Shown one piece after another: positions 1-64,000 of a stretch of 64,000 nucleotides of DNA. Position 1 is the first letter of the stretch. Every line of letters starts with the position of its first letter. A program made the translations under genes and the position numbers. The stretch spans positions 4,960,594-5,024,593 of the forward strand of contig CP073749.1 of the NCBI GenBank assembly GCA_024398055.1, read 5' to 3'. The notes beneath the pieces are model-generated. The model was not told the origin of the DNA. It searched no databases and was given only the letters and a program-made list of their open reading frames with translations. Source of the DNA: a bacterium SCSIO 12741 (lineage in GTDB: Bacteria > Bacteroidota > Bacteroidia > Flavobacteriales_G > Salibacteraceae).

Positions 1-208
1 AAATGACCTTGGCATGCGGTACCTCTTGCTTAAGCTTAGCTACGGCCTTCTCCCCTTTTTGGAGATTACGAGCCGTCATTATTACTTGTGCTCCCAAACT
101 GGCCAAAACCTGAGAAGTTCCGAAGCCAAGTCCACTATTTGCACCGGTTACCAAGAAGGTTTTGCCTCGTTGATCGCGGATATTATTTGCTGTCCAATTT
201 TTGCTCAT
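1..208 (-). CDS. Short-chain dehydrogenase/reductase, N-terminal part (runs off window)
   Basis: Minus-strand frame from an ATG at 206-208 reads into the window edge for 69 codons. It begins MSKNWTANNIRDQRGKTFL and continues with VTGANSGLG, the TGxxxGxG cofactor motif of classical SDRs, then a strand ending ITAR-like (MTARN), where NADP specificity is set. Only the Rossmann nucleotide-binding start is visible; the YxxxK catalytic part lies outside. It is related to the SDR at 1720-2655 and probably belongs to the same accessory cluster. A CAACTTTG box about 25 bases upstream is one base off the Bacteroidota -7 consensus. Confidence 0.8.
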   Translation of the reverse strand, partial: MSKNWTANNIRDQRGKTFLVTGANSGLGFGTSQVLASLGAQVIMTARNLQKGEKAVAKLKQEVPHAKVI

Positions 209-348
209 CACGGTATTGTTTTAATGATGGTACAAAGTTGAGCAGGCTGCCGGCCATAAGTGTTATACTAATTCCGGGAGGTTAGATACTATTCGTGGAT
301 TGGGTTGGAAAGTGTGATTCAATGGCTTGAATCCGGACATTGGATGGA

Positions 349-1275
349 TCAATTATTGGAATTCATCAAAGAAAACTCTTTCGGACTCATCCCGGTCTTT
401 TTCTTAAACAACCTGGAGAAGTATTGCGGGTATTCGAATCCCAGTTTGTAGGCTGTTTCAGAAATAGAAGAATTAGGAGCCAATAGCATATTCTTGGCCT
501 CGTCTATCAAAAACAAGTTGATTTGATCGATAGCTGTTTTTCCGGTTTCGGCTTTGATGGAATCGCTCAAATAGCGGTGGCCCACTCCCAACTCTGCAGC
601 GATAAAATCAACTGTTGGAATGCCATTACTCATGAGCTTTTCGGCATCGAAATACTCATTCAGCACTTGACTAAACTGAGCGAGAACGGTTTGGTTAATG
701 GGCTTTCTGTCCAAAAACTGCCTCTTGTAGAAACGATCGGAGTATTGTAACAAAGTACTCAATTGAGAAATGAGCAGCTCTTTTGAAAATTCATCCTGGT
801 TGTTGTGGTATTCGGTTTCAATGTTTTTAAAGATGGATTTAATCAACTTTTCCTCTTTTGGAGCCAGGTGTAAGGCCTCATTTACCCGGTACTCAAAAAA
901 GCTGTACTTCTTAATCTGCCGGTACAAATCCGTTCCACGTATAAAGTCTTTGTGAAACATCAGGTGATAGGCTTCCGAACTGAATACCAAACCTTTGAAC
1001 ACCATGGTTTGTTTGGGTGCGGTAAACAGCATAGTTCCACTGTTGCAATCGTATTTGGTTTTGCCGTAGGTGAGCTCGCCCGAGATAATGTTCTTTAAAC
1101 TGATGCTGTAGAAATTGCAGGTCAGGCTAATTTCTTCCTGGGCTTCATCGCAGCTGCCATCATCATTCGCCTTATTTGCACCATGGTGAGAAGCACTGAA
1201 TAAAGGATTCTCGGGTGCGGGCAACTCATTGAAGTTATGAAAATCTGTGATCGTGTTAAATACCAGTTCTTTCAT
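349..1275 (-). CDS. AraC-family transcriptional regulator (first of two paralogues)
   Basis: A 308-residue protein. The C-terminal ~100 residues form the AraC/XylS double helix-turn-helix, recognisable by ISETAYKLGFEYPQYFSRLFKKKTG-type sequence followed by MSPKEF. The N-terminal ~190 residues form a cupin-like sensor domain of the kind usual in Bacteroidota one-component regulators (segment YGKTKYDCNSGTMLFTAP). It is clearly paralogous to the regulator at 7526-8434, which has the matching YGRNSYDFKDGTVVFTKP segment, so the two regulators bracket the hydrolase cluster. The gene lies 48 bases downstream of the DUF2255-like gene on the same strand. Target and ligand are unknown; control of the intervening genes is inferred. 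Confidence 0.88.
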   Translation of the reverse strand: MKELVFNTITDFHNFNELPAPENPLFSASHHGANKANDDGSCDEAQEEISLTCNFYSISLKNIISGELTYGKTKYDCNSGTMLFTAPKQTMVFKGLVFSSEAYHLMFHKDFIRGTDLYRQIKKYSFFEYRVNEALHLAPKEEKLIKSIFKNIETEYHNNQDEFSKELLISQLSTLLQYSDRFYKRQFLDRKPINQTVLAQFSQVLNEYFDAEKLMSNGIPTVDFIAAELGVGHRYLSDSIKAETGKTAIDQINLFLIDEAKNMLLAPNSSISETAYKLGFEYPQYFSRLFKKKTGMSPKEFSLMNSNN

Positions 1276-1323
1276 GATTCTAAGTTAAAACAGTTCAAAC
1301 TAATTATCTCCTTATCAGGAATT

Positions 1324-1698
1324 TCAAATTTTTCCGATAACCCTCGGAATTAATTCCAACGTGGATGCTTCATGCTTCTTTCGGTCATAGGTCAGGCGCA
1401 TTAACCAATACATGATATTCATCTTTCTGAAGTAGGCCTTATTCACTTTAGGGTTGATGCTTTCAAGATCCGTTGGAACTACCCCATCAATTGGAACTAC
1501 CTCATCTCCCAGCTTCATGGCACCTTCCGAATGATCCAAAAAGGCATGGTACCAGCTCCGTCCTCCAAACTTGTATTGGCGCACAAAAAATCGGCCTTCT
1601 GTTTGAACAATGGTAATATCAATAAAACGGTGATCACCGCACCGTATTTGATGGACCCATTTTGCATCCACCCGTTTTATCATTTCCTGCTTTGTCAT
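1324..1698 (-). CDS. DUF2255-like small protein
   Basis: A 124-residue soluble protein without signal peptide. The pattern of a basic N-terminus, RFFVRQYKFGGRSWYHAFLDH, an acidic VPIDGVVP segment and a C-terminal NKAYFRKM resembles the DUF2255 family, whose members are small proteins often encoded next to oxidoreductases; function unknown. It starts 21 bases after the SDR at 1720-2655, so co-transcription with that enzyme is likely. Family assignment is by eye and moderate. Confidence 0.6.
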   Translation of the reverse strand: MTKQEMIKRVDAKWVHQIRCGDHRFIDITIVQTEGRFFVRQYKFGGRSWYHAFLDHSEGAMKLGDEVVPIDGVVPTDLESINPKVNKAYFRKMNIMYWLMRLTYDRKKHEASTLELIPRVIGKI

Positions 1699-1719
1699 GT
1701 CCTCGATTGTTCAGGGATA

Positions 1720-2655
1720 TTACATAAAGTCTTCGACCTTCAAATTCAACATTTTCTGGGTTTTATCCCACAATTTATCAATGTCTTCATCCTTAAAGTG
1801 GGTTCGATCTATTTCAATCGGAATGGGAGCTCCGGTCGATTCTCTCTTCTTGGGCGAATAAACCACTTTGGGCTTGGCGTCATCGGCTATCAATGCTTCA
1901 ATGGCTGGTAAAGCGCCATCGTATAAACTTTGGCTAATGCCCAACATTCCTGACACCCCATTCATTACCCTACCGAGTAGTTTCATGGAGAAGGTATCTG
2001 CTTGCTCAAAAAGATTTGTTCTGGACCAACCAGGGTGGCAAGACAAAGACATCGAACTCGAGCCTATTCTTTCAAATTCATCTTGAAGTTTTACCGCAAA
2101 CAGAATGGAGCAAAGTTTGGCCTTACAGTATTCCTGCATTTGGTTAAAATCAGAAGGATTCACGCACATAAGATGATCCACATCCAGGTCGTTTTTTAAG
2201 AATCGTTTGTAACCGATACTGGAAAAAGTAACAATTCTACTTCCATCTTTTAAAACCGGCAATAGCTGAGTGGTTATCGCAAAATGTCCCAAATAATTGA
2301 CGGCCAATTGTTGTTCCAATTTATCTGCAGTTAGGGCATATTTATTACCCCCTCCACCGGCATTGTTGGCCAGAAAGTCGATTTTGCCATAGCTACTTGT
2401 AATTCGCTGGCTAAACTTTCTAATACTTTCTAAATGAGTAATATCTACCACCTCAATTTCGAGATTGGCATGAGGTATTTCGTCTTTCAAACGTTTCTTG
2501 GCATCCTGCAGCTTTTCCACGTTTCGCGAAGCCATAATGACTTTGCAATGGTGTTTGGCCAAATGGTAAGTAATGCCGTATCCGGTTCCACTGTTAGCTC
2601 CCGTTACGATGGCCACCTTGCCACTTAAATCTGGAATGTTTTGGTAATTATTCAT
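1720..2655 (-). CDS. Short-chain dehydrogenase/reductase
   Basis: About 311 residues. Classical SDR features appear in order: TGANSGTG cofactor loop near residue 20, NNAGGGG after the fourth strand, catalytic Ser in TFSSIGY, and the YCKAK form of YxxxK. C-terminal residues beyond the core are consistent with the retinol-dehydrogenase-like branch. The ATG at 2653-2655 is chosen because it precedes VAIVTGANSG by a normal distance; an upstream in-frame ATG at 2709 would add 18 unrelated residues. Substrate unknown. It is followed closely by the DUF2255-like gene and then the AraC gene, and is preceded by the terminator of the secreted hydrolase. Confidence 0.85.
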   Translation of the reverse strand: MNNYQNIPDLSGKVAIVTGANSGTGYGITYHLAKHHCKVIMASRNVEKLQDAKKRLKDEIPHANLEIEVVDITHLESIRKFSQRITSSYGKIDFLANNAGGGGNKYALTADKLEQQLAVNYLGHFAITTQLLPVLKDGSRIVTFSSIGYKRFLKNDLDVDHLMCVNPSDFNQMQEYCKAKLCSILFAVKLQDEFERIGSSSMSLSCHPGWSRTNLFEQADTFSMKLLGRVMNGVSGMLGISQSLYDGALPAIEALIADDAKPKVVYSPKKRESTGAPIPIEIDRTHFKDEDIDKLWDKTQKMLNLKVEDFM

Positions 2656-2729
2656 AGTCGAGGGTTTTGAATTATGGATCAATGTGGGATAAGCAAGCCT
2701 TCCATCCATTCTACATTATGGCAATGAAT

Positions 2730-2773
2730 GAAAGGAACTCCATGATGCGCTAGTTCAAAATGGAGTTCCTTAG
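2730..2773 (-). terminator. Rho-independent terminator of the secreted hydrolase gene
   Basis: Perfect 12-bp inverted repeat, AAGGAACTCCAT at 2732-2743 and ATGGAGTTCCTT at 2760-2771, with a 16-base loop. On the minus strand it comes just after the stop of the gene at 2781-3815 and is followed by TTTCATTCATT. Confidence 0.7.
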
Positions 2774-2780
2774 GGTCTCA

Positions 2781-3815
2781 TTATTTATTGAAAAATTCTG
2801 CTGCAGCATCGGCGGAAGCGTTTACTGCTTCTGGCTTGTAGTAAAAATCAACATGGCCAAACTCGTCAAAGGCGATCACCTCAGGATTGTTGGTCAGCTT
2901 CTCGATAAAACCGGTAGAGCAAATAGCTGTAGAGGCACTGGTTCCGTAGATAACCAAAGTGGGCTGAACAATTTTATCCGCATAAGCCTCTCCGATAGAG
3001 ATAAGAGATTGCATGGCCTGATCACCAATGTGCATGTTGGTAAAGCTCTCCACCGCCTTAGGACCTCTATAACCATCTCTTCCGTAGTAGTCGTAGGATT
3101 CACCCGCCATTGCCGGATAGGCTGCAGCTCCCACGAATTCTTCTCTGGATTGCTCGTCATTTAGTCCAAAAGGTGCTACGTAATCAGGTTCACCCGTTTC
3201 GTACTGCTTTTGCATAGAAGCATTGGCCGCAGCGATCATTTGGTTGGCCGCTTCCCGGTCCGTCCATTGGAAAGCATCGGCTGCCATCATTCCGGAAACC
3301 GTAGCAATTTTCTTAATTCGGTGATCGGTTACCGCTGCAGAGGCGATGATAGAACCACCCTGGCATACTCCAAGTCCATATATCTCATCAACAAAAGGAA
3401 GCGTACCTAAGTAAGAAACAGCATCCCATGTATTTTCCAAAAGTCTAAACATGTATCTGGATTGTTTAAATTCTCCTGGAAGTGCCGGAGAAGCTCCCAT
3501 TCCCAAATAGTCGAATCCCAAGAAGATGAATCCTCTTTCGGCCATTTCTGGTCCATAGGTAGCCATCACTTGTTCCTTCACTTGAGGAAACGGACTGGCA
3601 CTTACAATGGCTTTGTACTTTTTGCTGGCATCAAAACCTTCTGGGAGGTATAGATCTCCCGCTAATTCTACTCCAAATGATTTGAAAGTAACTTCGTTCT
3701 TTCCTGCTTTTAAGTTTTCCATGGTATTGTTTTTTACGTTGTTATTTGTTTGGGCTGATAGGTTTAATGAAGTGGCTATCAGGAGCCCGGTTAATGTTTT
3801 TGCGATTGTTTTCAT
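2781..3815 (-). CDS. Secreted alpha/beta hydrolase with cysteine nucleophile (dienelactone-hydrolase-like)
   Basis: 344 residues from the ATG at 3815, which opens a typical signal peptide ending LSAQ; an in-frame start 30 codons upstream would bury that signal and is rejected. The nucleophile elbow is GVCQGG with Cys151, as in dienelactone hydrolases, not Ser. The probable catalytic His lies in DEFGHVDFY near the C-terminus. The expected Asp loop after LVIYG is TSAST, with no Asp at the usual place. Predicted periplasmic enzyme of unknown substrate. It is divergent from the three-hydrolase operon at 4223, with which it shares promoter motifs, and has its own terminator. Confidence 0.8.
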   Translation of the reverse strand: MKTIAKTLTGLLIATSLNLSAQTNNNVKNNTMENLKAGKNEVTFKSFGVELAGDLYLPEGFDASKKYKAIVSASPFPQVKEQVMATYGPEMAERGFIFLGFDYLGMGASPALPGEFKQSRYMFRLLENTWDAVSYLGTLPFVDEIYGLGVCQGGSIIASAAVTDHRIKKIATVSGMMAADAFQWTDREAANQMIAAANASMQKQYETGEPDYVAPFGLNDEQSREEFVGAAAYPAMAGESYDYYGRDGYRGPKAVESFTNMHIGDQAMQSLISIGEAYADKIVQPTLVIYGTSASTAICSTGFIEKLTNNPEVIAFDEFGHVDFYYKPEAVNASADAAAEFFNK

Positions 3816-3845
3816 ATTCAACTGATTTTTGAAAAATGATACAAG

Positions 3846-3891
3846 ACAAAGGTCCGCAGAGACTAAGCGAAACCACTTAAACATTTCTGTA
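3846..3891 (-). promoter_or_regulatory. Candidate promoter of the secreted hydrolase, matched to the divergent promoter
   Basis: Reading the minus strand, TACAGAAAT (3883-3891) precedes CGGACCTTTGT (3846-3856) by 35 bases start to start, and the latter lies 30 bases before the ATG. GACCTTTG is one base from the Bacteroidota -7 box TAnnTTTG. The same two motifs occur on the plus strand before 4223 at nearly the same spacing. The promoter role is inferred. Confidence 0.5.
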
Positions 3892-4090
3892 GAAGACTTA
3901 TACATTTTGGTAGGAGGCCTTGGAATTCCCTAAGCCGATTGGTCTTTAAATTCCAAGCAACGATGGGATGTTTAGCTTGTGAATGGGGTTATTGGCTTGT
4001 ATTACGATGGCAGATTGAACCAAGGATTAATTAAGGCAGTACACCTTAACAAATACAAATCGAAGGACAATTTAGAATGAATGATTGGGT

Positions 4091-4133
4091 CCAGGAGGAT
4101 TGAACCAATATAATCCTGGATGATATCATCCTG
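4091..4133. promoter_or_regulatory. Palindromic operator candidate in the divergent intergenic region
   Basis: Lies within the 407-base gap between divergent hydrolase genes. GGATGATATCATCC at 4118-4131 is a perfect 14-bp palindrome. CCAGGAGGATT (4091-4101) is the inverted partner of AATCCTGG (4112-4119) with two extra bases, and ATCCTG is directly repeated at 4113-4118 and 4128-4133, 15 bases apart. Nested direct and inverted half-sites are what a dimeric regulator, such as the flanking AraC proteins, could bind; this is inference. The rest of the gap (3892-4090) shows nothing else I can name. Confidence 0.4.
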
Positions 4134-4149
4134 CAATATGTTTCCTCTT

Positions 4150-4197
4150 TACAGGAATATATTTCTGCCCTGCCCTATACAATCAACGGACCTTTGT
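4150..4197 (+). promoter_or_regulatory. Candidate promoter of the three-hydrolase operon
   Basis: TACAGGAAT (4150-4158) precedes CGGACCTTTGT (4187-4197) by 37 bases start to start; the ATG follows 25 bases later. The 11-base element is identical to that in the divergent promoter on the other strand, and GACCTTTG approximates the -7 box. Confidence 0.5.
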
Positions 4198-4222
4198 TTT
4201 AAACATTCAAACCCTCGCTATT

Positions 4223-5122
4223 ATGATCGCTAAAATGTTAATGAAAAGAGTAGTACCAGCAGTCGCCAATACCAGGAGGTCTCCGGTTTTAAGAAGACCA
4301 GATGAATATGATATGGTCTATGAAGATGTTTCATTTCCTTCTTTGGATGGTTTACCATTAGAAGGCTGGTATATTCCGGCCAAACAACCTTCCCAAAAAG
4401 TAGTTATTTGCAACCATTTCTCTCCAGGTAATCGCTATGGATATGCAGGCCACATTAAGCCCTGGAAGGGTGCTGGCGGATTTGAAGTAAACTTTCTCCC
4501 CAAATACAAGGCACTTGTAGAAGCAGGCTATAACGTTTTCGCTTATGATTTGCGAGGTCATGGGATGAGTACCCCAGGACAAAATGGAGCCTACAATCCA
4601 AAATTCTTTGAATACAAAGATGTCATTGGCTCAATGAACTACGTCAAAAACCGACCTGATACTCAAGGAATGGAAATTCACTTACACAGTATGTGTTTGG
4701 GTGGAAATTCCACCTTGGTAGCCATGCGCAAACATCCTGAAGTTTTCGAAGGTGTTAAATCCATGATGTTACTCCAACCTATTTCTGGTGACGCATTGGT
4801 AAGAAAACTGGCTAAAAACATGAAGTTAGGTAAGGCTGGGTACGACGCATTTGAACAACAATACAGGGAGTTGTATGGATTTGCCATCAATGATGCTTCA
4901 CCCATTGATGATGCCAGGTATGTAAAGGTGCCAACGTTTGTGGCTCAAGTCAGAAAGGACTCTTTTACCTATGCTGAAGAGGACGTTCAAGCCGTATTTG
5001 ACGCAATTCCTCACACGGACAAAGACCTGTATTGGATTGAAGGAACAACGCAGCGTTTTAAAGGCTACACCTACTTTTCAGAGCATCCCGAACAAATGAT
5101 TGATTGGTATAACAAGCACTAA
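4223..5122 (+). CDS. Cytoplasmic alpha/beta hydrolase with cysteine nucleophile (paralogue 1)
   Basis: 299 residues, no signal peptide. The fold is indicated by YDLRGHGMS (after strand 4-5) and the nucleophile elbow HSMCLGG, which puts Cys158 where most hydrolases have Ser. It is nearly collinear with the genes at 5148 and 6117 (shared NHFSPGNRYGYAGH and FEVNFLPKYKAL segments with 6117). Where paralogue 3 has RFHGYTYF this copy has RFKGYTYF (Lys280), so its catalytic His is either replaced by Lys or supplied from elsewhere, for example the His in SEHPE. First gene of a likely five-gene operon to 8434. Confidence 0.8.
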   Translation: MIAKMLMKRVVPAVANTRRSPVLRRPDEYDMVYEDVSFPSLDGLPLEGWYIPAKQPSQKVVICNHFSPGNRYGYAGHIKPWKGAGGFEVNFLPKYKALVEAGYNVFAYDLRGHGMSTPGQNGAYNPKFFEYKDVIGSMNYVKNRPDTQGMEIHLHSMCLGGNSTLVAMRKHPEVFEGVKSMMLLQPISGDALVRKLAKNMKLGKAGYDAFEQQYRELYGFAINDASPIDDARYVKVPTFVAQVRKDSFTYAEEDVQAVFDAIPHTDKDLYWIEGTTQRFKGYTYFSEHPEQMIDWYNKH

Positions 5123-5147
5123 TTGCTGAAATTCTAAATACGGAAAA

Positions 5148-6095
5148 ATGAAAACAAGTAATTCCATAAAAATTCTCCTGCTGCTTCCTGTAGTAGCGCT
5201 ACTCATGGCTGGTTGCGGTAAAACCGTTTCTAACCTGATGATTAAACCCGGTAGCTCACCGGTGTTCGAAACTCCGGAACAATATGGCCTAGCCTATGAA
5301 GACGTAAGCTTTAAAACATCCGATGGTGTAACTCTTTCTGGCTGGTTAATAAAAGGAAACACGGATAAAGTAATTATTCAATCTCACTTTGGGGTCCAGT
5401 GTTCTTGTGCTGGTTTTACCCAAAAGGGAAAGGGAATGATGAAAAACGCTTTATGGACGGATGATATCCATTTCCTAAATCAGGCCAAGTACCTGGTTGA
5501 TGCTGGTTACTCCGTGTTGATGTATGATTTACGAAATCATGGGAACAGCGGTGAAGGAACCACCCCCTGGATTACGTGGGGAACTGAAGAACGCAAGGAT
5601 GTTTTGGCTGCGGTTGATTTTATTTCGAATCACCAGGATTATAAAGATGCCTCTATCGGGTTACTCAGTATTTGTATGGGAGCTGCATCGAGCACGTTCG
5701 CTTTTGGCCTGGAGGAGGAACTGTCGAAGAATGATCAGGTTAAAACCATGATTGCTGTTCAACCCCTAACGTACGACTACTTCACTGAAGCTTTGGGCAT
5801 GCCTAACTCTGCAGTAAAAAGTGGAAACAAATACAGCAAAGAAAAACGCGGTGTTGACCTTACGGGCGACTCTTTTTTGCCTTATGTGAAAGACATCAAC
5901 AAACCCACATTGGTTATTCAAAACAGCAATGACCCTATGACCAACATGGATATGGTTAACCAATACTACAATAACCTTCTGGTAGAAAAAGAAATGATGT
6001 GGTTAGACTTAGACAAAAAACGAGGCGCAGCCTACGATTGGCTTGGCAATAACCCCGAACCCATTCTTAATTGGTTCAACAAATACATGAATTAA
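5148..6095 (+). CDS. Lipoprotein alpha/beta hydrolase paralogue, catalytic His apparently lost (paralogue 2)
   Basis: 315 residues. The N-terminus is a lipoprotein signal with lipobox LMAGC, so the mature protein is membrane-anchored, unlike its two neighbours. YDLRNHGNSG and the elbow LSICMGA (Cys176) mark the hydrolase fold. The C-terminal strand aligns as KKRGAAYDW against WRFHGYTYF of paralogue 3, putting Ala294 at the His position; no other His is present near the C-terminus. It starts 25 bases after the stop of paralogue 1. It may be a non-catalytic binding protein or use a different catalytic arrangement; both are inference. Confidence 0.78.
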   Translation: MKTSNSIKILLLLPVVALLMAGCGKTVSNLMIKPGSSPVFETPEQYGLAYEDVSFKTSDGVTLSGWLIKGNTDKVIIQSHFGVQCSCAGFTQKGKGMMKNALWTDDIHFLNQAKYLVDAGYSVLMYDLRNHGNSGEGTTPWITWGTEERKDVLAAVDFISNHQDYKDASIGLLSICMGAASSTFAFGLEEELSKNDQVKTMIAVQPLTYDYFTEALGMPNSAVKSGNKYSKEKRGVDLTGDSFLPYVKDINKPTLVIQNSNDPMTNMDMVNQYYNNLLVEKEMMWLDLDKKRGAAYDWLGNNPEPILNWFNKYMN

Positions 6096-6116
6096 TAATC
6101 TGATAATCCTAAAACT

Positions 6117-7025
6117 ATGGAAACGGACCAAACAACAGAATTCTTAAACAGCTTAGCCTACAACTTGGCTAAACCTATTAGAACTAAAATCCTGAGAAAA
6201 CCTGACGAATATGGTTTAAACTATGAAGAAGTAACCTTTAAAGCCGCGGATGGTGTAGAATTACATGCCTGGTTTATCCCTTCGGATTCAAACAAATTGA
6301 TCATTCACAACCACTTTTCACCGGCAAGCCGATACGGGTTTCCGGGTCACATGAAAAACTTTGAGGCATCTGGTGGGTTCGAGGTAAATTTCTTACCCAA
6401 GTACAAGGCCTTACACGATGCCGGTTACAATATATTAACCTACGACATGCGCAACCATGGAGAAAGTGATTCTTCAGAAAATGAGATTTGTGGCGTTGGT
6501 TATTGGGAATGGCAAGATGTGATCGGTTCTTTACGATTCGCCAAAAGCTTTGAAAAAACCAAAGACATGGACATCTCCCTTCAAAGCATGTGTATGGGAG
6601 CAAACTCTACTCTAAGAGCCATGCACAATGCTCCTGAAGAGTTTGAGGGAATAAAAAGCTGGATACTCATCCAGCCGCTACACGGCCAGACTTGCATTGA
6701 AAGAAGTTTGGAAGCCATGGGAATGAATATAGAAGACGGAATCACCGAATTTATACCCATTAATAAAGAGCTAACCGGCCTTTCATTTGATGACCATAAC
6801 ATGCGTCAATTTGTAAAGGATGTAAAAATTCCAACTTTGGTTCTACAAGTTAGAAACGATAGGGTATCTCGTGAAAGCGACATTCAAGAGATTTATGACA
6901 ACCTGGAGGTTCCTATGAAAGATATTATTTGGATTGAAGATACCCCATGGCGTTTTCATGGTTATACGTATTTTTCTGAATATCCGCAGGAAATGATTGC
7001 TTGGTATGATAAATTCATGAAATAA
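6117..7025 (+). CDS. Cytoplasmic alpha/beta hydrolase with cysteine nucleophile (paralogue 3)
   Basis: 302 residues, no signal peptide. Hydrolase landmarks: YDMRNHGES, elbow LQSMCMGANS with Cys159, and RFHGYTYF with His281 at the expected catalytic His position, so a Cys-containing triad is plausible here. LVLQVRNDRVS carries the likely acid Asp. Strongly similar to paralogue 1 over the whole length, indicating tandem duplication. It begins 21 bases after paralogue 2 and is followed after 4 bases by the SRPBCC gene, supporting one transcript. Substrate unknown; related families include dienelactone hydrolases and Cys-type esterases. Confidence 0.8.
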   Translation: METDQTTEFLNSLAYNLAKPIRTKILRKPDEYGLNYEEVTFKAADGVELHAWFIPSDSNKLIIHNHFSPASRYGFPGHMKNFEASGGFEVNFLPKYKALHDAGYNILTYDMRNHGESDSSENEICGVGYWEWQDVIGSLRFAKSFEKTKDMDISLQSMCMGANSTLRAMHNAPEEFEGIKSWILIQPLHGQTCIERSLEAMGMNIEDGITEFIPINKELTGLSFDDHNMRQFVKDVKIPTLVLQVRNDRVSRESDIQEIYDNLEVPMKDIIWIEDTPWRFHGYTYFSEYPQEMIAWYDKFMK

Positions 7026-7029
7026 AACC

Positions 7030-7533
7030 ATGTTACTAATGACAATTTTAAGTTCAAAATGGATGTTAGCAGGATTAGCCCTATTGGCTATCCTGCTTAT
7101 CCTGTTTGTAATGGGTAAAAAAGAAGTAAAAACGAGCATCGTAATAAATGCTTCCACCGATCAAGTGTGGCAAGCCTTAAGTAGTCCTGAGAAAATTAAA
7201 GAATGGAATACTGTGCTTATTCCCCTTTCAGGAGAGTTTAAAGAAGGTACAATGGTTCAGTACAATTTTGTTCAGGATGAAAATAGCAGTACCCAGCTCG
7301 GTGCCAAAGTGGTTAAAATCGAGCCGAAGCGGCTAATTAATCAAGAAGGTGGACCTGTTGGAATTCTCACCTTTAATCACAGCTATATTTTGGAACCTGA
7401 TGGTGACCTTTGTCGCGTTACTATTCACGAAAAATACCGAGGTATAATGGTTCCTTTCTGGAATCCGAATGCGGTAGAAAAAGCCTACGAAAGATTGCTG
7501 CAACAGCTTAAAAACCACGTAGAGAATGAGTAA
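7030..7533 (+). CDS. Membrane-anchored SRPBCC (START-like) family protein
   Basis: 167 residues. Residues about 8-28 form one hydrophobic segment; the remainder has the SRPBCC pattern: INASTDQVWQALSSPEKIKEWN at the start of the hydrophobic-ligand-binding fold, a central GTMVQYNF strand and a long C-terminal helix. Such domains bind or convert lipids, aromatics or polyketides. The last codons overlap the start of the AraC gene (ATGAGTAA, 7526-7533), implying translational coupling. In this context it may bind the hydrophobic substrate or product of the hydrolases; that is inference. Confidence 0.78.
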   Translation: MLLMTILSSKWMLAGLALLAILLILFVMGKKEVKTSIVINASTDQVWQALSSPEKIKEWNTVLIPLSGEFKEGTMVQYNFVQDENSSTQLGAKVVKIEPKRLINQEGGPVGILTFNHSYILEPDGDLCRVTIHEKYRGIMVPFWNPNAVEKAYERLLQQLKNHVENE

Positions 7534-8434
7534 CATTTTCACAATAGAATCGGTAAGTCAAATCCATGAGTTTTTGGGATTATCTGGCCCCAAACATCCA
7601 TTAATAACCGTTCTGCCGATTGACGAACGAATCGTTACTGCAAACTATGGCGATACTACTTTTGTCATGGATCTGTTTCAAATCAGTCTAAAAAAAGGGA
7701 TTGAAGGAAACATTTCCTATGGACGTAATTCTTACGACTTTAAGGATGGCACCGTGGTTTTTACCAAACCGGATCAAGCCATGAAGTTTTCCACCCAGGA
7801 AGACTTTAGCAATGTATCGGGTTGGACCATCATATTTCACCCTGATTTGATTCGTAAATCAGAATTGGGAAAGATTATTGATAACTACGATTTTTTCTCC
7901 TATGAAATCTTTGAAGCCCTTCACCTATCAACCGAAGAACAGGAAGTACTTACCGAATTAGCGGAAAAGATTAAAAGAGAATACGAATACATTATTGACC
8001 GCCATAGTCAGGAATTGATGGTGTCGAACATTAAACTCTTACTGGATTATTGCACCCGGTATTACGATCGTCAATTTTACACCCGTTCGAATCTGAATAA
8101 AGACCTGGTCAGTCGATTTGAGTTGTTGCTTCACAATTATTTTAAGGAGGATAAACAACGAGCGCTGGGTGTACCAACGGTAAAGTACTTTGGAGAGGCT
8201 ATGAATATGTCCGCGCATTACTTAAGCGATATGCTTAAAAAAGAAAGTGGCCGGAGCGCACAGGATCACATTTATACTCACTTAATGGATTTGGCCAAAA
8301 CCCGATTGCTAAATTCAACCGCACCTATTAGTCAAATAGCCTATGGATTGGGTTTTGAATACCCCAATCACTTCAGCAAGCTGTTTAAATCAAAGGTAGG
8401 GATGAGTCCAGTAGATTTCAGGTCAAATAACTGA
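7526..8434 (+). CDS. AraC-family transcriptional regulator (second paralogue)
   Basis: 302 residues with the C-terminal AraC DNA-binding domain (ISQIAYGLGFEYPNHFSKLF, then MSPVDF) and an N-terminal sensor domain like that of the regulator at 349-1275. Its start codon overlaps the end of the SRPBCC gene by 8 bases, so it is the last gene of the hydrolase operon and probably autoregulatory for it. Two paralogous regulators suggest either two inducers or one regulator per half of the cluster. Confidence 0.88.
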   Translation: MSNIFTIESVSQIHEFLGLSGPKHPLITVLPIDERIVTANYGDTTFVMDLFQISLKKGIEGNISYGRNSYDFKDGTVVFTKPDQAMKFSTQEDFSNVSGWTIIFHPDLIRKSELGKIIDNYDFFSYEIFEALHLSTEEQEVLTELAEKIKREYEYIIDRHSQELMVSNIKLLLDYCTRYYDRQFYTRSNLNKDLVSRFELLLHNYFKEDKQRALGVPTVKYFGEAMNMSAHYLSDMLKKESGRSAQDHIYTHLMDLAKTRLLNSTAPISQIAYGLGFEYPNHFSKLFKSKVGMSPVDFRSNN

Positions 8435-8491
8435 ACAAAAGCCACAGTAAGTTAATGATATTGGAGAAGTCTACTGTTTACGTTTCGATGC

Positions 8492-9865
8492 TTACTTCCC
8501 AATACAAAACTTCGAAAAGATATTCCCCAACAAATCATCGGTGGTGATCTCTCCAGTGATCTCGCCCAGGTGGAATAGGGCTTGACGAATATCAGCGGCC
8601 AACAGATCGCCGGATATGCCCATTTGCATGCCATTTTGAACCGCATCCAATGCTTCGGCGGTTTTGGTCAGCGACTGAAAGTGGCGAATGTTGGTGATTA
8701 AGGTTTCGTTTTCTCCCGTGCGTCCGGAAAGAACCAACTGGACCAATTTATCTTTCAGCTCTTGGAGTCCCTCCTTTTGCTTGGCAGAAAGCGAAACAAA
8801 CTCGAGGTCATTTTGAAAGGCTGCAATTTTCTGATCGTCTACCTTATCGCTTTTATTGGCCAGGGAAAGAATAACGGCCTCTTCCCCACTCCGTTGTTGA
8901 AGTTCTACCAAGTTGTTGGCGGCTTCTTCCGGAGTATTGTTCGTTAAATCAAATAGATAAAGAACGATATCGGCGCTTTCCATTTTTTCCCAGGCGCGTT
9001 GTACGCCCATAGCCTCCACGGTATCCTCGGTTTGGCGTAGACCGGCTGTATCGATAAAGCGGAAATAGATGCCTTCGATCACCATTTCGTCTTCCACGGT
9101 ATCCCGAGTGGTTCCAGCGATGTCGGTTACCAAAGCACGCTCTTCATTGAGTAAAGCGTTTAGCAAAGTCGACTTTCCGGCATTGGGCTTACCGACAATG
9201 GCTACAGGGACTCCATTTCGAATGGCATTCCCGGTTTTAAACGAAGCGATGAGCCCGGAAATGACTTTTAGGGTTTTCTGAATCAGTTCTTCCAGTTGCG
9301 TGCGGTCAGCAAACTCAACATCTTCCTCACTAAAATCGAGTTCCAGCTCGACCAGGGATGCGAAATGAATAAGCTGTTCGCGCAACTCTTTGATTTGTCG
9401 GGAAAATCCACCACGCATCTGATTCATAGCAACCTTATGGGCGGCTTCAGAATTGGAGGCAATTAAATCAGCCACGGCCTCAGCCTGACTCAAATCGAGT
9501 TTTCCATTGAGAAATGCGCGCAGAGTAAATTCTCCCGGCTCAGCAGGAACGGCACCTTTGCTTGTGAGCAAACGCATCACATTTTGGAGAATGTAGGGAG
9601 AACCGTGGCAAGAAATTTCAACCACCTCTTCGCCGGTATAACTTTTCCCATCTTTAAAGAGCGTCATCAACACCTCATCCAGAATGGTTTCTCCATCCCG
9701 AATATCACCAAAGTGAGCCGTATGCCCAGCCTTGTTCGATAAATCCTTGGAAAAAACTGAATTCGCAATACTAATAGCCTCTGGACCAGAAAGGCGAATT
9801 ACGCCAATAGCACCTACCCCCTGAGGAGTGGCCAAAGCAACGATGGTAGAATCCGATACATTCAT
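8492..9865 (-). CDS. mnmE: tRNA uridine-5-carboxymethylaminomethyl(34) GTPase MnmE
   Basis: 457 residues, normal length. N-terminal folate-binding domain (ATPQGVGAIGVIRLSG), helical domain, then a Ras-like G domain with GKPNAGKST (G1), DTAG (G3) and NKSD (G4), and the C-terminal FCIGK motif that carries the conserved Cys. With MnmG it installs cmnm5 groups on U34 of tRNAs in the cytoplasm. Single gene, convergent with the AraC gene at 7526-8434; its promoter probably includes the box at 9873-9880. Confidence 0.97.
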   Translation of the reverse strand: MNVSDSTIVALATPQGVGAIGVIRLSGPEAISIANSVFSKDLSNKAGHTAHFGDIRDGETILDEVLMTLFKDGKSYTGEEVVEISCHGSPYILQNVMRLLTSKGAVPAEPGEFTLRAFLNGKLDLSQAEAVADLIASNSEAAHKVAMNQMRGGFSRQIKELREQLIHFASLVELELDFSEEDVEFADRTQLEELIQKTLKVISGLIASFKTGNAIRNGVPVAIVGKPNAGKSTLLNALLNEERALVTDIAGTTRDTVEDEMVIEGIYFRFIDTAGLRQTEDTVEAMGVQRAWEKMESADIVLYLFDLTNNTPEEAANNLVELQQRSGEEAVILSLANKSDKVDDQKIAAFQNDLEFVSLSAKQKEGLQELKDKLVQLVLSGRTGENETLITNIRHFQSLTKTAEALDAVQNGMQMGISGDLLAADIRQALFHLGEITGEITTDDLLGNIFSKFCIGK

Positions 9866-9872
9866 ACGGCGG

Positions 9873-9880
9873 CAAAAGTA
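9873..9880 (-). promoter_or_regulatory. -7 promoter box before mnmE
   Basis: On the minus strand TACTTTTG fits the Bacteroidota consensus TAnnTTTG exactly, 7 bases before the mnmE ATG. No clear -33 TTG at the usual distance. Confidence 0.4.
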
Positions 9881-9970
9881 ACTCCTTAAAACGACACCCC
9901 CTTTGTAAGGAATTTTAAATGTTCAATTTTCAAGTTAAACGCTAAACAGTCATCCCGCTATCCGTACCCC

Positions 9971-10077
9971 AAAAAAATTGAGAATTGAATATTGATCCTG
10001 AAAATTGAAAATTAACTCCCCCCAATTCCCACTAAAAAAATTGAGAATTGAATATTGATCCTGAAAATTGAAAATTA
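9971..10077. repeat. Two 44-bp direct repeats, 63 bp apart
   Basis: The 44-base unit at 9971-10014 recurs identically at 10034-10077; each begins with seven A then TTGAGAATTGAATATTG and ends AATTGAAAATTA. The unit is built of degenerate ATTGA/AATTG words. It lies in the 283-base gap between mnmE and the secreted PKD protein, whose ATG is at 10149. A related AT-rich word, TTGAAAATTGAGCATTGA, occurs upstream of thrS near 51713. Confidence 0.85.
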
Positions 10078-10148
10078 TTCCCCCTCTTCCCCCCTTTTGC
10101 CAAATCGCCATCGTTCCATTAAGCATAAACACAAAACATTCATTAATC

Positions 10149-11090
10149 ATGAAAACTCAGCATTTACTTTTTACCCTCCTTTTTTCGCTCCTTGGCTGCT
10201 TTGGCCTTCAGGCGCAGACTTACTACATGTACGGACAGGTGATCAATATTTCATCACCCACAATCGTAAGCATTGATGCTAACGGATCTACACGAACCGT
10301 TACAACCGATTCACTGGGAAACTTCTCAGATAGTGTAAACACCATGGGAACTACCCAAGGATATATTTCGGCTACCGTGATCGATTGCAACGGAAATTCT
10401 CAACGTGCCAGTGGAAGTTGGAATCCCGGAACCTCGGTATGGTCAACTACGGTTCAATTGGATGGATGCCCAAACACTCCACCTCCACCACCCGCATGCA
10501 AGGCTTTATTTTCCGTCAGTCAGGTTTACCAGAGTGGACCGGGGCAAGCTCCAATTCCTTTCAACGTTATGATTCATAACCGGTCGACTGGAAGCAACCC
10601 AACTTATTTGTGGGATTTTGGAGATGGCTCCACGTCCACTCAGGCTAAACCAGTTCATGTGTACAGCGGCAATGGTCCATACAAAGTATGCCTTACGGTT
10701 ACATCCGGATCCTGCACGGATACCTACTGCGATACTGTAAAGATCGATTCCAATGGTCACGTAACCCGTGGAGCAGGACTTACCCTCTGGGTAGATGAGT
10801 ACGATGAGAGCAAATTGACTTCTGTGGCGTCTCACCACCGGGAAGAAGTTAATTTCAAAGCTTATCCTAATCCCGCCAACGATCAGCTTATGATTTCTGT
10901 AGAGGCGGAAGAAGGTCAATCCATGCAATTGGAAATGATGACCTTAACAGGAAAGGTTGTTCTGGCAGCACAAGAGGATTGGACAGGTTCTCCGGTCACT
11001 CTCGATATTCAGGATTTGGCACCTGGTATTTACTTGCTAAATGTCCGTTCTGAAAACTGGAATGCCGTTCAGCGCATTGTTGTTGAATAA
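10149..11090 (+). CDS. Secreted PKD-domain protein with T9SS type A sorting domain
   Basis: 313 residues from the ATG at 10149, which opens a signal peptide ending GLQAQ; a longer in-frame start would hide it. Domains in order: an N-terminal carboxypeptidase-regulatory-like or Ig-like region, a proline stretch (PPPPP, about residue 117), one PKD domain with the diagnostic YLWDFGDGS, and a C-terminal T9SS sorting domain (AYPNPANDQLMI ... PGIYLLNV). Exported by Sec, then across the outer membrane by T9SS, to the surface or medium. Binding partner unknown. Followed by a hairpin at 11115-11143. Confidence 0.88.
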   Translation: MKTQHLLFTLLFSLLGCFGLQAQTYYMYGQVINISSPTIVSIDANGSTRTVTTDSLGNFSDSVNTMGTTQGYISATVIDCNGNSQRASGSWNPGTSVWSTTVQLDGCPNTPPPPPACKALFSVSQVYQSGPGQAPIPFNVMIHNRSTGSNPTYLWDFGDGSTSTQAKPVHVYSGNGPYKVCLTVTSGSCTDTYCDTVKIDSNGHVTRGAGLTLWVDEYDESKLTSVASHHREEVNFKAYPNPANDQLMISVEAEEGQSMQLEMMTLTGKVVLAAQEDWTGSPVTLDIQDLAPGIYLLNVRSENWNAVQRIVVE

Positions 11091-11114
11091 GTAACCATCA
11101 ACTCTCAATCAGTG

Positions 11115-11143
11115 AATGGCGACCGCTTATTTCGGTGGCCATT
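11115..11143 (+). terminator. Hairpin after the PKD protein, probable terminator
   Basis: AATGGCGACCG (11115-11125) pairs with CGGTGGCCATT (11133-11143), one mismatch in 11 bp, with a 7-base loop. Followed by TTGC rather than a full T run. Confidence 0.5.
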
Positions 11144-11164
11144 TGCTGTTAGTATTCACGCGGA

Positions 11165-11712
11165 TTGGACGCATTAGATAAGTCGTTACTGAAGGCGATT
11201 CGGAAAGGGGATCGTCGAGCTCAGCTGAAATTGTACGATAGCTGTTTCAGTCTGTTAATGGGTGTGGCCATCCGTTACCGACTGGATCCAGACAAGTCTG
11301 CCGAGTTAATTAACGACACTTTTATCAAAGCGCTTAAAAAGCTGGATCACTATCAGGTGGGCACCTCGTTTCGAGCCTGGATTAAGACCATAATGATACA
11401 CACGGTGATTGACGATTTTCGGAAGCAACAACGCAACCGAGAGATGGCAGCCACCGATGAGCAATTGGAATACGGAGGCAAGCAGGTGGCTTATAACGAC
11501 TACATACGCGATGAAAGGATTCGGGAAATTCTAAAGGTCCTGGAGGTACTCCCCCGGCTACCCGCTATGTGTTCAACCTGTTTGCGCTGGAGGGATACGC
11601 CCACAAAGAGATTGCCGAATTGCTAAGCATATCGGTAGAAACCTCCAAGTGGCACGTGAAGGAAGCTCGCAAAAAATTGAGCGGTTATTACAAATTCATT
11701 ACGAACGAATAG
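11165..11712 (+). CDS. ECF RNA polymerase sigma factor, frameshifted in a C run
   Basis: The first ~130 residues from a TTG start are a normal sigma-70 family region 2 (ELINDTFIKALKKL ... FRAWIKTIMIHTVIDDFRKQ). An in-frame TAG at 11150-11152 excludes an earlier start. The frame then breaks at the C5 run 11551-11555: as written it ends at 11626 in unrelated sequence, but one frame over the protein continues as PATRYVFNLFALEGYAHKEI, the region 4 helix-turn-helix, to a stop at 11712. One missing C restores LPPATRY. This is either a sequencing/assembly indel or a real inactivating mutation. The downstream partner gene begins 9 bases later. Confidence 0.8.
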
Positions 11713-11721
11713 GAAAAGAAG

Positions 11722-13241
11722 GTGGAAGATTTAGACAAGTTTCTGCAAGACGCCCGGAGTTCTCTGGACAATGCTGAGTTCGAAATCAAGGATTCTTACC
11801 GGAATGATCTCATTTCCCGGTTAGACTCTCTTCAGGCCGAAGCCCCAAGAAGAAAAAAGGAGGATGGTTTTTCTTCTTGGGTGACCTGCTAATGCTTTTG
11901 GCCTTCTCCGGATGGTTTGCAGCCTCTCCTTCCGCCCATTCAATTTTCCCAATTCCTACTAACGATTCTATCTACTCCACTCCCGTATTGGCTGAAAGCG
12001 TCGCTGATAACACCTCTGCCAAACCTACCCGAGCGTCGAAAGGTATCAGCACTACACCAGCCGCAAACACCAAGTCATCAAATGCAGCAATTTCCAAAGA
12101 GCAACCCAATCAAGAAGTAGCACAGGCCAAGTCAACTGCTTCGACTATCCCTGAAATCCATCCATTGGAAAAGGATTATCAGGAAACTGTCGGGGGTCAA
12201 TATTCAGCAGTATCAAATTCAGCCTTTTTCTCCGCTGATGAAAAGCCAGAAGAAAATCAAAGGCTGCAACCTGAGCAGAAGGAAACCACCCACTTGCACT
12301 CCGATGTAGAATTGGAAAATATCGCTTCGAATGAGGGTATCGGATTTATGCCCCGTCTTTCCTGGTCATTGTTTCAACAGGAGTTTCTACACTATATTGA
12401 GCAGGGCGAAACCTCGGAGCATTCTTTCGAAAATGAGGAAAGAGATCGAGTCAAACAAAATACCCCTTCACTGTGGAGTTTATCGATGACCGGTGGTGCT
12501 CAAATCAGTATTCCAGGCAAACTTGATTACGGCAACCAGCAAGAGGCTAAAAATGTAACCAGCTCTTCCCTCCTTTCCCCAAGTATTCATTTTGGGGTAC
12601 AACGGTCCTTGGCCAATGAGCGATTTGCCTTAGGAACTGGATTCCAATATTCGCAATTGGGTGAATCCGTCACTTTTGAAACCCGGGGCGAAGAGTTTAG
12701 GATTTTGCCCTTTCAGATTTCAGATACCAGTTTCGAAATCAATGATAGAAGTTATGAAATTTATGACTCTACCTTCATACAAGGACGCTGGCATGTAGAC
12801 ACCACTTTGGTCATTCAGATCGATACGCAAACGACCATCACCCATCAGGTAAAAGACAGTTTAGTCAGCGACTCGGTGACCTATTCACACCAAGGAAAAA
12901 ACAGCTACAACTATTTTGAAGTCCCGATTTATCTCAGCTATACCGTGCTAAACCGGCCTGCCTGGAAGGTCCATGTAAATCCGGGAATCAGCTTGGGATT
13001 TGCCTCCATTCGTTCGCATAGCCTCAATCCTTATCTGGCCGAAGACCAAAAAGCAAACAGCAATAAATGGATGGTTACCGCTCTTTTGTATGCCGACATT
13101 GAAAGGCGAATAACTCCCAACCTGTGGATGCATTTGGGGGCTGGCACCCAATACACCTTGTATTCTGGACTAAAGTCAGGTAACAACCGCCGAAATTATG
13201 GGTTGATCCAATCTCGCTTCGGCCTCACCTATCGGTTTTGA
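11722..13241 (+). CDS. Sigma-factor partner: N-terminal cytoplasmic region, TM segment, periplasmic linker and outer-membrane-like barrel; frameshifted
   Basis: A GTG at 11722, in the frame of the sigma stop, begins EDLDKFLQDARSSLDNAEFE, a charged cytoplasmic segment. This frame ends early at 11889, but one base more in the T5 run at 11868-11872 would join it to GDLLMLLAFSGWFAA, a transmembrane segment, and then ~430 residues to 13241. The long middle part is Ser/Thr/Gln/Glu-rich and low in structure; the last ~250 residues have alternating strands ending in YRF, as in outer-membrane beta-barrels. Sigma factors in Bacteroidota are commonly followed by such proteins, presumed anti-sigma sensors. 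The downstream open frame alone starts at a TTG at 11877. Confidence 0.65.
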
Positions 13242-13321
13242 TCCAGGAAATAGTCGGCTCGAATACTTGCCGATTGGCGATTCCGGTTTAATTTCGAAGT
13301 TTACTTTCAAATTCTGCAAGA

Positions 13322-14092
13322 ATGGCTTCAAAATTGATATCCTGGAATGTTAACGGAGTGCGGGCTGCCGTCAAAAAAGGGCTCATTGATATTATCTACG
13401 ATCTGAATCCCGACGTACTTTGTTTGCAAGAAACCAAAGCACAGGATGATCAAGTAGCAGAGGCCTTGCAAGATTTGAAGGGATACCATGTTTATTCCAA
13501 TTCTGCCGTTAAAAAGGGGTATTCGGGAACAGCCATTATCAGCAAGGAAAAACCCTTGAGCATTCATCCCAATATCGGTATCACTGAGCATGATCAGGAA
13601 GGCCGGGTATTGATGGCTGAGTTTGAAGATTACTACCTGGTAACGGTTTATGTACCCAACTCCCAAAACAAATTGGCCCGCCTTGATTACCGGGCAAATT
13701 GGGACCACGATTTCCGTATGTACCTGGACAATCTTCAGAAAACCAAGCCCGTAGTTGTTTGTGGAGATATGAACGTATGTCACCGTGAAATTGACATCGC
13801 CCGGCCTAAGCCGAACTACAACAAATCTCCTGGATATACCCAAAAGGAAATTGACGGAATGGACAACTTTATCGACGAATCGGGCTTTGTAGACACCTTC
13901 CGTGCGCTGCACCCCGATGAAGTAAAATACAGCTGGTGGAGCCTACGCGGTGGAGCCCGAGCCAATAACGTGGGCTGGCGTATCGATTACTTCCTGGTAT
14001 CCCAAGGCATGTTCGAAAAAGTGCAAGAGGCCGATATTTTGACCGAAGTAATGGGCTCTGACCATTGTCCGGTTTTGCTTCAGCTTAGCTAA
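13322..14092 (+). CDS. xth: Exodeoxyribonuclease III
   Basis: 256 residues, complete. Exonuclease III/AP-endonuclease motifs in order: SWNVNGVRA, LCLQETK (metal-binding Glu), a Tyr-containing VTVYVPN, GDMNVC (catalytic Asp, Asn), GWRIDYF and SDHCPV (catalytic His). Repairs abasic sites and degrades 3' ends of duplex DNA. Monocistronic in appearance; a near-consensus box TACTTTCA lies at 13302-13309, 12 bases before the ATG. Confidence 0.96.
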   Translation: MASKLISWNVNGVRAAVKKGLIDIIYDLNPDVLCLQETKAQDDQVAEALQDLKGYHVYSNSAVKKGYSGTAIISKEKPLSIHPNIGITEHDQEGRVLMAEFEDYYLVTVYVPNSQNKLARLDYRANWDHDFRMYLDNLQKTKPVVVCGDMNVCHREIDIARPKPNYNKSPGYTQKEIDGMDNFIDESGFVDTFRALHPDEVKYSWWSLRGGARANNVGWRIDYFLVSQGMFEKVQEADILTEVMGSDHCPVLLQLS

Positions 14093-14106
14093 GAGAGGAC
14101 GGTTTT

Positions 14107-14145
14107 GAGGACGAAGACGAGAACGAAGACGAGGACGAGAACGAC
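14107..14145. repeat. Six-base degenerate tandem repeat between convergent genes
   Basis: Six and a half copies of GARRAC (GAGGAC, GAAGAC, GAGAAC, GAAGAC, GAGGAC, GAGAAC) directly after the exonuclease III stop and before the end of the convergent dioxygenase gene. It is purine-rich on the plus strand; no coding role is apparent. Confidence 0.75.
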
Positions 14146-14172
14146 TGCTTTGTTTTTGCCTTTTTGCTTGGC

Positions 14173-15114
14173 TTAGTTCCTGAGTACTTTTTGATAGTGT
14201 ACCTGCTGATCGTTCACCTTTAGGGAAATGAAATAGTAGCCTTTGGGCAAATCTGCTTCTGGCCTCCATTCTGCCGTGTACTTCTCTGCATTCAAGTTTT
14301 CTTCCGAAAGGTGGGCCACTTCATTGCCCTGCATGTCAAACACACTTATTTTGACCTGAGCTGGGCGGAATACACCATAGAATATCTCAACCCGATCGGT
14401 AAAAGGGTTGGGACTAACCCGGTAAATCATCCCCTTATCTACATGAGCTTCGTTTAATCCGGTAGAAACACCCTGTCCGTCCACAATAACATCCCAGGAG
14501 CCTTCCCAAACGCCCTGGCCATTTTTATGTACACTTATCGTTCGATCGGTAGCATCGAATTGTCCCGATGAAATCGAAGCGGCAGCATCGCCCGGAATAT
14601 CTGTATCACCGAGAAAATAGAGCTGCGTGGTGAGTGTTGTTCCTCCTGGAGGCGTGATCTTAAAATGGATATGTGCCGGTCTGTATTGAGCCCCGTTCAG
14701 GTATTTACCCGGCATAATGGTTTCAAACTGAAAAAATCCGTTGAAATTGGATTTGGTTTGCCCTCGAAGCTTGTAGCCTACATTGTCATAAGCCCCGGCA
14801 TCATCAGCATGCCATACATCAATGATAGTATCAGGAATCACCTGGGAACAATCCAGATTCGTAACTCGACCACTTATGATCAACCGTTCGCCCGGTTCAG
14901 AAGAATCGGCCAATTTCCCTCCCTGAATCTGGGGTGGATTGGCTGTATAAAAAGGACCTTCACCATAATAATCCAGGGTAGTTGGATCGCAGGCATCGGT
15001 TATATTTCCGGTTGCCATTGCGTCTTTGGATACCAAAGGCAACACGCCCAAAGACAAGGCTCCCAGGGTGGTATTTTTAAGAAATTTTCGTCGCGAATTT
15101 TTTTTAGAAGCCAT
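14173..15114 (-). CDS. Tat-exported intradiol ring-cleavage dioxygenase with T9SS sorting domain
   Basis: 313 residues. The N-terminus has a twin-arginine signal (NSRRKFLKN, hydrophobic stretch, MATG). The catalytic domain is of the catechol/protocatechuate dioxygenase superfamily: YGEGPFYTANPP, WHADDAGAYDN (first Tyr ligand), FETIMPGKY (second Tyr ligand) and RPAHIHFKI (the two His iron ligands). The last ~80 residues are a T9SS type A domain (RVSPNPFTDRVEI ... KGYYFISL). Tat export of a folded Fe(III) enzyme followed by T9SS transfer is an unusual combination. It would cleave an aromatic diol outside the cytoplasm; the substrate is unknown. Confidence 0.88.
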   Translation of the reverse strand: MASKKNSRRKFLKNTTLGALSLGVLPLVSKDAMATGNITDACDPTTLDYYGEGPFYTANPPQIQGGKLADSSEPGERLIISGRVTNLDCSQVIPDTIIDVWHADDAGAYDNVGYKLRGQTKSNFNGFFQFETIMPGKYLNGAQYRPAHIHFKITPPGGTTLTTQLYFLGDTDIPGDAAASISSGQFDATDRTISVHKNGQGVWEGSWDVIVDGQGVSTGLNEAHVDKGMIYRVSPNPFTDRVEIFYGVFRPAQVKISVFDMQGNEVAHLSEENLNAEKYTAEWRPEADLPKGYYFISLKVNDQQVHYQKVLRN

Positions 15115-15305
15115 ATCTCTCGGAATTTGTTCATCACAAATATCGGTTTATTGATGTTTGTAGAATTGGACTTTTTTCCGAATGGGTGGTAGTTATTCCG
15201 GTTGTTAACTGGAAAAAGTAGGATACTGAATTCCCGACTTTCAAACGAGAATGGTCGGTAAATTGCACTTGCTTTTCCCTGTCCAAAAAGCCTGCAAAAT
15301 TCCCC

Positions 15306-15335
15306 TTGCCAGAAACCCACAAACCCTTACTTTTG
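15306..15335 (+). promoter_or_regulatory. sucD promoter
   Basis: TTG at 15306-15308 and TACTTTTG at 15328-15335, separated by 19 bases, match the Bacteroidota sigma-ABfr pattern; the sucD ATG follows 34 bases later. Confidence 0.65.
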
Positions 15336-15369
15336 GACTCCCTTATAAACAACGAGATAATTCGAAACA

Positions 15370-16254
15370 ATGAGCGTATTAGTCAATAAAGATTCTAAGG
15401 TCATCGTACAGGGTTTCACCGGAGGTGAAGGAACCTTTCACGCAGGCCAGATGATTGAATATGGAACCAACGTGGTAGGTGGAGTAACTCCTGGAAAAGG
15501 TGGACAGACTCACTTGGATCGTCCGGTTTTTAATACTGTTGAAGACGCGGTTAAACAAACCGGGGCTGACGTAACTATCATTTTTGTACCACCTGCTTTT
15601 GCCGCTGACGCAATTATGGAAGCTGCTGAAGCTGGTATTAAAGTAATTGTTGCGATTACAGAAGGTATTCCAGTTGCCGACATGGTTAACGTGAAAAACT
15701 ACTTGAGCAACTTCGACTGTACGTTGGTAGGTCCAAACTGCCCAGGTGTTATTACCCCAGGTGAAGCCAAAGTGGGTATCATGCCAGGATTTGTTTTCAA
15801 ATCAGGTAAAATCGGAATCGTTTCTAAGTCTGGTACCCTTACCTACGAAGCTGCTGATCAGGTAGTGAAAGCTGGATTGGGAATTTCTACCGCTATCGGA
15901 ATTGGTGGAGACCCTATCATTGGTACCTCTACTAAAGCTGCTGTTCAGCGTTTGGTAGAAGATCCTGACACCGAAGCCATCGTTATGATTGGTGAGATTG
16001 GTGGTAACTACGAAGCTCAGGCTTCTCGCTGGTTGAAAGAAATTGGTAACCCAAAACCTGTTGTAGGATTTATCGCTGGTCAAACCGCTCCTAAAGGAAA
16101 AAGAATGGGTCACGCTGGTGCGATCATCGGTGGAAAAGACGATACTGCTGAGGCTAAAATGGCTATTATGCGTGAATGTGGAATTCACGTGGCAGAAAGC
16201 CCCGCTCAAATTGGACACACTTTGCTTGAAGCCCTTAAAGGCGTTCAGGCTTAA
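15370..16254 (+). CDS. sucD: Succinate-CoA ligase subunit alpha
   Basis: 294 residues, full length. CoA-binding N-terminal domain ([23 protein letters not shown]) and the ligase domain with GPNCPGVI and the active-site His that is phosphorylated in GHAGAIIGG. Catalyses the substrate-level phosphorylation step of the TCA cycle with SucB/SucC, which is not in this window. Stands alone between its own promoter (15306-15335) and terminator (16278-16310). Confidence 0.97.
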
Positions 16255-16277
16255 GCTTGTACCTCATAAATTAAGGA

Positions 16278-16310
16278 AAACGCTTTGCCTCCGGGTAAGG
16301 CGTTTTTTTT
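16278..16310 (+). terminator. Rho-independent terminator of sucD
   Basis: AAACGCTTTGCC (16278-16289) pairs with GGTAAGGCGTTT (16294-16305) over 12 bp including two G-T pairs, loop TCCG, followed by a run of eight T. Confidence 0.9.
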
Positions 16311-16334
16311 GCTCATTATTAAGGTTAAAGGGAT

Positions 16335-16901
16335 CTACTCTTCGGCCTTTTCTTCCGGATCAACCAACCCTCTTTCCTTTCGGATATCTTCAAGTGCCTG
16401 CAATGCCTCAGGCATCAAATCACGATCCTTTCTTCGCTCAATTTCGTAGTCGGTCAGGTTGCTGAATCTCTGTTTAAAGCTATTATAGAGCTTCGCAGAC
16501 TCTTGCCTTTCCATTTCCCGCTTTTCCTCTTCGGTTTGCGGCTCATCTCGAAGTTGATAAATTGTACGAGCCAGCGATTTAGAGTAGACCATTACATACA
16601 TGACCAATGCTGGGGCCAGAAGAATATGGATGGTAATTAGAATGAGGGTTATCGATACAGAATAATTGAGAATATTGAAAATGGGTGTAAATGTGGCCAA
16701 TAGGACCGTTATACCCATTCCATACTTGTAGAAGCGGCGATGAAGGAAGAACAATAGATTTAAGAGCAGAATGCACGCCCAAATCACGTATAACTTAATC
16801 GAAATCGGAAAACTGCTACTAAAATCTTCTACAAGGGCAACTAATACGATCAGGTTTAACCATAGCAGCGGTGACCATTCTTTCCAATCCTGCTTAGTCA
16901 T
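16335..16901 (-). CDS. Membrane protein of unknown function with charged C-terminal tail
   Basis: 188 residues. Four hydrophobic segments lie in the first ~120 residues, then a strongly charged helical tail (EEEKREMERQESAK, EIERRKDRD) likely cytoplasmic and coiled-coil. No family recognised. Its start overlaps the end of rsgA by 8 bases, making it the last gene of the minus-strand run from 21834. Confidence 0.7.
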   Translation of the reverse strand: MTKQDWKEWSPLLWLNLIVLVALVEDFSSSFPISIKLYVIWACILLLNLLFFLHRRFYKYGMGITVLLATFTPIFNILNYSVSITLILITIHILLAPALVMYVMVYSKSLARTIYQLRDEPQTEEEKREMERQESAKLYNSFKQRFSNLTDYEIERRKDRDLMPEALQALEDIRKERGLVDPEEKAEE

Positions 16902-17967
16902 GTCTCTTGTTTTTTGCGTTAATGATGCGCTTGTACAGTTTTCCCTGCTGCTTGTCTTTTAGACGCTTCTCTCGAACGGTTCCCTCGAATCGGGCTTTCT
17001 CCCGTTGCAATTTCATAAAATGAGAATAAGCTTCCGGATCGAGCTCCCCATTGTCAACGGCTTCGAGTAGAGCACATCCTTTCTCCTCGGTGTGAGAGCA
17101 ATCGGAAAAACGACAATTCTGAGCCAATTCCAGAATCTCCTCAAAGGTGGTTTCCATTCCCGTTTCATTGTCGGTCATACCCACTTCGCGCATTCCGGGA
17201 TTATCGATCAAGATTCCCCCCGATTCCAAAACCACCAATTCGCGATGAGTCGTCACATGTTTGCCCCGGTCGATTGAACCACTGATCTCTCCGGTTTTCA
17301 TCTTCTCTTCTCCCCGAAGGGCATTGAGGATGGTAGACTTCCCTACCCCGGAAGATCCCAGCAAGCAGTAAGTTTTTCCTGTTTCTAAAAGGTGAGTCAG
17401 AGGCTCCCATCCTTCGCCAGTTAGCGTACTAATGGCATAAACGGGTACCTGGTTCATTCTACTTTTCACCTGAGTTACCAACTCTTTGGCTTGCTCACCA
17501 TCAATCAAATCGATTTTGCTCAAAATCACAATGGGTTCCACTCCAGAATCGTAACACAAGGTCAAGTAGCGCTCCAGGCGATTGATGCTAAAATCCCGAT
17601 TAACGGATTGAACAATAAAGGCATAATCAATATTGGTGGCAATGATTTGCTTCTCGCCTTGCTTCCCAACGGCAGATCGTTCCAGAATGGATTTCCTGGG
17701 AAAAACTCCGTGAATTAAGGCTTTGCCTTCCTCATAAGGCTGAAGTGCCACCCAATCGCCAACAGCTGGAAAATCGCGCCGACTGGTGGCCGTATATCGA
17801 AGGTTACCTAATATTTCAGCGTCCCATTCTTCCTGGCCCGTGCTTACGGTATATCGTTCTTTGTGTTCAAGAATAACCCGACCGAGGAGGAAATCATCCC
17901 ATCCCCTTTCATTCTGGTCGATTTTCCACTCTTCTAAAAATCCTAATTGGCTTAACTCGGGTTGCAT
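16894..17967 (-). CDS. rsgA: Ribosome small-subunit-dependent GTPase A
   Basis: 357 residues. OB-fold N-terminal domain, circularly permuted GTPase with G4-like SKIDL, then GSSGVGKST (G1) and DNPGMRE (G3), and the C-terminal zinc-knuckle region CRFSDCSHTEEKGC. Acts in late 30S maturation. It follows the DUF1330 gene by 12 bases and overlaps the next gene by 8. Confidence 0.95.
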   Translation of the reverse strand: MQPELSQLGFLEEWKIDQNERGWDDFLLGRVILEHKERYTVSTGQEEWDAEILGNLRYTATSRRDFPAVGDWVALQPYEEGKALIHGVFPRKSILERSAVGKQGEKQIIATNIDYAFIVQSVNRDFSINRLERYLTLCYDSGVEPIVILSKIDLIDGEQAKELVTQVKSRMNQVPVYAISTLTGEGWEPLTHLLETGKTYCLLGSSGVGKSTILNALRGEEKMKTGEISGSIDRGKHVTTHRELVVLESGGILIDNPGMREVGMTDNETGMETTFEEILELAQNCRFSDCSHTEEKGCALLEAVDNGELDPEAYSHFMKLQREKARFEGTVREKRLKDKQQGKLYKRIINAKNKRHD

Positions 17968-17979
17968 TTTATCGTTCTT

Positions 17980-18417
17980 CTATTGCCCTAAATCCAAAGG
18001 CAATTCTTTAATGGGTAATAACCTGGAATCTTCCAGTGCTGCTTTTCTGTGTCCAGCAATTTTTAAATAGTCCTCATTTTGGGCAAAAGCAATAAACTGA
18101 GCTGCTGAGGCATGTTTCACCAATAAAACGGCATCCCAGGATTCATCGGCAGGACCGATAACAAAGGCGCTACTACTACCATAAAACAACACTTCGCTTC
18201 CGGCCGCTTGCAGATAAGGCATGGTTTCGCTCATGTATTCACGGTAGGCCTCTTTTCCAGTTATTGGTTCATCTGGAGCCAGGTGATCCAAGCCCTCATA
18301 ATCAGCCTCGGCCTTGAATTTCAATAAATTCAACATGACAACGGCTCCCTCTTGGTGATTGATGTAAAAATCTCTTCCCGCTTCGGGAGTGGCGTCCAGG
18401 TATTTTTTGTCTTGCAT
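17980..18417 (-). CDS. DUF1330 domain protein
   Basis: 145 residues, soluble. The dimeric alpha-beta-barrel pattern of DUF1330 is visible: VVMLNLLKFK near residue 28, a Tyr-rich helix (GKEAYREYMSETMPYLQAAG), VLFYGSSSAFVIGP and WDAVLLVKHASAAQF. Biochemical role of this branch unknown. It sits 20 bases after the retropepsin lipoprotein gene and 12 before rsgA, on the same strand. Confidence 0.82.
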   Translation of the reverse strand: MQDKKYLDATPEAGRDFYINHQEGAVVMLNLLKFKAEADYEGLDHLAPDEPITGKEAYREYMSETMPYLQAAGSEVLFYGSSSAFVIGPADESWDAVLLVKHASAAQFIAFAQNEDYLKIAGHRKAALEDSRLLPIKELPLDLGQ

Positions 18418-18437
18418 CTAAGTATTATGTGGAGTTG

Positions 18438-19631
18438 TTAAAACAAGGGTGATTTGATCAATTGGATGGGTGCTAAAGTATCAGATTCATCCACAAGCCA
18501 CAAGTTCATTTGTTGATCTTCTGAATTGGCCCATCGAATATAACCGCAATACGATGATTTATCTCCCATTTTTAGGGTATTCAATTTTAGCACTTTCATA
18601 CCTGGTTTGATTCCAGCCTGATCGGCCACTGAATGGTGGACCAGGGTTTGAACAAACACTCCTTTTTCTTCGTTGTATCCCAATCCCAATCCAAAAGTTT
18701 TCTCGATTTCATTCTTTTTCTGCACCGGAGCAAAATGCAGGCGCCGTTTGGACCAATCGATGGTAACAACAAACCGGGAAAGAACCTTGGATCCAATCAA
18801 CCCCGAGTGCCCCGTTTTCACCTCCAGATTAGGCAATTCTATTTCGCCCCACTTCATGCTATCCGTAAAGGCCCGTACCCCCTCAAAGGGACTCGACTGA
18901 GCAAACAAACCCGATCGCTTCCAACCTGTTTCAGCAAAAACGGTATCGAACACCTCGTATTCTTGAAGCTTGCTGATAGCCTGTTTGGGTAAAGTCAAGC
19001 CATACACCGATCCATAATCAACTTTGATATTGGTTATAGCGTGCCCTTTTGCTTCCCATTCGGTGATCATATCAAACTGCCCATTGCTGCGAAAGGCAAT
19101 TTCTTTTCCCCTCAGGTTACTGTCTAACTCCATGCCTTTGAAAAGGGTAATTTCCAGATTTTGATAATCAATGGTCCAGTTGCAGTACCGCATCATATTA
19201 GATCCAAGAATACCGTCTAACTGCATGCATTCCAATATGGGATGGGCCTTAAAGTCTCCTACAAATGCCGTTTGATCAATAAACGGAATCGAACCCACAT
19301 GGATCGTATCTACCTTAACAAATTTAAGGGCCCGAGTAGTTCCATCCGAATCCCGCATCATGGATTTAGTCACTTGTTTGAAGCCCAACTCTTCCTGTAT
19401 TTCCTTGGACAAACTCAGTGGAGCTCCACTGTCAAACAAAAAGCGGTAGGATTTGCCACGAATGGTAACCGGTAGAATCAGTAAACCCAGGTTATTCTCA
19501 CAAGCAACGGTTTCTTTGAAGGTAGTCTTAGGCAAATCTCCTTTGAGAAAACTGCGATGCAATCCGGGCATACACCCCATGAATAGTAGCACCAATCCAA
19601 TAAGTAAAAAGCGACTTTTAGTCAAAATCAT
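18438..19631 (-). CDS. Retropepsin-like aspartyl protease lipoprotein with PDZ domain
   Basis: About 397 residues. N-terminal lipoprotein signal with lipobox LFMGC. The FLFDSGAP motif about 70 residues in is the catalytic Asp-Ser/Thr-Gly signature; a second, retropepsin-like half follows (LDGILGSNMM), and a PDZ domain occupies the C-terminal ~90 residues (GVFVQTLVHHSVADQAGIKPG). The ATG at 19631 gives the best signal peptide; 19643 is an alternative. The restored reading of the upstream macro gene would run 14 bases past this ATG, suggesting an operon with coupled translation. Substrate unknown; probable envelope peptidase. Confidence 0.82.
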   Translation of the reverse strand: MILTKSRFLLIGLVLLFMGCMPGLHRSFLKGDLPKTTFKETVACENNLGLLILPVTIRGKSYRFLFDSGAPLSLSKEIQEELGFKQVTKSMMRDSDGTTRALKFVKVDTIHVGSIPFIDQTAFVGDFKAHPILECMQLDGILGSNMMRYCNWTIDYQNLEITLFKGMELDSNLRGKEIAFRSNGQFDMITEWEAKGHAITNIKVDYGSVYGLTLPKQAISKLQEYEVFDTVFAETGWKRSGLFAQSSPFEGVRAFTDSMKWGEIELPNLEVKTGHSGLIGSKVLSRFVVTIDWSKRRLHFAPVQKKNEIEKTFGLGLGYNEEKGVFVQTLVHHSVADQAGIKPGMKVLKLNTLKMGDKSSYCGYIRWANSEDQQMNLWLVDESDTLAPIQLIKSPLF

Positions 19632-19668
19632 AAACGGTAACATCTACGCCAAAGGCGATTAATTCTCT

Positions 19669-20541
19669 TTAAATATGCGGCTGAATATTTTCCCATTTTC
19701 CACCAGCCAGGCCGCAACCAATTCGGGGCATGTGGATGGAGGCTCCTTTCTCAAGAGCCAACTCCCTTACTTGGGCCAAACAGCGCCCCACATAAACTTC
19801 ACGAATGGGAGGTATTCCATCTGGACTGGGCTTTACATCGCGCTGAGCAATCATATTAATCACCCAAAGATTGGGCTCCACTTGAATGGATTGAATTTCT
19901 CCCAATCGAAATTTATCCTTCGATCTGGCCCAGTTTCGATAAGCCTGTTCAGGCTCCTTCCATCGAGCAGATAAGGCCATAACAAACCCTCTTCCCCAAC
20001 CACCAATATCGTTACACACGTGCACAATAAATTTGGGTCCTTCGCCCTTGGGTTGGGTAGCATCTCCTTGGGTATAAGTAATCGGATTCAAGGCTATCTT
20101 TTTAAACTTTTCCCTAAAATAGTGTGTTTCGATAGACAGGGAGTAAGAATCGTAGGTGGGATCTCTTCTCTGCTCTTCGGGAACAAGTACTTTTTCCACC
20201 TCGTCATACTCCAGAGGAACCGCTCCAATGCTTCTTGGTTTGTCATTGGTTGAAGGAAACAAATAGATTCTGGTATTCGCTGGAAGTTCGCTTTTTTCTC
20301 CTCCTGTATATGGAGCAAAGTGATGGGTAAGATAAGTAACCGGAACCTCCGTGATGGATTCGTAGACTCCTCCTCGTTCAGGTATGTACCAATCTTTGGG
20401 ATATTCCAAGCGATCTATTCGATCGCCCATCCGCATTTCTCTACCTTGGATCACCGCACGCCTTCCTTGCTCCATTTCTTGAAACAATTCTTCGTTTCCC
20501 TTAAAGCCGAATAAGCGGAAAAAACGAGCCAACCAACTCAT
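19669..20541 (-). CDS. Macro-domain (ADP-ribose-binding) protein, C-terminus cut by a stop codon
   Basis: 290 residues as written. Residues about 1-155 are an unassigned N-terminal region; the rest is a macro domain of the OARD1/ALC1 type (ITYTQGDATQP, HVCNDIGGWGRGF, MPRIGCGLAGGKWENI), which binds or removes ADP-ribose groups. The domain ends abruptly at TAA (19669-19671). In the same frame the next 16 codons, to a second TAA at 19618, read RELIAFGVDVTVYDFD, exactly the expected last strand of the fold. AAA to TAA would explain it. Start overlaps the previous gene by ATGA (20538-20541). Confidence 0.82.
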   Translation of the reverse strand: MSWLARFFRLFGFKGNEELFQEMEQGRRAVIQGREMRMGDRIDRLEYPKDWYIPERGGVYESITEVPVTYLTHHFAPYTGGEKSELPANTRIYLFPSTNDKPRSIGAVPLEYDEVEKVLVPEEQRRDPTYDSYSLSIETHYFREKFKKIALNPITYTQGDATQPKGEGPKFIVHVCNDIGGWGRGFVMALSARWKEPEQAYRNWARSKDKFRLGEIQSIQVEPNLWVINMIAQRDVKPSPDGIPPIREVYVGRCLAQVRELALEKGASIHMPRIGCGLAGGKWENIQPHI

Positions 20542-21305
20542 GGTTTATCCATCATAAACAAAGGCGAATCCGGACCCGTGCGGTATTTCAAATAAGGAGA
20601 CAAATCATATCGACTATAGGAAAGATCCACCAAAGGAGTTAACGTTTTAATGGCATTGGGCATGGGGCAGGGAGCCAAAATCTCAATACGGTCATCGTAC
20701 AAGAGAAAATCGTCGGGATAAAAATCCTTTTGACATTGCTCATATACTTCAAGGGCCCATTCATAATCCGTGGTATCTACTCCCGTGAGTGAATCTCCCA
20801 AATAATGCTTTATGGTATAGCGAGCAAAGGTGTATCGGTTGTTGACCTGTTCTCTCAAAAAAGGAATGAAGCGAGTGGTATCCATGAAATCATAGAGCTC
20901 TACTTCCTTTCCAGAATAGGTAGAAAATACATAGGGTTCAGACCAACTGGTGCAATAGGCCCCACAGCCTTCAGCTGAAATCAAGAGGGACAACAAACCG
21001 TATTGATCATAGGTCACTTCATAGTCCAGGAAATCTACTCCATCTATCCAAGTATCCAGAGCCTGTTGTAGGTCAATTTCTACGGAATCAACGCCTAAGA
21101 AGTCCTTTTTAAGGTGCTGGTTAATGTTGGCATCTACAGCAGAATCACCGGTTTCAATTACCGGAAAATTAAGCGGACGAACCTTTTTGGATTTGGGTTT
21201 ATGTCCAGTGGGATGAATACTTGATAGCTGTGTATTTTGAGCCATGACCATGTTGGAAACAAACCCGACAAAAACCAAAACGGCCAGGGTTCTATTCCCA
21301 CTCAT
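20538..21305 (-). CDS. Secreted protein of unknown function
   Basis: 255 residues from the ATG at 21305, giving a clear signal peptide (AVLVFVGFVSNMVMAQ); a longer in-frame start is less likely. The mature part has FPVIETGDSAVDANINQHL near the start, a GCGAYCTSW motif with two Cys, and an acidic DDFLLYDDRIEI segment, somewhat like DUF3298/RsiV-type proteins but not assignable. Overlaps the upstream membrane-protein gene by 14 bases and the macro gene by 4 (ATGA), so it is mid-operon. Confidence 0.72.
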   Translation of the reverse strand: MSGNRTLAVLVFVGFVSNMVMAQNTQLSSIHPTGHKPKSKKVRPLNFPVIETGDSAVDANINQHLKKDFLGVDSVEIDLQQALDTWIDGVDFLDYEVTYDQYGLLSLLISAEGCGAYCTSWSEPYVFSTYSGKEVELYDFMDTTRFIPFLREQVNNRYTFARYTIKHYLGDSLTGVDTTDYEWALEVYEQCQKDFYPDDFLLYDDRIEILAPCPMPNAIKTLTPLVDLSYSRYDLSPYLKYRTGPDSPLFMMDKP

Positions 21306-21834
21306 AAACTTCCCAATTATTGCCATAGTCTTTGTATACATATACCGTAACACTCTTAAATTTCCTTTCTCCTTTGATGATTAGGTTGATCTGCGCAGCT
21401 CCTGTCTCTCCCTGATCATTCTGCTCAATACTTATACTCCCGGAAGATATCATTCCAAAACCAACAACTGGGCCAATTTCATTCTGGATTTCGGGCAATT
21501 GAGTAAAATACCAGCAAGCCGCATCATAAGCCTTAGTATTTGGGATGATAAAGAACATGAGAGTCTGAGCAAAAAAGACAAAGCCGAGAAATCCTAACCC
21601 CAATTTGTACCCCGTCGTATTCTTTCCCTGACGTTTGGCTCCGCTCATTTTTTTAGCCAAAATGGAGAGTACGGCCAAGAGCAACACCATACCACTAATA
21701 GGCAAGGATTCCCATAGAAAGTAAATGGGCAGCCATCGGCTGACCAATCCATAAATCAACAGAAGAAGTCCAATGATTAGAAAAGCCTTGGCAATATCGG
21801 ATAGGTCTTTGGTTATGTTCAGCAAGAAATTCAT
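21292..21834 (-). CDS. Membrane protein with Coa1-like C-terminal domain
   Basis: 180 residues. Three hydrophobic segments (about 15-33, 42-60, 78-97) precede a soluble ~80-residue domain with QNEIGPVVGFGMISSGS and a closing VTVYVYKDYGNNWEVYEWE. That arrangement resembles the Coa1/cytochrome-oxidase-assembly superfamily domain found in many bacterial membrane proteins; the match is by eye. First gene of a seven-gene minus-strand run ending at 16335. Confidence 0.62.
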   Translation of the reverse strand: MNFLLNITKDLSDIAKAFLIIGLLLLIYGLVSRWLPIYFLWESLPISGMVLLLAVLSILAKKMSGAKRQGKNTTGYKLGLGFLGFVFFAQTLMFFIIPNTKAYDAACWYFTQLPEIQNEIGPVVGFGMISSGSISIEQNDQGETGAAQINLIIKGERKFKSVTVYVYKDYGNNWEVYEWE

Positions 21835-21890
21835 GGCTCAATGCTAGTTCTGTTCATCAGAAACAGAGCCTGAAAATTAAAGATTTCCCG

Positions 21891-22904
21891 CTACTGACCA
21901 GTCAGGCGATTTACCCCTTTAGCGGCCAATGTGTGGCTTGGATTCATTTCAAGCACTTCGCGGTATTTCTTCAGGGCCTCTTCCTTCTCGCCTTTCAGCT
22001 CCATGGTATAACCCAAGTTATAGTGAGCATCGGCATAGTCAGGGGCTCTTTTAAGGGACTCTTCAAAGAAGTATTGAGCAGAATCCAATTCTTCTTCCAA
22101 AATCAACTTCACGTAGCCCATGTTGTACCAAGCGCTCACATGATCGGGGCTCAATTCCAAAATACGGCGGTATTGATCCAGGGCTTTTTTGGCCTCTTCG
22201 TTTTCTTGCAAAAACAGTCCCTTAGCATACAAGGCTTCAACACTTTCCGGCTTCACCTTAATGGCGTTGCTAAAATAGGCTTCGGCCAGCGGGTGGTTCT
22301 CGATCGCATAGAGCATACCCAATTGAATGTAAGCTTCGTAATGATCCGGATTTTGCTCGACGGCGGTTTGGAAACTGGAAACCGCCTTCACCGTATCTTT
22401 CGAATATTTGTGTGCCATTCCCTTGAGGTAGTAAGCCTGACCATTGTAGGCATCAAATCCAAGAGCTGCATTGGCCCAGTTAATACACTTCTGGTACTCA
22501 CCAGCCCACATGTAGATTTCAGAAATTTTGAGCATGATTCCTGTAGAGCTGGGAACCTTGTAAATGGCATCATCCAAAAGCGCCTTGGCCTTTCCAAATT
22601 GCTTCTCCTCAATTAACCATTCTGCCTTTCTCAGGTAATACTGATCATTGAGACTATCCAATTCCATAGCTCGATCCAGATCGGAATAAGCTGAAGCTTG
22701 ATCTTCATCATCCTTACGCCACTCGGCACGCATGGCATACAGAGCAGCATTGTTTGGATCGTCTTTGATTACTGCATTGAGACTATCGTAGCGGGTTTCA
22801 TACTGAATCGCCGCATCAGAAGATTCTCCAGAAGAATCGCAGGAAGAAAAACCAAAAACCAACAGACCACTCAGGGCAAACAGGCCCAAAATCTTACGCA
22901 CCAT
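21891..22904 (-). CDS. TPR-repeat lipoprotein
   Basis: 337 residues. Signal with lipobox FSSC (Cys at about 22), then at least seven consecutive tetratricopeptide repeats, shown by recurring A-x-Y-x-x-G/A and P-D/E-xxx-A patterns (for example QAYYLKGMAHKYSKDTVKA, SAWYNMGYVKL, DAHYNLGYTME). TPR lipoproteins act as envelope scaffolds; the partner is unknown. It is separated from recA by 72 bases and from the next gene by 56, so grouping with either is uncertain. Confidence 0.88.
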   Translation of the reverse strand: MVRKILGLFALSGLLVFGFSSCDSSGESSDAAIQYETRYDSLNAVIKDDPNNAALYAMRAEWRKDDEDQASAYSDLDRAMELDSLNDQYYLRKAEWLIEEKQFGKAKALLDDAIYKVPSSTGIMLKISEIYMWAGEYQKCINWANAALGFDAYNGQAYYLKGMAHKYSKDTVKAVSSFQTAVEQNPDHYEAYIQLGMLYAIENHPLAEAYFSNAIKVKPESVEALYAKGLFLQENEEAKKALDQYRRILELSPDHVSAWYNMGYVKLILEEELDSAQYFFEESLKRAPDYADAHYNLGYTMELKGEKEEALKKYREVLEMNPSHTLAAKGVNRLTGQ

Positions 22905-22976
22905 ACTTTACGGATTGAAATGTGGGCCGAAAATAAGGCTTTCGGCCGGGTCTGAATAAAGAAAACCGACCGAGGC

Positions 22977-23969
22977 TTACTCGGCGGTCAGCTTTTCACG
23001 AATTTTGGCTTCTATTTCATCAGCCAATTCAGGATTATCGCCAATCAACTCTTTCACTGAATCTCTACCTTGTCCTAATTTGGTATCACCATAGCTAAAC
23101 CAGGAGCCGCTTTTTTGAACTACTCCATGTTCTACTGCCAAATCCAAAATTTCACCTGCCTTGGAAATACCCAGGCCATACATGATGTCAAACTCAGCTT
23201 TTTGGAAAGGAGGAGCTACCTTATTCTTAACCACCTTTACACGGGTGCGGTTTCCAATAACGTGATCTCCAGCTTTGATTTGTGAAGAACGGCGAATATC
23301 GATTCTTACAGAAGAATAAAATTTCAAGGCATTACCACCGGTGGTAGTTTCCGGATTACCGAACATCACCCCGATTTTTTCACGTAACTGGTTAATGAAA
23401 ATACAACAGCAGTTGGTTTTGTTAATGCTACCGGTCAATTTTCTCAATGCCTGGGACATCAAACGAGCTTGCAGACCTACCACAGCGTCTCCCATCTCGC
23501 CTTCGATTTCAGCACGAGGAGTCAAAGCAGCTACCGAGTCAATAACGATTAGATCAATGGCTCCAGAGCGAATCAGGTTATCAGCAATTTCCAAGGCTTG
23601 TTCCCCATTATCGGGTTGAGAAATCAAAAGGTTCTCGGTATCAACACCCAGGTTTTCAGCATAAAAACGGTCGAAGGCGTGCTCCGCATCAATAATGGCA
23701 GCAATACCACCCTGCTTTTGTACTTCCGCAATGGCGTGAATGGCCAAAGTAGTTTTACCCGAAGATTCAGGTCCATAAATTTCAACCACACGGCCCTTTG
23801 GGTAACCATTCACCCCTAAAGCCATATCCAAAGTTAAAGAGCCAGAAGGGATAACATCCATAGTTTCGATGGCATCATCACCTAATTTCATAACGGCACC
23901 TTTACCGTATTGCTTATCTAATTTATCAAGGGTTAATTTGAGGGCTTTCAGTTTTGCATCCTGAGACAT
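22977..23969 (-). CDS. recA: Recombinase A
   Basis: 330 residues, full length. Walker A GPESSGKT at residues 66-73, Walker [11 protein letters not shown], loop L2 region ([16 protein letters not shown]) and [11 protein letters not shown] are all intact. Central to homologous recombination and, where present, SOS induction. The upstream 486 bases to the divergent secreted-protein gene are AT-rich and contain repeated 9-mers (24178-24272); no LexA-type box can be assigned by eye. Confidence 0.98.
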
Positions 23970-24177
23970 AGTCGTATTTTTTTTAAAGTTTCCGCAAGCA
24001 AAAGAAGGAGGGTAAAACGTAACCTTTTTACGGTGTGAAATTAAATATCAATTTTTCTCCTACTCTACTCAAGCAAGCAATAGTTATCCACCAATTTCCC
24101 CTATTGGTGTTAGTATTAAGATTGATTGATGCGAAGATAGACGATTAGCTAAATTTTATAGTAAAAAAAACAAACTT

Positions 24178-24272
24178 GCTACAAATAATAGCAATGCTAC
24201 AAATATTGTCATTACAGGGATTTTGAAATAATCATCAAATAATCACCTTATCTCAATAATCAAATTTGTAGC
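24178..24272. repeat. Three GCTACAAAT sites between recA and a divergent secreted-protein gene
   Basis: GCTACAAAT occurs at 24178-24186 and 24196-24204 in the same orientation, 18 bases apart, and inverted (ATTTGTAGC) at 24264-24272. Such spacing fits a dimeric DNA-binding protein, but no regulator is identified. Otherwise 23970-24307 is AT-rich with no gene seen. Confidence 0.5.
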
Positions 24273-24307
24273 AAATATATTCAAACCAATCCCTTCTTAA
24301 TTTCCTC

Positions 24308-24353
24308 CCAAATTCTAACCCAAACCGACCAAATTCTAATTCAAACGAACCAA
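24308..24353. repeat. 21-bp tandem repeat upstream of the secreted PKD protein
   Basis: CCAAATTCTAAcccAAACcga (24308-24328) is followed directly by CCAAATTCTAAttcAAACgaa (24329-24349) and a third CCAA. The period equals two helical turns. About 100 bases upstream of the ATG at 24456; a near -7 box TTACTTTG lies at 24412-24419. Confidence 0.7.
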
Positions 24354-24455
24354 GTATCCTTCTGGGACTTGAAATCTCTCAAACAGAAACAATTAGCATA
24401 CTTCTTTCCCTTTACTTTGATTATTCAAACTATCAATTCTTAAATTACAAACACC

Positions 24456-26144
24456 ATGAACACTAAACTAAGCTTGGCTCTTTGCATCCTATTCTGGAGC
24501 CTCGTGGGCAGTGCCCAAAACAATCCAAACTACGTAGATTTTGAAACCGGTACATACAGCGGTGGCCACACGGCTGGACCTGAAAATTCAAACATCAACA
24601 ATGCTTATTTCCACAGCGCCTACGGCGTTGAATTCTTTAATGTACTTAGCGGTACCCAATACATTCCCAAGTACGCTACAGTAGGGCCGAATGCGGCTGC
24701 TTTTAAAACATCTAATGTCAATGCAACTTACTGCTATTCGGGTTCCACTACGGATGACAACCCGTATAACTCCGCCACCAACCCCGGATGTTGGTTTATG
24801 ACGGATGACGATGGAATTGTTACCCAAAACCCAAAGCAGTTACACATTGAATATGATCAAGATTCTATTCAGTGTACTATCGCCTCAGGTTACGTATATG
24901 ACCTGGATGGGAACTCTATGGCTGAAGCCTGGCGTTTGGACATCTACTCTGTAGGCGGAGGTGGAACTCCAGACAACAGCATCTACATCATCTCCGATCA
25001 ATATGCTTCTTGTTCGGGTTGCCCGGCTCTGCCTGGACCAATGAGTGGTGCCTACAACTGGAATGGCGGATCTATTCTGGCGGGCGATGGTCGTGATACC
25101 TATTGGGAACTTCAAACCAATGGTAACCCGATTGATTACATCACTATGACCTATATCGGTCACCCAAACCGTGGCGTGGGCGTGGCTTTTGACAACTTCT
25201 ACTACTGTAGTAAGGGAGACAGCACTCCTCCACAAGGAGATCCATGCGATAGCCTTGAGGCCAAGTATACCTATGCTGTAAACGGTTGTGGAGTTCAGTT
25301 TACCGACCAATCTACTTCAGCCTCTGGTTACCCAATTATTGGATGGCATTGGGACTTTGGAGATGGAACAACTTCTAATCAGCAGAACCCATTCCACCAG
25401 TACGCTCCAAACAACACGTACACGGCTACCTTGTACGTCACCTCTTTTAATGGTGAAGAATGCTGTACCGATAGTATTAAGCAAGAGATTCGCGTAAATG
25501 AGTGCAGAGACTGTGAAGCTGAAATCGATTTTAGCTGGACCTTCAACGAGTATTGCGATCCTTGTTTAATGGACTTCTCTCCTATTATTCATTACCAAAC
25601 AACAGCGGTAATTGGATACTACTGGAACATTAATGGAACGATTTACACAACTGAAAATGTGCAGCACCTGCTTAGCGGAGGCGCTTCCGTTTGCTTAACC
25701 GTAATTTTTGAAGGTCCAAATGGTAAACCTGGAGAATGTTGTACTCGCACCATCTGTGCAGAAGTTGAATGTGGTACGGTAGGTACTGCAAGCGGTGGTG
25801 AGCCAGCTGGAATGATGCCAGATATGACCCATGACGATGAAAGCACAATGAACATCGATGGTGCAAGCGACCTGGAAGATCACCCGGAGTTTTCAGCAAA
25901 AATCTATCCTAATCCGGGGAATGCTGAAATTTCAATTGACCTGGAAATGCTAAACAGCGATGAAGTTTCTGTGGTATTGATTTCTCCCAATGGACAGCGT
26001 ATCGAATTGATGGATCAAGTGGCTTTGACTGCTGGAAGCAATCAACTAACCATCAATACCAGCGATGTGGCTGAAGGCATGTATATATTGAGAATTGACG
26101 GAAACCAAATTGCCTTTTCCGATCGTCTTCAAATTCAACACTAA
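24456..26144 (+). CDS. Large secreted PKD protein, cysteine-rich, with T9SS sorting domain
   Basis: 562 residues. Signal peptide ending VGSAQ. Residues ~20-260 form an N-terminal domain that may be a jelly-roll (FETGTYSGGHTAGPENS, VAFDNFYYC); then a PKD domain with WHWDFGDGTTSNQQNPFHQY, a second PKD-like domain with Cys pairs (ECCTDS, CRDC, CDPC, GECCTRTIC), and a T9SS type A domain (IYPNPGNAEISI ... GMYILRIDG). Exported to the cell surface or medium. The many Cys suggest disulfides. It shares its CC-rich style with the protein at 26618-29533; an intervening terminator suggests separate transcription. Confidence 0.87.
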   Translation: MNTKLSLALCILFWSLVGSAQNNPNYVDFETGTYSGGHTAGPENSNINNAYFHSAYGVEFFNVLSGTQYIPKYATVGPNAAAFKTSNVNATYCYSGSTTDDNPYNSATNPGCWFMTDDDGIVTQNPKQLHIEYDQDSIQCTIASGYVYDLDGNSMAEAWRLDIYSVGGGGTPDNSIYIISDQYASCSGCPALPGPMSGAYNWNGGSILAGDGRDTYWELQTNGNPIDYITMTYIGHPNRGVGVAFDNFYYCSKGDSTPPQGDPCDSLEAKYTYAVNGCGVQFTDQSTSASGYPIIGWHWDFGDGTTSNQQNPFHQYAPNNTYTATLYVTSFNGEECCTDSIKQEIRVNECRDCEAEIDFSWTFNEYCDPCLMDFSPIIHYQTTAVIGYYWNINGTIYTTENVQHLLSGGASVCLTVIFEGPNGKPGECCTRTICAEVECGTVGTASGGEPAGMMPDMTHDDESTMNIDGASDLEDHPEFSAKIYPNPGNAEISIDLEMLNSDEVSVVLISPNGQRIELMDQVALTAGSNQLTINTSDVAEGMYILRIDGNQIAFSDRLQIQH

Positions 26145-26182
26145 AAGGATTCTCGTCCTTTAGAATAAGGATCAGGAATAGG

Positions 26183-26216
26183 GAACCCTCGCCATTTGGT
26201 GAGGGTTCTTTTTTTT
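26183..26216 (+). terminator. Rho-independent terminator
   Basis: GAACCCTCGCC (26183-26193) pairs with GGTGAGGGTTC (26198-26208), loop ATTT, then eight T. Ends the transcript of the 562-residue secreted protein. Confidence 0.92.
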
Positions 26217-26223
26217 ATCTATT

Positions 26224-26231
26224 TACCTTTG
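26224..26231 (+). promoter_or_regulatory. -7 box, possible distal promoter of the 971-residue secreted protein
   Basis: TACCTTTG matches TAnnTTTG and lies just after the terminator, 386 bases before the next ATG. If used, the mRNA would have a long leader. The rest of 26232-26617 shows no gene or strong repeat. Confidence 0.3.
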
Positions 26232-26617
26232 TCCGGCCATAAGGCGTGCTGTTACTCCAAAGCAGACGGAACCAACCAAAATCCTACCCAAGTACCAAAA
26301 AGCCTTTTTCTGCTCTACGGAAAATAACCCAAAGAAAACAACCTACTACAAATCAACACCTTACCACAATAAAAACGATCCATTCGTTCGATTTAGCGCG
26401 GTGATTCCGCAGGCAACAACGAGCCTAACCATACTTCGCGATAGACACAGTTCACACTCATTAAAAACGTATTAACTCGCTCTAAGTAAGCCTTTTGAGT
26501 CACAAGGAAAGTTCTAAACCTTTCCTCGAATCAGCAATGATCCATCCCGATAAATTTAACCCATCAATTTATGGACTCTCCCCGAGTCTTTCGTACAAAC
26601 TTTCTTAACTGAACAAC

Positions 26618-29533
26618 ATGAAAACACCCAAAATTATCCTCTGCTGCCTGCTCATAGGGCTGGTATGGGGAAGCGCTTTTGCTCAACAATCTACTGACGA
26701 AAAGCGGGAAAACCTCATCCAAAAGGAGGAGGTTAAAATTGAGCGATTCATCCAGAAACACCTGGATGACCCTTTTCCAAAATCGGAATGGGAAAACCTC
26801 GAGGATCATGACCACGATGGTCACAACGCGGTAAAGCCATCTCCCGAATCGATGGAAGAAATTAAAAGGCTGTACTGGCGTCAACAGTACTTTGTAAAGA
26901 ATCCTGGCTCAGCGGCTCTTTATACCTCTCCGGGAGGAGCGCCTGCCCTATCTTGTCAGAATGGAGATTTTGAAATGGGCAATTTCTCCTTTTATACGGG
27001 AGCTCGAAGTCGATCTACGGCGTGTGATTCAACCCAAAACATCTTGGGGCTAAACTGGACTCCGATTAATATGACTGCTCCTCCAGTCAATGACTTCTTG
27101 ATCACCAACAACGTGGCTGACCCGGTTATTCCACAACTTCGGCAAACCCACAACAATAGCTCTCATGCGGCACGAATCAACTGGATCAATCCCTGTAGAC
27201 CAAATGCCATGATTAACCGTCTCACCAAAGAAGTGGTACTCACAAGTTCATTCCAAAATGTGGGATTCTATTACGCCATGGTACAGCAAGACCCAAGTCA
27301 TATTCAACAAAACTGCAACCAGAACCCCTACTTCATCGCACGGGCTCTTGATGCTGCAGGAAATGTGTTGGATCAGTATGAACGTATTGCCCGGACAACA
27401 GACCCGTTTTTTACAACAGTCACCGGCCTAAACCCCAATAACTGCTGGGCTGACGATATCGTATGGTCCGACTGGACCTGTAATTTCCTCAATGTATCCG
27501 GGCGGGTTGGAGATACCATAACGGTAGAATTTTATGCTTCTGATTGTGCTGCTACAGCCCACTTCGGTTATGCTTACGTTGACGATATCTGTGAAGAATG
27601 TTTACCCGACTCGTGTGATTACCAAGGCCATATTTTATTTGACCAAACGGATACTTGCCTAAGCCTTCCTGGTCAGATTTGCGGAAGTTACCACCTGGCT
27701 TTTCAAAACTGTAGTACTTCTAGTGTACATTCCATTCAACTAACCATTCTTCAAAACGGTGTAGATGTTACCGTGGGTACCGTGCCAGTGACCATTGATG
27801 CCGTAAACAGTACTTTTTGTTTCGATTTGGATTCCAGTCATTTTCCGAATGGGGCCAGCGGTGGATTCGATTTCCGGGCCGATATCGTGTTTAATCTCAA
27901 CGGGGCTTTTCATACTGAAACGAATGTTCATTCCAATCCCGGGCAAAACAACGACCTCATTTGGGGTGTAAATTGCTGCCCTGATTTCTATGTGGTGGAT
28001 TGCTGTACTTACTGGTATGGTGATGACCAAGATGCTCTTGCATCCTCTGCCGTTTCCTCTTCTGACTCCTTGATTCAGGCATTGGTACTGGAATACAAAA
28101 ACCGAATTAATTCGAAGCGTGAGAACAGGGCCTTTGGTGTTGAAGAATCACCGGATTGCGATCCTTGTGAATTTAAAAACGACACCTTCCCAATTTTTAT
28201 CCTGGATGAAAATGGTGTGTTAATCGACGATAGTAAATACACCATTAGCTGGAGCCATCGTCCGGGCTGGAGTGCTGCCTACTCCTGGATTCTTCCCAAT
28301 GACTCCACTACCGTTATTCTAAGTGACTCTGCTGGCAATTGTGTGGACACCCTCCACTTTGCGTTTTTATGCTGCCCTCCAATCAAGATCGATATGTTTT
28401 GCGGTGGCTGTGATCCTTGTGCCGATCCGGAAAAGGCATTTTTCTTAAATGTTCTGGACTCCAACAACAATCCAATTTCTCCGACACACCACTCCTTTAA
28501 ATGGAGCACCGGATCAACCGGATCGTCTATTAATGGCTATGTAAACAATACGTACTGGGTAGAAGTCACCGATTCGAACGGCTGTACCCAAACCGACACC
28601 TTCCGACTGGAATGTTGCATTCCGGATATACCAGTCAACCTAAGGTGTTCTCATGCCGCTGGTGGAGGTACTTTGCTTACCTGGGATCCCGTAAATGGAG
28701 CTGATTATTACATTATCGAGGTGATTATTGGCGATCCGGCTTGTTGCTTCTGGCCTATGGTGGGATATGGTACCATGTACATCTCCGATACCAATCAGCT
28801 GTTGCTTTCAGGTTATCCTTGTGGATCGTTTAGAGTGTATGCCGTATGTGAAGATGGTCGAACTTCCCCTTACTCGGTTAGACATTGCCTCTGCCCGTTG
28901 TTTATTGTCTACCCTTGTGATCCGGTAGGCCCGATCAATTTGTACAGTCAATTGTACCTTACCCATGTTCAACTGAATTGGGATCCTATTCCAGGTGCCA
29001 TCGATTACGAAGTAGTTATCTACGACGACCAGGTTTGCTGTGGATTTGGTACGGGTAGTCCTACATCGTATATCGTGAATGCCAATCACCTGGCACTTCC
29101 GTTGGGAACCTGTGGATCCTGGGAAGTTCGAAGCAGATGTCCGGATAGTGTTTATTCAGCCTACTCCAGTTTGCAGTGCATTATTTCAAGCGGTGGTGGC
29201 GGAGGCCAAGGGATGGCTCCGGAACCTAAAGTGGACAACAAACAAGAGATAGATCCGAATCCAATTTCTTTCCGAATAGAAAATGTTAAGGTGCACGCCC
29301 GTCCAAACCCAAGCGATGGCTGGGTGGAGTTCCAGATCCACTCTACGGAAGATGAAATCAGAGGTACCATCATGATTCTGAATTTGGACGGTCAAATCAT
29401 GCAAACTCTTGATGCAACGAGCAACATTCCGGTTCGAGCAGATTTAAGCGAATTGCCTCAAGGCACCTACCTCTATCTGTTTGAAACAAACGGAACCAAA
29501 ACTTCCAGTAAAAAGCTGATTTTGAAACCTTAA
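26618..29533 (+). CDS. Large multidomain secreted cysteine-rich protein with T9SS sorting domain
   Basis: 971 residues. Signal peptide ending SAFAQQ; a charged propeptide-like helix (residues ~25-95); an N-terminal domain starting CQNGDFEMGNFSFYTG, typical of surface adhesins or gliding-related cargo; several Ig/PKD-like modules with repeated CC motifs (NCCPDF, DCCTYW, LCCPP, ECCIP); and two FN3-like repeats (TWDPVNGADYYIIEV ... ACCF and NWDPIPGAIDYEVVI ... VCCG). A glycine linker (SGGGGGQG) precedes the T9SS type A domain (ARPNPSDGWVEF ... GTYLYLFE). Probable surface adhesin or matrix protein; no catalytic motif seen. Confidence 0.85.
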   Translation: MKTPKIILCCLLIGLVWGSAFAQQSTDEKRENLIQKEEVKIERFIQKHLDDPFPKSEWENLEDHDHDGHNAVKPSPESMEEIKRLYWRQQYFVKNPGSAALYTSPGGAPALSCQNGDFEMGNFSFYTGARSRSTACDSTQNILGLNWTPINMTAPPVNDFLITNNVADPVIPQLRQTHNNSSHAARINWINPCRPNAMINRLTKEVVLTSSFQNVGFYYAMVQQDPSHIQQNCNQNPYFIARALDAAGNVLDQYERIARTTDPFFTTVTGLNPNNCWADDIVWSDWTCNFLNVSGRVGDTITVEFYASDCAATAHFGYAYVDDICEECLPDSCDYQGHILFDQTDTCLSLPGQICGSYHLAFQNCSTSSVHSIQLTILQNGVDVTVGTVPVTIDAVNSTFCFDLDSSHFPNGASGGFDFRADIVFNLNGAFHTETNVHSNPGQNNDLIWGVNCCPDFYVVDCCTYWYGDDQDALASSAVSSSDSLIQALVLEYKNRINSKRENRAFGVEESPDCDPCEFKNDTFPIFILDENGVLIDDSKYTISWSHRPGWSAAYSWILPNDSTTVILSDSAGNCVDTLHFAFLCCPPIKIDMFCGGCDPCADPEKAFFLNVLDSNNNPISPTHHSFKWSTGSTGSSINGYVNNTYWVEVTDSNGCTQTDTFRLECCIPDIPVNLRCSHAAGGGTLLTWDPVNGADYYIIEVIIGDPACCFWPMVGYGTMYISDTNQLLLSGYPCGSFRVYAVCEDGRTSPYSVRHCLCPLFIVYPCDPVGPINLYSQLYLTHVQLNWDPIPGAIDYEVVIYDDQVCCGFGTGSPTSYIVNANHLALPLGTCGSWEVRSRCPDSVYSAYSSLQCIISSGGGGGQGMAPEPKVDNKQEIDPNPISFRIENVKVHARPNPSDGWVEFQIHSTEDEIRGTIMILNLDGQIMQTLDATSNIPVRADLSELPQGTYLYLFETNGTKTSSKKLILKP

Positions 29534-29555
29534 AAATTTCAGCCTCTTAAACTTG

Positions 29556-29592
29556 AAACCACCTCCTCCAATTTGGGGCGAGGTGGTTTTTT
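29556..29592 (+). terminator. Terminator between convergent genes
   Basis: AAACCACCTC (29556-29565) pairs with GAGGTGGTTT (29580-29589), with further pairing CTCC/GGGG inside, then a T run. Confidence 0.88.
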
Positions 29593-29604
29593 ATGCCTTA
29601 AATT

Positions 29605-30528
29605 TTAGGGATGACTGACCAAGGGAAGTGATTCATCCTTGCTCCACTCTATCCACGAACCATCGTAGTTGCGAACATTTTCATAACCCAATATCTGGGT
29701 CAAAACAAACAAGGTATGACTGGATCGCACGCCGGAATGGCAATAGACCAACACCTCCTCTTCAGGATTAACCTGATGAGATTGAAACAAAGCACGCAAA
29801 GAATCGGCGGTTTTAAAGGTATAATCCGGACTCAAACTTTCAGTGTAGTTGATCAGGATGGCACCTGGAATGTGTCCGGCACGATAAGCTCCTTTCTTTT
29901 GCCGCTCGCCGGTGTATTCATCATCATTCCTTGCATCAACCAAAAGCAAAGTTGAATCCGATAAGCGATCTATCAACTCCTCTTTGTAAACGGACCATTG
30001 ATCGCTTTTGGGTCGCTCAAATACATAGTGTGTCGGATCACGGTGATCGCAATTTTCGGTACACACCTGGTTTCCGGCAGATTTCCAGGATTGAATACCA
30101 CCATTGAGCAAAACCATTTGTTGGTGCCCCTGTCCTAGCATTATCCACCAAAACCGAGCTGCTTCTACTTGTCCCCGGGCATCGTAGATAATCAACCTAT
30201 CCGTTGGCTTTACCCCTTTTTGGCTGAGCAAGGCTTGTAATTGTTCTCGATCGGCTTGAGCCCCAGCATAGTCCATTTCAGCGTTCTCCAGATCCTTCCG
30301 AGTTAGATGGATCGCGCCAGGGATATGTCCCGTCATGTAACGATCGGTTAACCGAATGTCAACAAATACCACGTCCGGTTGATCCATCCAATAGCCCAGG
30401 TCGGAAACTTCCATCAGGTTATTTTCCGGCCAATTCAAGGGAGCTACCTCCACCTCTTCTTTGGGTGTAGAACAAGATACGAGTAGGCCCAGAAGGCTAG
30501 CCCAGGCTATTAATCGAGGGTATACCAT
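29605..30528 (-). CDS. Two-domain rhodanese sulfurtransferase lipoprotein
   Basis: 307 residues. Lipobox LLVSC near residue 19 places it in the envelope. Two rhodanese domains: the first has DARG at the active-site loop (Cys replaced by Asp, inactive as usual in SseA-like enzymes); the second has the catalytic CHSGVRSS. Family enzymes transfer sulfane sulfur from thiosulfate or 3-mercaptopyruvate. It overlaps the cytochrome gene by 19 bases and is last in the sulfite-dehydrogenase operon, so it probably handles thiosulfate or persulfide in the same pathway. Confidence 0.88.
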   Translation of the reverse strand: MVYPRLIAWASLLGLLVSCSTPKEEVEVAPLNWPENNLMEVSDLGYWMDQPDVVFVDIRLTDRYMTGHIPGAIHLTRKDLENAEMDYAGAQADREQLQALLSQKGVKPTDRLIIYDARGQVEAARFWWIMLGQGHQQMVLLNGGIQSWKSAGNQVCTENCDHRDPTHYVFERPKSDQWSVYKEELIDRLSDSTLLLVDARNDDEYTGERQKKGAYRAGHIPGAILINYTESLSPDYTFKTADSLRALFQSHQVNPEEEVLVYCHSGVRSSHTLFVLTQILGYENVRNYDGSWIEWSKDESLPLVSHP

Positions 30529-31007
30529 TCTTCTACTTTAAGGGGTTTTCGCCTACCGGTTTCTTCGGGAGCATAGTACGTGGATAAATAGGCCACAATT
30601 AAAGCTTCGTTTTCGCCAAGGTCCCAAAGATTTTGGGTTTCCTGCATCCAATGTATGGTAGAGGTCCAGGCTTCTGCTGTCATGCGATTTTGGGTAACCA
30701 GTTTGGCGCTGTGGCAAGGCGTGCAATGCTGAGCAACAAGCAGGTAATCTCCTTCCGCCACCAAACCCGTGGGCAAATGGATTCCTTCTTTAACCTCAGG
30801 TTCAGATTCAGTCACCTGCTGGGGCGATGGATCGGTTGTTTGTCCTATCTCGGCGATCCAGCGATTGAGTTTACCCAAAGAGGGATCAAAGATGGCTGCA
30901 TAAAACAAGAAGCCCAACACCAAAGCTGCGATGCTGATGAAGCGACGCAAATTCCGGGTTAGTTTTCTCAACCCTTCTACTTGATTTTCATCCAAGGGCT
31001 GCTTCAT
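30510..31007 (-). CDS. Membrane-anchored mono-heme c-type cytochrome
   Basis: 165 residues from the ATG at 31007, which forms an ATGA overlap with the stop of the upstream gene. One TM helix at about residues 22-40 anchors a periplasmic domain; the heme c site is CTPCH at 95-99. The C-terminal helix (ENEALIVAYLSTYY) is typical of small class I cytochromes. By position it is the electron acceptor of the sulfite dehydrogenase, comparable to SorB; this is inference from context. Confidence 0.82.
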   Translation of the reverse strand: MKQPLDENQVEGLRKLTRNLRRFISIAALVLGFLFYAAIFDPSLGKLNRWIAEIGQTTDPSPQQVTESEPEVKEGIHLPTGLVAEGDYLLVAQHCTPCHSAKLVTQNRMTAEAWTSTIHWMQETQNLWDLGENEALIVAYLSTYYAPEETGRRKPLKVEEWYTLD

Positions 31008-32251
31008 TGCACTTTTAGGGCTATCCGATGACAAGCATTGTTTAAATATCCTTTGGGGTTCCACCCTGGCACCACCATGGGTTGAGACTTTCCTTCGCTA
31101 TCGGTAGCACGAGCCCAAACTTCGTAATAACCTTTGTCTGGAAATTTTAGCGCGCAGCTCCATTGTTGCCAAGCCAATCGATTGGCCGGAGGTTTTAAAT
31201 CAGCGGTTTTCCAAGTCGTTCCAAAATCGATGGAAACTTCCATGCTCTTTACCTCCAAATCACCGGCCCAAGCTTGACCTCTCACGGTTACTTCATGACT
31301 TTTGGTCAACACTCCTCCCGATTTTGGATAAGTAATCAAAGACTTAACTGGCATGGATTCGATAATGCACATATCTTCATCCTTCACCTCTTGCCCGGGA
31401 GCCACAGATTCGCAAGGAATACGGTAGGATTTACCTCCCATCTTGGGTCCATCGTGAATCTTATTGCGAATCACAATACGATTGAGCCATTTTCCAGAAG
31501 TAGACGCCGGCCATCCTCCAAACATCAGTCGCAAGGGATAACCATTCATCAAGGGCAAGTCTTCATCGTTGATGGCCCATGCGATTAGAGATTCCTCCTC
31601 CATCGCCTTACTTATGGGAACCCCTCGGGAAATGACCACCTTATCTGGATCACCACTCAAGTGGGTGTCTGCTCCATAGTAGCCGAGATACACCGCATCT
31701 GGTTTTAAGCCAACATCTTCCAATACATCTTTTAGTCGTACACCGGTCCATTTGGGGCAGCCCACCGCTCCGGTGGTCCATTGATTTCCTTTGGCCGGAG
31801 GATTGAACTCAGAACGGCCATTTCCTCCGCACTCCAGCGTTAATTGGTAGCTGTATGTTTTGAAACGTGCTTTGAGGTCAGCCAGAGTATAGGTTTTCTT
31901 TTGTGTGGCAGACTCCCCTTCTATGGTCAGTGTCCACTCATCAGGATTTACTTCTACAGGAGGAAGTCCATTGTTTCGAACAAACAAACGGTCGGTTGGA
32001 GTGATTGGATCATCCAGCAACCAAGGCGGGGTTTCCGCATTTACGGGTCGTGTATTCAGAATGGTTAAATCCTGGTGTTTTCCATCAATCACAAAGGGCT
32101 CTTCACCCTCTGGCCAGGGAATAGGAATCAATCCTTTAGGAAAGGATGCTCCAAATACAAATGAGGGTAACAACAGGGAGCCTACACCAACGGTTGCCCC
32201 CTTTTTTAGGAACTCCCGCCGCCCCGGCAATTCCTTCTTTTTATTCTTCAA
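31004..32251 (-). CDS. Periplasmic molybdopterin sulfite dehydrogenase (SorA/SoxC-type)
   Basis: 415 residues. Twin-arginine signal GRREFLKKG followed by a hydrophobic stretch. The sulfite-oxidase fold domain has LTLECGGNGRSEF, with Cys141 as the expected Mo ligand, plus YYGADTHLSGDPDKVV and GYPLRLMFGGWPAS; the C-terminal Mo-co dimerisation domain begins about residue 290 (SLITYPKSGGVL) and ends NACHRIAL. Oxidises sulfite (SorA) or a related sulfane-sulfur substrate (SoxC); the choice cannot be made by eye. First gene of a three-gene operon with a cytochrome c and a rhodanese. Confidence 0.88.
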   Translation of the reverse strand: MKNKKKELPGRREFLKKGATVGVGSLLLPSFVFGASFPKGLIPIPWPEGEEPFVIDGKHQDLTILNTRPVNAETPPWLLDDPITPTDRLFVRNNGLPPVEVNPDEWTLTIEGESATQKKTYTLADLKARFKTYSYQLTLECGGNGRSEFNPPAKGNQWTTGAVGCPKWTGVRLKDVLEDVGLKPDAVYLGYYGADTHLSGDPDKVVISRGVPISKAMEEESLIAWAINDEDLPLMNGYPLRLMFGGWPASTSGKWLNRIVIRNKIHDGPKMGGKSYRIPCESVAPGQEVKDEDMCIIESMPVKSLITYPKSGGVLTKSHEVTVRGQAWAGDLEVKSMEVSIDFGTTWKTADLKPPANRLAWQQWSCALKFPDKGYYEVWARATDSEGKSQPMVVPGWNPKGYLNNACHRIALKVQ

Positions 32252-32305
32252 TGCAGCGTTTCTTTATCCGATTAGCGCATCCAAGATAAACTTTTGAAGG
32301 AAATG

Positions 32306-34084
32306 TCAAGGAGATGAAATCAGCTGAATGGGAATCACTTCCCGTCCTTCGGGAGTAATCCAATGTACAAACCAGGTGCCCTGGGTCAGGGATTCCAAAT
32401 GGAGCACGTAAGTACCGTTGTACTTGTCAAGCTGTTCAGAAAACACCCGATTCCCAGTAACCCCATACACTTCCACCTGGACCTCTTCAGAATGAGTCAA
32501 ACTTCTCAAAAAGATTTCTCCGGTGGATGGATTGGGATAGACAACTACTCGCCGATTGACCTGCTCTTCAGCGATTCCATCAGGTTCCTGAATAACCGTG
32601 TCGCAATCCATCAGGGCAATTCGAATGGAATCTGCACCACTACAACCATCGGCATTGGTTACTTCTACAAAATAGAACCCAGCTGTATCGACTAACCAGG
32701 AAGATCCTGTTGAACTATCCTGCCAGACATAAGTGGAATTGGTTTGCGTAACATCCAACAACAAACTATCTCCCATACAAAGAGTCGTATCACTTCCCAG
32801 GTGAACAGTGGGTACAAAATAATGGCCTATGTTGGCCGTATCGGTTCGGACACAACCATCTGCATTGGTTGCCGTGACTATGAGTCTCCCCATGGCCGGT
32901 GCAGCAACTCTACGCGTATTGGATCCATCAGACCAGCTAAATTGAGTCCATTCTGTTCCTTGTACTTCTACCCAAACCGTATCGCCTTCGCAAACCGTAT
33001 CAGAACCTGTAACTTCAATATTTGCCCCTGACTCAGTGACTTTGATCGCATCCAAAAACCGGCATCCCAGGGAGTTGGTAACTTCGGCCACGTATACTCC
33101 AGCAGAATCTACAGTTAGGTATCGATTTGTAGGTCTCTGAAACCAGGAAACCGTGTCCCAAATGGCTCCAGCATCCAAAATCAAGCTATCCTGGTAGCAA
33201 AAAGAGGTATCGGGTCCAAGGCTGAAAGCGGGCCCCACCACATTCACTTTTACCGAATCAATTTGTTTACATCCATTGTCTGCAGTTACGGTTATGCCAT
33301 AAGTTCCGGATTGGGTCACCGTTAATGATTGCTTGCGGCTTCGATCCGACCAGGAATAAGAATCCCATCCAGGTGGAGCGTTTAAAACCAGATTATCATT
33401 CAAACAAATGTCTGTATCGTTATGCATTTTTAGGTTGTCAAGAACGAGTACATTTTTTTCGATCGAATCACTTCCACAAGGACTATTGGCTTTCAGCTTA
33501 TAGGTATAAACCCCTGGAACGGTTGCAATTTTATTTAAATGAAAGTTGGTATCCACAGCCAAATTATTAGCATACCAAACTTGGCTGGAAGAGGATGAAC
33601 TTATGTTGGTATGCGAGATGGTATCTCCCAAACAATAAGAAGAAGCCCCAGCGATAAAATTAGCCTTGACAGCACAACATTTGGCCACAGTTAAATTCGG
33701 TGCCCCGTTAAATACGCTGCTCTGCGATCCGCTCAGCATTCCTCTTACTACTACCGTATAAGTTCCTGATGGAATTCCTGTTAAGTCCACAAAATGGGTA
33801 AACTGGACGATTACCGGCAAAATGATAAGACCAGATGTATAATTCACATCGATGGTGAGTGTAGACCCTGACACGGACCAGGTCGTACCCGTATAGGTAT
33901 AGTTACTCGCTCCAAGTGAGCCACCAATGGTATAGGAAATTGTATCACAATCTGTGGGTGTGGTGGTGGTCATTTGAGCAGAACTAACCTGAACGAAGGC
34001 CCGAGAGGTCAAAGCAGATAGGCTCAGCAGCAAACACAAGGTCAACACCTTTACGAAAAAAGCAGGCAACATCTTCATAATCAA
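32306..34084 (-). CDS. Secreted protein with four Ig-like repeats and T9SS sorting domain
   Basis: 592 residues. Signal peptide ending SRAF. After an N-terminal Ig-like part and a Cys-containing domain there are four ~80-residue repeats, each starting with Cys and Asp/Leu-rich strand and closing with a NADGC/NGC-type turn (CLNDNLVLNAPPGW ... DNGC; CYQDSLILDAG ... SLGC; CEGDTVWVEVQG ... ADGC; CMGDSLLLDVTQ ... ADGC). A T9SS type A domain ends it (VYPNPSTGEIFL ... GTWFVHWI). Such repeats are typical of large Bacteroidota surface proteins. Convergent to nothing on the other strand; stands alone 54 bases before the sulfite operon. Confidence 0.85.
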   Translation of the reverse strand: MIMKMLPAFFVKVLTLCLLLSLSALTSRAFVQVSSAQMTTTTPTDCDTISYTIGGSLGASNYTYTGTTWSVSGSTLTIDVNYTSGLIILPVIVQFTHFVDLTGIPSGTYTVVVRGMLSGSQSSVFNGAPNLTVAKCCAVKANFIAGASSYCLGDTISHTNISSSSSSQVWYANNLAVDTNFHLNKIATVPGVYTYKLKANSPCGSDSIEKNVLVLDNLKMHNDTDICLNDNLVLNAPPGWDSYSWSDRSRKQSLTVTQSGTYGITVTADNGCKQIDSVKVNVVGPAFSLGPDTSFCYQDSLILDAGAIWDTVSWFQRPTNRYLTVDSAGVYVAEVTNSLGCRFLDAIKVTESGANIEVTGSDTVCEGDTVWVEVQGTEWTQFSWSDGSNTRRVAAPAMGRLIVTATNADGCVRTDTANIGHYFVPTVHLGSDTTLCMGDSLLLDVTQTNSTYVWQDSSTGSSWLVDTAGFYFVEVTNADGCSGADSIRIALMDCDTVIQEPDGIAEEQVNRRVVVYPNPSTGEIFLRSLTHSEEVQVEVYGVTGNRVFSEQLDKYNGTYVLHLESLTQGTWFVHWITPEGREVIPIQLISSP

Positions 34085-34124
34085 TTCCTATTGGTTAAAT
34101 CATGAAGGTAAGGATTTTCCGAAA

Positions 34125-34762
34125 CTATTCTACCGTTTTCCGGTAATCCCGACTCTTGAGCAGGTTTCCCTCGCCCTCTTCCTGGAAGCCCGCTTTAAAA
34201 ACCACGAAGGTTTTGGCAATCTTGTCATGAAGTCCCTGTCTGCGTTTATCAAAAGCCACCGCTAATACGGTCGCGATTTGAAACAACAGAATGGCTCCAT
34301 CAAATGTGGAAGAGATTGCTCCCCTTCTCCAAAATTGGAAAGAACCTGAGCTCCAAAATCTTCTGACTGGATAAAAAATATCCCAATGATGAATCCCACC
34401 GAAGCGTTCAACTGAGAAAGCAACCAGGGAAGGTCTCTTAACAAGGCATGCTTCAAGGTGATCGGATTTTGGTTTTCGTCTACCACCTTGATGCCCACAG
34501 CCATTTTTCCTAATGTAGCCCCGTAGCGAAACTCCATAAAGGGTTTATAGATCATCAGGATCAGTAAAACAAGTATGACTATAGCATTAGATTGCAGAGA
34601 CAATAAACTGTACATCATTAAACCAATGGCAGGAAGAAGTACAATGGTATCTACGATGGAAGCCCCTACCCGGGTCCAAAATCCGGCATAGGCAGGTTCT
34701 CGCAATCTGTGTTTTACATCCAAGAGTTCGTCATCGAGTGCGGATGGATTTGTTTCGGTCAT
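34125..34762 (-). CDS. RDD-family membrane protein, frameshifted near the C-terminus
   Basis: The written frame ends at 34262 after 166 residues with an unrelated tail. The RDD domain (GFWTRVGASIVDTIVL, helices, ATLGKMAVGIKVVD) is normal up to NFGEG. One frame over, the sequence continues ISSTFDGAILLFQI, then VAFDKRRQGLHDKIAKTFVV, the same ending as the RDD neighbour (VDRRKQGLHDKLADTLVV), to a stop at 34125. One extra G on the minus strand at the run 34321-34324 restores it. RDD proteins are small polytopic membrane proteins, some linked to ion transport. Indel or pseudogene. Confidence 0.78.
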
Positions 34763-34788
34763 TTTCTGTTAATTAAGTGGTTAATGCG

Positions 34789-35391
34789 TTATTCTGCGTT
34801 CTTATTCTGAAAAGCTCCTTTGCGAACCACCAGCGTATCAGCCAATTTATCGTGGAGCCCTTGTTTTCGCCGATCCACCGCAATAGCAATGATCACAACA
34901 AACTGAATTAACAACAGACCTGATCCAATGGCTGAAGTAATCGGTTCATTATAAGCGATATCAAAATCTCTAAATTCAACTATTTCTTCGAATCTCGTGG
35001 TCACAAAAACGATCATTATTCCCACCAAAGTATTGAACTGTGGAAGAATAAAAATTGAATTCCTTAGAAAGGAATCCTTGAGCGACAACTTTTGAAAGTC
35101 TGATCGAACCACTTGAATACCCAAAACCATTTTTCCGATTGTCGCTCCTTTCTCCCACTCCGCAAGGGGTTTATAGAGCATAATGGCCAATTGCACCAGA
35201 ACAACTACCACCCCCGATTTAAGGGAAACCACATTGTAAATCATGAGAACAAACAGGGTGGATAGAATCACGCCGTCAATAAGTGACGCTACCACACGAG
35301 TACCCAATCCAACATAGCGGCGATCGTGCTCGGCCTTTTCATGAAGGCCCTGGATATCGTCGTCAACCAAGGAAGGATCAGCATCGTTCAT
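34789..35391 (-). CDS. RDD-family membrane protein
   Basis: 200 residues with the RDD signature (GLGTRVVASLIDGVIL, Arg and two Asp) in the first helix, ATIGKMVLGIQVV in the middle, further TM helices and the closing VDRRKQGLHDKLADTLVV. Paralogue of the frameshifted gene at 34125-34762, 26 bases downstream; a tandem duplication. Function unknown. Confidence 0.85.
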   Translation of the reverse strand: MNDADPSLVDDDIQGLHEKAEHDRRYVGLGTRVVASLIDGVILSTLFVLMIYNVVSLKSGVVVVLVQLAIMLYKPLAEWEKGATIGKMVLGIQVVRSDFQKLSLKDSFLRNSIFILPQFNTLVGIMIVFVTTRFEEIVEFRDFDIAYNEPITSAIGSGLLLIQFVVIIAIAVDRRKQGLHDKLADTLVVRKGAFQNKNAE

Positions 35392-35475
35392 GGTGCTGCA
35401 ATTTAATCCATTTTCTGAATTTTCAGATTCACTTTTCGACCTATGAATGAAGGAATTAAATAGAAGTCCAAATCC

Positions 35476-36573
35476 TTATTGATTGGTGCTAATGGCATGT
35501 AGAATAACCTTCTTTTGTTTGCCTCTTAGCAGAATCTCACCAATCTGATCAGACTTCACCTCTTCCGGTAAATGGAGTCCTAAGGTCAACTTTTGGGAGG
35601 TGAGCAGATCACTTTCATATTGCTTGCACAAACTCTGAATGCGAGCCGTGGTATTGAGTACATCTCCCGTATACACAATCTGTTTTTTGAGGGCACCAAT
35701 TTCACCAGTGGTTACTTCACCTACATGTGCACCGGCTTTAAAATCGGGAATCACGCCAAATTGACGTTGGAAATCGTCCGCTTTTTCGCGAAACACTTTT
35801 TTCAAATCAAAAAAGCATTGGATGCACCGGTTGTTTTCAAAACCATCTTTGGCCAGCCAGGATATAACTACCTCATCTCCGATGTACTGGTATACTTCGC
35901 CTTTTGAACGAATAATGGCATCCGACATAATTTCGTAGTAGAGCTGCAGTAGGTCAAAATAGCGTACATGCCCAATTTTTTCAGCAATACCGGTTGAGTT
36001 CTTCATATCCAGAAACATGAATATTCGGTACTCCTGTTTGGGTCGGTGATACCTGCCCGTGATAAAATTAATCGTGACCTGGTGCCCCAAATTTTCACTA
36101 ATGGCCGCATAAAATACGCTGATCATGATATGAAAAGACAACTGCAGGGCGGTGTTCCAAAAAACGGTGCTGTGAAAAAAGTTAGCCGTTTTTTCCAAAA
36201 CTTCCGGATCGATAATGGACTTGGACAATTCAATAGCCGCAGCCAATGGAAATGCCAGAACCATAATGATCAGCATAAGCGTGGAGTAAACCAGAAACTT
36301 ATAAAAGACCTTCCAAACAAAGCTGAATCGATGAAACCACTTTTCCATCAAAAACAACTCAATAGTTCCTACCAAGAAACCCACCAACATGATAGCTAAG
36401 CTCGAAAACAGGAATATGGGAACGGAAATCGTAACGGCCGAAGTTGGATCCGGATTTTGATTGCCGGTAAGTAAAGTATCACTCAGCAAAAAGAACCACC
36501 CCACAAAGAGCCAGATAAATCCAAATGGAAAAATCCGGAATAGGTTTCTTCTGGCTTTAGGTGTCAATTTCAT
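35476..36573 (-). CDS. Membrane-bound class III adenylate/guanylate cyclase
   Basis: 365 residues. About four TM helices occupy residues 15-160, followed by a nucleotidyl cyclase catalytic domain: FMFLDMKNSTGIAEKIG (first metal Asp), GEVYQYIGDEVVISW (second metal Asp), FKAGAHVGEVTTGEIGALKKQIVYTGDVLNTTARI. Makes cAMP or cGMP in response to a membrane signal. The metal Asp pair is intact, so activity is expected. No paired receptor gene seen nearby. Confidence 0.88.
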   Translation of the reverse strand: MKLTPKARRNLFRIFPFGFIWLFVGWFFLLSDTLLTGNQNPDPTSAVTISVPIFLFSSLAIMLVGFLVGTIELFLMEKWFHRFSFVWKVFYKFLVYSTLMLIIMVLAFPLAAAIELSKSIIDPEVLEKTANFFHSTVFWNTALQLSFHIMISVFYAAISENLGHQVTINFITGRYHRPKQEYRIFMFLDMKNSTGIAEKIGHVRYFDLLQLYYEIMSDAIIRSKGEVYQYIGDEVVISWLAKDGFENNRCIQCFFDLKKVFREKADDFQRQFGVIPDFKAGAHVGEVTTGEIGALKKQIVYTGDVLNTTARIQSLCKQYESDLLTSQKLTLGLHLPEEVKSDQIGEILLRGKQKKVILHAISTNQ

Positions 36574-36662
36574 CGTGATGCTTCGCCTTTTCAGGGGAGG
36601 AAATTAGCAAATCAAGTGGTGCAGTATCCAGGCATTTTCTATTTTTCATTAAAATTTCACCC

Positions 36663-37112
36663 ATGAAAACCCTTTATCTAATCGCAACCTTGGCTGTATT
36701 TCTTTCGGCTTGCAGCTCTCCGCCCTCTCAGGATTTAAGTTGGCTAGAAGGTGAATGGATCCGAGTAGGTCTCGATTCCGGACAATCCGGTAAGGAAATT
36801 TGGCGAGCAAGCGATCAGGGATTGGTGGGTACAGGTCAATTTTTTGAAGGAGATCAACTGGTATTTGAAGAAGGACTTAGAATCGAACAGCACAACCAAA
36901 CCTGGAATTACATTGCCGCAGTTAGCCATAACGACACCTCGGTTTTCTTCCCTTTTACACAGCTCAAAAAGGGACATTTCGTAGCCGAGAATTCAAAGCA
37001 CGACTTTCCCAAAAAGATTGAATATCACCTTTCAGGAGATACGTTAACCGCTATCGTTTCTGGTGACAACAAGCAATTAAAGTTTGCCTTTGTAAAAGCC
37101 CATGTACCGTAA
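36663..37112 (+). CDS. DUF6265-like lipoprotein
   Basis: 149 residues. Lipobox LSAC near residue 18; the mature part begins LSWLEGEWIR, as in DUF6265 small lipoproteins, and ends in strands with HDFPKKIEYHLSGDTL. Predicted eight-stranded lipocalin-like domain; function unknown. Divergent from the cyclase gene, 89 bases apart. Confidence 0.75.
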   Translation: MKTLYLIATLAVFLSACSSPPSQDLSWLEGEWIRVGLDSGQSGKEIWRASDQGLVGTGQFFEGDQLVFEEGLRIEQHNQTWNYIAAVSHNDTSVFFPFTQLKKGHFVAENSKHDFPKKIEYHLSGDTLTAIVSGDNKQLKFAFVKAHVP

Positions 37113-37189
37113 ACAGTGAAAAGCTCTGCAAGACTTGCCCGTCGTTGCTGGAAAAAAATCTACATTTAAAATCTCAAAAAAATGGACTG

Positions 37190-38230
37190 ATGGAGCAGAA
37201 CAATAGCCGAAAAATCTACGTATTGCTTTTGGTAATCATCTCGGTGGTTGTCATCATTTATGGGCAAAAGGTTATCATACCCTTTATTCTTTCCGTGCTC
37301 TTTTGGTTTCTAATTCGGGTTATCCGAAAACTACTTCAGAAGGTCCCTGTCATTGGAAAGATTCCTCAATGGATACTTACCCTCACCTCATCGGCATTGC
37401 TACTGAGTGTGGTTTTTGGCGTAGTAGAAATGCTATCGGTAAACATCCAGCAGCTTTCCGCCAACATGGCTTCTTATCAATCCAACATTCAAAACATTAC
37501 CCTACAAATCGATGAAGCCTTGAATGTGGACATTATGGATCAGGCTAAGGACTACTCCAAGGATTTTAACTTTACGAAAATCATTTCCGGCATTATTGGT
37601 GCTCTCGTGGGCTTGTTTGGCAACATATTCACGGTCTTTTTCTACCTCGTTTTCATTCTGTTGGAGGAACCTCATTTTGGCGAAAAGCTAAAGGCCATGT
37701 ACCCCAACTCCGACCGGTACAAAAATGTGTCTACGGTAATCAAAAAAATTGATCAATCCATTAGTACCTACATCACCATGAAGACGGGCGTAAGTGTGCT
37801 CACCGGTGTATTGAGTTATTTTGCCTTGCTCATTATTGGAGTAGATTCTCCCGCATTCTGGGCCTTTCTTATTTTCATTTTGAACTTTATTCCGACCATT
37901 GGATCCCTAATAGCGACCTCCTTTCCAGCGGTTTTTGCCATGCTTCAATTTGGCGAACTTCTACCTGCCATTTTGGTTATTGTGGTAGTTGGCGCTATTC
38001 AAGTGTTGGTTGGGAGTATTCTTGAACCACGTCTTGTTGGATCTACCTTAAATGTAAGTCCCTTGGTCACCTTAATTACCCTGGCACTTTGGGGAAGTAT
38101 CTGGGGAATTATCGGCATGCTGATTTCCGTTCCTATCACGGTCATCATCATCATTATCCTCAACGAATTTCCCGAAACCCGACCGGCAGCTATATTGCTC
38201 AGTCAAAGGGTTCCAAATAAGGACGAATAG
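37190..38230 (+). CDS. AI-2E family permease
   Basis: 346 residues from the ATG at 37190; a TTG 15 codons upstream is possible. About eight TM helices with the family pattern: two N-terminal helices, a long amphipathic loop (QQLSANMASYQSNIQNITLQ), GLFGNIFTVFFYLVFILLEE, the conserved PTIGS (FIPTIGSLIAT) and EPRLVGSTLNVSPLVTLI. Members export or exchange small solutes, for example TqsA (AI-2) or Na+/H+ antiporters, so the substrate is not assignable. Confidence 0.9.
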   Translation: MEQNNSRKIYVLLLVIISVVVIIYGQKVIIPFILSVLFWFLIRVIRKLLQKVPVIGKIPQWILTLTSSALLLSVVFGVVEMLSVNIQQLSANMASYQSNIQNITLQIDEALNVDIMDQAKDYSKDFNFTKIISGIIGALVGLFGNIFTVFFYLVFILLEEPHFGEKLKAMYPNSDRYKNVSTVIKKIDQSISTYITMKTGVSVLTGVLSYFALLIIGVDSPAFWAFLIFILNFIPTIGSLIATSFPAVFAMLQFGELLPAILVIVVVGAIQVLVGSILEPRLVGSTLNVSPLVTLITLALWGSIWGIIGMLISVPITVIIIIILNEFPETRPAAILLSQRVPNKDE

Positions 38231-38265
38231 CCCTTTTCCTCTTGTTTCATTTTTAAACCAAAACC

Positions 38266-39315
38266 ATGAAAAAATCGATCATAATTACAGGTTGCATCTC
38301 CGCCGGACTGGTTCTATTGGGCTGCCTTTTTAAAATGCAGCACTACCCGGGTGCATCCTTTATGCTGCTCATTGGCACGCTACTATTCTCCATGGTCACG
38401 CTGACCTTATTCCTGATTTACCGGATTCAAATTCGCCGAACTCAATTTGATGTTTTTGCCGGTGTGATTATCACGGTAACAACCTGGTTATTGACGATGG
38501 GCTTGCTGTTTAAAATTCAGCACTACCCGGGTGGTACATCCTTGCTTTATATTGGGCAAATTCTCTTGATTTTTGGGTTGATTCCCGTTGCTATTGTCAG
38601 TTTCAACAAATCTGAAAATCCTTATTCAGGTCTCAATTTAATGGCCTTACTTGCCGCCTTCACAGGTATCACCATGGCATCGACTATCTCTTATTCGCTC
38701 AATTCCTTACAAGGCCACCTGGTTAGTTACCGGCAAACGCACAGCATCAATTCTCATCAAATAGATCGCAATGCTCTGTTGCATGAGAGACTGGCTCAAT
38801 CTGGGAATACCCAAGCTCAAGCCGATCAGATTTACGCTCTAAGTAATGAGACCTGGGAGGAAATTGAAGATGCTCAAGTGAGGCTGATGGCCACTGTGGA
38901 CATGCTTCCCATAGAACGGGCTGAAGAAATGGAATTCTGGGAAATCATGAACATTGATAACAGCGATGTGTCGTCCCAACTTTTTATTGGAGCGGATAGT
39001 TGGCAACCCAGTAAAGAACCCGGCTCAGCATTAGCCTTGAGGGCATCTGTTGAATCCTATGCCGAACAATTGAGCGGCTTGATGAAAAACCCAAAAAACA
39101 GGATAACGCTGGAAGAATACCTCCGTGACTTTTTCCAGACTTATGAAACCTTTGGTACGGTGGAATCCTGGGAAGTAGAGAACTTCTACCATGCCAGCGC
39201 CATTTCAGCGGGTCACGTTTTGGAAAGCATGCAAAGTCTTGTATTGTCTCTTGAAGAACTGGCTTATGAAGATTTGATGGATCAATCCCAGCCGGAAACC
39301 TCAGCCGTGGAATAG
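38266..39315 (+). CDS. GldL-like membrane protein with large extracytoplasmic domain
   Basis: 349 residues. Four TM helices in the first ~125 residues form a twice-repeated unit, each ending in the motif FKMQHYPGAS / FKIQHYPGGTS, close to the LFKIxHxxG motif of the GldL motor subunit of gliding/T9SS. The remaining ~210 residues are a soluble helical domain of unknown type. It is not GldL itself: no GldM, GldK or GldN gene is adjacent. It follows the AI-2E permease by 35 bases and may be in its transcript. Confidence 0.6.
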   Translation: MKKSIIITGCISAGLVLLGCLFKMQHYPGASFMLLIGTLLFSMVTLTLFLIYRIQIRRTQFDVFAGVIITVTTWLLTMGLLFKIQHYPGGTSLLYIGQILLIFGLIPVAIVSFNKSENPYSGLNLMALLAAFTGITMASTISYSLNSLQGHLVSYRQTHSINSHQIDRNALLHERLAQSGNTQAQADQIYALSNETWEEIEDAQVRLMATVDMLPIERAEEMEFWEIMNIDNSDVSSQLFIGADSWQPSKEPGSALALRASVESYAEQLSGLMKNPKNRITLEEYLRDFFQTYETFGTVESWEVENFYHASAISAGHVLESMQSLVLSLEELAYEDLMDQSQPETSAVE

Positions 39316-39318
39316 AAC

Positions 39319-39993
39319 TTAATCCAACTCCCTCAAAATATCGAGACGACCTTTGAAGTATCCAATCTTTTTGAGGTAGCTCCGCTCCCATTCGTTGAGG
39401 GTGGCGACACCTAAACCGATTTCTTCGTAGATGCGGCCTTGTTTGCGCAATTGAACCGATTCGACCAAACGGATTTTGGGTTTGGCAGCCAATCCTACTC
39501 CCGATAGATCGAGAAAATTTCCTTTGTGAACCTTGCCTCTGGTAATCATTCCCACCAAAAAGAAACTTCGGGGCGTGATTTCAAAACAGGAATTCCATTT
39601 AAACTTTCCCACAATTTGATCATGCCAGTCATGCCCACAATGGCGGCACTGACGAGCTTGCGGCGTACGGGTCAACTGGCCACAGCTGGGACACAGGTTG
39701 AGGTAAACCGATTCTGGAGACTCCACCAAAATACGCTCGGCCACCTGAACTTGAAAAGCTTCAAATCCATCCTTCAATAGATTCAACACCTGGGCATCGT
39801 CCGTTAACCAACCCATTTCCTTGTAGCGGCGAAACTCCTTGGGTCTATCGGCTCCCTCCAACTTCAATTCAAAGGAGGCGTGACGCCTTGCAGCCTGCTC
39901 CAATGGCGAGAGCAAATGAGCAAAATAATTGAAGATATATCGGGCGGTTTCCAGGTCCATTTCTACCAAATTCCAGGAACTCGAAAGTACCAT
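39319..39993 (-). CDS. Unknown protein with central zinc ribbon
   Basis: 224 residues, soluble. CPSCG and CRHCGHDWH (about residues 106-128) form a CxxC-CxxC zinc ribbon. The segment following (HDQIVGKFKWNSCFEI ... GVGLAAKPKIRLVESV) and an N-terminal helical part are not assignable. It ends 4 bases from the end of the convergent GldL-like gene, so the two 3' ends almost touch. Confidence 0.62.
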   Translation of the reverse strand: MVLSSSWNLVEMDLETARYIFNYFAHLLSPLEQAARRHASFELKLEGADRPKEFRRYKEMGWLTDDAQVLNLLKDGFEAFQVQVAERILVESPESVYLNLCPSCGQLTRTPQARQCRHCGHDWHDQIVGKFKWNSCFEITPRSFFLVGMITRGKVHKGNFLDLSGVGLAAKPKIRLVESVQLRKQGRIYEEIGLGVATLNEWERSYLKKIGYFKGRLDILRELD

Positions 39994-40064
39994 TTTTCTA
40001 AGGGAACATTTTCCAAAATCCTCTAAAAAAGCGCTAATCTTGTAATTCCCTAAATGTCAAAATC

Positions 40065-40592
40065 ATGAGAAAAGCAGTTGCCTACATAGCTTGTAGTTTG
40101 GATGGAAAAATCGCCGATAAAGAGGGCAAAGTGGATTGGCTGGACCGGGTTCCACATCCCGAAAACAGCGACTACGGGTACAAATCTTTTTACGAATCCA
40201 TCGACACTACCTTGATGGGAGCAACTACCTATCGGGATGTTTTAGGCTTTGATGTTCCCTTTCCCTACCCCGATAAAACCAATTATGTCATTACCCATGA
40301 TCGAAACCTCAAGACCTTAGATTCCGTTACTCTTGTTCACGATCTATCACCAGAGTGGATGAAGGATTTGAAATCTCAACCTGGTAAAGACATTTGGGTG
40401 GTAGGCGGTAGTTTTTTAAACACCTGGATGATTGAACATCACTTCTTGGATAAGCTCATCCTTTTTATAATGCCCGTAGTTTTGGGAGAAGGAATACCCT
40501 TATTTACAGCAGGAACTGGAGAAGTACCCGGAAAACTAAAGGAACACAAGACCTACTCTTCGGGTGTAGTAGAATTACATTATGAATTTTAG
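40065..40592 (+). CDS. Dihydrofolate reductase family protein (RibD C-terminal-like)
   Basis: 175 residues. Fold markers: AYIACSLDGKIAD at the start, MGATTYRDVLGF, TDKTNYVIT, then GKDIWVVGGSFLN and LDKLILFIMPVVLGEGIPLF, the typical ending of YyaP/YwjB proteins and RibD reductase domains. NADPH-dependent reductase of unknown substrate. Single gene; a near -7 box TAATCTTG lies about 30 bases before the ATG. Confidence 0.88.
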   Translation: MRKAVAYIACSLDGKIADKEGKVDWLDRVPHPENSDYGYKSFYESIDTTLMGATTYRDVLGFDVPFPYPDKTNYVITHDRNLKTLDSVTLVHDLSPEWMKDLKSQPGKDIWVVGGSFLNTWMIEHHFLDKLILFIMPVVLGEGIPLFTAGTGEVPGKLKEHKTYSSGVVELHYEF

Positions 40593-40645
40593 CCGACGAA
40601 AACCTTCCTCTGAAAATTGCTACCTTCCCGCCGTCAAACACACTT

Positions 40646-41437
40646 ATGATCAAGGCCAGAACCCGATATAACCTCACCAAATTCACTGGATTGCTGCTTG
40701 AAGCCATTGGCATCATTGCATCCATTTTGGTGGCCTTTGCTATCGAAAACTGGGACGAAGAATTGAAGAAGGTTGAAAAGGAAGAATTCTACCTCATGAG
40801 CCTTCACTCGGATTTGATCAAGGACCAAAATCAACTCACTCGACGCATTCAGGAATACGAGAATAAAATGGCTACCACCGTGGAGTTGATGCATATTCTC
40901 ACTCGGCCCGAAAACATTGATCAGGCGCAGGTCATTGAATTGATCGAAAACAAACTGACTTACAACTTTGCTTACGTACCCTCCAACAACACCTATCAAG
41001 CTTTGGAATCGAGCGGAGATGTGAAATTTATTAGCAATACCGTACTCAAGCTGTTGCTCTTTGAGTTGGATAAATCCTTCCAAACCAATGAGCAGAAAGG
41101 GCTGGTCTTCATGGCCTATACCAATAGCCCAACCTGGTCGGAGATACTGGTGGACAATTTCAACTATCAGAACCACACTATAAGTCTGACCGAAGAGGAA
41201 ATGCGGACCTTGCTTTACAACCGCATAAAACGATTCAATAAACTTCTGGAGACCTATTACTACGACATGCAGGGCACCCTGCTCAAAATTCAGGAAGTGC
41301 GTGAAGCACTCGAAGAAGAGCTTAAAAACAAGGAGCTGATGATTGAGCAGGAAATCGAAGAAGTGCAGGTCGACGAAGAGAAGGAACTACAGACCGAAGA
41401 GGAAGAGTTAGAAGAACTTTTGGACGAAATTAATTGA
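40646..41437 (+). CDS. DUF6090-like membrane protein with acidic tail
   Basis: 263 residues. One N-terminal TM segment (LTKFTGLLLEAIGIIASILVAFAIENW) immediately followed by a charged helical domain (DEELKKVEKEEFYLMSL), the layout of DUF6090 proteins of Bacteroidota. The last ~50 residues are nearly all Glu/Gln/Leu/Lys (EEELKNKELMIEQEIEEV and on), a probable coiled coil. Function unknown. Confidence 0.7.
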   Translation: MIKARTRYNLTKFTGLLLEAIGIIASILVAFAIENWDEELKKVEKEEFYLMSLHSDLIKDQNQLTRRIQEYENKMATTVELMHILTRPENIDQAQVIELIENKLTYNFAYVPSNNTYQALESSGDVKFISNTVLKLLLFELDKSFQTNEQKGLVFMAYTNSPTWSEILVDNFNYQNHTISLTEEEMRTLLYNRIKRFNKLLETYYYDMQGTLLKIQEVREALEEELKNKELMIEQEIEEVQVDEEKELQTEEEELEELLDEIN

Positions 41438-41446
41438 GTAACTTTG
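41420..41446 (+). promoter_or_regulatory. Candidate promoter of the YceI gene, very close to its start
   Basis: TTG at 41420-41422 and TAACTTTG at 41439-41446, 16 bases between; the box is only 4 bases before the ATG, so the transcript would be nearly leaderless. Confidence 0.35.
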
Positions 41447-41450
41447 ATCT

Positions 41451-42008
41451 ATGCGCAATGTTTTGCTAATACCATTAATCACGCTATTGATGGGCTTCTC
41501 AGCCCCCAACCCACTTTCTACCATCTACAAAACGAGTCAGGCCAAAGTGCATTTTTCATCAGAAGCACCGATGGAAATAATCAAGGCAGAATCGAGCAAA
41601 TTGGTAGGCCTATTCAACACAGAAAAGAACAGCTTTGCCTTTCAAGTATCCTGCATTTCATTCATGGGTTTTAATTCGGAGCTACAGCGAGAGCACTTCA
41701 ATGAAAATTATATGGAGAGCACCAAATACCCAAAAATTAAGTTTGTGGGCAAGCTCGTTGATCCCGTTGATTACAACCAAAAAGGCAAGACTCAAGTAAA
41801 GGTTAAGGGTTCACTCAACATTCATGGAATTAGTAAGGAACGAACTTTAGATGCAACGCTGGAAATAACTGATAACAAGCTTATTATCAACAGTCAATTT
41901 GAAGTGCCCTTGGCAGACCACAACATTAAGATACCTACCATTGTAAACCAAAAAATTGCCAAGATGATTACCTGTACGGTACAGGCCGAAATGGTACCAA
42001 AAAGCTAA
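41451..42008 (+). CDS. YceI family secreted protein
   Basis: 185 residues. Signal peptide at the N-terminus (LLIPLITLLMGFSAP). The YceI beta-barrel pattern is clear: KVHFSSEAPMEIIKAES, FQVSCISFMGFNSELQREHFNENYMES, KYPKIKFVGK, GSLNIHGISKERTLDATLEI. Family members bind isoprenoid-type lipids in the periplasm. Follows the DUF6090-like gene by 13 bases but may have its own promoter. Confidence 0.92.
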   Translation: MRNVLLIPLITLLMGFSAPNPLSTIYKTSQAKVHFSSEAPMEIIKAESSKLVGLFNTEKNSFAFQVSCISFMGFNSELQREHFNENYMESTKYPKIKFVGKLVDPVDYNQKGKTQVKVKGSLNIHGISKERTLDATLEITDNKLIINSQFEVPLADHNIKIPTIVNQKIAKMITCTVQAEMVPKS

Positions 42009-42108
42009 TTTTTCCTGGGTAAGCTTTCCGCGAAATAGGGTACCATTTACACATCTTTCGGAAAATCAGATTTACAGACTTAAAAAGAATTGCTAAATTC
42101 GGGCTCAA

Positions 42109-42342
42109 ATGAACGGTTTAAAGATTTTGGGTTTAACAGTTTTGATGATGGGAGTAGCTTCTGCGCATGCCACTTCTGATGATCCAAACCCGCGTTTAGA
42201 TCTGGACCCGATCAAAAAGGACAGCAACTCGATTGCCGAACCTGATACCAATGCAGCCCGAACGGTTTTCTTCCCCAATCCTTTCTTTCAGCTTATCCTT
42301 ACCCCACCTGAGGAAACGGATAAACAAGATCCTGGAATTTAG
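42109..42342 (+). CDS. Small secreted protein of unknown function
   Basis: 77 residues. Signal peptide with likely cleavage after SAHA or ATS; the mature ~55 residues are Pro/Asp-rich (DDPNPRLDLDPIKKDS ... PPEETDKQDPG) with an FFPNPFF motif. No relatives recognised. It sits 76 bases before the DUF481 gene on the same strand, possibly in one unit. Confidence 0.5.
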   Translation: MNGLKILGLTVLMMGVASAHATSDDPNPRLDLDPIKKDSNSIAEPDTNAARTVFFPNPFFQLILTPPEETDKQDPGI

Positions 42343-42418
42343 TACCGAAGGACTTTCCACAACCCTTTTTCATCCTCTCTTGTTGTTTTACTTTCGCAGG
42401 ACGATTGCAAATTAACCC

Positions 42419-43459
42419 ATGGTGATTCAACGAAACGCTTTTCTTCTACTTGGTTTTACAGGACTTATTTTACTGGGTTGCTGGAATTCTGCCAAAGCTG
42501 AAAACACTGACACCATTGTATTTGCCAATGGAGATCGGCTCACTGGTGAAATTAAATCGCTGGACATGGGCAAGCTCAAATTCGACACCGATGAATCCGG
42601 GGTTATCGCCCTGGACTGGGACGATGTAAGCTGGATAAGCTCGCCCAATGATTTCGAAATGTCTCTCCGCGATCACAGTGAATTTTTTGGAACCTTGGGG
42701 CGGGCAGCTCCTGGTTATGTGGAACTTCGAGGCACCCGGGAAACCCGAACGGTGGCCCTGATGGAACTGGTGAGCATGAAAAAAGTGGAGCGTGGATTCT
42801 GGCCCAAGGTAGACGGAAGTCTGGAAGCAGGATTCAGCTTTACCAAAGCAAGTCAGGTTTTGCAATACAACCTGGGTGGAAAAATTAGCTACCGCAACCA
42901 AAGACTCACAGCGGAGATGGGCGGAAGCATGATTGTGACCGAGCAGGAAGAACTCCAAAACACCCGAAAATCAGATCTCAACCTCACCGTACAATATACC
43001 CTGGTGAAAAGGTGGTACGTGGCTGTGAACTCCGGTCTTGGGCAAAACAGCGAATTAGGATTGGACCTCCGGGTAAAAGGCGGGGTGGGTTTAGGTAATG
43101 ATTTCATTTACACCAATGCGCATCGTTTTCATGGAACAGTAGGTACGATTGTAAACGCTGAGCGAGCCATTGATAGCACCGATTATGTAACCTCATCAGA
43201 AGGTGTTGCTACCATAGGTTATCTTCTGTTTAATAGCGGAGTAAAAGATTTTTATGTGGATGCGAATGCCACTGTTTATCCCAGTTTTAGTATTCCAGGT
43301 CGTTATCGGGGTGAGATTAATATCAATCCGAAAGTGGAAATCGTAAACAACCTCAAATTTGGATTTAGATACTACTACCAATTTGATACAAGACCTGTGA
43401 GTGAAGCCGCTTCAACCGAAGACTGGGGGGTTATATCTACCCTCTCCTATTCCTTTTAG
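42419..43459 (+). CDS. DUF481 family outer-membrane protein
   Basis: 346 residues. N-terminal signal (lipoprotein-type Cys in LLGC, or cleavage after SAKAE), then a small FANGDRLTGEIKSLDMGKLKF domain, as found before DUF481 barrels. The C-terminal ~220 residues are alternating strands of an outer-membrane barrel ending TLSYSF. Transport or structural role unknown. Its 3' end overlaps the convergent YheT-like gene by 4 bases. Confidence 0.85.
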   Translation: MVIQRNAFLLLGFTGLILLGCWNSAKAENTDTIVFANGDRLTGEIKSLDMGKLKFDTDESGVIALDWDDVSWISSPNDFEMSLRDHSEFFGTLGRAAPGYVELRGTRETRTVALMELVSMKKVERGFWPKVDGSLEAGFSFTKASQVLQYNLGGKISYRNQRLTAEMGGSMIVTEQEELQNTRKSDLNLTVQYTLVKRWYVAVNSGLGQNSELGLDLRVKGGVGLGNDFIYTNAHRFHGTVGTIVNAERAIDSTDYVTSSEGVATIGYLLFNSGVKDFYVDANATVYPSFSIPGRYRGEININPKVEIVNNLKFGFRYYYQFDTRPVSEAASTEDWGVISTLSYSF

Positions 43460-44421
43460 CTTCCTTGGTCCTGAAAAAACCGGATAACCACCTGCTCAAA
43501 CCAGGGAGCCTGCCCCCTTCTGGTATGAAAACCAACGTGTCCGCCATAACGAGTGGTCAATAATTGAACCTGGGGATTTGCCATTGCTTCATCCACCGGG
43601 TAACATTCCTTGGGTAAAAAAGGATCATCCAAAGCATTGATAATCAGCGCAGGGCATTGAATAGCCGGAATAAAAAATCGGGAACTGCAAGATTGGTAAT
43701 AATCCGCCGCATCTTTAAATCCGTGAGCGGGGGCAGTGTACAGATTATCGAATTGATGAAAATCACGGGTTGCATCCACCTCCTCTACAGAAATTCCGGA
43801 ATCCGGGAACTGCTCAGCCTTGAGGCGAGTTTTATGGCGAAGAGATTTTAAAAACCGCCTCAAATAGACAAAATTGGAACGCTTGGCCAAATGCACAGCG
43901 GATGCAGCTAAGTCACAAGGCACGGATATTCCGGCAACGGCTTTTACCCGATCCGGAAGTTGGTCTCCACGCTCCCCTGCATACTTAAGGGTTATGTTTC
44001 CTCCAAGGCTTACTCCAACCACAAATAAGTCTTGTTGACTCACTTGAATCAAGTGATTGATTACCCGGTTCAAATCATCTGATTTCCCACTGTGATAGGA
44101 CTCTAACAGGCGATTGGGCTCACCGCTACAACCGCGCATATTGAGTACCATAGCATCCATTCCGGCCTGATTGGCTGCGTGAACAAGGCTGTGGGCATAA
44201 GGAGAATCACTGCTTCCTTCTAATCCATGCAAAAGAATGAGTAGTTGCTCAGATCCGACCCGGGAAAAATCGAGATCAAGAAAATCACCATCCTCCAATT
44301 CCAGTCGCTCACGATGATAACTTACCTGAGTCGTTTTACGAAATACACGGGAATATATCGTATTGAAATGCCCCGATCGAAAGGGCCACCAGGGTTGATA
44401 AGCAGGAGGATTTTTTTCCAT
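43456..44421 (-). CDS. YheT-family alpha/beta hydrolase
   Basis: 321 residues, cytoplasmic. Hydrolase motifs: LLILLHGLEGSSDSPYAHSL (oxyanion loop), MVLNMRGCSGEPN, FVVGVSLGGNITLKYAG (Ser nucleophile elbow), ALDDPFLP (Asp) and GGHVGF (His). That set defines the YheT/ABHD1 branch, putative esterases. Unlike the hydrolases at 2781-7025 it has the standard Ser. Single gene, no neighbours on its strand. Confidence 0.92.
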   Translation of the reverse strand: MEKNPPAYQPWWPFRSGHFNTIYSRVFRKTTQVSYHRERLELEDGDFLDLDFSRVGSEQLLILLHGLEGSSDSPYAHSLVHAANQAGMDAMVLNMRGCSGEPNRLLESYHSGKSDDLNRVINHLIQVSQQDLFVVGVSLGGNITLKYAGERGDQLPDRVKAVAGISVPCDLAASAVHLAKRSNFVYLRRFLKSLRHKTRLKAEQFPDSGISVEEVDATRDFHQFDNLYTAPAHGFKDAADYYQSCSSRFFIPAIQCPALIINALDDPFLPKECYPVDEAMANPQVQLLTTRYGGHVGFHTRRGQAPWFEQVVIRFFQDQGS

Positions 44422-44623
44422 GCCGCGAAATTAAGAAGATAGCCCAAGATGGAGTCAAGATTTACAGCATATCAAATGACTGTCATTCAACAAACTTCCT
44501 CATTTGGCCTACAAAAATCATCCCATTTCGATCGTGAATCTTTTCTTATTCCTGTGTTATTTGCCCCGCATTTTCGGGCAGGATTCAAACCTCCGAAATA
44601 TCAATTAACTCCAAAAATCATTC

Positions 44624-44788
44624 ATGAAAAACAAATCCACCGGGTCCCTTCAATATTCTGATATCTCAACCATCAACCACTTCCGCTTATCCCATTCGAC
44701 ACGAGTGGACCAATGCGCTTCAAATCAACAAAACCGCACCGACTTCTGTGTCAGGTTCTCAAGTATTGAGGCAACAGATGATTATTGA
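44624..44788 (+). other. Possible small ORF (54 codons) preceding an orphan terminator
   Basis: ATG at 44624 (MKNKSTGSLQYSDISTINHF start) to TGA at 44786-44788, in the 431-base gap 44422-44852. It is the only open frame ending just before the plus-strand terminator at 44817. Coding support is weak: Ser/Thr-rich, no family, no signal peptide. Could equally be the 3' end of a non-coding transcript. The rest of the gap shows nothing else. Confidence 0.25.
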
Positions 44789-44816
44789 ATAGGTCGTTAG
44801 AATTAAAACTTCAAGG

Positions 44817-44853
44817 AACCCCGATCTATCCGTAGATTGGGGGTTTTCATTTT
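44817..44853 (+). terminator. Plus-strand terminator with no clear upstream gene
   Basis: AACCCC-GATCTA (44817-44828) pairs with TAGATT-GGGGGTT (44833-44845), loop TCCG, one bulged G, followed by TTCATTTTT. On the minus strand there is no T run, so it does not suit the convergent gene. Confidence 0.75.
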
Positions 44854-45443
44854 TAGGAACGGTACTTATCGTGCAGACCTATTCCCTGAAGAATCATTGG
44901 CCCGATTTTCTCCAGTCTCTTCTGCTTAGTTTCAGCTCTTTTGGCTTCGGAAATGTAATCGGTGTATTCCCGTTTGCGAGAAAGTCCAAGTCCTTCAAAC
45001 CGGGCTTTTCCTTCCGGATTATTGTCCAGCCAGGTTTGTAGTTCATCGGGAACGATAAGCGGCTTTTTCTGAGGTTTGATCGCTTTTCCTTGCTTTTGGT
45101 TTTCAATCGCTTCCTCGATATAGGCGCGTAGAAGCTTTAAATCCAGCTCCGCTTCCGATTGGATTCGCCATTGCCTCAAAGCCTGCGTCTTACCTTCCTG
45201 AGCATTTATAAGTACTCCTGCTGAATCTTTTAGCAAAGCTCCCTGATGAAACCAAACAGCCATATGTGATTTAAAAGCAGCCAAGCCAATTATGGTTTTT
45301 CCACCTGACAGGTAAGCCGGAGCTCCCCATTTGATGGCTTCTTCGAGACCACAATCCAACATCGTATCTCGCACGGCCGTTAAAAGCGGTGTCCATGCTT
45401 CCTGGCTTTCAAGGTATTCTTCTACTGAGGTGAAACGTTTCAT
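44853..45443 (-). CDS. YdeI/DUF1801-family protein
   Basis: About 196 residues from the ATG at 45443 (MKRFTSVEEYLESQEAW), the usual start of this family; a longer frame upstream has no supporting context. DUF1801 core: EEAIKWGAPAYLSGGKTIIGLAAFKSHMAVWFHQGALL, then a C-terminal bacteriocin-protection YdeI-like tail (ELQTWLDNNPEGKARFEGL, SRKREYTDYISEAKRAETKQKRLEK). Members are cytoplasmic, function poorly known. Starts 4 bases after the lemA stop on the same strand. Confidence 0.88.
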   Translation of the reverse strand: MKRFTSVEEYLESQEAWTPLLTAVRDTMLDCGLEEAIKWGAPAYLSGGKTIIGLAAFKSHMAVWFHQGALLKDSAGVLINAQEGKTQALRQWRIQSEAELDLKLLRAYIEEAIENQKQGKAIKPQKKPLIVPDELQTWLDNNPEGKARFEGLGLSRKREYTDYISEAKRAETKQKRLEKIGPMILQGIGLHDKYRS

Positions 45444-45447
45444 AAAA

Positions 45448-46053
45448 TCAAAATTTAACTTCCGGAGCCTTTTCGGCTCCTGGTTGTGCATGGAAAGTAT
45501 CCCTTTCCTGAAATCCGTAGTACCCTGCAATAAACACAGCTGGGAACTGGCGAATAGAAGTATTGTAACTCTGCACGGCATCGGCAAATCGGCCCCGTTC
45601 TACCGCAATTCTGTTTTCGGTTCCTTCTAATTGGGCCTGTAATTCCAGAAAGTTTTGGTTCGCTTTTAAGTCCGGATAACGCTCCGCAACCACCAATAAC
45701 CGTGAAAGCGCCGACGTAATCCCTGATTGGGCTTTTTGGTAATTCTGGATGGATTCGTTCGTCAGATTTTTAGGATCAATGGTAACACTTCCCGCTTTTG
45801 AGCGAGCCGTGGTTACTTCAATGAGTACTTCCTTTTCAAAATCGGCGTATCCCTTAACTACATTTACCAGGTTTGGAATTAAATCGGCTCGACGCTGGTA
45901 CTGGGTTTCTACCTTCGACCATTGCGCTTTAACGGCTTCATCTTTTTCAACAAGGGTATTGTAAGTTCCGCCAAAAAGGGAATAAAATAAGTAGATAGTA
46001 AGCAGAAGAACTCCAACTACCACTCCAATAACAATCCAGGTTTTATTATTCAT
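45448..46053 (-). CDS. lemA: LemA family protein
   Basis: 201 residues. N-terminal TM segment (TWIVIGVVVGVLLLTIYLF), then the LemA helical-bundle domain (TYNTLVEKDEAVKAQWSKVETQYQRR, PNLVNVVKGYADFEKEVL, ENRIAVERGRFADAVQSYN). Ends GAEKAPEVKF as usual. Divergent from the TPM-domain pair at 46098-47674; LemA and TPM genes are commonly paired. Outer-surface topology and envelope role are inferred from the family. Confidence 0.94.
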   Translation of the reverse strand: MNNKTWIVIGVVVGVLLLTIYLFYSLFGGTYNTLVEKDEAVKAQWSKVETQYQRRADLIPNLVNVVKGYADFEKEVLIEVTTARSKAGSVTIDPKNLTNESIQNYQKAQSGITSALSRLLVVAERYPDLKANQNFLELQAQLEGTENRIAVERGRFADAVQSYNTSIRQFPAVFIAGYYGFQERDTFHAQPGAEKAPEVKF

Positions 46054-46097
46054 TGTTTTGTGATTTGGTCATTTCAAATCTAATTATCTTAGCCCGA

Positions 46098-47015
46098 GTG
46101 AAAACTGCCCAAACCAAATATCTTTATCCACTCCTCTTTTTGTTTCTCCTGATCACCAACCTGACTTCAGCCCAAATTGCTATTCCAGAGCTGAAAAGCC
46201 GAGTAACTGATCAAACGAGAACGTTAACCTCCCGTGATATTGCCAGCCTCGAAGCCAAATTGGCTGCCCTGGAAAAATCCAAGGGTAGTCAACTGTTTAT
46301 CGCGATCGTTTACACCACTGGTGAGGAGACGATTGAGCAATACGGAATTCGAATGGCCGAGCAATGGAAGGCCGGAAGAAAGGATGTAGATGACGGAGTC
46401 ATTCTGATCATTGCCAAGGAGGATAGAAAATTGAGAATAGAAGTTGGGTATGGTTTGGAAGGAGCCATTCCAGATGCCATGGCCAAGCAAATCATTGAAG
46501 AACGCATTGTACCGCGGTTTAGATCTTCAGACTTTTTTGGTGGCATAAATGCCGGAGTAGATGCCCTAATCGCCTTAATCCAGGGAGAGGATTTACCACC
46601 GGCCCAAGGGAAATCTCGACAACAGATTCAAAAAGAGCAAGAAGAAAAAGTAGGAAAAGCCATACTCCTTCTGTTTGCCGCCTTCTTCTTAAATATCATT
46701 ATGTACTCTGCGATTAAGAATTCTTTTTTGCGAATTGGATTAAGCGTCGGCCTAGCAGCCGTGATTGGTCTGTTTTTAAGCAGTTGGATTGTTCTCCTAA
46801 TCGCCCTTGTGTTCACCCTAACCATTCAATTCAAAATATTTAGTCTCTCAAATCCTACATCTGGATACACCAGTGCTAACGATCCCTACGGGCGTCGAGC
46901 TGGTGGAGGCTGGTACGGCGGAGGATCAAGCGGTGGATTCGGCGGTGGCGGAGGAGGATTCGGCGGCGGTGGCGGCGGCGGATTTGGAGGTGGCGGAGCC
47001 TCAGGAGGTTGGTAA
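46098..47015 (+). CDS. TPM-domain protein with glycine-rich tail (YgcG-like)
   Basis: About 305 residues from the GTG at 46098, which opens a clear signal peptide (VKTAQTKYLYPLLFLFLLI ... SAQ); a TTG at 46053 would share a base with the lemA start and is less likely. The TPM/repair-type domain follows (VTDQTRTLTSRDIASLEAKL ... DDGVILIIAKEDRKLRIEVGYGLEGAIPD), then TM helices (about 210-265) and a C-terminal run of Gly with Phe and Trp. Members affect membrane stability or stress. The stop overlaps the next ATG by one base (TAATG). Confidence 0.9.
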   Translation: MKTAQTKYLYPLLFLFLLITNLTSAQIAIPELKSRVTDQTRTLTSRDIASLEAKLAALEKSKGSQLFIAIVYTTGEETIEQYGIRMAEQWKAGRKDVDDGVILIIAKEDRKLRIEVGYGLEGAIPDAMAKQIIEERIVPRFRSSDFFGGINAGVDALIALIQGEDLPPAQGKSRQQIQKEQEEKVGKAILLLFAAFFLNIIMYSAIKNSFLRIGLSVGLAAVIGLFLSSWIVLLIALVFTLTIQFKIFSLSNPTSGYTSANDPYGRRAGGGWYGGGSSGGFGGGGGGFGGGGGGGFGGGGASGGW

Positions 47016-47674
47016 TGAACAGATTTACACAAAAAATACGGCTAAACGAACAACAGCAGGAGGCGATCCGAACTGAAGTTCAACACCTTGAGAGAGAAAC
47101 TTCCGGTGAACTGGTCATTTACCTGGCTCGTCGAAGCGATAACTACAGTGATGCCATCTGGTACCTGGGTACCCTATTCGCCATCTTGAGCACGGCAAGC
47201 GTCGGAGCAATGTCTTACTTGTGGATGCTCCCGGCTGGATTATCCCAGTTTGATATTTCTCTGTTCGTTCTATCAATCACCCTAACCGGAGTTCTAATCC
47301 CCTTTCTTTTCCCGAGAATTCGAGTTGCCCTTATGCACAAAAACAATGTGTTGCAGCGGGTTATAACCAAAGCCCACGACGTGTTCTTGCAGGAAGAAGT
47401 TTTTCAAACCTCGGAACGAATTGGCATTCTCATTTACATATCCTTTCTCGAGCATCAAGTACATGTGATGGGCGATAAGGGGATCAACTCCAAATTGACT
47501 CAGGAAGATTGGAATGAGGTGGTAGCCCATATCATCGCAGGAATTAAATCCAAGGACTTGGAAGGAGGAATCATTCAAGCGATCAAGCAATGTAAATCAC
47601 TTCTTCTTGCCAAAGGATTTACCGCTACCCAATCTCAAATTAATGAGCTTCGGGATGGAATCATTATTGAGTAA
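47015..47674 (+). CDS. TPM-domain membrane protein, second copy
   Basis: 219 residues from the ATG at 47015 (TAATG overlap with the previous stop). TPM domain at the N-terminus (LNEQQQEAIRTEVQHLERETSGELVIYLARRSDNYSDAIWY), two or three TM helices (50-110), then a segment typical of the YdgH/TPM pair: EERVFQTSERIGILIYISFLEHQVHVMGDKGI and GGIIQAIKQC. Likely forms an operon with the first copy. Confidence 0.85.
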   Translation: MNRFTQKIRLNEQQQEAIRTEVQHLERETSGELVIYLARRSDNYSDAIWYLGTLFAILSTASVGAMSYLWMLPAGLSQFDISLFVLSITLTGVLIPFLFPRIRVALMHKNNVLQRVITKAHDVFLQEEVFQTSERIGILIYISFLEHQVHVMGDKGINSKLTQEDWNEVVAHIIAGIKSKDLEGGIIQAIKQCKSLLLAKGFTATQSQINELRDGIIIE

Positions 47675-47694
47675 TCCCTCACCCCCTCCCCTTT

Positions 47695-49626
47695 TCAATT
47701 CATAAACAACTGAAAATCGGTTGGATTGGTTGCATTTTTTTGTGCTTTGGGCTCCGAGATGGACGCATTTGGATTTAGATTGGGAATACGGACAAGGAAA
47801 GTAGTACCTGTCCCCAATTCTGATTTTACCTCTATACCACCATTCAGTTTTTCCACCGCCTCTTTCACGATGAATAGTCCTAATCCGCTGCCTTTAGAGC
47901 GTTCACTTGCTCTGAAAAATTTGTCAAAGATTTTTTCCTGATGAGCCTTATCTATCCCAATTCCATTATCGCTTAAACTTATAAAGGCTTCTTTTTCAGT
48001 TACCTGAATCTGTGCCCTAATCTGAGTTATTGGCTTGTTCAAATCCCGATAGCGGATAGCGTTGGACATCAGGTTATTAAATATCATTCGAAGCCTTTGC
48101 TTATCGGAATAAAACGAGGTTAGGATTTCGGAAGACAAGGATAGATCAACCTGATCGTTGAGCGAAAAACTATTCTGCTCGTACAACTCTCGAATGAACC
48201 CTTCAATATCTATGGTTTCCACTACAACCTCTTGGCTGCGGTTTCTGGAAAAACTTAGAATATCCTCAATAAACGTATCCATCTGTTGAACGCTGGTTCT
48301 CATCATTCCCAAGTAGCCTTGAGTAGTCTCGTCCTTGCAATCCATTTCAGTCAAATCGATCAAGCCCAATAAGGAAGTAAGCGGTGCCCTGAGATCGTGC
48401 GATACACTATATACAAATCGATCCAGCTCGCCATTGAGCTTGGTCAATTCTGCATTTTTATCTTCCAAACGAATCTTTTTATCAGATATCTCATGGTATT
48501 GCTTGCGTAGCTGACGGGTCATTTCGGAAAATGAACGAGCCAAATTTTTAACCTCATACGGGGCGGATTCCATTTCCACCGTTTTCAAATCAGAACGCCC
48601 AACATGGTTGAGAATAAAACGACGCATAAAATCCGAAAGGCGACGAATAGGTCGGCTTATATAGGCCGAGATTACCAAACTCAACACGAAACTGAGCACA
48701 ATACAAATGAGACAAGTGACCGCGTATTGAATCCGAATCTTACCCATGATGGCCTCTGTGCGTTCTTGCGAAGCTTGGGAGGCTGCGTAAAACTGATTGC
48801 TCAAAATATTGCGCTGAAAATCGAGCATCTGAGTCATTCCCGTCTGATTCTTTAATCCAATCTCCTGTTGAACTTTAACCAATTGATTAAACGTCGCCTG
48901 GTAATTGGTAATCAAAGCAACGCCTTCCACCAATCCTGCTTGCTGCTCTTCAGCTGCTAAATCGGCAAGAATCTTATTGCACAGCTGATTTAATCGAAGA
49001 ATATAGGCCGTATCGTTTCGAAGGAAAAAATCCTTTTCATGACGACGTAACGACAATACCTTGTCCAAGTCAATGGGCAAGGCTGGGTCTTCCAAACGAT
49101 GAGCATATTGGCGCATCTCCCCTTCCAGGCCATGGTTTTTAAATCCCCGTTCGCGTTGTTTTTCCAGAATGGCTCTGAAATGACGGTTATAGGTATCCAA
49201 TTGGGCTCGGATATGCGATAAATCAGGAAATCCCAATTGCTGATGCTGAACCTGATTGTCAATAACCCACTCAAGGTTATTTTCTATCTGAGAAGTCAAT
49301 TGATCGCGCTGAATAATGGCTGGAGTGGAAGCCGTTTCGTAGAATTCGGTGTTAATCAACTCCAAATGTAAAATCTCCGCATCCCGATTGATTAACTGCT
49401 GAGTAGAAGATCTCATGTTTTGCAGCCGGGTATTAAAGGCATTTACCTTTTCCACCTCCCAGAGGTAATAGGCGGATACCCCAGACATAAAAACAATGAT
49501 GAGGGTAAAAAATAGAAAAGCCAGCAAGAGCCGAAATTGAATTGTATTTCCCTGAGGTTTGACCACGGCAGGAGATGACCTGGACGACCAAGCATTGCGG
49601 AAAATTCCGTTGTCAAATAAATCCAT
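47695..49626 (-). CDS. Membrane sensor histidine kinase
   Basis: 643 residues. TM1 at ~29-52, a large periplasmic sensor (helical, chemoreceptor-like, ~250 residues), TM2 at ~300, a HAMP-like linker, then HisKA with VYSVSHDLRAPLTSLLGLI (phospho-acceptor His near 410) and HATPase_c with NAIRYRD (N box), DNGIGID (G1) and GSGLGLFIVKEAV (G2). The short Asn/Ser tail is low complexity. No response-regulator gene lies next to it, so it is an orphan kinase by position. Confidence 0.9.
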   Translation of the reverse strand: MDLFDNGIFRNAWSSRSSPAVVKPQGNTIQFRLLLAFLFFTLIIVFMSGVSAYYLWEVEKVNAFNTRLQNMRSSTQQLINRDAEILHLELINTEFYETASTPAIIQRDQLTSQIENNLEWVIDNQVQHQQLGFPDLSHIRAQLDTYNRHFRAILEKQRERGFKNHGLEGEMRQYAHRLEDPALPIDLDKVLSLRRHEKDFFLRNDTAYILRLNQLCNKILADLAAEEQQAGLVEGVALITNYQATFNQLVKVQQEIGLKNQTGMTQMLDFQRNILSNQFYAASQASQERTEAIMGKIRIQYAVTCLICIVLSFVLSLVISAYISRPIRRLSDFMRRFILNHVGRSDLKTVEMESAPYEVKNLARSFSEMTRQLRKQYHEISDKKIRLEDKNAELTKLNGELDRFVYSVSHDLRAPLTSLLGLIDLTEMDCKDETTQGYLGMMRTSVQQMDTFIEDILSFSRNRSQEVVVETIDIEGFIRELYEQNSFSLNDQVDLSLSSEILTSFYSDKQRLRMIFNNLMSNAIRYRDLNKPITQIRAQIQVTEKEAFISLSDNGIGIDKAHQEKIFDKFFRASERSKGSGLGLFIVKEAVEKLNGGIEVKSELGTGTTFLVRIPNLNPNASISEPKAQKNATNPTDFQLFMN

Positions 49627-49789
49627 ATTACCGTAATTAATTGATAATGAAGCCTAAAATCGCTTCACCATTCAGCAATTAAGATTACGATGTAGAAGTC
49701 TACCCTGTTCCCCGAAACGGGTTATGGATGTATTAAGGAATTGTTTTTATTGGACTAAGTTGGGGCTAAAAACACCACAAGAGGAATGC

Positions 49790-50626
49790 TTATGACCAAA
49801 GCTCTTCCATCTGACTTTCAAGATTTTCGATACTTTCTTTTACCTCCGTAAAGAGCTCACGTGAAAGTACTCCACGCGATTGAACCACTCGCTCCATCAA
49901 AGGTTCCAGCTCAAGCATGAGCTCCAAACTACGATGGGTAGTTTCGTTGGAATCAAATGCTTTCAATAGGCGAATACAATTGTAGTAACCATAGGTTTGA
50001 TCATATAAGCCTAAGCGAATGTTGTCGTCTTCCAGGTATTCTCCGCAAATCTCATAGCTAAGAGACATCCCTTCAATCCAACCGCCCAGCACCATATAGC
50101 TAACCATAACAGCGCGTTCTTCGGTATACAGCTGATCGGTTGCTCTCAGGTAAGCCTTGGTCAAAATAGCAGACTTATCAATTTCAGGGTCACTCAATGC
50201 TAATTGCCTCAATTGCTCCTCATTGAACGACTGACGTATTCCCATTTTTTCCGATAAATCCAGAATCTGTGCCAGGTATTCATTGGCATGCTGAGTTTGT
50301 CCGTAAGATGCCGTGTAAACGAATTTTGCCCCCAATTCACCGAAACCAAAGGCCATGGCATTGGAGGTATTGTGATTACGCTCTGGCTCCACCGCCAAAC
50401 CCGGATTGTAGGGGCATTCTTCAGCATTCAACCGAGTATACAGGGTAGCGGACTGTTCGATGTTTTTTCTAACCGCGCCCAATTCATGAACCAAGCGATC
50501 AGAAGCACTGTCAGTAAGGGATTGCATTTCCACATCCATTCCCGGAGCAGGATTGGGATTATTGCAGGCCGAAGTCAACCAAACCAACCCCAACAACGAA
50601 CCAAATATTCTGAAATACGTTTTCAT
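49790..50626 (-). CDS. Lipoprotein of unknown function, paralogue of the divergent neighbour
   Basis: 278 residues. Lipobox LTSAC near residue 21. The mature protein is mostly helical with FGFGELGAKFVYTASYGQTQHANEYL, KMGIRQSFNEEQLRQL and LGGWIEGMSLSYEIC. These blocks align with LNFGVYSADLSY, RIGLSEIFRYEVV and TGAWVESAYIAF of the protein at 50719-51597, so the two are an old divergent duplication with ~92 bases between. No function assignable. Confidence 0.68.
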   Translation of the reverse strand: MKTYFRIFGSLLGLVWLTSACNNPNPAPGMDVEMQSLTDSASDRLVHELGAVRKNIEQSATLYTRLNAEECPYNPGLAVEPERNHNTSNAMAFGFGELGAKFVYTASYGQTQHANEYLAQILDLSEKMGIRQSFNEEQLRQLALSDPEIDKSAILTKAYLRATDQLYTEERAVMVSYMVLGGWIEGMSLSYEICGEYLEDDNIRLGLYDQTYGYYNCIRLLKAFDSNETTHRSLELMLELEPLMERVVQSRGVLSRELFTEVKESIENLESQMEELWS

Positions 50627-50718
50627 AATTTATGGCAACCAAAATAGCCATATAATTTTGAATTCAAGGAAGATTAACCTCGGGTATAGGTCATTTGTTA
50701 TTACATTCGTTGTTTGAG

Positions 50719-51597
50719 ATGAAGAAGACGACAACCATCGCCACGCTCTTTACCGGACTGATTGTCTTTACCTTGCATTCGTGCCAGGAAGACCAGCAGA
50801 AAGGTATTAGCATCAATGAGGAGGAAATTGCGCAGGAAGCAATTGAAGATTTCGAAAACTACCGCCTAAAGTTGAATCTGGTGGATAGCCACTACCTCGA
50901 ATTCCCTTCTCCGGTTGAACTGGCTTCCAATTACAAAAATTCGGGTATCGAATACATTCCAGGGATTACCAATCCTATGGACAACTTTGAACGGTACCAC
51001 ACCCACACCAAAAAGTCCCTCAACTTTGGAGTTTACTCGGCGGACTTAAGTTATTGTGTGCTCAACGACCAGGGTCAATGCGCCTCGGATTACATTTCCG
51101 CTCTTCAAACCCTCTCAGAACGCATTGGGCTTTCCGAAATCTTCCGCTACGAAGTAGTGGCTGCGCAGTTCAATCAGAGCCTGGGAGACAAGGACTCAAT
51201 GACCAAATTGGTACGTGGTATTCAACAAGATCTGGACAAAACACTTCGTCAGAACGGGACGCAAGACCGAGCTATTCTTTTTTACACCGGAGCTTGGGTT
51301 GAAAGTGCTTACATTGCCTTCAGTGCCAAATCCAACTTTAGCAATTCCTTGGATTCAGCCTCCCTATCCCAAATCACCATGCAACTTGAAATGCTTACTC
51401 AATTAAACGAGGAGCTTTCGAGAATAGGTGCCGTGAATAGCGAAGTGGAGGAATTGCAAAACCGAATGATGGAGTTTGAGGAATTAGCGGGTCAAATGCA
51501 GATTACCTCAACGGGAGATAGTGTGGTAATCAATGCAATGGACCTTAAGAAACTGCAGGACAAAATCTTCGAGCTTAGGAGTTTCATTGTTTCTTAA
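50719..51597 (+). CDS. Lipoprotein of unknown function, paralogue of the divergent neighbour
   Basis: 292 residues from the ATG at 50719 (MKKTTTIATLFTGLIVF). Lipobox FTLHSC. Same block order as the neighbour on the other strand (see 49790). C-terminal ~90 residues are a Glu/Leu-rich helix (LEMLTQLNEELSRIGAVNSE) likely coiled-coil. Unknown function; possibly a two-protein envelope complex. Confidence 0.68.
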   Translation: MKKTTTIATLFTGLIVFTLHSCQEDQQKGISINEEEIAQEAIEDFENYRLKLNLVDSHYLEFPSPVELASNYKNSGIEYIPGITNPMDNFERYHTHTKKSLNFGVYSADLSYCVLNDQGQCASDYISALQTLSERIGLSEIFRYEVVAAQFNQSLGDKDSMTKLVRGIQQDLDKTLRQNGTQDRAILFYTGAWVESAYIAFSAKSNFSNSLDSASLSQITMQLEMLTQLNEELSRIGAVNSEVEELQNRMMEFEELAGQMQITSTGDSVVINAMDLKKLQDKIFELRSFIVS

Positions 51598-51755
51598 CTC
51601 CCCTATTCTCCTTTCCGTATTTCCATCGCCTTATTTCATCACTTTTTGACCTCATTTCAAGGGTACAAAAGGTTCTATTTGGAGACTTAAATTCCTCGTT
51701 CGGAAAGAAGGTTGAAAATTGAGCATTGACGCTCCTCTTGGAACAGTCAAAAATG

Positions 51756-51763
51756 TATCTTTG
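51756..51763 (+). promoter_or_regulatory. -7 promoter box before thrS
   Basis: TATCTTTG matches TAnnTTTG; the thrS ATG follows 22 bases later. A TTG at 51738-51740 is 15 bases upstream, shorter than the usual spacing. Confidence 0.5.
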
Positions 51764-51785
51764 CCGGCTTTAAAACCTAATAAAA

Positions 51786-53732
51786 ATGAAGATCACTCTA
51801 CCCGATGGCTCAGTAAGAGAATACGAGTCAGGCATTACCCCCATTGAAGTGGCCCGGGATATTTCCGAAGGGCTCGCACGAAATGTACTTTCAGCTTCTG
51901 TGAATGGTAATACGGTAGAAACGGTGACGCCTATTACAGAAGACGCCGAACTTAGGTTGTTTACCTGGGACGATGATGAAGGAAAAAAAGCCTTCTGGCA
52001 CTCTTCGGCTCACGTATTGGCTCAAACCTTGGAAGATCTTTACCCTGGCGTAAAGCTGACTATTGGTCCGGCTGTGGAAAGCGGATTTTACTACGATGTA
52101 GATGCACCTGGTGAAGGAATTTCTGAAAAGGACTTCTCAAAAATTGAGAAGCGCTACCTCGAATTTGCCCGTGAAAAGGCTGAATTCAAAATGAAGGAAG
52201 TAAGCAAAGCCGATGCTTTGGCCTTCTACAAACAAGAGGGAAATTTCAACGAGTACAAAATCGAGATGATCAAGAATTTGAATGATGGTGAAATCACCTT
52301 CTGCGATCACTCAAACTTTACTGACTTGTGTCGTGGTGGACATATTCCCAACACGGGCTTTATCAAGGCAGTTAAAATATTGAACACGGCTGGTGCATAT
52401 TGGCGTGCAGATGCAAGCAAAGCACAGTTGACCCGAGTTTATGGAATCACTTTCCCCAAGCAAAAGATGCTCACCGAGCACATGCACATGCTGGAGGAAG
52501 CCAAGAAACGGGATCACCGTAAAATTGGAAAAGAACTGGGACTATTCACTTTTTCTGAAAAAGTAGGATTGGGCCTTCCCCTTTGGTTGCCCAAAGGAGC
52601 TGAGCTTCGTTCCCGTTTGGAAGACTTCTTGAAAGCTGCCCAGGTAAAAGCAGGTTACCAGCCTGTAATGACTCCACATATTGGTGCTAAAGAGCTTTAC
52701 GTGTGCTCCGGGCATTACGAAAAGTATGGGGAAGATTCATTTCAGCCCATCACCACTCCTAAAGAGGGAGAAGAGTTTTTGCTGAAACCTATGAACTGTC
52801 CTCACCACTGCGAGATTTACAAATCCGCACCTCGCTCCTACCGTGACTTACCTATTCGCTTTGCCGAATTTGGTACGGTATACCGCTATGAGCAAAGTGG
52901 GGAGCTTCATGGCTTGACCCGGGTACGTGGATTTACACAGGATGATGCTCACTTGTTTGTTCGTCCGGATCAATTGATCGAAGAGTTCAACAAAGTAATC
53001 GACCTGGTTCAGTATGTTTTTGAATCCCTTGGTTTCGAAAATTACGAAGCTCAGATTTCATTGAGAGATCCTGAGAATCCTGATAAGTACATCGGTACCG
53101 ACGAAAACTGGGACAAGGCTGAATCGGCTATCATACAGGCTGCTGAAGAAAAAGGATTGCCTACCAAAATTGAATACGGAGAAGCCGCTTTCTACGGACC
53201 GAAGCTCGACTTTATGGTTCGTGATGCATTGAACCGGAAGTGGCAATTGGGTACCATTCAGGTAGACTACAACCTACCTGAGCGCTTTGATTTGGACTAC
53301 ATGGGTAGTGATAACCAAAAGCATCGCCCCATTATGATCCACCGGGCTCCGTTTGGATCGATGGAGCGATTCATCGCCATTTTGACCGAACATTGCGAGG
53401 GAAAATTCCCGCTTTGGTTGACCCCAGAACAATTCGCTATTCTCACGATTTCAGAGAAATACGATGAAGTAGCTGAAAATATTTTACTTTTGCTCCGCCA
53501 AAATGGGCTGCGTGGAACCGTGGATAATCGCGGGGAAAAAATCGGGCGTAAAATTCGGGATACCGAATTGCGCAAAGTACCGTACATGCTGATCATTGGC
53601 GAAAAAGAAAAAGAAACCGGCACCGTTGCCGTCCGCCGTCAAGGTCAGGGCGACCTCGGGGCTATGTCTGTTGACGAGTTTGTAAAGCACGTTGAAGACG
53701 AGACAAAGAAGTTAATTAGAGAATTTGAATAA
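51786..53732 (+). CDS. thrS: Threonyl-tRNA synthetase
   Basis: 648 residues, complete. TGS domain ([19 protein letters not shown]), HxxxH editing domain ([23 protein letters not shown]), class II core with [11 protein letters not shown] (zinc Cys and His), [25 protein letters not shown] and [11 protein letters not shown], and the anticodon-binding domain ([19 protein letters not shown]). First of the thrS-infC-rpmI-rplT cluster. Confidence 0.98.
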
Positions 53733-53754
53733 AGAACTATTACTAACTAAAATT

Positions 53755-53771
53755 AGGAGGAGAAAGCCATA
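53755..53771 (+). promoter_or_regulatory. Strong Shine-Dalgarno and AUA start of infC
   Basis: AGGAGG at 53755-53760, 8 bases before ATA at 53769-53771. Such a perfect Shine-Dalgarno is exceptional in this window. Confidence 0.75.
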
Positions 53772-54317
53772 GCTAAGCGATTTTCAAGACGACGTCCTCA
53801 ACGTGAGGAAAAAATCTTAAACAGGATAAACGGACAAATTCGAGCAAGAGAAGTTCGATTAGTTGTTGACGGACAAGGTGCCGAAGTAGTGTCCATTGAT
53901 GTGGCCTTGAAAAAAGCCGATGCAGCTGAGCTGGATCTTGTAGAGATTTCACCTAATGCCACACCTCCTGTGGTAAAAATCATGGACTACAAGAAGTTCC
54001 TTTACGAGCAACGTAAAAAGAAAAAGGAACTGAAAAGTAAGTCGAGTAAGGTTGTGGTGAAAGAAATTCGCTTTGGTCCCAACACGGATGAACACGATTT
54101 TCAGTTTAAACTGAAGCACGCCAAGAAGTTCATCGAAGAAGGAGCTAAGCTTAAAGCTTTTGTGTTCTTTAAAGGAAGAACGATCCTATTTAAGGATAAG
54201 GGTGAGATTTTGCTGCTGAAGCTGGCTCAGGAGTTATCTGAGATTGCGGATGTGGAATCGATGCCTAAGATGGAAGGAAAACGCATGGTTGTGTTTTTCA
54301 ACCCGAAGAAGAAATAG
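53769..54317 (+). CDS. infC: Translation initiation factor IF-3, apparent AUA start
   Basis: 182 residues from the ATA at 53769. The reading [20 protein letters not shown], then [14 protein letters not shown], is the normal IF-3 N-terminal domain; the first ATG/GTG in frame (53889) would delete it. The C-terminal domain is intact ([14 protein letters not shown] ... [12 protein letters not shown]). IF-3 rejects non-canonical start codons, so an AUA start allows autoregulation, as AUU does in E. coli. Begins 36 bases after thrS. Confidence 0.9.
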
Positions 54318-54339
54318 AAGAGAATAGAATAGGGATTCG

Positions 54340-54372
54340 CCCCGATAATTCTGATAGCTATCGGAATCGGGG
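54340..54372 (+). promoter_or_regulatory. Hairpin between infC and rpmI
   Basis: CCCCGAT (54340-54346) pairs with ATCGGGG (54366-54372), with inner GATAG/CTATC. No strong T run follows. Possible attenuator or L20 operator, as L20 represses rpmI-rplT in other bacteria; equally a common intergenic repeat. Confidence 0.4.
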
Positions 54373-54402
54373 GTTGAATATTAAATTTTAAACACGCAGA
54401 AG

Positions 54403-54600
54403 ATGCCTAAGATGAAAACAAAATCCAGTGCCAAGAAGCGTTTTAAGCTTACCGGAACTGGAAAAATCAAAAGGAAACACGCTTTTAAAAGCCACATCCT
54501 AACAAAGAAAGAAACAAAGCAGAAGCGTAATTTGACGCACGCTACTTTGGTTCACAAATCAGACGAAAAGTCGATCAAACTTCAATTGAACATGAAGTAA
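54403..54600 (+). CDS. rpmI: 50S ribosomal protein L35
   Basis: 65 residues, usual length. [20 protein letters not shown] then [22 protein letters not shown] is the L35 signature. Between infC and rplT in the conserved order, about 85 bases after infC. Confidence 0.97.
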
Positions 54601-54705
54601 TTGATTGACGGTTCGCCGTTAATTAATTGGTTATTGTTATACCCGGCGGATAGTGCCTAAGCGATCTGAAACAGTGATCCACTTCCCGTCAAAAAACTAA
54701 AAATT

Positions 54706-55050
54706 ATGCCAAGATCAGTAAATTCAGTAGCTTCAAGAGCTCGCAGAAAAAAGGTCATGAAACTGGCCAAAGGTTACTTTGGTCGTAGAAAAAATGTTTG
54801 GACCGTATCTAAGAATGCTGTAGAAAAAGGTCTACAGTACGCTTACCGCGACAGACGTCAAAAGAAAAGAAATTTCCGCGCATTGTGGATTCAGCGTATC
54901 AACGCTGGTGCTCGTTTGCACGGAATGTCTTATTCACAATTTATGGGTAAGGTAAAAGCTGGCAATGTGGATCTAAACCGCAAAGTGTTGGCCGACTTAG
55001 CCATGAATCATCCTGAGGCATTTAAAGCCGTTGTGGATAAAGTAAAATAA
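54706..55050 (+). CDS. rplT: 50S ribosomal protein L20
   Basis: 114 residues. [60 protein letters not shown] and RINAG are the L20 hallmark motifs. Last gene of the cluster; a terminator follows at 55074. Confidence 0.97.
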
Positions 55051-55073
55051 TTAAGTAGAATCCCTATTCTCAA

Positions 55074-55110
55074 GATCCCGATTGCCTATGGCGGTCGGGA
55101 TTTTTTTTTG
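55074..55110 (+). terminator. Rho-independent terminator of the thrS-rplT cluster
   Basis: ATCCCGA (55075-55081) with TCGGGAT (55095-55101), inner GCC/GGC, then nine T from 55101. Confidence 0.9.
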
Positions 55111-55121
55111 CCTTTTTTTCA

Positions 55122-55206
55122 CTCCTCTGGATTTGAAATCCCGAGGTAGGGAGTTGCGGATTTCAAATCCGCGGCTCTAGCTTTCGGATTACAAATCCGA
55201 AAGAGT
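55122..55206. repeat. 85-bp three-hairpin repeat, copy 1
   Basis: Three consecutive palindromes with the core GGATTTnnAATCC: CCTCTGGATTTGAAATCCCGAGG (one mismatch), GCGGATTTCAAATCCGC, CTTTCGGATTACAAATCCGAAAG. Near-identical to the copy at 55269-55353. Lies between rplT and the convergent glycosyltransferase gene. Confidence 0.85.
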
Positions 55207-55268
55207 CGGGCTGTATACTGTCATTATTTACCTGTTGAAATTACTATGGCAAATTTTAAAATTTCGGC

Positions 55269-55353
55269 CTCCTCCGGATTTGCAATCCGGAGGTAGAGAG
55301 TTGCGGATTTAAAATCCGCCGCTCTAGCTTTCGGATTGCAAATCCGAAAGAGT
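55269..55353. repeat. 85-bp three-hairpin repeat, copy 2
   Basis: Same order of palindromes as copy 1; the first is now a perfect 10-bp stem (CCTCCGGATT/AATCCGGAGG). Nine bases from the stop of the glycosyltransferase gene, which it may also serve as a 3' end structure. Confidence 0.85.
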
Positions 55354-55362
55354 TTAAAAGAG

Positions 55363-57150
55363 TTACTTGCTTGCTCGCTTACGATAGATTTGCACCTCCC
55401 CGAAATCCTCCACCTTTTCAAACTGTGGATGCTGATCATTCAACAGCTGCTGGTACAAATGGTAGCGCTCTAAATAGACGTCCTGCCCATACAAGTAATC
55501 ACTTACCCGGCTGCTGTCGGAGAACTCTTTGTAGATTTCCTGATGAATCAATACCCAATCGGGATGAAACTCCTCGAAGTGACTTGGGTGAATTCCAAAA
55601 GTACTCACATGTCGAATGTGGGGTGTGGCGGGTATGTAAGTGTATTTATCAGCCAGAATCATGACGGGTTCCTGGATATTCTTCTCTAACCAATAGCCAG
55701 CTTCCATACGACCGGATTCGTAGTAGAATCGGTGACGTTCCATCTTATATTCCCGCATCTGATACAAAAACGTAACGGTGAATAAAAGAAACAAAACCCC
55801 ATTTCCGGTTCTATGCCATATGGGGTTTCCTAAACGTCCTAAAGTTTGAGGAATAAGCTGCGTGATGGCCAGGGCCACATAGAACAACAAAAAGGGAACT
55901 ATGGGAATGAGGTAATGCAAAAACTTGGATCCCACCCGAAACACAACGATAATCAGGAAGGAGACAATCCACCAAAAAGGGAGCATAACAGGACTTAGTA
56001 CTCCCCTACCTTTGGCCCGAACAGTCATTCCAACTGCCCAAACGATTCCGGCGAGACTGAAAATTCCTAGAATGGGTCCCAGGCTGTTTTCGGAGAACAA
56101 CAAATCCAACCAGCCCATTAACCCAGAATCATCAACAAACCAATGGCCTTGTTCGTGAATGGAGGTAACGGCTGCAAATCCTTCCAGAAATCGGTAGTTT
56201 GGAATACTCTGCGGCGATCCAATGGCAAATCCGACAAGAAATAGGACAACACTCACCCAAGTAAGAAATAGGGCTTGATTGAGCTGCAACAATCCTGGAA
56301 AACGACTGGTAATAGCCTTGGACAGAACCACCCAACTCAGAATGATGGAGCAAATGCCTAACCCTTGAGCCACGTACAAGGGATGATTGAGCGCTTCCAA
56401 CAATTCAGGTTCACTCACCCATCGGCTGATCCATTGCGGGTCAAACAAAAAGACAATGGTACCACCAAGAATCAAGGTTCCTAAACTCAGAAGTTTAGGG
56501 TTCCACTTTAGACTCAAAGAGTTGCGGTAAACCAGTAATAAAATCACCATTCCCGGTAAAAGAGCTAAGCCACCGAACTTGGCTGAAAAAGCTAATCCCG
56601 CTGAGGCACCAGCTAACATCAACCAGGGAACTCGCAACTTTTGCGTAAACTCGGCCAGGGCATACACGGCCAAAATGACAAAGAAAAGCTGGCAGGTATC
56701 TGGATGTAACATCACACTGTAAGACAGTAGATTAAGGTTACTCAACAGAACCAATACAAATACCCAAATAGCCGGCTTAGTTCCTACAAATCGGCGTACA
56801 TAAAAGGCCATTAGCCAGGTGCTTGCCAACAAAAAACCAAAGGATTCTAACCGCATGATTTGTATGATGGACAACTGATTCAGCCCGGGGATCCAGCTAA
56901 ACAAATCGACCAAAACAAAACCGATGTTGTAGTACAACAAGCCATAACTGTAGATGCCTAAATCGTAATCTCCCCGCTCCACAGCCTGCATCATAGGCCA
57001 GAGGTAATCCCCTTCATCGGTAACAAATGCCTCTACCACCCGAAGGTGAAAGGTGCCCAAATGAGAAAGTGGCCAGGCAAACCAAGCCAATATGAAAAGG
57101 GATAAGAGGGCCAGAATGGCGGGAATAAAATATGGTTTATAGCGTTGCAA
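55363..57150 (-). CDS. Polytopic GT-C glycosyltransferase (family 39/ArnT-like)
   Basis: 595 residues with about 12-13 TM helices. The first periplasmic loop has TDEGDYLWPMMQAVERGDYDLGIYSYGLLYY, where the Asp-Glu pair marks the GT-C catalytic site; the C-terminal ~100 residues are soluble (YYESGRMEAGYWLEKNIQEPVMILADKY). Uses polyprenyl-phosphate sugars as donors in the family; acceptor unknown. Related in layout to the protein at 62831. Stands alone on its strand. Confidence 0.82.
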   Translation of the reverse strand: MQRYKPYFIPAILALLSLFILAWFAWPLSHLGTFHLRVVEAFVTDEGDYLWPMMQAVERGDYDLGIYSYGLLYYNIGFVLVDLFSWIPGLNQLSIIQIMRLESFGFLLASTWLMAFYVRRFVGTKPAIWVFVLVLLSNLNLLSYSVMLHPDTCQLFFVILAVYALAEFTQKLRVPWLMLAGASAGLAFSAKFGGLALLPGMVILLLVYRNSLSLKWNPKLLSLGTLILGGTIVFLFDPQWISRWVSEPELLEALNHPLYVAQGLGICSIILSWVVLSKAITSRFPGLLQLNQALFLTWVSVVLFLVGFAIGSPQSIPNYRFLEGFAAVTSIHEQGHWFVDDSGLMGWLDLLFSENSLGPILGIFSLAGIVWAVGMTVRAKGRGVLSPVMLPFWWIVSFLIIVVFRVGSKFLHYLIPIVPFLLFYVALAITQLIPQTLGRLGNPIWHRTGNGVLFLLFTVTFLYQMREYKMERHRFYYESGRMEAGYWLEKNIQEPVMILADKYTYIPATPHIRHVSTFGIHPSHFEEFHPDWVLIHQEIYKEFSDSSRVSDYLYGQDVYLERYHLYQQLLNDQHPQFEKVEDFGEVQIYRKRASK

Positions 57151-57300
57151 GCCGTTTTCTTATTCTCTCCGAAGATGAGAATAATATGGCACCCTTCACC
57201 CGCCTTCACACGAAAAGTATGAACCGTTGGCTGTAAATTACGGGATTAATGACCGAAGCTTGCTCAGTTGTTGGTTTCATTCTACTTTAGGCATTGACTA

Positions 57301-60300
57301 ATGGAATCCAAGAATCGCCCAGAAATAATCCGCTACTTCAAAGAATGCTACCAATCCGATAGCGGGGAGTTAGTGATTCGCGATGTAATGTCGAAAAGCA
57401 TCATTTCCTACATTCTCACCAGAGAAGAAAGAGGAAGGCTTTATCATCCTGATGGTTTCCATGTGTTTTATACCCACGGTGAGCGATTCAAAGCCCAGTT
57501 GGATGCTTACAAAAGGGAGAAAAAGCTATTGGTGGGTATTGGAAATTTGATTTTCAAATCGACCACGGTATTGATGGGGCAAACTAAAACCTATACGATC
57601 TGCTCTCCCCTGCTCTTTCATGAGGCCAGTTTGATTGCAGAAAACGACGGTTATACCCTTCATTTCGATCCCTACGAGATTCAATGGAATACTCCGATAT
57701 TACAGTCCTTGGTAAGCGATAAGGAGGCTTTGGCAGAATGGGAAGATCGGTTTCAGGGTAAGAGTTCGTCGGATTTGGATTGGTTGGCCTTTGAAGAATG
57801 GCTGGTAAAAAACAATTCTGAGATTGACATTGAACAGCTTGATCCTCCTAAGGGTTCGGTTGAACTTAAGGAGCACAAAAGAAGAGCCCGAAAAAAGACC
57901 ATTAAAATAGCTCCTGGAGCTCTGTTGTTTATTGCGGAAAGGTCCGCTTCAACAAGAGGCGTGGTTCATGAATTGGAACAACTGGAAAAAAGGCAGGTTC
58001 TCTCCAAACCATTGCAACAGCTGTTTCATTTGGACCAATTCTCGGCTGCCCCGAACATCAAAAACATTGAAAACCGAGTTCCGGGCCTAATGAGTCCGGC
58101 TCAACATAAAATTCTCGAAAATGCAGGCTCTCAGGTTTTGAGCCAGGTGATTGGGCCACCAGGAACGGGTAAGAGCTACACGATTGGAAGTATCGCGCTG
58201 GAGCAGTTTCTTAGGAAAAAATCGATTTTGATCGTGGCCCAAACAGAAAGTGCCATAGATGTGATCCAACACAAATTGATCAACGATCTCGGATTGTCGA
58301 CAGAATCAGTGGTTCGCTGTGGTAAGCATTACCGATTTAACGAGATGAAACAATACATCGACCGGTTAACCCGGTGGAGTGTTCCCCATTGGAATAAGGA
58401 TGATGTTTCTTCTGAACTCAAGAGCGTAAACAAGGAGATCGCTCAACTCAAAAAGACGTTTACCAAAAACTCCATCTCCGAGGTATCCGATGGGATTCGG
58501 CTGGAACGGATTTATGGTTTTGGTGGACCTATGCGCTGGGCCGATCGCTTTTGGCTATGGATCAAAAGACTGTTTCGTACGCCGTCTCAGAAATTATATG
58601 AGCAGATTGATCGAATCCATGAGCTTCAACTCAAACGGCAGGAGCTACTTCTGGATCAAATTGATCATTTCTATTACCGGTCATTGGTCAATACCTTACG
58701 CAATAAACGAAAAGACCTGATCAATTTTCGAATGTCGTTATCGGCAAGTAAATCCTCGGTGCAGGATCAACGCTTAAAAAACACCAACTTTCACGTTATC
58801 CTCAACACTTTGCCTATTTGGCTATGCACCTTGGACACCCTGCACAAAGCGCTGCCATTGTACAAAGAACAGTTTGATCTCGTGATTTTTGATGAAGCCA
58901 CTCAATGCAACATTGCCTCTTGCCTACCCGCACTTTATCGAGCCAAATCTGCTGTAGTGGTTGGTGATCCTAAGCAACTGCGACATGTTTCTTTTCTTTC
59001 CTCGGAAGACCAAACCGCGATTCGAAAGAAATTGAAGATAGATCCAAATACTACACCTTTTACTCTCGACTATCGCAACCACAGTATTATAGATTTGGCC
59101 AATCAAGGCATTCACAACTACGAAGCCGTGGTCATGCTGGATGAGCATTTTAGAAGTCTTCCGGAGATCATATCCTTTAGCAACCAAAAGTTTTACGAAG
59201 GTCAGCTACGAATCATGACCGAAAAGCCGGTTCCACATAGCCACTATCCGCTTCGGGAAATCAAGTGTCAAGGACTTAGAAAGCGAAACATCAACGAAAA
59301 GGAAGCCGATGAGATTTTGGCCAAAGTGAAGAGTATTGTGGAATCTCAAAAGGAGTTGCCCAAAGGTTCCCGGCTATCGATAGGTCTTCTCTCCTTTTTT
59401 AGGGAGCAGTCAGACTACCTCCAGTCTCGTTTGTTTGATGCTTTTGACTACGAAACCCTGGATGCTCATCAACTAAGATCGGGTACGCCGTATTCGTTTC
59501 AAGGGGAAGAGCGAGACATCATGCTCATCTCTTGTTGCGTGGACGACGCCTCGGTTAAAAAAGTGTTAGGTTACCTCAACCGGGAAGATGTATTTAACGT
59601 GGCCGTTACCAGGGCAAAGGGACTCCAACTGCTGTACACCTCGTTTGACTACGAGCAAATCAATGAATCGAGTCTCATCCACGAATACCTAAAATCGATC
59701 CACTCGGCAGAAATCAAGTCGGTGGAAAATGAATTGATACTTCGCGGAAAATACCTTCAGGATTTGGTAGTTAAGCTGCAACAAAATCAAGTAGAGGTTT
59801 TGGAGAATTACACCGTAGCTGGAATGGCCCTGGACCTTGTGGCCATCCATCGGCAAAAACTGTTGGCCATTGACTTGATTGGTTTTCCGGGGGAATACGA
59901 AAATCCATTTTCGCTCGATCGTATTCATGTACTTTCCCGAATAGCGCTTCCCGTATTTCCCGTGAGCTTATACGAATGGCTTCATCATCCGGATGAAATT
60001 ATACAAGCCATTTGCAAACGGTTGGCCATTGACGAGCCCTTGAAAGAGGAGGATGAACAACTGGTGATTGAAAATGGACATTGGCACCGACTCATCCCTA
60101 TCGATCATCAACTGGCTACTCGAATGCGAACCCTGGAATTGGACTTTTCGGCCCGAGATGACGAACGTGGATTGCACCAGATAGATTCACTTTTGACCGC
60201 CTACGAGCAGTTTTTAGAAACCCTGGATGCCAAATTGAATCCATCGGAAATGACCTACAAACGCTACAAATCGGCGGTGGATCATTTGTTGACGGCAACG

Positions 60301-60519
60301 ATCAACAACTTTGCTCAAATCAACATTTTACAGCACAGCCTTCCGGAAGATCAAGAATCGATGTCACCTGAAATTCAAACACTCTTTCAAAAACAACTGG
60401 ACTTGATCAAGGATTTATACAACCACAACGATAAGGCGGTAGAACAATTTCAAAAAATGGCCATGCTCTGGTCTTCGGTTGACCTTACGGGCAATCTACC
60501 CAACAGGAAGAAGCGCTAA
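57301..60519 (+). CDS. Large SF1 (UPF1-like) helicase with degenerate nuclease-like C-terminal domain
   Basis: 1072 residues. N-terminal ~270 residues unassigned; then SF1 helicase motifs: GPPGTGKS (Walker A, ~284), IFDEATQ (motif II, ~528), VVGDPKQLRHVSF (III), DEHFRSLPEII (IV), GTPYSFQGEERDIMLIS (V) and FNVAVTRAKGLQLLY (VI, ~765). Residues ~805-900 look like a PD-(D/E)xK fold (YTVAGMALDLVAIHRQKLLAIDLIG), with AID where active members have E-x-K, so catalysis is doubtful. A helical C-terminus follows. DNA or RNA remodeller of unknown role; such architectures also occur in defence loci. Confidence 0.85.
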   Translation: MESKNRPEIIRYFKECYQSDSGELVIRDVMSKSIISYILTREERGRLYHPDGFHVFYTHGERFKAQLDAYKREKKLLVGIGNLIFKSTTVLMGQTKTYTICSPLLFHEASLIAENDGYTLHFDPYEIQWNTPILQSLVSDKEALAEWEDRFQGKSSSDLDWLAFEEWLVKNNSEIDIEQLDPPKGSVELKEHKRRARKKTIKIAPGALLFIAERSASTRGVVHELEQLEKRQVLSKPLQQLFHLDQFSAAPNIKNIENRVPGLMSPAQHKILENAGSQVLSQVIGPPGTGKSYTIGSIALEQFLRKKSILIVAQTESAIDVIQHKLINDLGLSTESVVRCGKHYRFNEMKQYIDRLTRWSVPHWNKDDVSSELKSVNKEIAQLKKTFTKNSISEVSDGIRLERIYGFGGPMRWADRFWLWIKRLFRTPSQKLYEQIDRIHELQLKRQELLLDQIDHFYYRSLVNTLRNKRKDLINFRMSLSASKSSVQDQRLKNTNFHVILNTLPIWLCTLDTLHKALPLYKEQFDLVIFDEATQCNIASCLPALYRAKSAVVVGDPKQLRHVSFLSSEDQTAIRKKLKIDPNTTPFTLDYRNHSIIDLANQGIHNYEAVVMLDEHFRSLPEIISFSNQKFYEGQLRIMTEKPVPHSHYPLREIKCQGLRKRNINEKEADEILAKVKSIVESQKELPKGSRLSIGLLSFFREQSDYLQSRLFDAFDYETLDAHQLRSGTPYSFQGEERDIMLISCCVDDASVKKVLGYLNREDVFNVAVTRAKGLQLLYTSFDYEQINESSLIHEYLKSIHSAEIKSVENELILRGKYLQDLVVKLQQNQVEVLENYTVAGMALDLVAIHRQKLLAIDLIGFPGEYENPFSLDRIHVLSRIALPVFPVSLYEWLHHPDEIIQAICKRLAIDEPLKEEDEQLVIENGHWHRLIPIDHQLATRMRTLELDFSARDDERGLHQIDSLLTAYEQFLETLDAKLNPSEMTYKRYKSAVDHLLTATINNFAQINILQHSLPEDQESMSPEIQTLFQKQLDLIKDLYNHNDKAVEQFQKMAMLWSSVDLTGNLPNRKKR

Positions 60520-60592
60520 AAGAAATAAAGATACTTGCCGATCAAGTCAAGAAATACGGTCTCTAAAGCAACTACGGCGCCCTCTCTCTAAC

Positions 60593-61753
60593 TTACTTCG
60601 AACTATTCCCAGACTCTAATTGCTCCACAGCCTTATAGGCTTCTTCATTGAGAGCCTGCATCCGCTGGATATTCTGAGCCATTCTGGGCAGCGCATTTTG
60701 GCGATAGGTTGCTACGTCTGTAAGTGCCGCTTTCACATCCTGAAATGCCCGTTCCAAAGACTGAATATCAATAGTAGCCTCAGAAGCTTTCTTCTGGATA
60801 TCGGCTCCTTGATTTTTGAGCATAGCAGCATTATGAGCGATCAAGTTGGAGGTGGTTTTATTTAAAGCTTCAATTTTCTTGAGTACGATTTTTTGATTGG
60901 CCAAGGCCGCCGCACAAGCCACAGCCACCTGTAAGGCACTAATGGTAACGGTTCGAGCTCGATCTACACCACGAATTAGTTCCCGGTTGTTTCGAATGAT
61001 CAACTCAGTCGTCAAAACACCTTGCTGTACCACTTGCACCGTTTGTTGCAAATCCAACACTCTCTGACGTAAGGCAAACAACAACTCGTTTTGTACAAAA
61101 GCAGCTTTTTCCTCATCATTAGCCAGATCACGGTCCACTTTATACTGCAACTTTTCATCCAGCAACTGCCCCAACTGAATCGATGATCTCAATTTTTCTA
61201 AACCGCCAAGCATTCGCTCTTTGTCTTGAGATAAGGTGACATTGTCCCGGTTCAATTCATCCCTTCCCGTTTGAAGAGAAACCATAATGCGATCAATTAC
61301 TTCTTCGGCAGACATGTAGCGGGCAAAATACCGGCTAAGCTTGCTACCAATAAAAGGAAGGGCACGTGCCACACTTTCCATAAATCCAGCCGCACTGGTC
61401 AAATCGAATCGTGTAGGATCCAGAGACTCTACCTGATCTTTTAGATCCACCAGAGACTTGGCCACGGGACCACCATCCTCACCGGCTGCGCTTAGTTTTC
61501 GGATCGGTGTTTCGAGCATTTTACTCAAGTTGGTCACTTCCACCTGAGTTTCCGCTCCCATTCCGTCTACCGTTTGGCGCTTTTCCAATTCCGATACATC
61601 CTGGCTTAGTAGCTTGTACACATAATCCTCTACCTGCTTTTCGAGATTATCCTGAGGAACTTCAGCTGGAACTTCATTAAATCCCAGATCACTTCGTAAT
61701 TGATCATCCGATTCCAATTCCAGATTCTTGTGTGGTTTGGCTTGTTCTTCCAT
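60593..61753 (-). CDS. TelA-family (toxic anion resistance) protein
   Basis: 386 residues from the ATG at 61753; a TTG at 61777 would lie on the -7 box TATCTTTG and is rejected. The protein is entirely helical with the TelA pattern (FIGSKLSRYFARYMSAEEVIDRIMVSL, NRDNVTLSQDKERML, TTELIIRNNRELIRGVDRARTVTISALQVAVACA). Family members are linked to tellurite and cell-envelope stress resistance. No terD-type genes are adjacent. Its 3' end faces the helicase gene. Confidence 0.88.
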   Translation of the reverse strand: MEEQAKPHKNLELESDDQLRSDLGFNEVPAEVPQDNLEKQVEDYVYKLLSQDVSELEKRQTVDGMGAETQVEVTNLSKMLETPIRKLSAAGEDGGPVAKSLVDLKDQVESLDPTRFDLTSAAGFMESVARALPFIGSKLSRYFARYMSAEEVIDRIMVSLQTGRDELNRDNVTLSQDKERMLGGLEKLRSSIQLGQLLDEKLQYKVDRDLANDEEKAAFVQNELLFALRQRVLDLQQTVQVVQQGVLTTELIIRNNRELIRGVDRARTVTISALQVAVACAAALANQKIVLKKIEALNKTTSNLIAHNAAMLKNQGADIQKKASEATIDIQSLERAFQDVKAALTDVATYRQNALPRMAQNIQRMQALNEEAYKAVEQLESGNSSK

Positions 61754-61774
61754 GGTTCCGTGATTATTGTTTCC

Positions 61775-61782
61775 CAAAGATA
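61775..61782 (-). promoter_or_regulatory. -7 promoter box before the TelA-family gene
   Basis: On the minus strand TATCTTTG matches TAnnTTTG 21 bases before the ATG at 61753. Confidence 0.45.
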
Positions 61783-61862
61783 ATTTTTCCCGAATTGTAG
61801 GGTTATTCTACCTGTGACATCCCTTATCAAAATCTCGCATGATTCTTGTATACAATAAGCTC

Positions 61863-62723
61863 ATGACTCAACGACTACTGCTTAGCGCTGCCCTAATATT
61901 CTTCTCGTATTCTGGCTTTGCAACGACTCAGCCTTACCTCTGGATTCAACATCAACATGGCTCGTATGTACTGGAATCCGGAAACCTGGATATTCAAAAC
62001 AAAAAGGTACGTCACTCCCCTTCTGAATCAATATCTCGCTGGAAACAGGATTTGATGACTCAGTGGAATCAAGATACTCAAGACCTCATGATTGTGTTTC
62101 ATTGTTTATATGGGAGTCAATCCACCTTTTTCAAAAACCAGGCTCGTTTTTTTGATGAACATCTGAGTCAGCAGGGCTATCAAGTGCTCTACATCAAATG
62201 GGAAGCACCAGCATTGGGATATGCCAAAAACTATAACCAAACGGCCCCAATGATGGACTTTGCCCGTGACTCGATTTTGAGTCTATTTCGGGAATTAAGA
62301 ACTTCTCAACCCGACAAAAAGATCAACGTGTTTTGCCACTCCATGGGCAATCGGGTATTCAGTCTTTTGTTTGAAGGAGGGAGCTCTCATCAAACCCAAA
62401 ACCTATTTGATCACATCTACCTGGTAGCACCGGATCTACCAGAAAACATCCTAAATACCCAAAGAGGGCAATCCATTCTGGAAAGCTGCAGTGATATGAC
62501 CATCTTTTACCACAACAAGGATCGCTTACTCAAAACCTCCGGCAAAATTCATGGAATTGAGCGATTGGGATTAAACGGTTTAAACGATCCTTCCATGAAT
62601 TCTTCCATCCGCAATTTGGAAGCTACCGGGTGCAAACACCGGGTATGGTGGGCCTCACTATCCAATCATTTATACTATTTCAGCTGCGATGAAGTAATGG
62701 CCGTGGTCACTTCCGATGGCTAA
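61863..62723 (+). CDS. Secreted alpha/beta hydrolase (DUF900-like)
   Basis: 286 residues from the ATG at 61863, giving a signal peptide (QRLLLSAALIFFSYSGFATT). The central VFHCLYGSQS and the elbow NVFCHSMGNRVFSLLF (Ser nucleophile) resemble DUF900/lipase-like periplasmic hydrolases; ends CKHRVWWASLSNHLYYFS, with candidate His. Substrate unknown. Divergent from the TelA-family gene. Confidence 0.78.
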   Translation: MTQRLLLSAALIFFSYSGFATTQPYLWIQHQHGSYVLESGNLDIQNKKVRHSPSESISRWKQDLMTQWNQDTQDLMIVFHCLYGSQSTFFKNQARFFDEHLSQQGYQVLYIKWEAPALGYAKNYNQTAPMMDFARDSILSLFRELRTSQPDKKINVFCHSMGNRVFSLLFEGGSSHQTQNLFDHIYLVAPDLPENILNTQRGQSILESCSDMTIFYHNKDRLLKTSGKIHGIERLGLNGLNDPSMNSSIRNLEATGCKHRVWWASLSNHLYYFSCDEVMAVVTSDG

Positions 62724-62830
62724 AAGAAGAGTCACCTATTATCAAGTTGAGTGTGAGCTAATAACCGGATTGTTTTAAATCAGGATCGAATTTTTGCCGG
62801 CAACTTATTAGAATTAGCCAATTTTAGAGC

Positions 62831-64000
62831 GTGAAGCGGCTCTTTGCACATCCTTACTTCTGGTGGATCACCCTACTTGTTTATAGCGCTTATCACCTCA
62901 TCACGCTCAACTTCACTCCTACTCCCTGGTTCGATGAAGAAATCATGTTGAGTCTGTCTAAGTCCTTTATGGATTCTGGTGAATTGAACCTGGAGTTAGC
63001 TCCCTACTTTCCTTACTCCCAAAACTACCATCTGTATGGTCCTTTGTATTTCTGGTGCACCTCTACCCTGATGACGTGGTTTGGAATCGGTGTTTTTCAG
63101 TATCGCCTGACCGGTTTGCTCTTTGGGATTGCAGCTGTCCTTGTTTTTCGGCAAATAGTGCGGCACCGGTTTTCCGTTGAAAAAAGCAACCTGTTTGCCC
63201 TGCTTTTCATGCTCGATCCCATTTTTCAAAACAACTTGCATGAAGGTCGAATGGATTCGATGGCCATTTTCTTTGTGGGAGCCAGCTTTTGGCCCCTTCT
63301 TCATTTTGAAAAGCATTCGAAAAACAAATGGATTCTACTTTCAGCGATTTTGGCCTTGTTAGCCTTACTCACCACTCCCCGAAGCGCCTTCTTCTTATTT
63401 TTCATAGCGATCTATCTATTCTATTCCACCCCTTGGAGAATGGCTCTCATTTGGAGTTTAACCTTAATCGTTGGCTACCTTCCCTGGGTATTTTGGGCCT
63501 TTGGTTCTGTTCCGCAATTCATTTCCTACTACACCGATTTTAATGCCCTCTTCCATTCCTTCTCTTTGTTGGAAAATCCCTGGATTCCAATGTTGTCCAT
63601 CCCCATGATGGTGATAGCATTCCTTCAACTGGCTCTTTCTTGGAAATCCAAAACTTTTGCGGACCTAAAAGACAAGGGAATCGTCTTCTTTTGTTTGACT
63701 GCCATCGTTTGTTTTCATCTATTGGTCAAGGGCGGTAACTACGTGGTTTTCGTCATACCGCTGTACGCAATGCTAATCCTTTCCCTGGTCCAGGAAAACA
63801 AAAGGTTGAGTTATCTCGCTCCGATACTTTTGATCATCTCCCACCTTGGAATTAGCGCCGCAAAGCTCATTAATCTGGATTTCGGAACTCCCAAAAAGCA
63901 TCAGGAACTGGTCGATTTTGTAGGTCAATATATTCCACCTGGCAGTAGAACCGTAGGGCCAGAGAAGTTCTACTATGCCGCTTTAACTCATGAATTGGAA
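62831..64000 (+). CDS. Polytopic GT-C glycosyltransferase (family 39-like), partial
   Basis: From a GTG at 62831 the frame is open for 390 codons to the window end. Many TM helices; the first loop holds TPTPWFDEEIMLSLSKSF, with the Asp-Glu pair of GT-C enzymes, followed by LYGPLYFWCTS and NLHEGRMDSMAIFF. Similar in organisation to the protein at 55363. The soluble C-terminal domain has just begun (GPEKFYYAAL). Start codon choice is uncertain. Confidence 0.78.
   Translation, partial: MKRLFAHPYFWWITLLVYSAYHLITLNFTPTPWFDEEIMLSLSKSFMDSGELNLELAPYFPYSQNYHLYGPLYFWCTSTLMTWFGIGVFQYRLTGLLFGIAAVLVFRQIVRHRFSVEKSNLFALLFMLDPIFQNNLHEGRMDSMAIFFVGASFWPLLHFEKHSKNKWILLSAILALLALLTTPRSAFFLFFIAIYLFYSTPWRMALIWSLTLIVGYLPWVFWAFGSVPQFISYYTDFNALFHSFSLLENPWIPMLSIPMMVIAFLQLALSWKSKTFADLKDKGIVFFCLTAIVCFHLLVKGGNYVVFVIPLYAMLILSLVQENKRLSYLAPILLIISHLGISAAKLINLDFGTPKKHQELVDFVGQYIPPGSRTVGPEKFYYAALTHELE

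Follow-up and report, generated by a model that had tools for sequence, protein, structure and literature searches.

Four neighbouring genes in a 64,000-nucleotide stretch of the genome of the Bacteroidota bacterium SCSIO 12741 (contig CP073749.1, positions 4,960,594 to 5,024,593), hereafter the window, encode alpha/beta hydrolase-like proteins with Cys at the nucleophile elbow, raising the question of whether they form one set of dienelactone-hydrolase-like enzymes, as a sequence-only reading of the locus had proposed, or proteins of other kinds with another chemistry.

Locus layout and the two families of Cys-elbow proteins

All four elbows named in that reading, GVCQGG (H1), SMCLGG (H2), SICMGA (H3) and SMCMGA (H4), were present with Cys at the nucleophile position, as were the one Sec signal (H1) and the one lipobox (H3), with neither in H2 and H4. 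The plus-strand run H2-H3-H4-SRPBCC-AraC is as tightly packed as had been described, with gaps of 25, 21 and 4 bp followed by an 8-bp overlap of the SRPBCC and AraC genes. The minus-strand run consists of H1, an SDR, the DUF2255-like small protein and a second AraC regulator. Both runs diverge from a 407-bp region that held no consensus promoter above chance, and the promoter and terminator scans as a whole returned nothing beyond chance. The two AraC proteins in the window matched HTH_18 at 65.5 and 66.3 bits (curated cut-off 33.6), and the SRPBCC protein matched PF10604 at 56.5 bits (curated cut-off 27.4).

Table 1 Features of the Cys-elbow hydrolase locus, in window coordinates
Feature	Coordinates	Strand	Remarks
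Second AraC regulator, PKHPLI type	349..1275	-	
Small protein, weak sub-threshold DUF2255 match	1324..1698	-	
SDR oxidoreductase, downstream of H1	1720..2709	-	
H1, YcjY-type alpha/beta hydrolase	2781..3815	-	Sec-like signal; Cys151 and His321; elbow Cys codon 3363-3365
Intergenic region between divergent H1 and H2, 407 bp	3816..4222		Likely promoter region for both runs
H2, subfamily A of the His-less Cys family	4223..5122	+	Elbow SMCLGG, TGT 4694-4696
H3, subfamily B	5148..6095	+	Elbow SICMGA, TGT 5673-5675; lipobox LLMAGC
H4, subfamily A	6117..7025	+	Elbow SMCMGA, TGT 6591-6593; C159, D248, R279 (family numbering)
SRPBCC protein (Polyketide_cyc2, PF10604), N-terminal membrane helix	7030..7533	+	
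AraC regulator, PKHPLI type, closes the plus-strand run	7526..8434	+	

On their sequences, the four Cys-elbow proteins are members of two families, H1 standing alone against H2, H3 and H4: H1 and H2 share only 16% identity, whereas H2, H3 and H4 are mutually 28–44% identical. The earlier view of four enzymes as one cluster thus held for the elbows and gave way to two families, with a fifth paralogue (elbow NPCAGG) lying just outside the window, directly to its left. H1, whose Sec-like signal appears with the ATG at 3815 as start, has E. coli YcjY (5xb6) as its closest solved relative (E 2.1e-20, residues 48-341), followed by PA2218 (2hdw). Every homologue of H1 that covers the elbow has the Cys, the His is nearly always kept, and the canonical acid position is non-acidic in H1 (GTSAST) and in most of its relatives. 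H1 is assigned to the YcjY family as a protein that has retained Cys and His and lost the canonical acid.

The window lies at one end of an island of ~30 kb carrying AraC, SDR, hydrolase and RND-efflux genes. To the left of the window are also three more AraC genes of the PKHPLI type (one frameshifted), three SDRs, a Ser-type hydrolase (Abhydrolase_3) and, by eye and without a Pfam match, DoxX-like small membrane proteins; further left are an AraC gene with an RND efflux operon behind it and one more YcjY-like protein. Elsewhere in the genome, AraC genes of the PKHPLI type likewise have SDR, SRPBCC or aldehyde dehydrogenase-like genes, as assigned by eye, next to them. The AraC-linked RND efflux operon adjoining the island was counted in favour of the explanation preferred below.

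Active site of the H2-H4 family

Homologues of H2-H4 were drawn from 100 related genomes, a contig scan (best 80 of 313 relatives) and plasmids, plus the adjoining paralogues, and conservation was counted over 117 family members from many phyla in H4 numbering. Because the contig scan relied on one motif (YD-R-H) and retained just the best matches, the apparent conservation of R112 and H114 is inflated and closer relatives are over-represented. The outgroup consisted of three clean Ser-type relatives (L006, L007, L010); the distant loci L009, L011, L013, L015, L018 and L020 yielded fragments only and were omitted. In Pfam, H2-H4 gave general matches alone (Hydrolase_4, found in 71 of 71 family members scanned, and Abhydrolase_1); PF01738, the dienelactone hydrolase model, was absent at E 0.001 from these 71 members and from the four window proteins, and neither Pfam nor NCBIfam holds a dedicated model for the H2/H3/H4 family. 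The best NCBIfam profile for all four window proteins was UilS (NF047920), whose cut-off of 400 bits was not reached at 22.4–49.3 bits; in H2-H4 the match spans a short N-terminal to central stretch, and the same weak, partial match recurred in all 71 members scanned. A search of the available literature found no description of a His-less Cys alpha/beta hydrolase family or of this gene set. As far as these comparisons go, H2, H3 and H4 are members of an undescribed bacterial family.

The elbow Cys159 was present in 117 of 117 members and Asp248, the acid after beta-7, in 116, while Arg279, Tyr283, Gln244 and His66 were each found in all 117; the neighbouring elbow positions, unlike the Cys, vary across the family. 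Because the Cys is invariant here and in all covering homologues of the H1 family, its occurrence at the elbow is not a matter of chance, and Ser did not prove to be the norm in homologues, so that this condition, which the sequence-only reading had set for its own refutation, fails. Position 278 in the loop after beta-8, where the triad His is expected, is mostly Gln, Lys, Arg, Trp, Val, Glu or Ile; it is His in only three members (P0014, L032:9176-10132 and L048:1499-2470) and in none of H2, H3 and H4. In three canonical relatives of the same class, the elbow residue is Ser and a His aligns at 278. In the three members that keep it, the His immediately precedes the invariant Arg, a placement that supports the alignment register and points to loss of the His inside the family. 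The family has kept Cys and Asp, has lost the triad His in all but a few members, and carries an invariant Arg immediately after the position of that His. A 2024 survey of the superfamily (PMC11878206) describes the His after beta-8 as totally conserved and lists Cys-Asp-His triads, with no His-less Cys family among those listed.

With the triad His in only 3 of 117 members, H2-H4 fall outside the canonical Cys-Asp-His enzymes typified by dienelactone hydrolase. The kinship proposed earlier was not supported for any of the four proteins, H2-H4 having no triad His, H1 having no canonical acid, and PF01738 not being reported; for H2-H4, membership of the dienelactone hydrolases was ruled out on the missing His and the unreported PF01738. 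The fold itself is that of an alpha/beta hydrolase with an elbow nucleophile, as indicated by PDB matches with Z >28 and by AF2 models of H4 (pLDDT 95.4) and H3 (pLDDT 91.2), in which the Cys sits at the strand-helix elbow, the Asp follows the penultimate strand, and residues 278/279 lie in the loop behind the final strand.

Spread of the family and its partner genes

The family divides into subfamily A (H2, H4) and subfamily B (H3), the latter monophyletic with a support of 0.967. A recent tandem duplication giving H3 and H4 was ruled out, as A and B are old clades. Neighbouring A and B genes occur in at least six phyla (Bacteroidota, Alphaproteobacteria, Actinomycetota, Myxococcota, Bacillota and Cyanobacteriota), with pairs, in varying order, in Cyclobacteriaceae, Saprospiraceae, Rhodothermaceae, Tenacibaculum, Rhodobacteraceae, an Ilumatobacter, a myxobacterium, Acidaminobacter and Acaryochloris. 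A family-profile scan of ~300 genomes of the window's phylum at E 1e-30 returned the window's own genome only, indicating that the family is rare in the phylum; a looser scan of the 100 related genomes gave strong matches in three others. The family is rare and patchy overall and is found also on conjugative plasmids, clinical ones included, a distribution that, with the island setting, fits an acquired response to some small molecule, foreign or self-made.

Of 84 family genes, 24 had an SDR gene within 3.5 kb, 21 a second hydrolase, 19 an AraC, 16 an SRPBCC, 14 a TetR and six a YcjY-like protein, and NAD(P)H oxidoreductases, like SDRs, were among the neighbours. The 16 SRPBCC occurrences compare with a chance expectation of ~1.6 in 84, a rough figure taken from one genome (12 PF10604 matches in the window's own 5.1 Mb genome). 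These SRPBCC partners mostly have an N-terminal hydrophobic helix, and only a minority of family loci have an SRPBCC or B partner, which counts against the explanation preferred below. Three loci (L032, L041 and L066, the last with two SRPBCC genes) repeat the order B-A-SRPBCC-AraC, which is that of H3-H4-SRPBCC-AraC in the window. On a Vibrio plasmid found by a motif-free search, a B hydrolase, an oxidoreductase, an SRPBCC protein and a helix-turn-helix regulator follow one another behind a TonB receptor. A conserved neighbourhood, whose absence would have spoken against the sequence-only reading, was recovered, with AraC, SRPBCC and SDR as recurrent partners. The clusters examined closely showed no genes for polyketide or peptide synthetases.

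Candidate functions and comparison with known systems

We tentatively prefer, at somewhat less than even likelihood, an explanation in which the locus is an inducible, laterally spread module by which a carbonyl or acyl compound, small and hydrophobic, is captured and processed with a thiolate activated without His. As part of that explanation, and no more firmly than the whole, H2-H3-H4-SRPBCC-AraC would be a single operon of a laterally mobile, regulator-controlled module. The AraC protein would sense the compound, which the SRPBCC protein would bind at the membrane. With Arg279 and Asp248 holding it in place of His, the Cys thiolate would attack the electrophilic carbon to give a covalent adduct, which could be slowly hydrolysed, transferred to another acceptor or reduced by the SDR. 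The SDRs would reduce the compound or its product, the A/B pair could form a heteromer or catalyse two steps one after the other, and H1 would be a separate YcjY-type Cys-His enzyme joined to the same response. A small hydrophobic compound is plausible in view of the SRPBCC partner and the island, whereas the lactone-type substrate proposed earlier had as its sole basis the weak, partial UilS profile matches (22–49 bits against 400) and was not supported. That this is a widespread fold family in which a Cys-Asp-Arg site replaces the triad His, with the A/B pair serving an inducible, partly plasmid-borne response to electrophiles or xenobiotics, we consider rather unlikely.

With no base at the usual place, fast hydrolysis is doubtful unless another His steps in, and H2-H4 could be ordinary Cys hydrolases of esters or lactones in which the base, His66 or His78, has moved to the long loop after beta-3. 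His66 is invariant, His78 is present in 86 of 93 members, this loop is ~25 residues longer than in Ser-type relatives, the best fold match is the esterase PF2001 (Z 28.2), and the partial UilS lactonase match in all members scanned points the same way. However, His66 is the usual HG-motif His and occurs as well in canonical relatives whose own triad His is intact, His78 is missing from H3 and its close relatives, and neither His explains the invariant Arg279. Both residues are possible replacement bases, neither of them convincing, and a relocated base is, on this evidence, rather unlikely. A similar but slightly lower standing is given to the view that the proteins are not hydrolases at all, the Cys binding or sensing an electrophile (quinone, enone or aldehyde) or transferring an acyl group in the manner of GrgF and DcsB. 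Loss of the water-activating base with Cys and Asp kept would fit such a role, as would the SDR and NAD(P)H oxidoreductase neighbours and the place of the two fungal proteins among the top structural matches (Z 23-24), but a common fold says nothing on function, no synthetase genes were seen in the clusters examined closely, and a sensor role has no direct sign in its favour.

The pathway first proposed, in which four dienelactone-hydrolase-like enzymes take up and hydrolyse a lactone or aromatic compound from envelope to cytoplasm, is improbable. Its signals and elbows are as described and a TonB receptor adjoins the related Vibrio cluster, but none of the four proteins has a Cys-Asp-His set in canonical positions, and they fall into two families. 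In both the H1 and the H2-H4 families, signal peptides are present in some members and absent from others, and the H3 orthologues in paired loci start after the lipobox; a conserved split between compartments was ruled out on these grounds. Most improbable is that the proteins are pseudoenzymes with a structural Cys that merely bind a ligand or serve as scaffolds, as the missing triad His might suggest, because Cys, Asp, Arg, Gln and Tyr show little or no variation across 117 proteins whereas neighbouring elbow positions vary, which points to retained chemistry.

The His after beta-8 counts as the single fixed residue of alpha/beta hydrolases (PMC11878206); a family of many phyla that lacks it, with Cys and Asp retained and an invariant Arg gained, would reveal either another way of activating the nucleophile or a non-hydrolytic reaction. 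The conserved gene set of operon, regulator and partner proteins offers direct handles toward the substrate, and because relatives occur on clinical resistance plasmids, the function matters outside marine bacteria too.

Among known systems, the closest solved fold for both A and B is the Pyrococcus furiosus esterase PF2001 (5g59; 19–24% identity), which has Ser in its own aligned elbow, GFSMGA, where the H2-H4 family has Cys. Dienelactone hydrolases, represented among the structural matches by 2o2g (Z 22.7), share the fold, the elbow Cys and the Asp, and H2-H4 differ from them in the missing His after beta-8 and the unreported PF01738. The fungal polyketide enzymes GrgF and DcsB (6lzh, 7d78) are similar in structure, and the GrgF elbow GLCFGGN resembles that of the family, but they come from other organisms and another context, no biosynthetic cluster being seen here. 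The Serratia acyl-homoserine lactonase UilS is the top NCBIfam profile for all four proteins, far below its cut-off. YcjY and PA2218 are like H1 over nearly its whole length, including the Cys elbow and the His; H1 differs from them in its signal peptide and its AraC/SDR island setting, and H2-H4 are of another type. The H1 type is already known, and what stands out here is the Cys family that has lost its His and is accompanied by conserved partner genes.

Loci elsewhere in the SCSIO 12741 genome

The AraC regulator of the second SRPBCC-AraC pair is the closest paralogue (51%) of the window's AraC, and this pair is preceded by genes for ABC transporter and membrane-fusion proteins. Another AraC gene, of the type to which the window's regulators belong, lies to the left of the window; a frameshift close to its 3′ end interrupts it, and the remainder of the HTH domain runs on in a different frame. 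The RND efflux genes are ordered as an AraC-type gene followed by the membrane-fusion protein, the RND transporter and the outer-membrane factor.

Loci outside the window (G000:C1 is contig CP073749.1 of SCSIO 12741; the subfamily A loci are on plasmids of other species)
Feature	Locus	Position or carrier	Remark
Second SRPBCC-AraC pair	L149	G000:C1:3083987-3085393	without hydrolase
RND efflux genes	L154 and L027:3-4293	G000:C1:4943420-4950293	adjoin island
Broken AraC gene	L027:9215-9949	G000:C1, about 4955000	
Subfamily A	L155	K. pneumoniae pIMP-PH114	plasmid
Subfamily A	L112	P. aeruginosa	plasmid
Subfamily A	L156	Salmonella	plasmid

Relatives of the hydrolases in other genomes

YcjY-type genes, the type of hydrolase H1, are unusually expanded in one related Flavobacteriales genome, G011, which gave 12 matches to H1 (contigs C232, C111, C124, C92, C81 and others); several of these are tandem copies, and others lie where a contig ends. 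Among carriers of the His-less Cys hydrolase family of H2, H3 and H4 (L032-L111), several are sponge-named or of marine source, as read from record titles.

Subfamily A on plasmids

Subfamily A (H2 and H4 type) lies divergent to an AraC gene on all three plasmids, which are of clinical or farm origin, and is followed by an NAD(P)H oxidoreductase in L155 and L112. On pIMP-PH114, blaDHA-1 and an ISCR1 element lie close to these genes.
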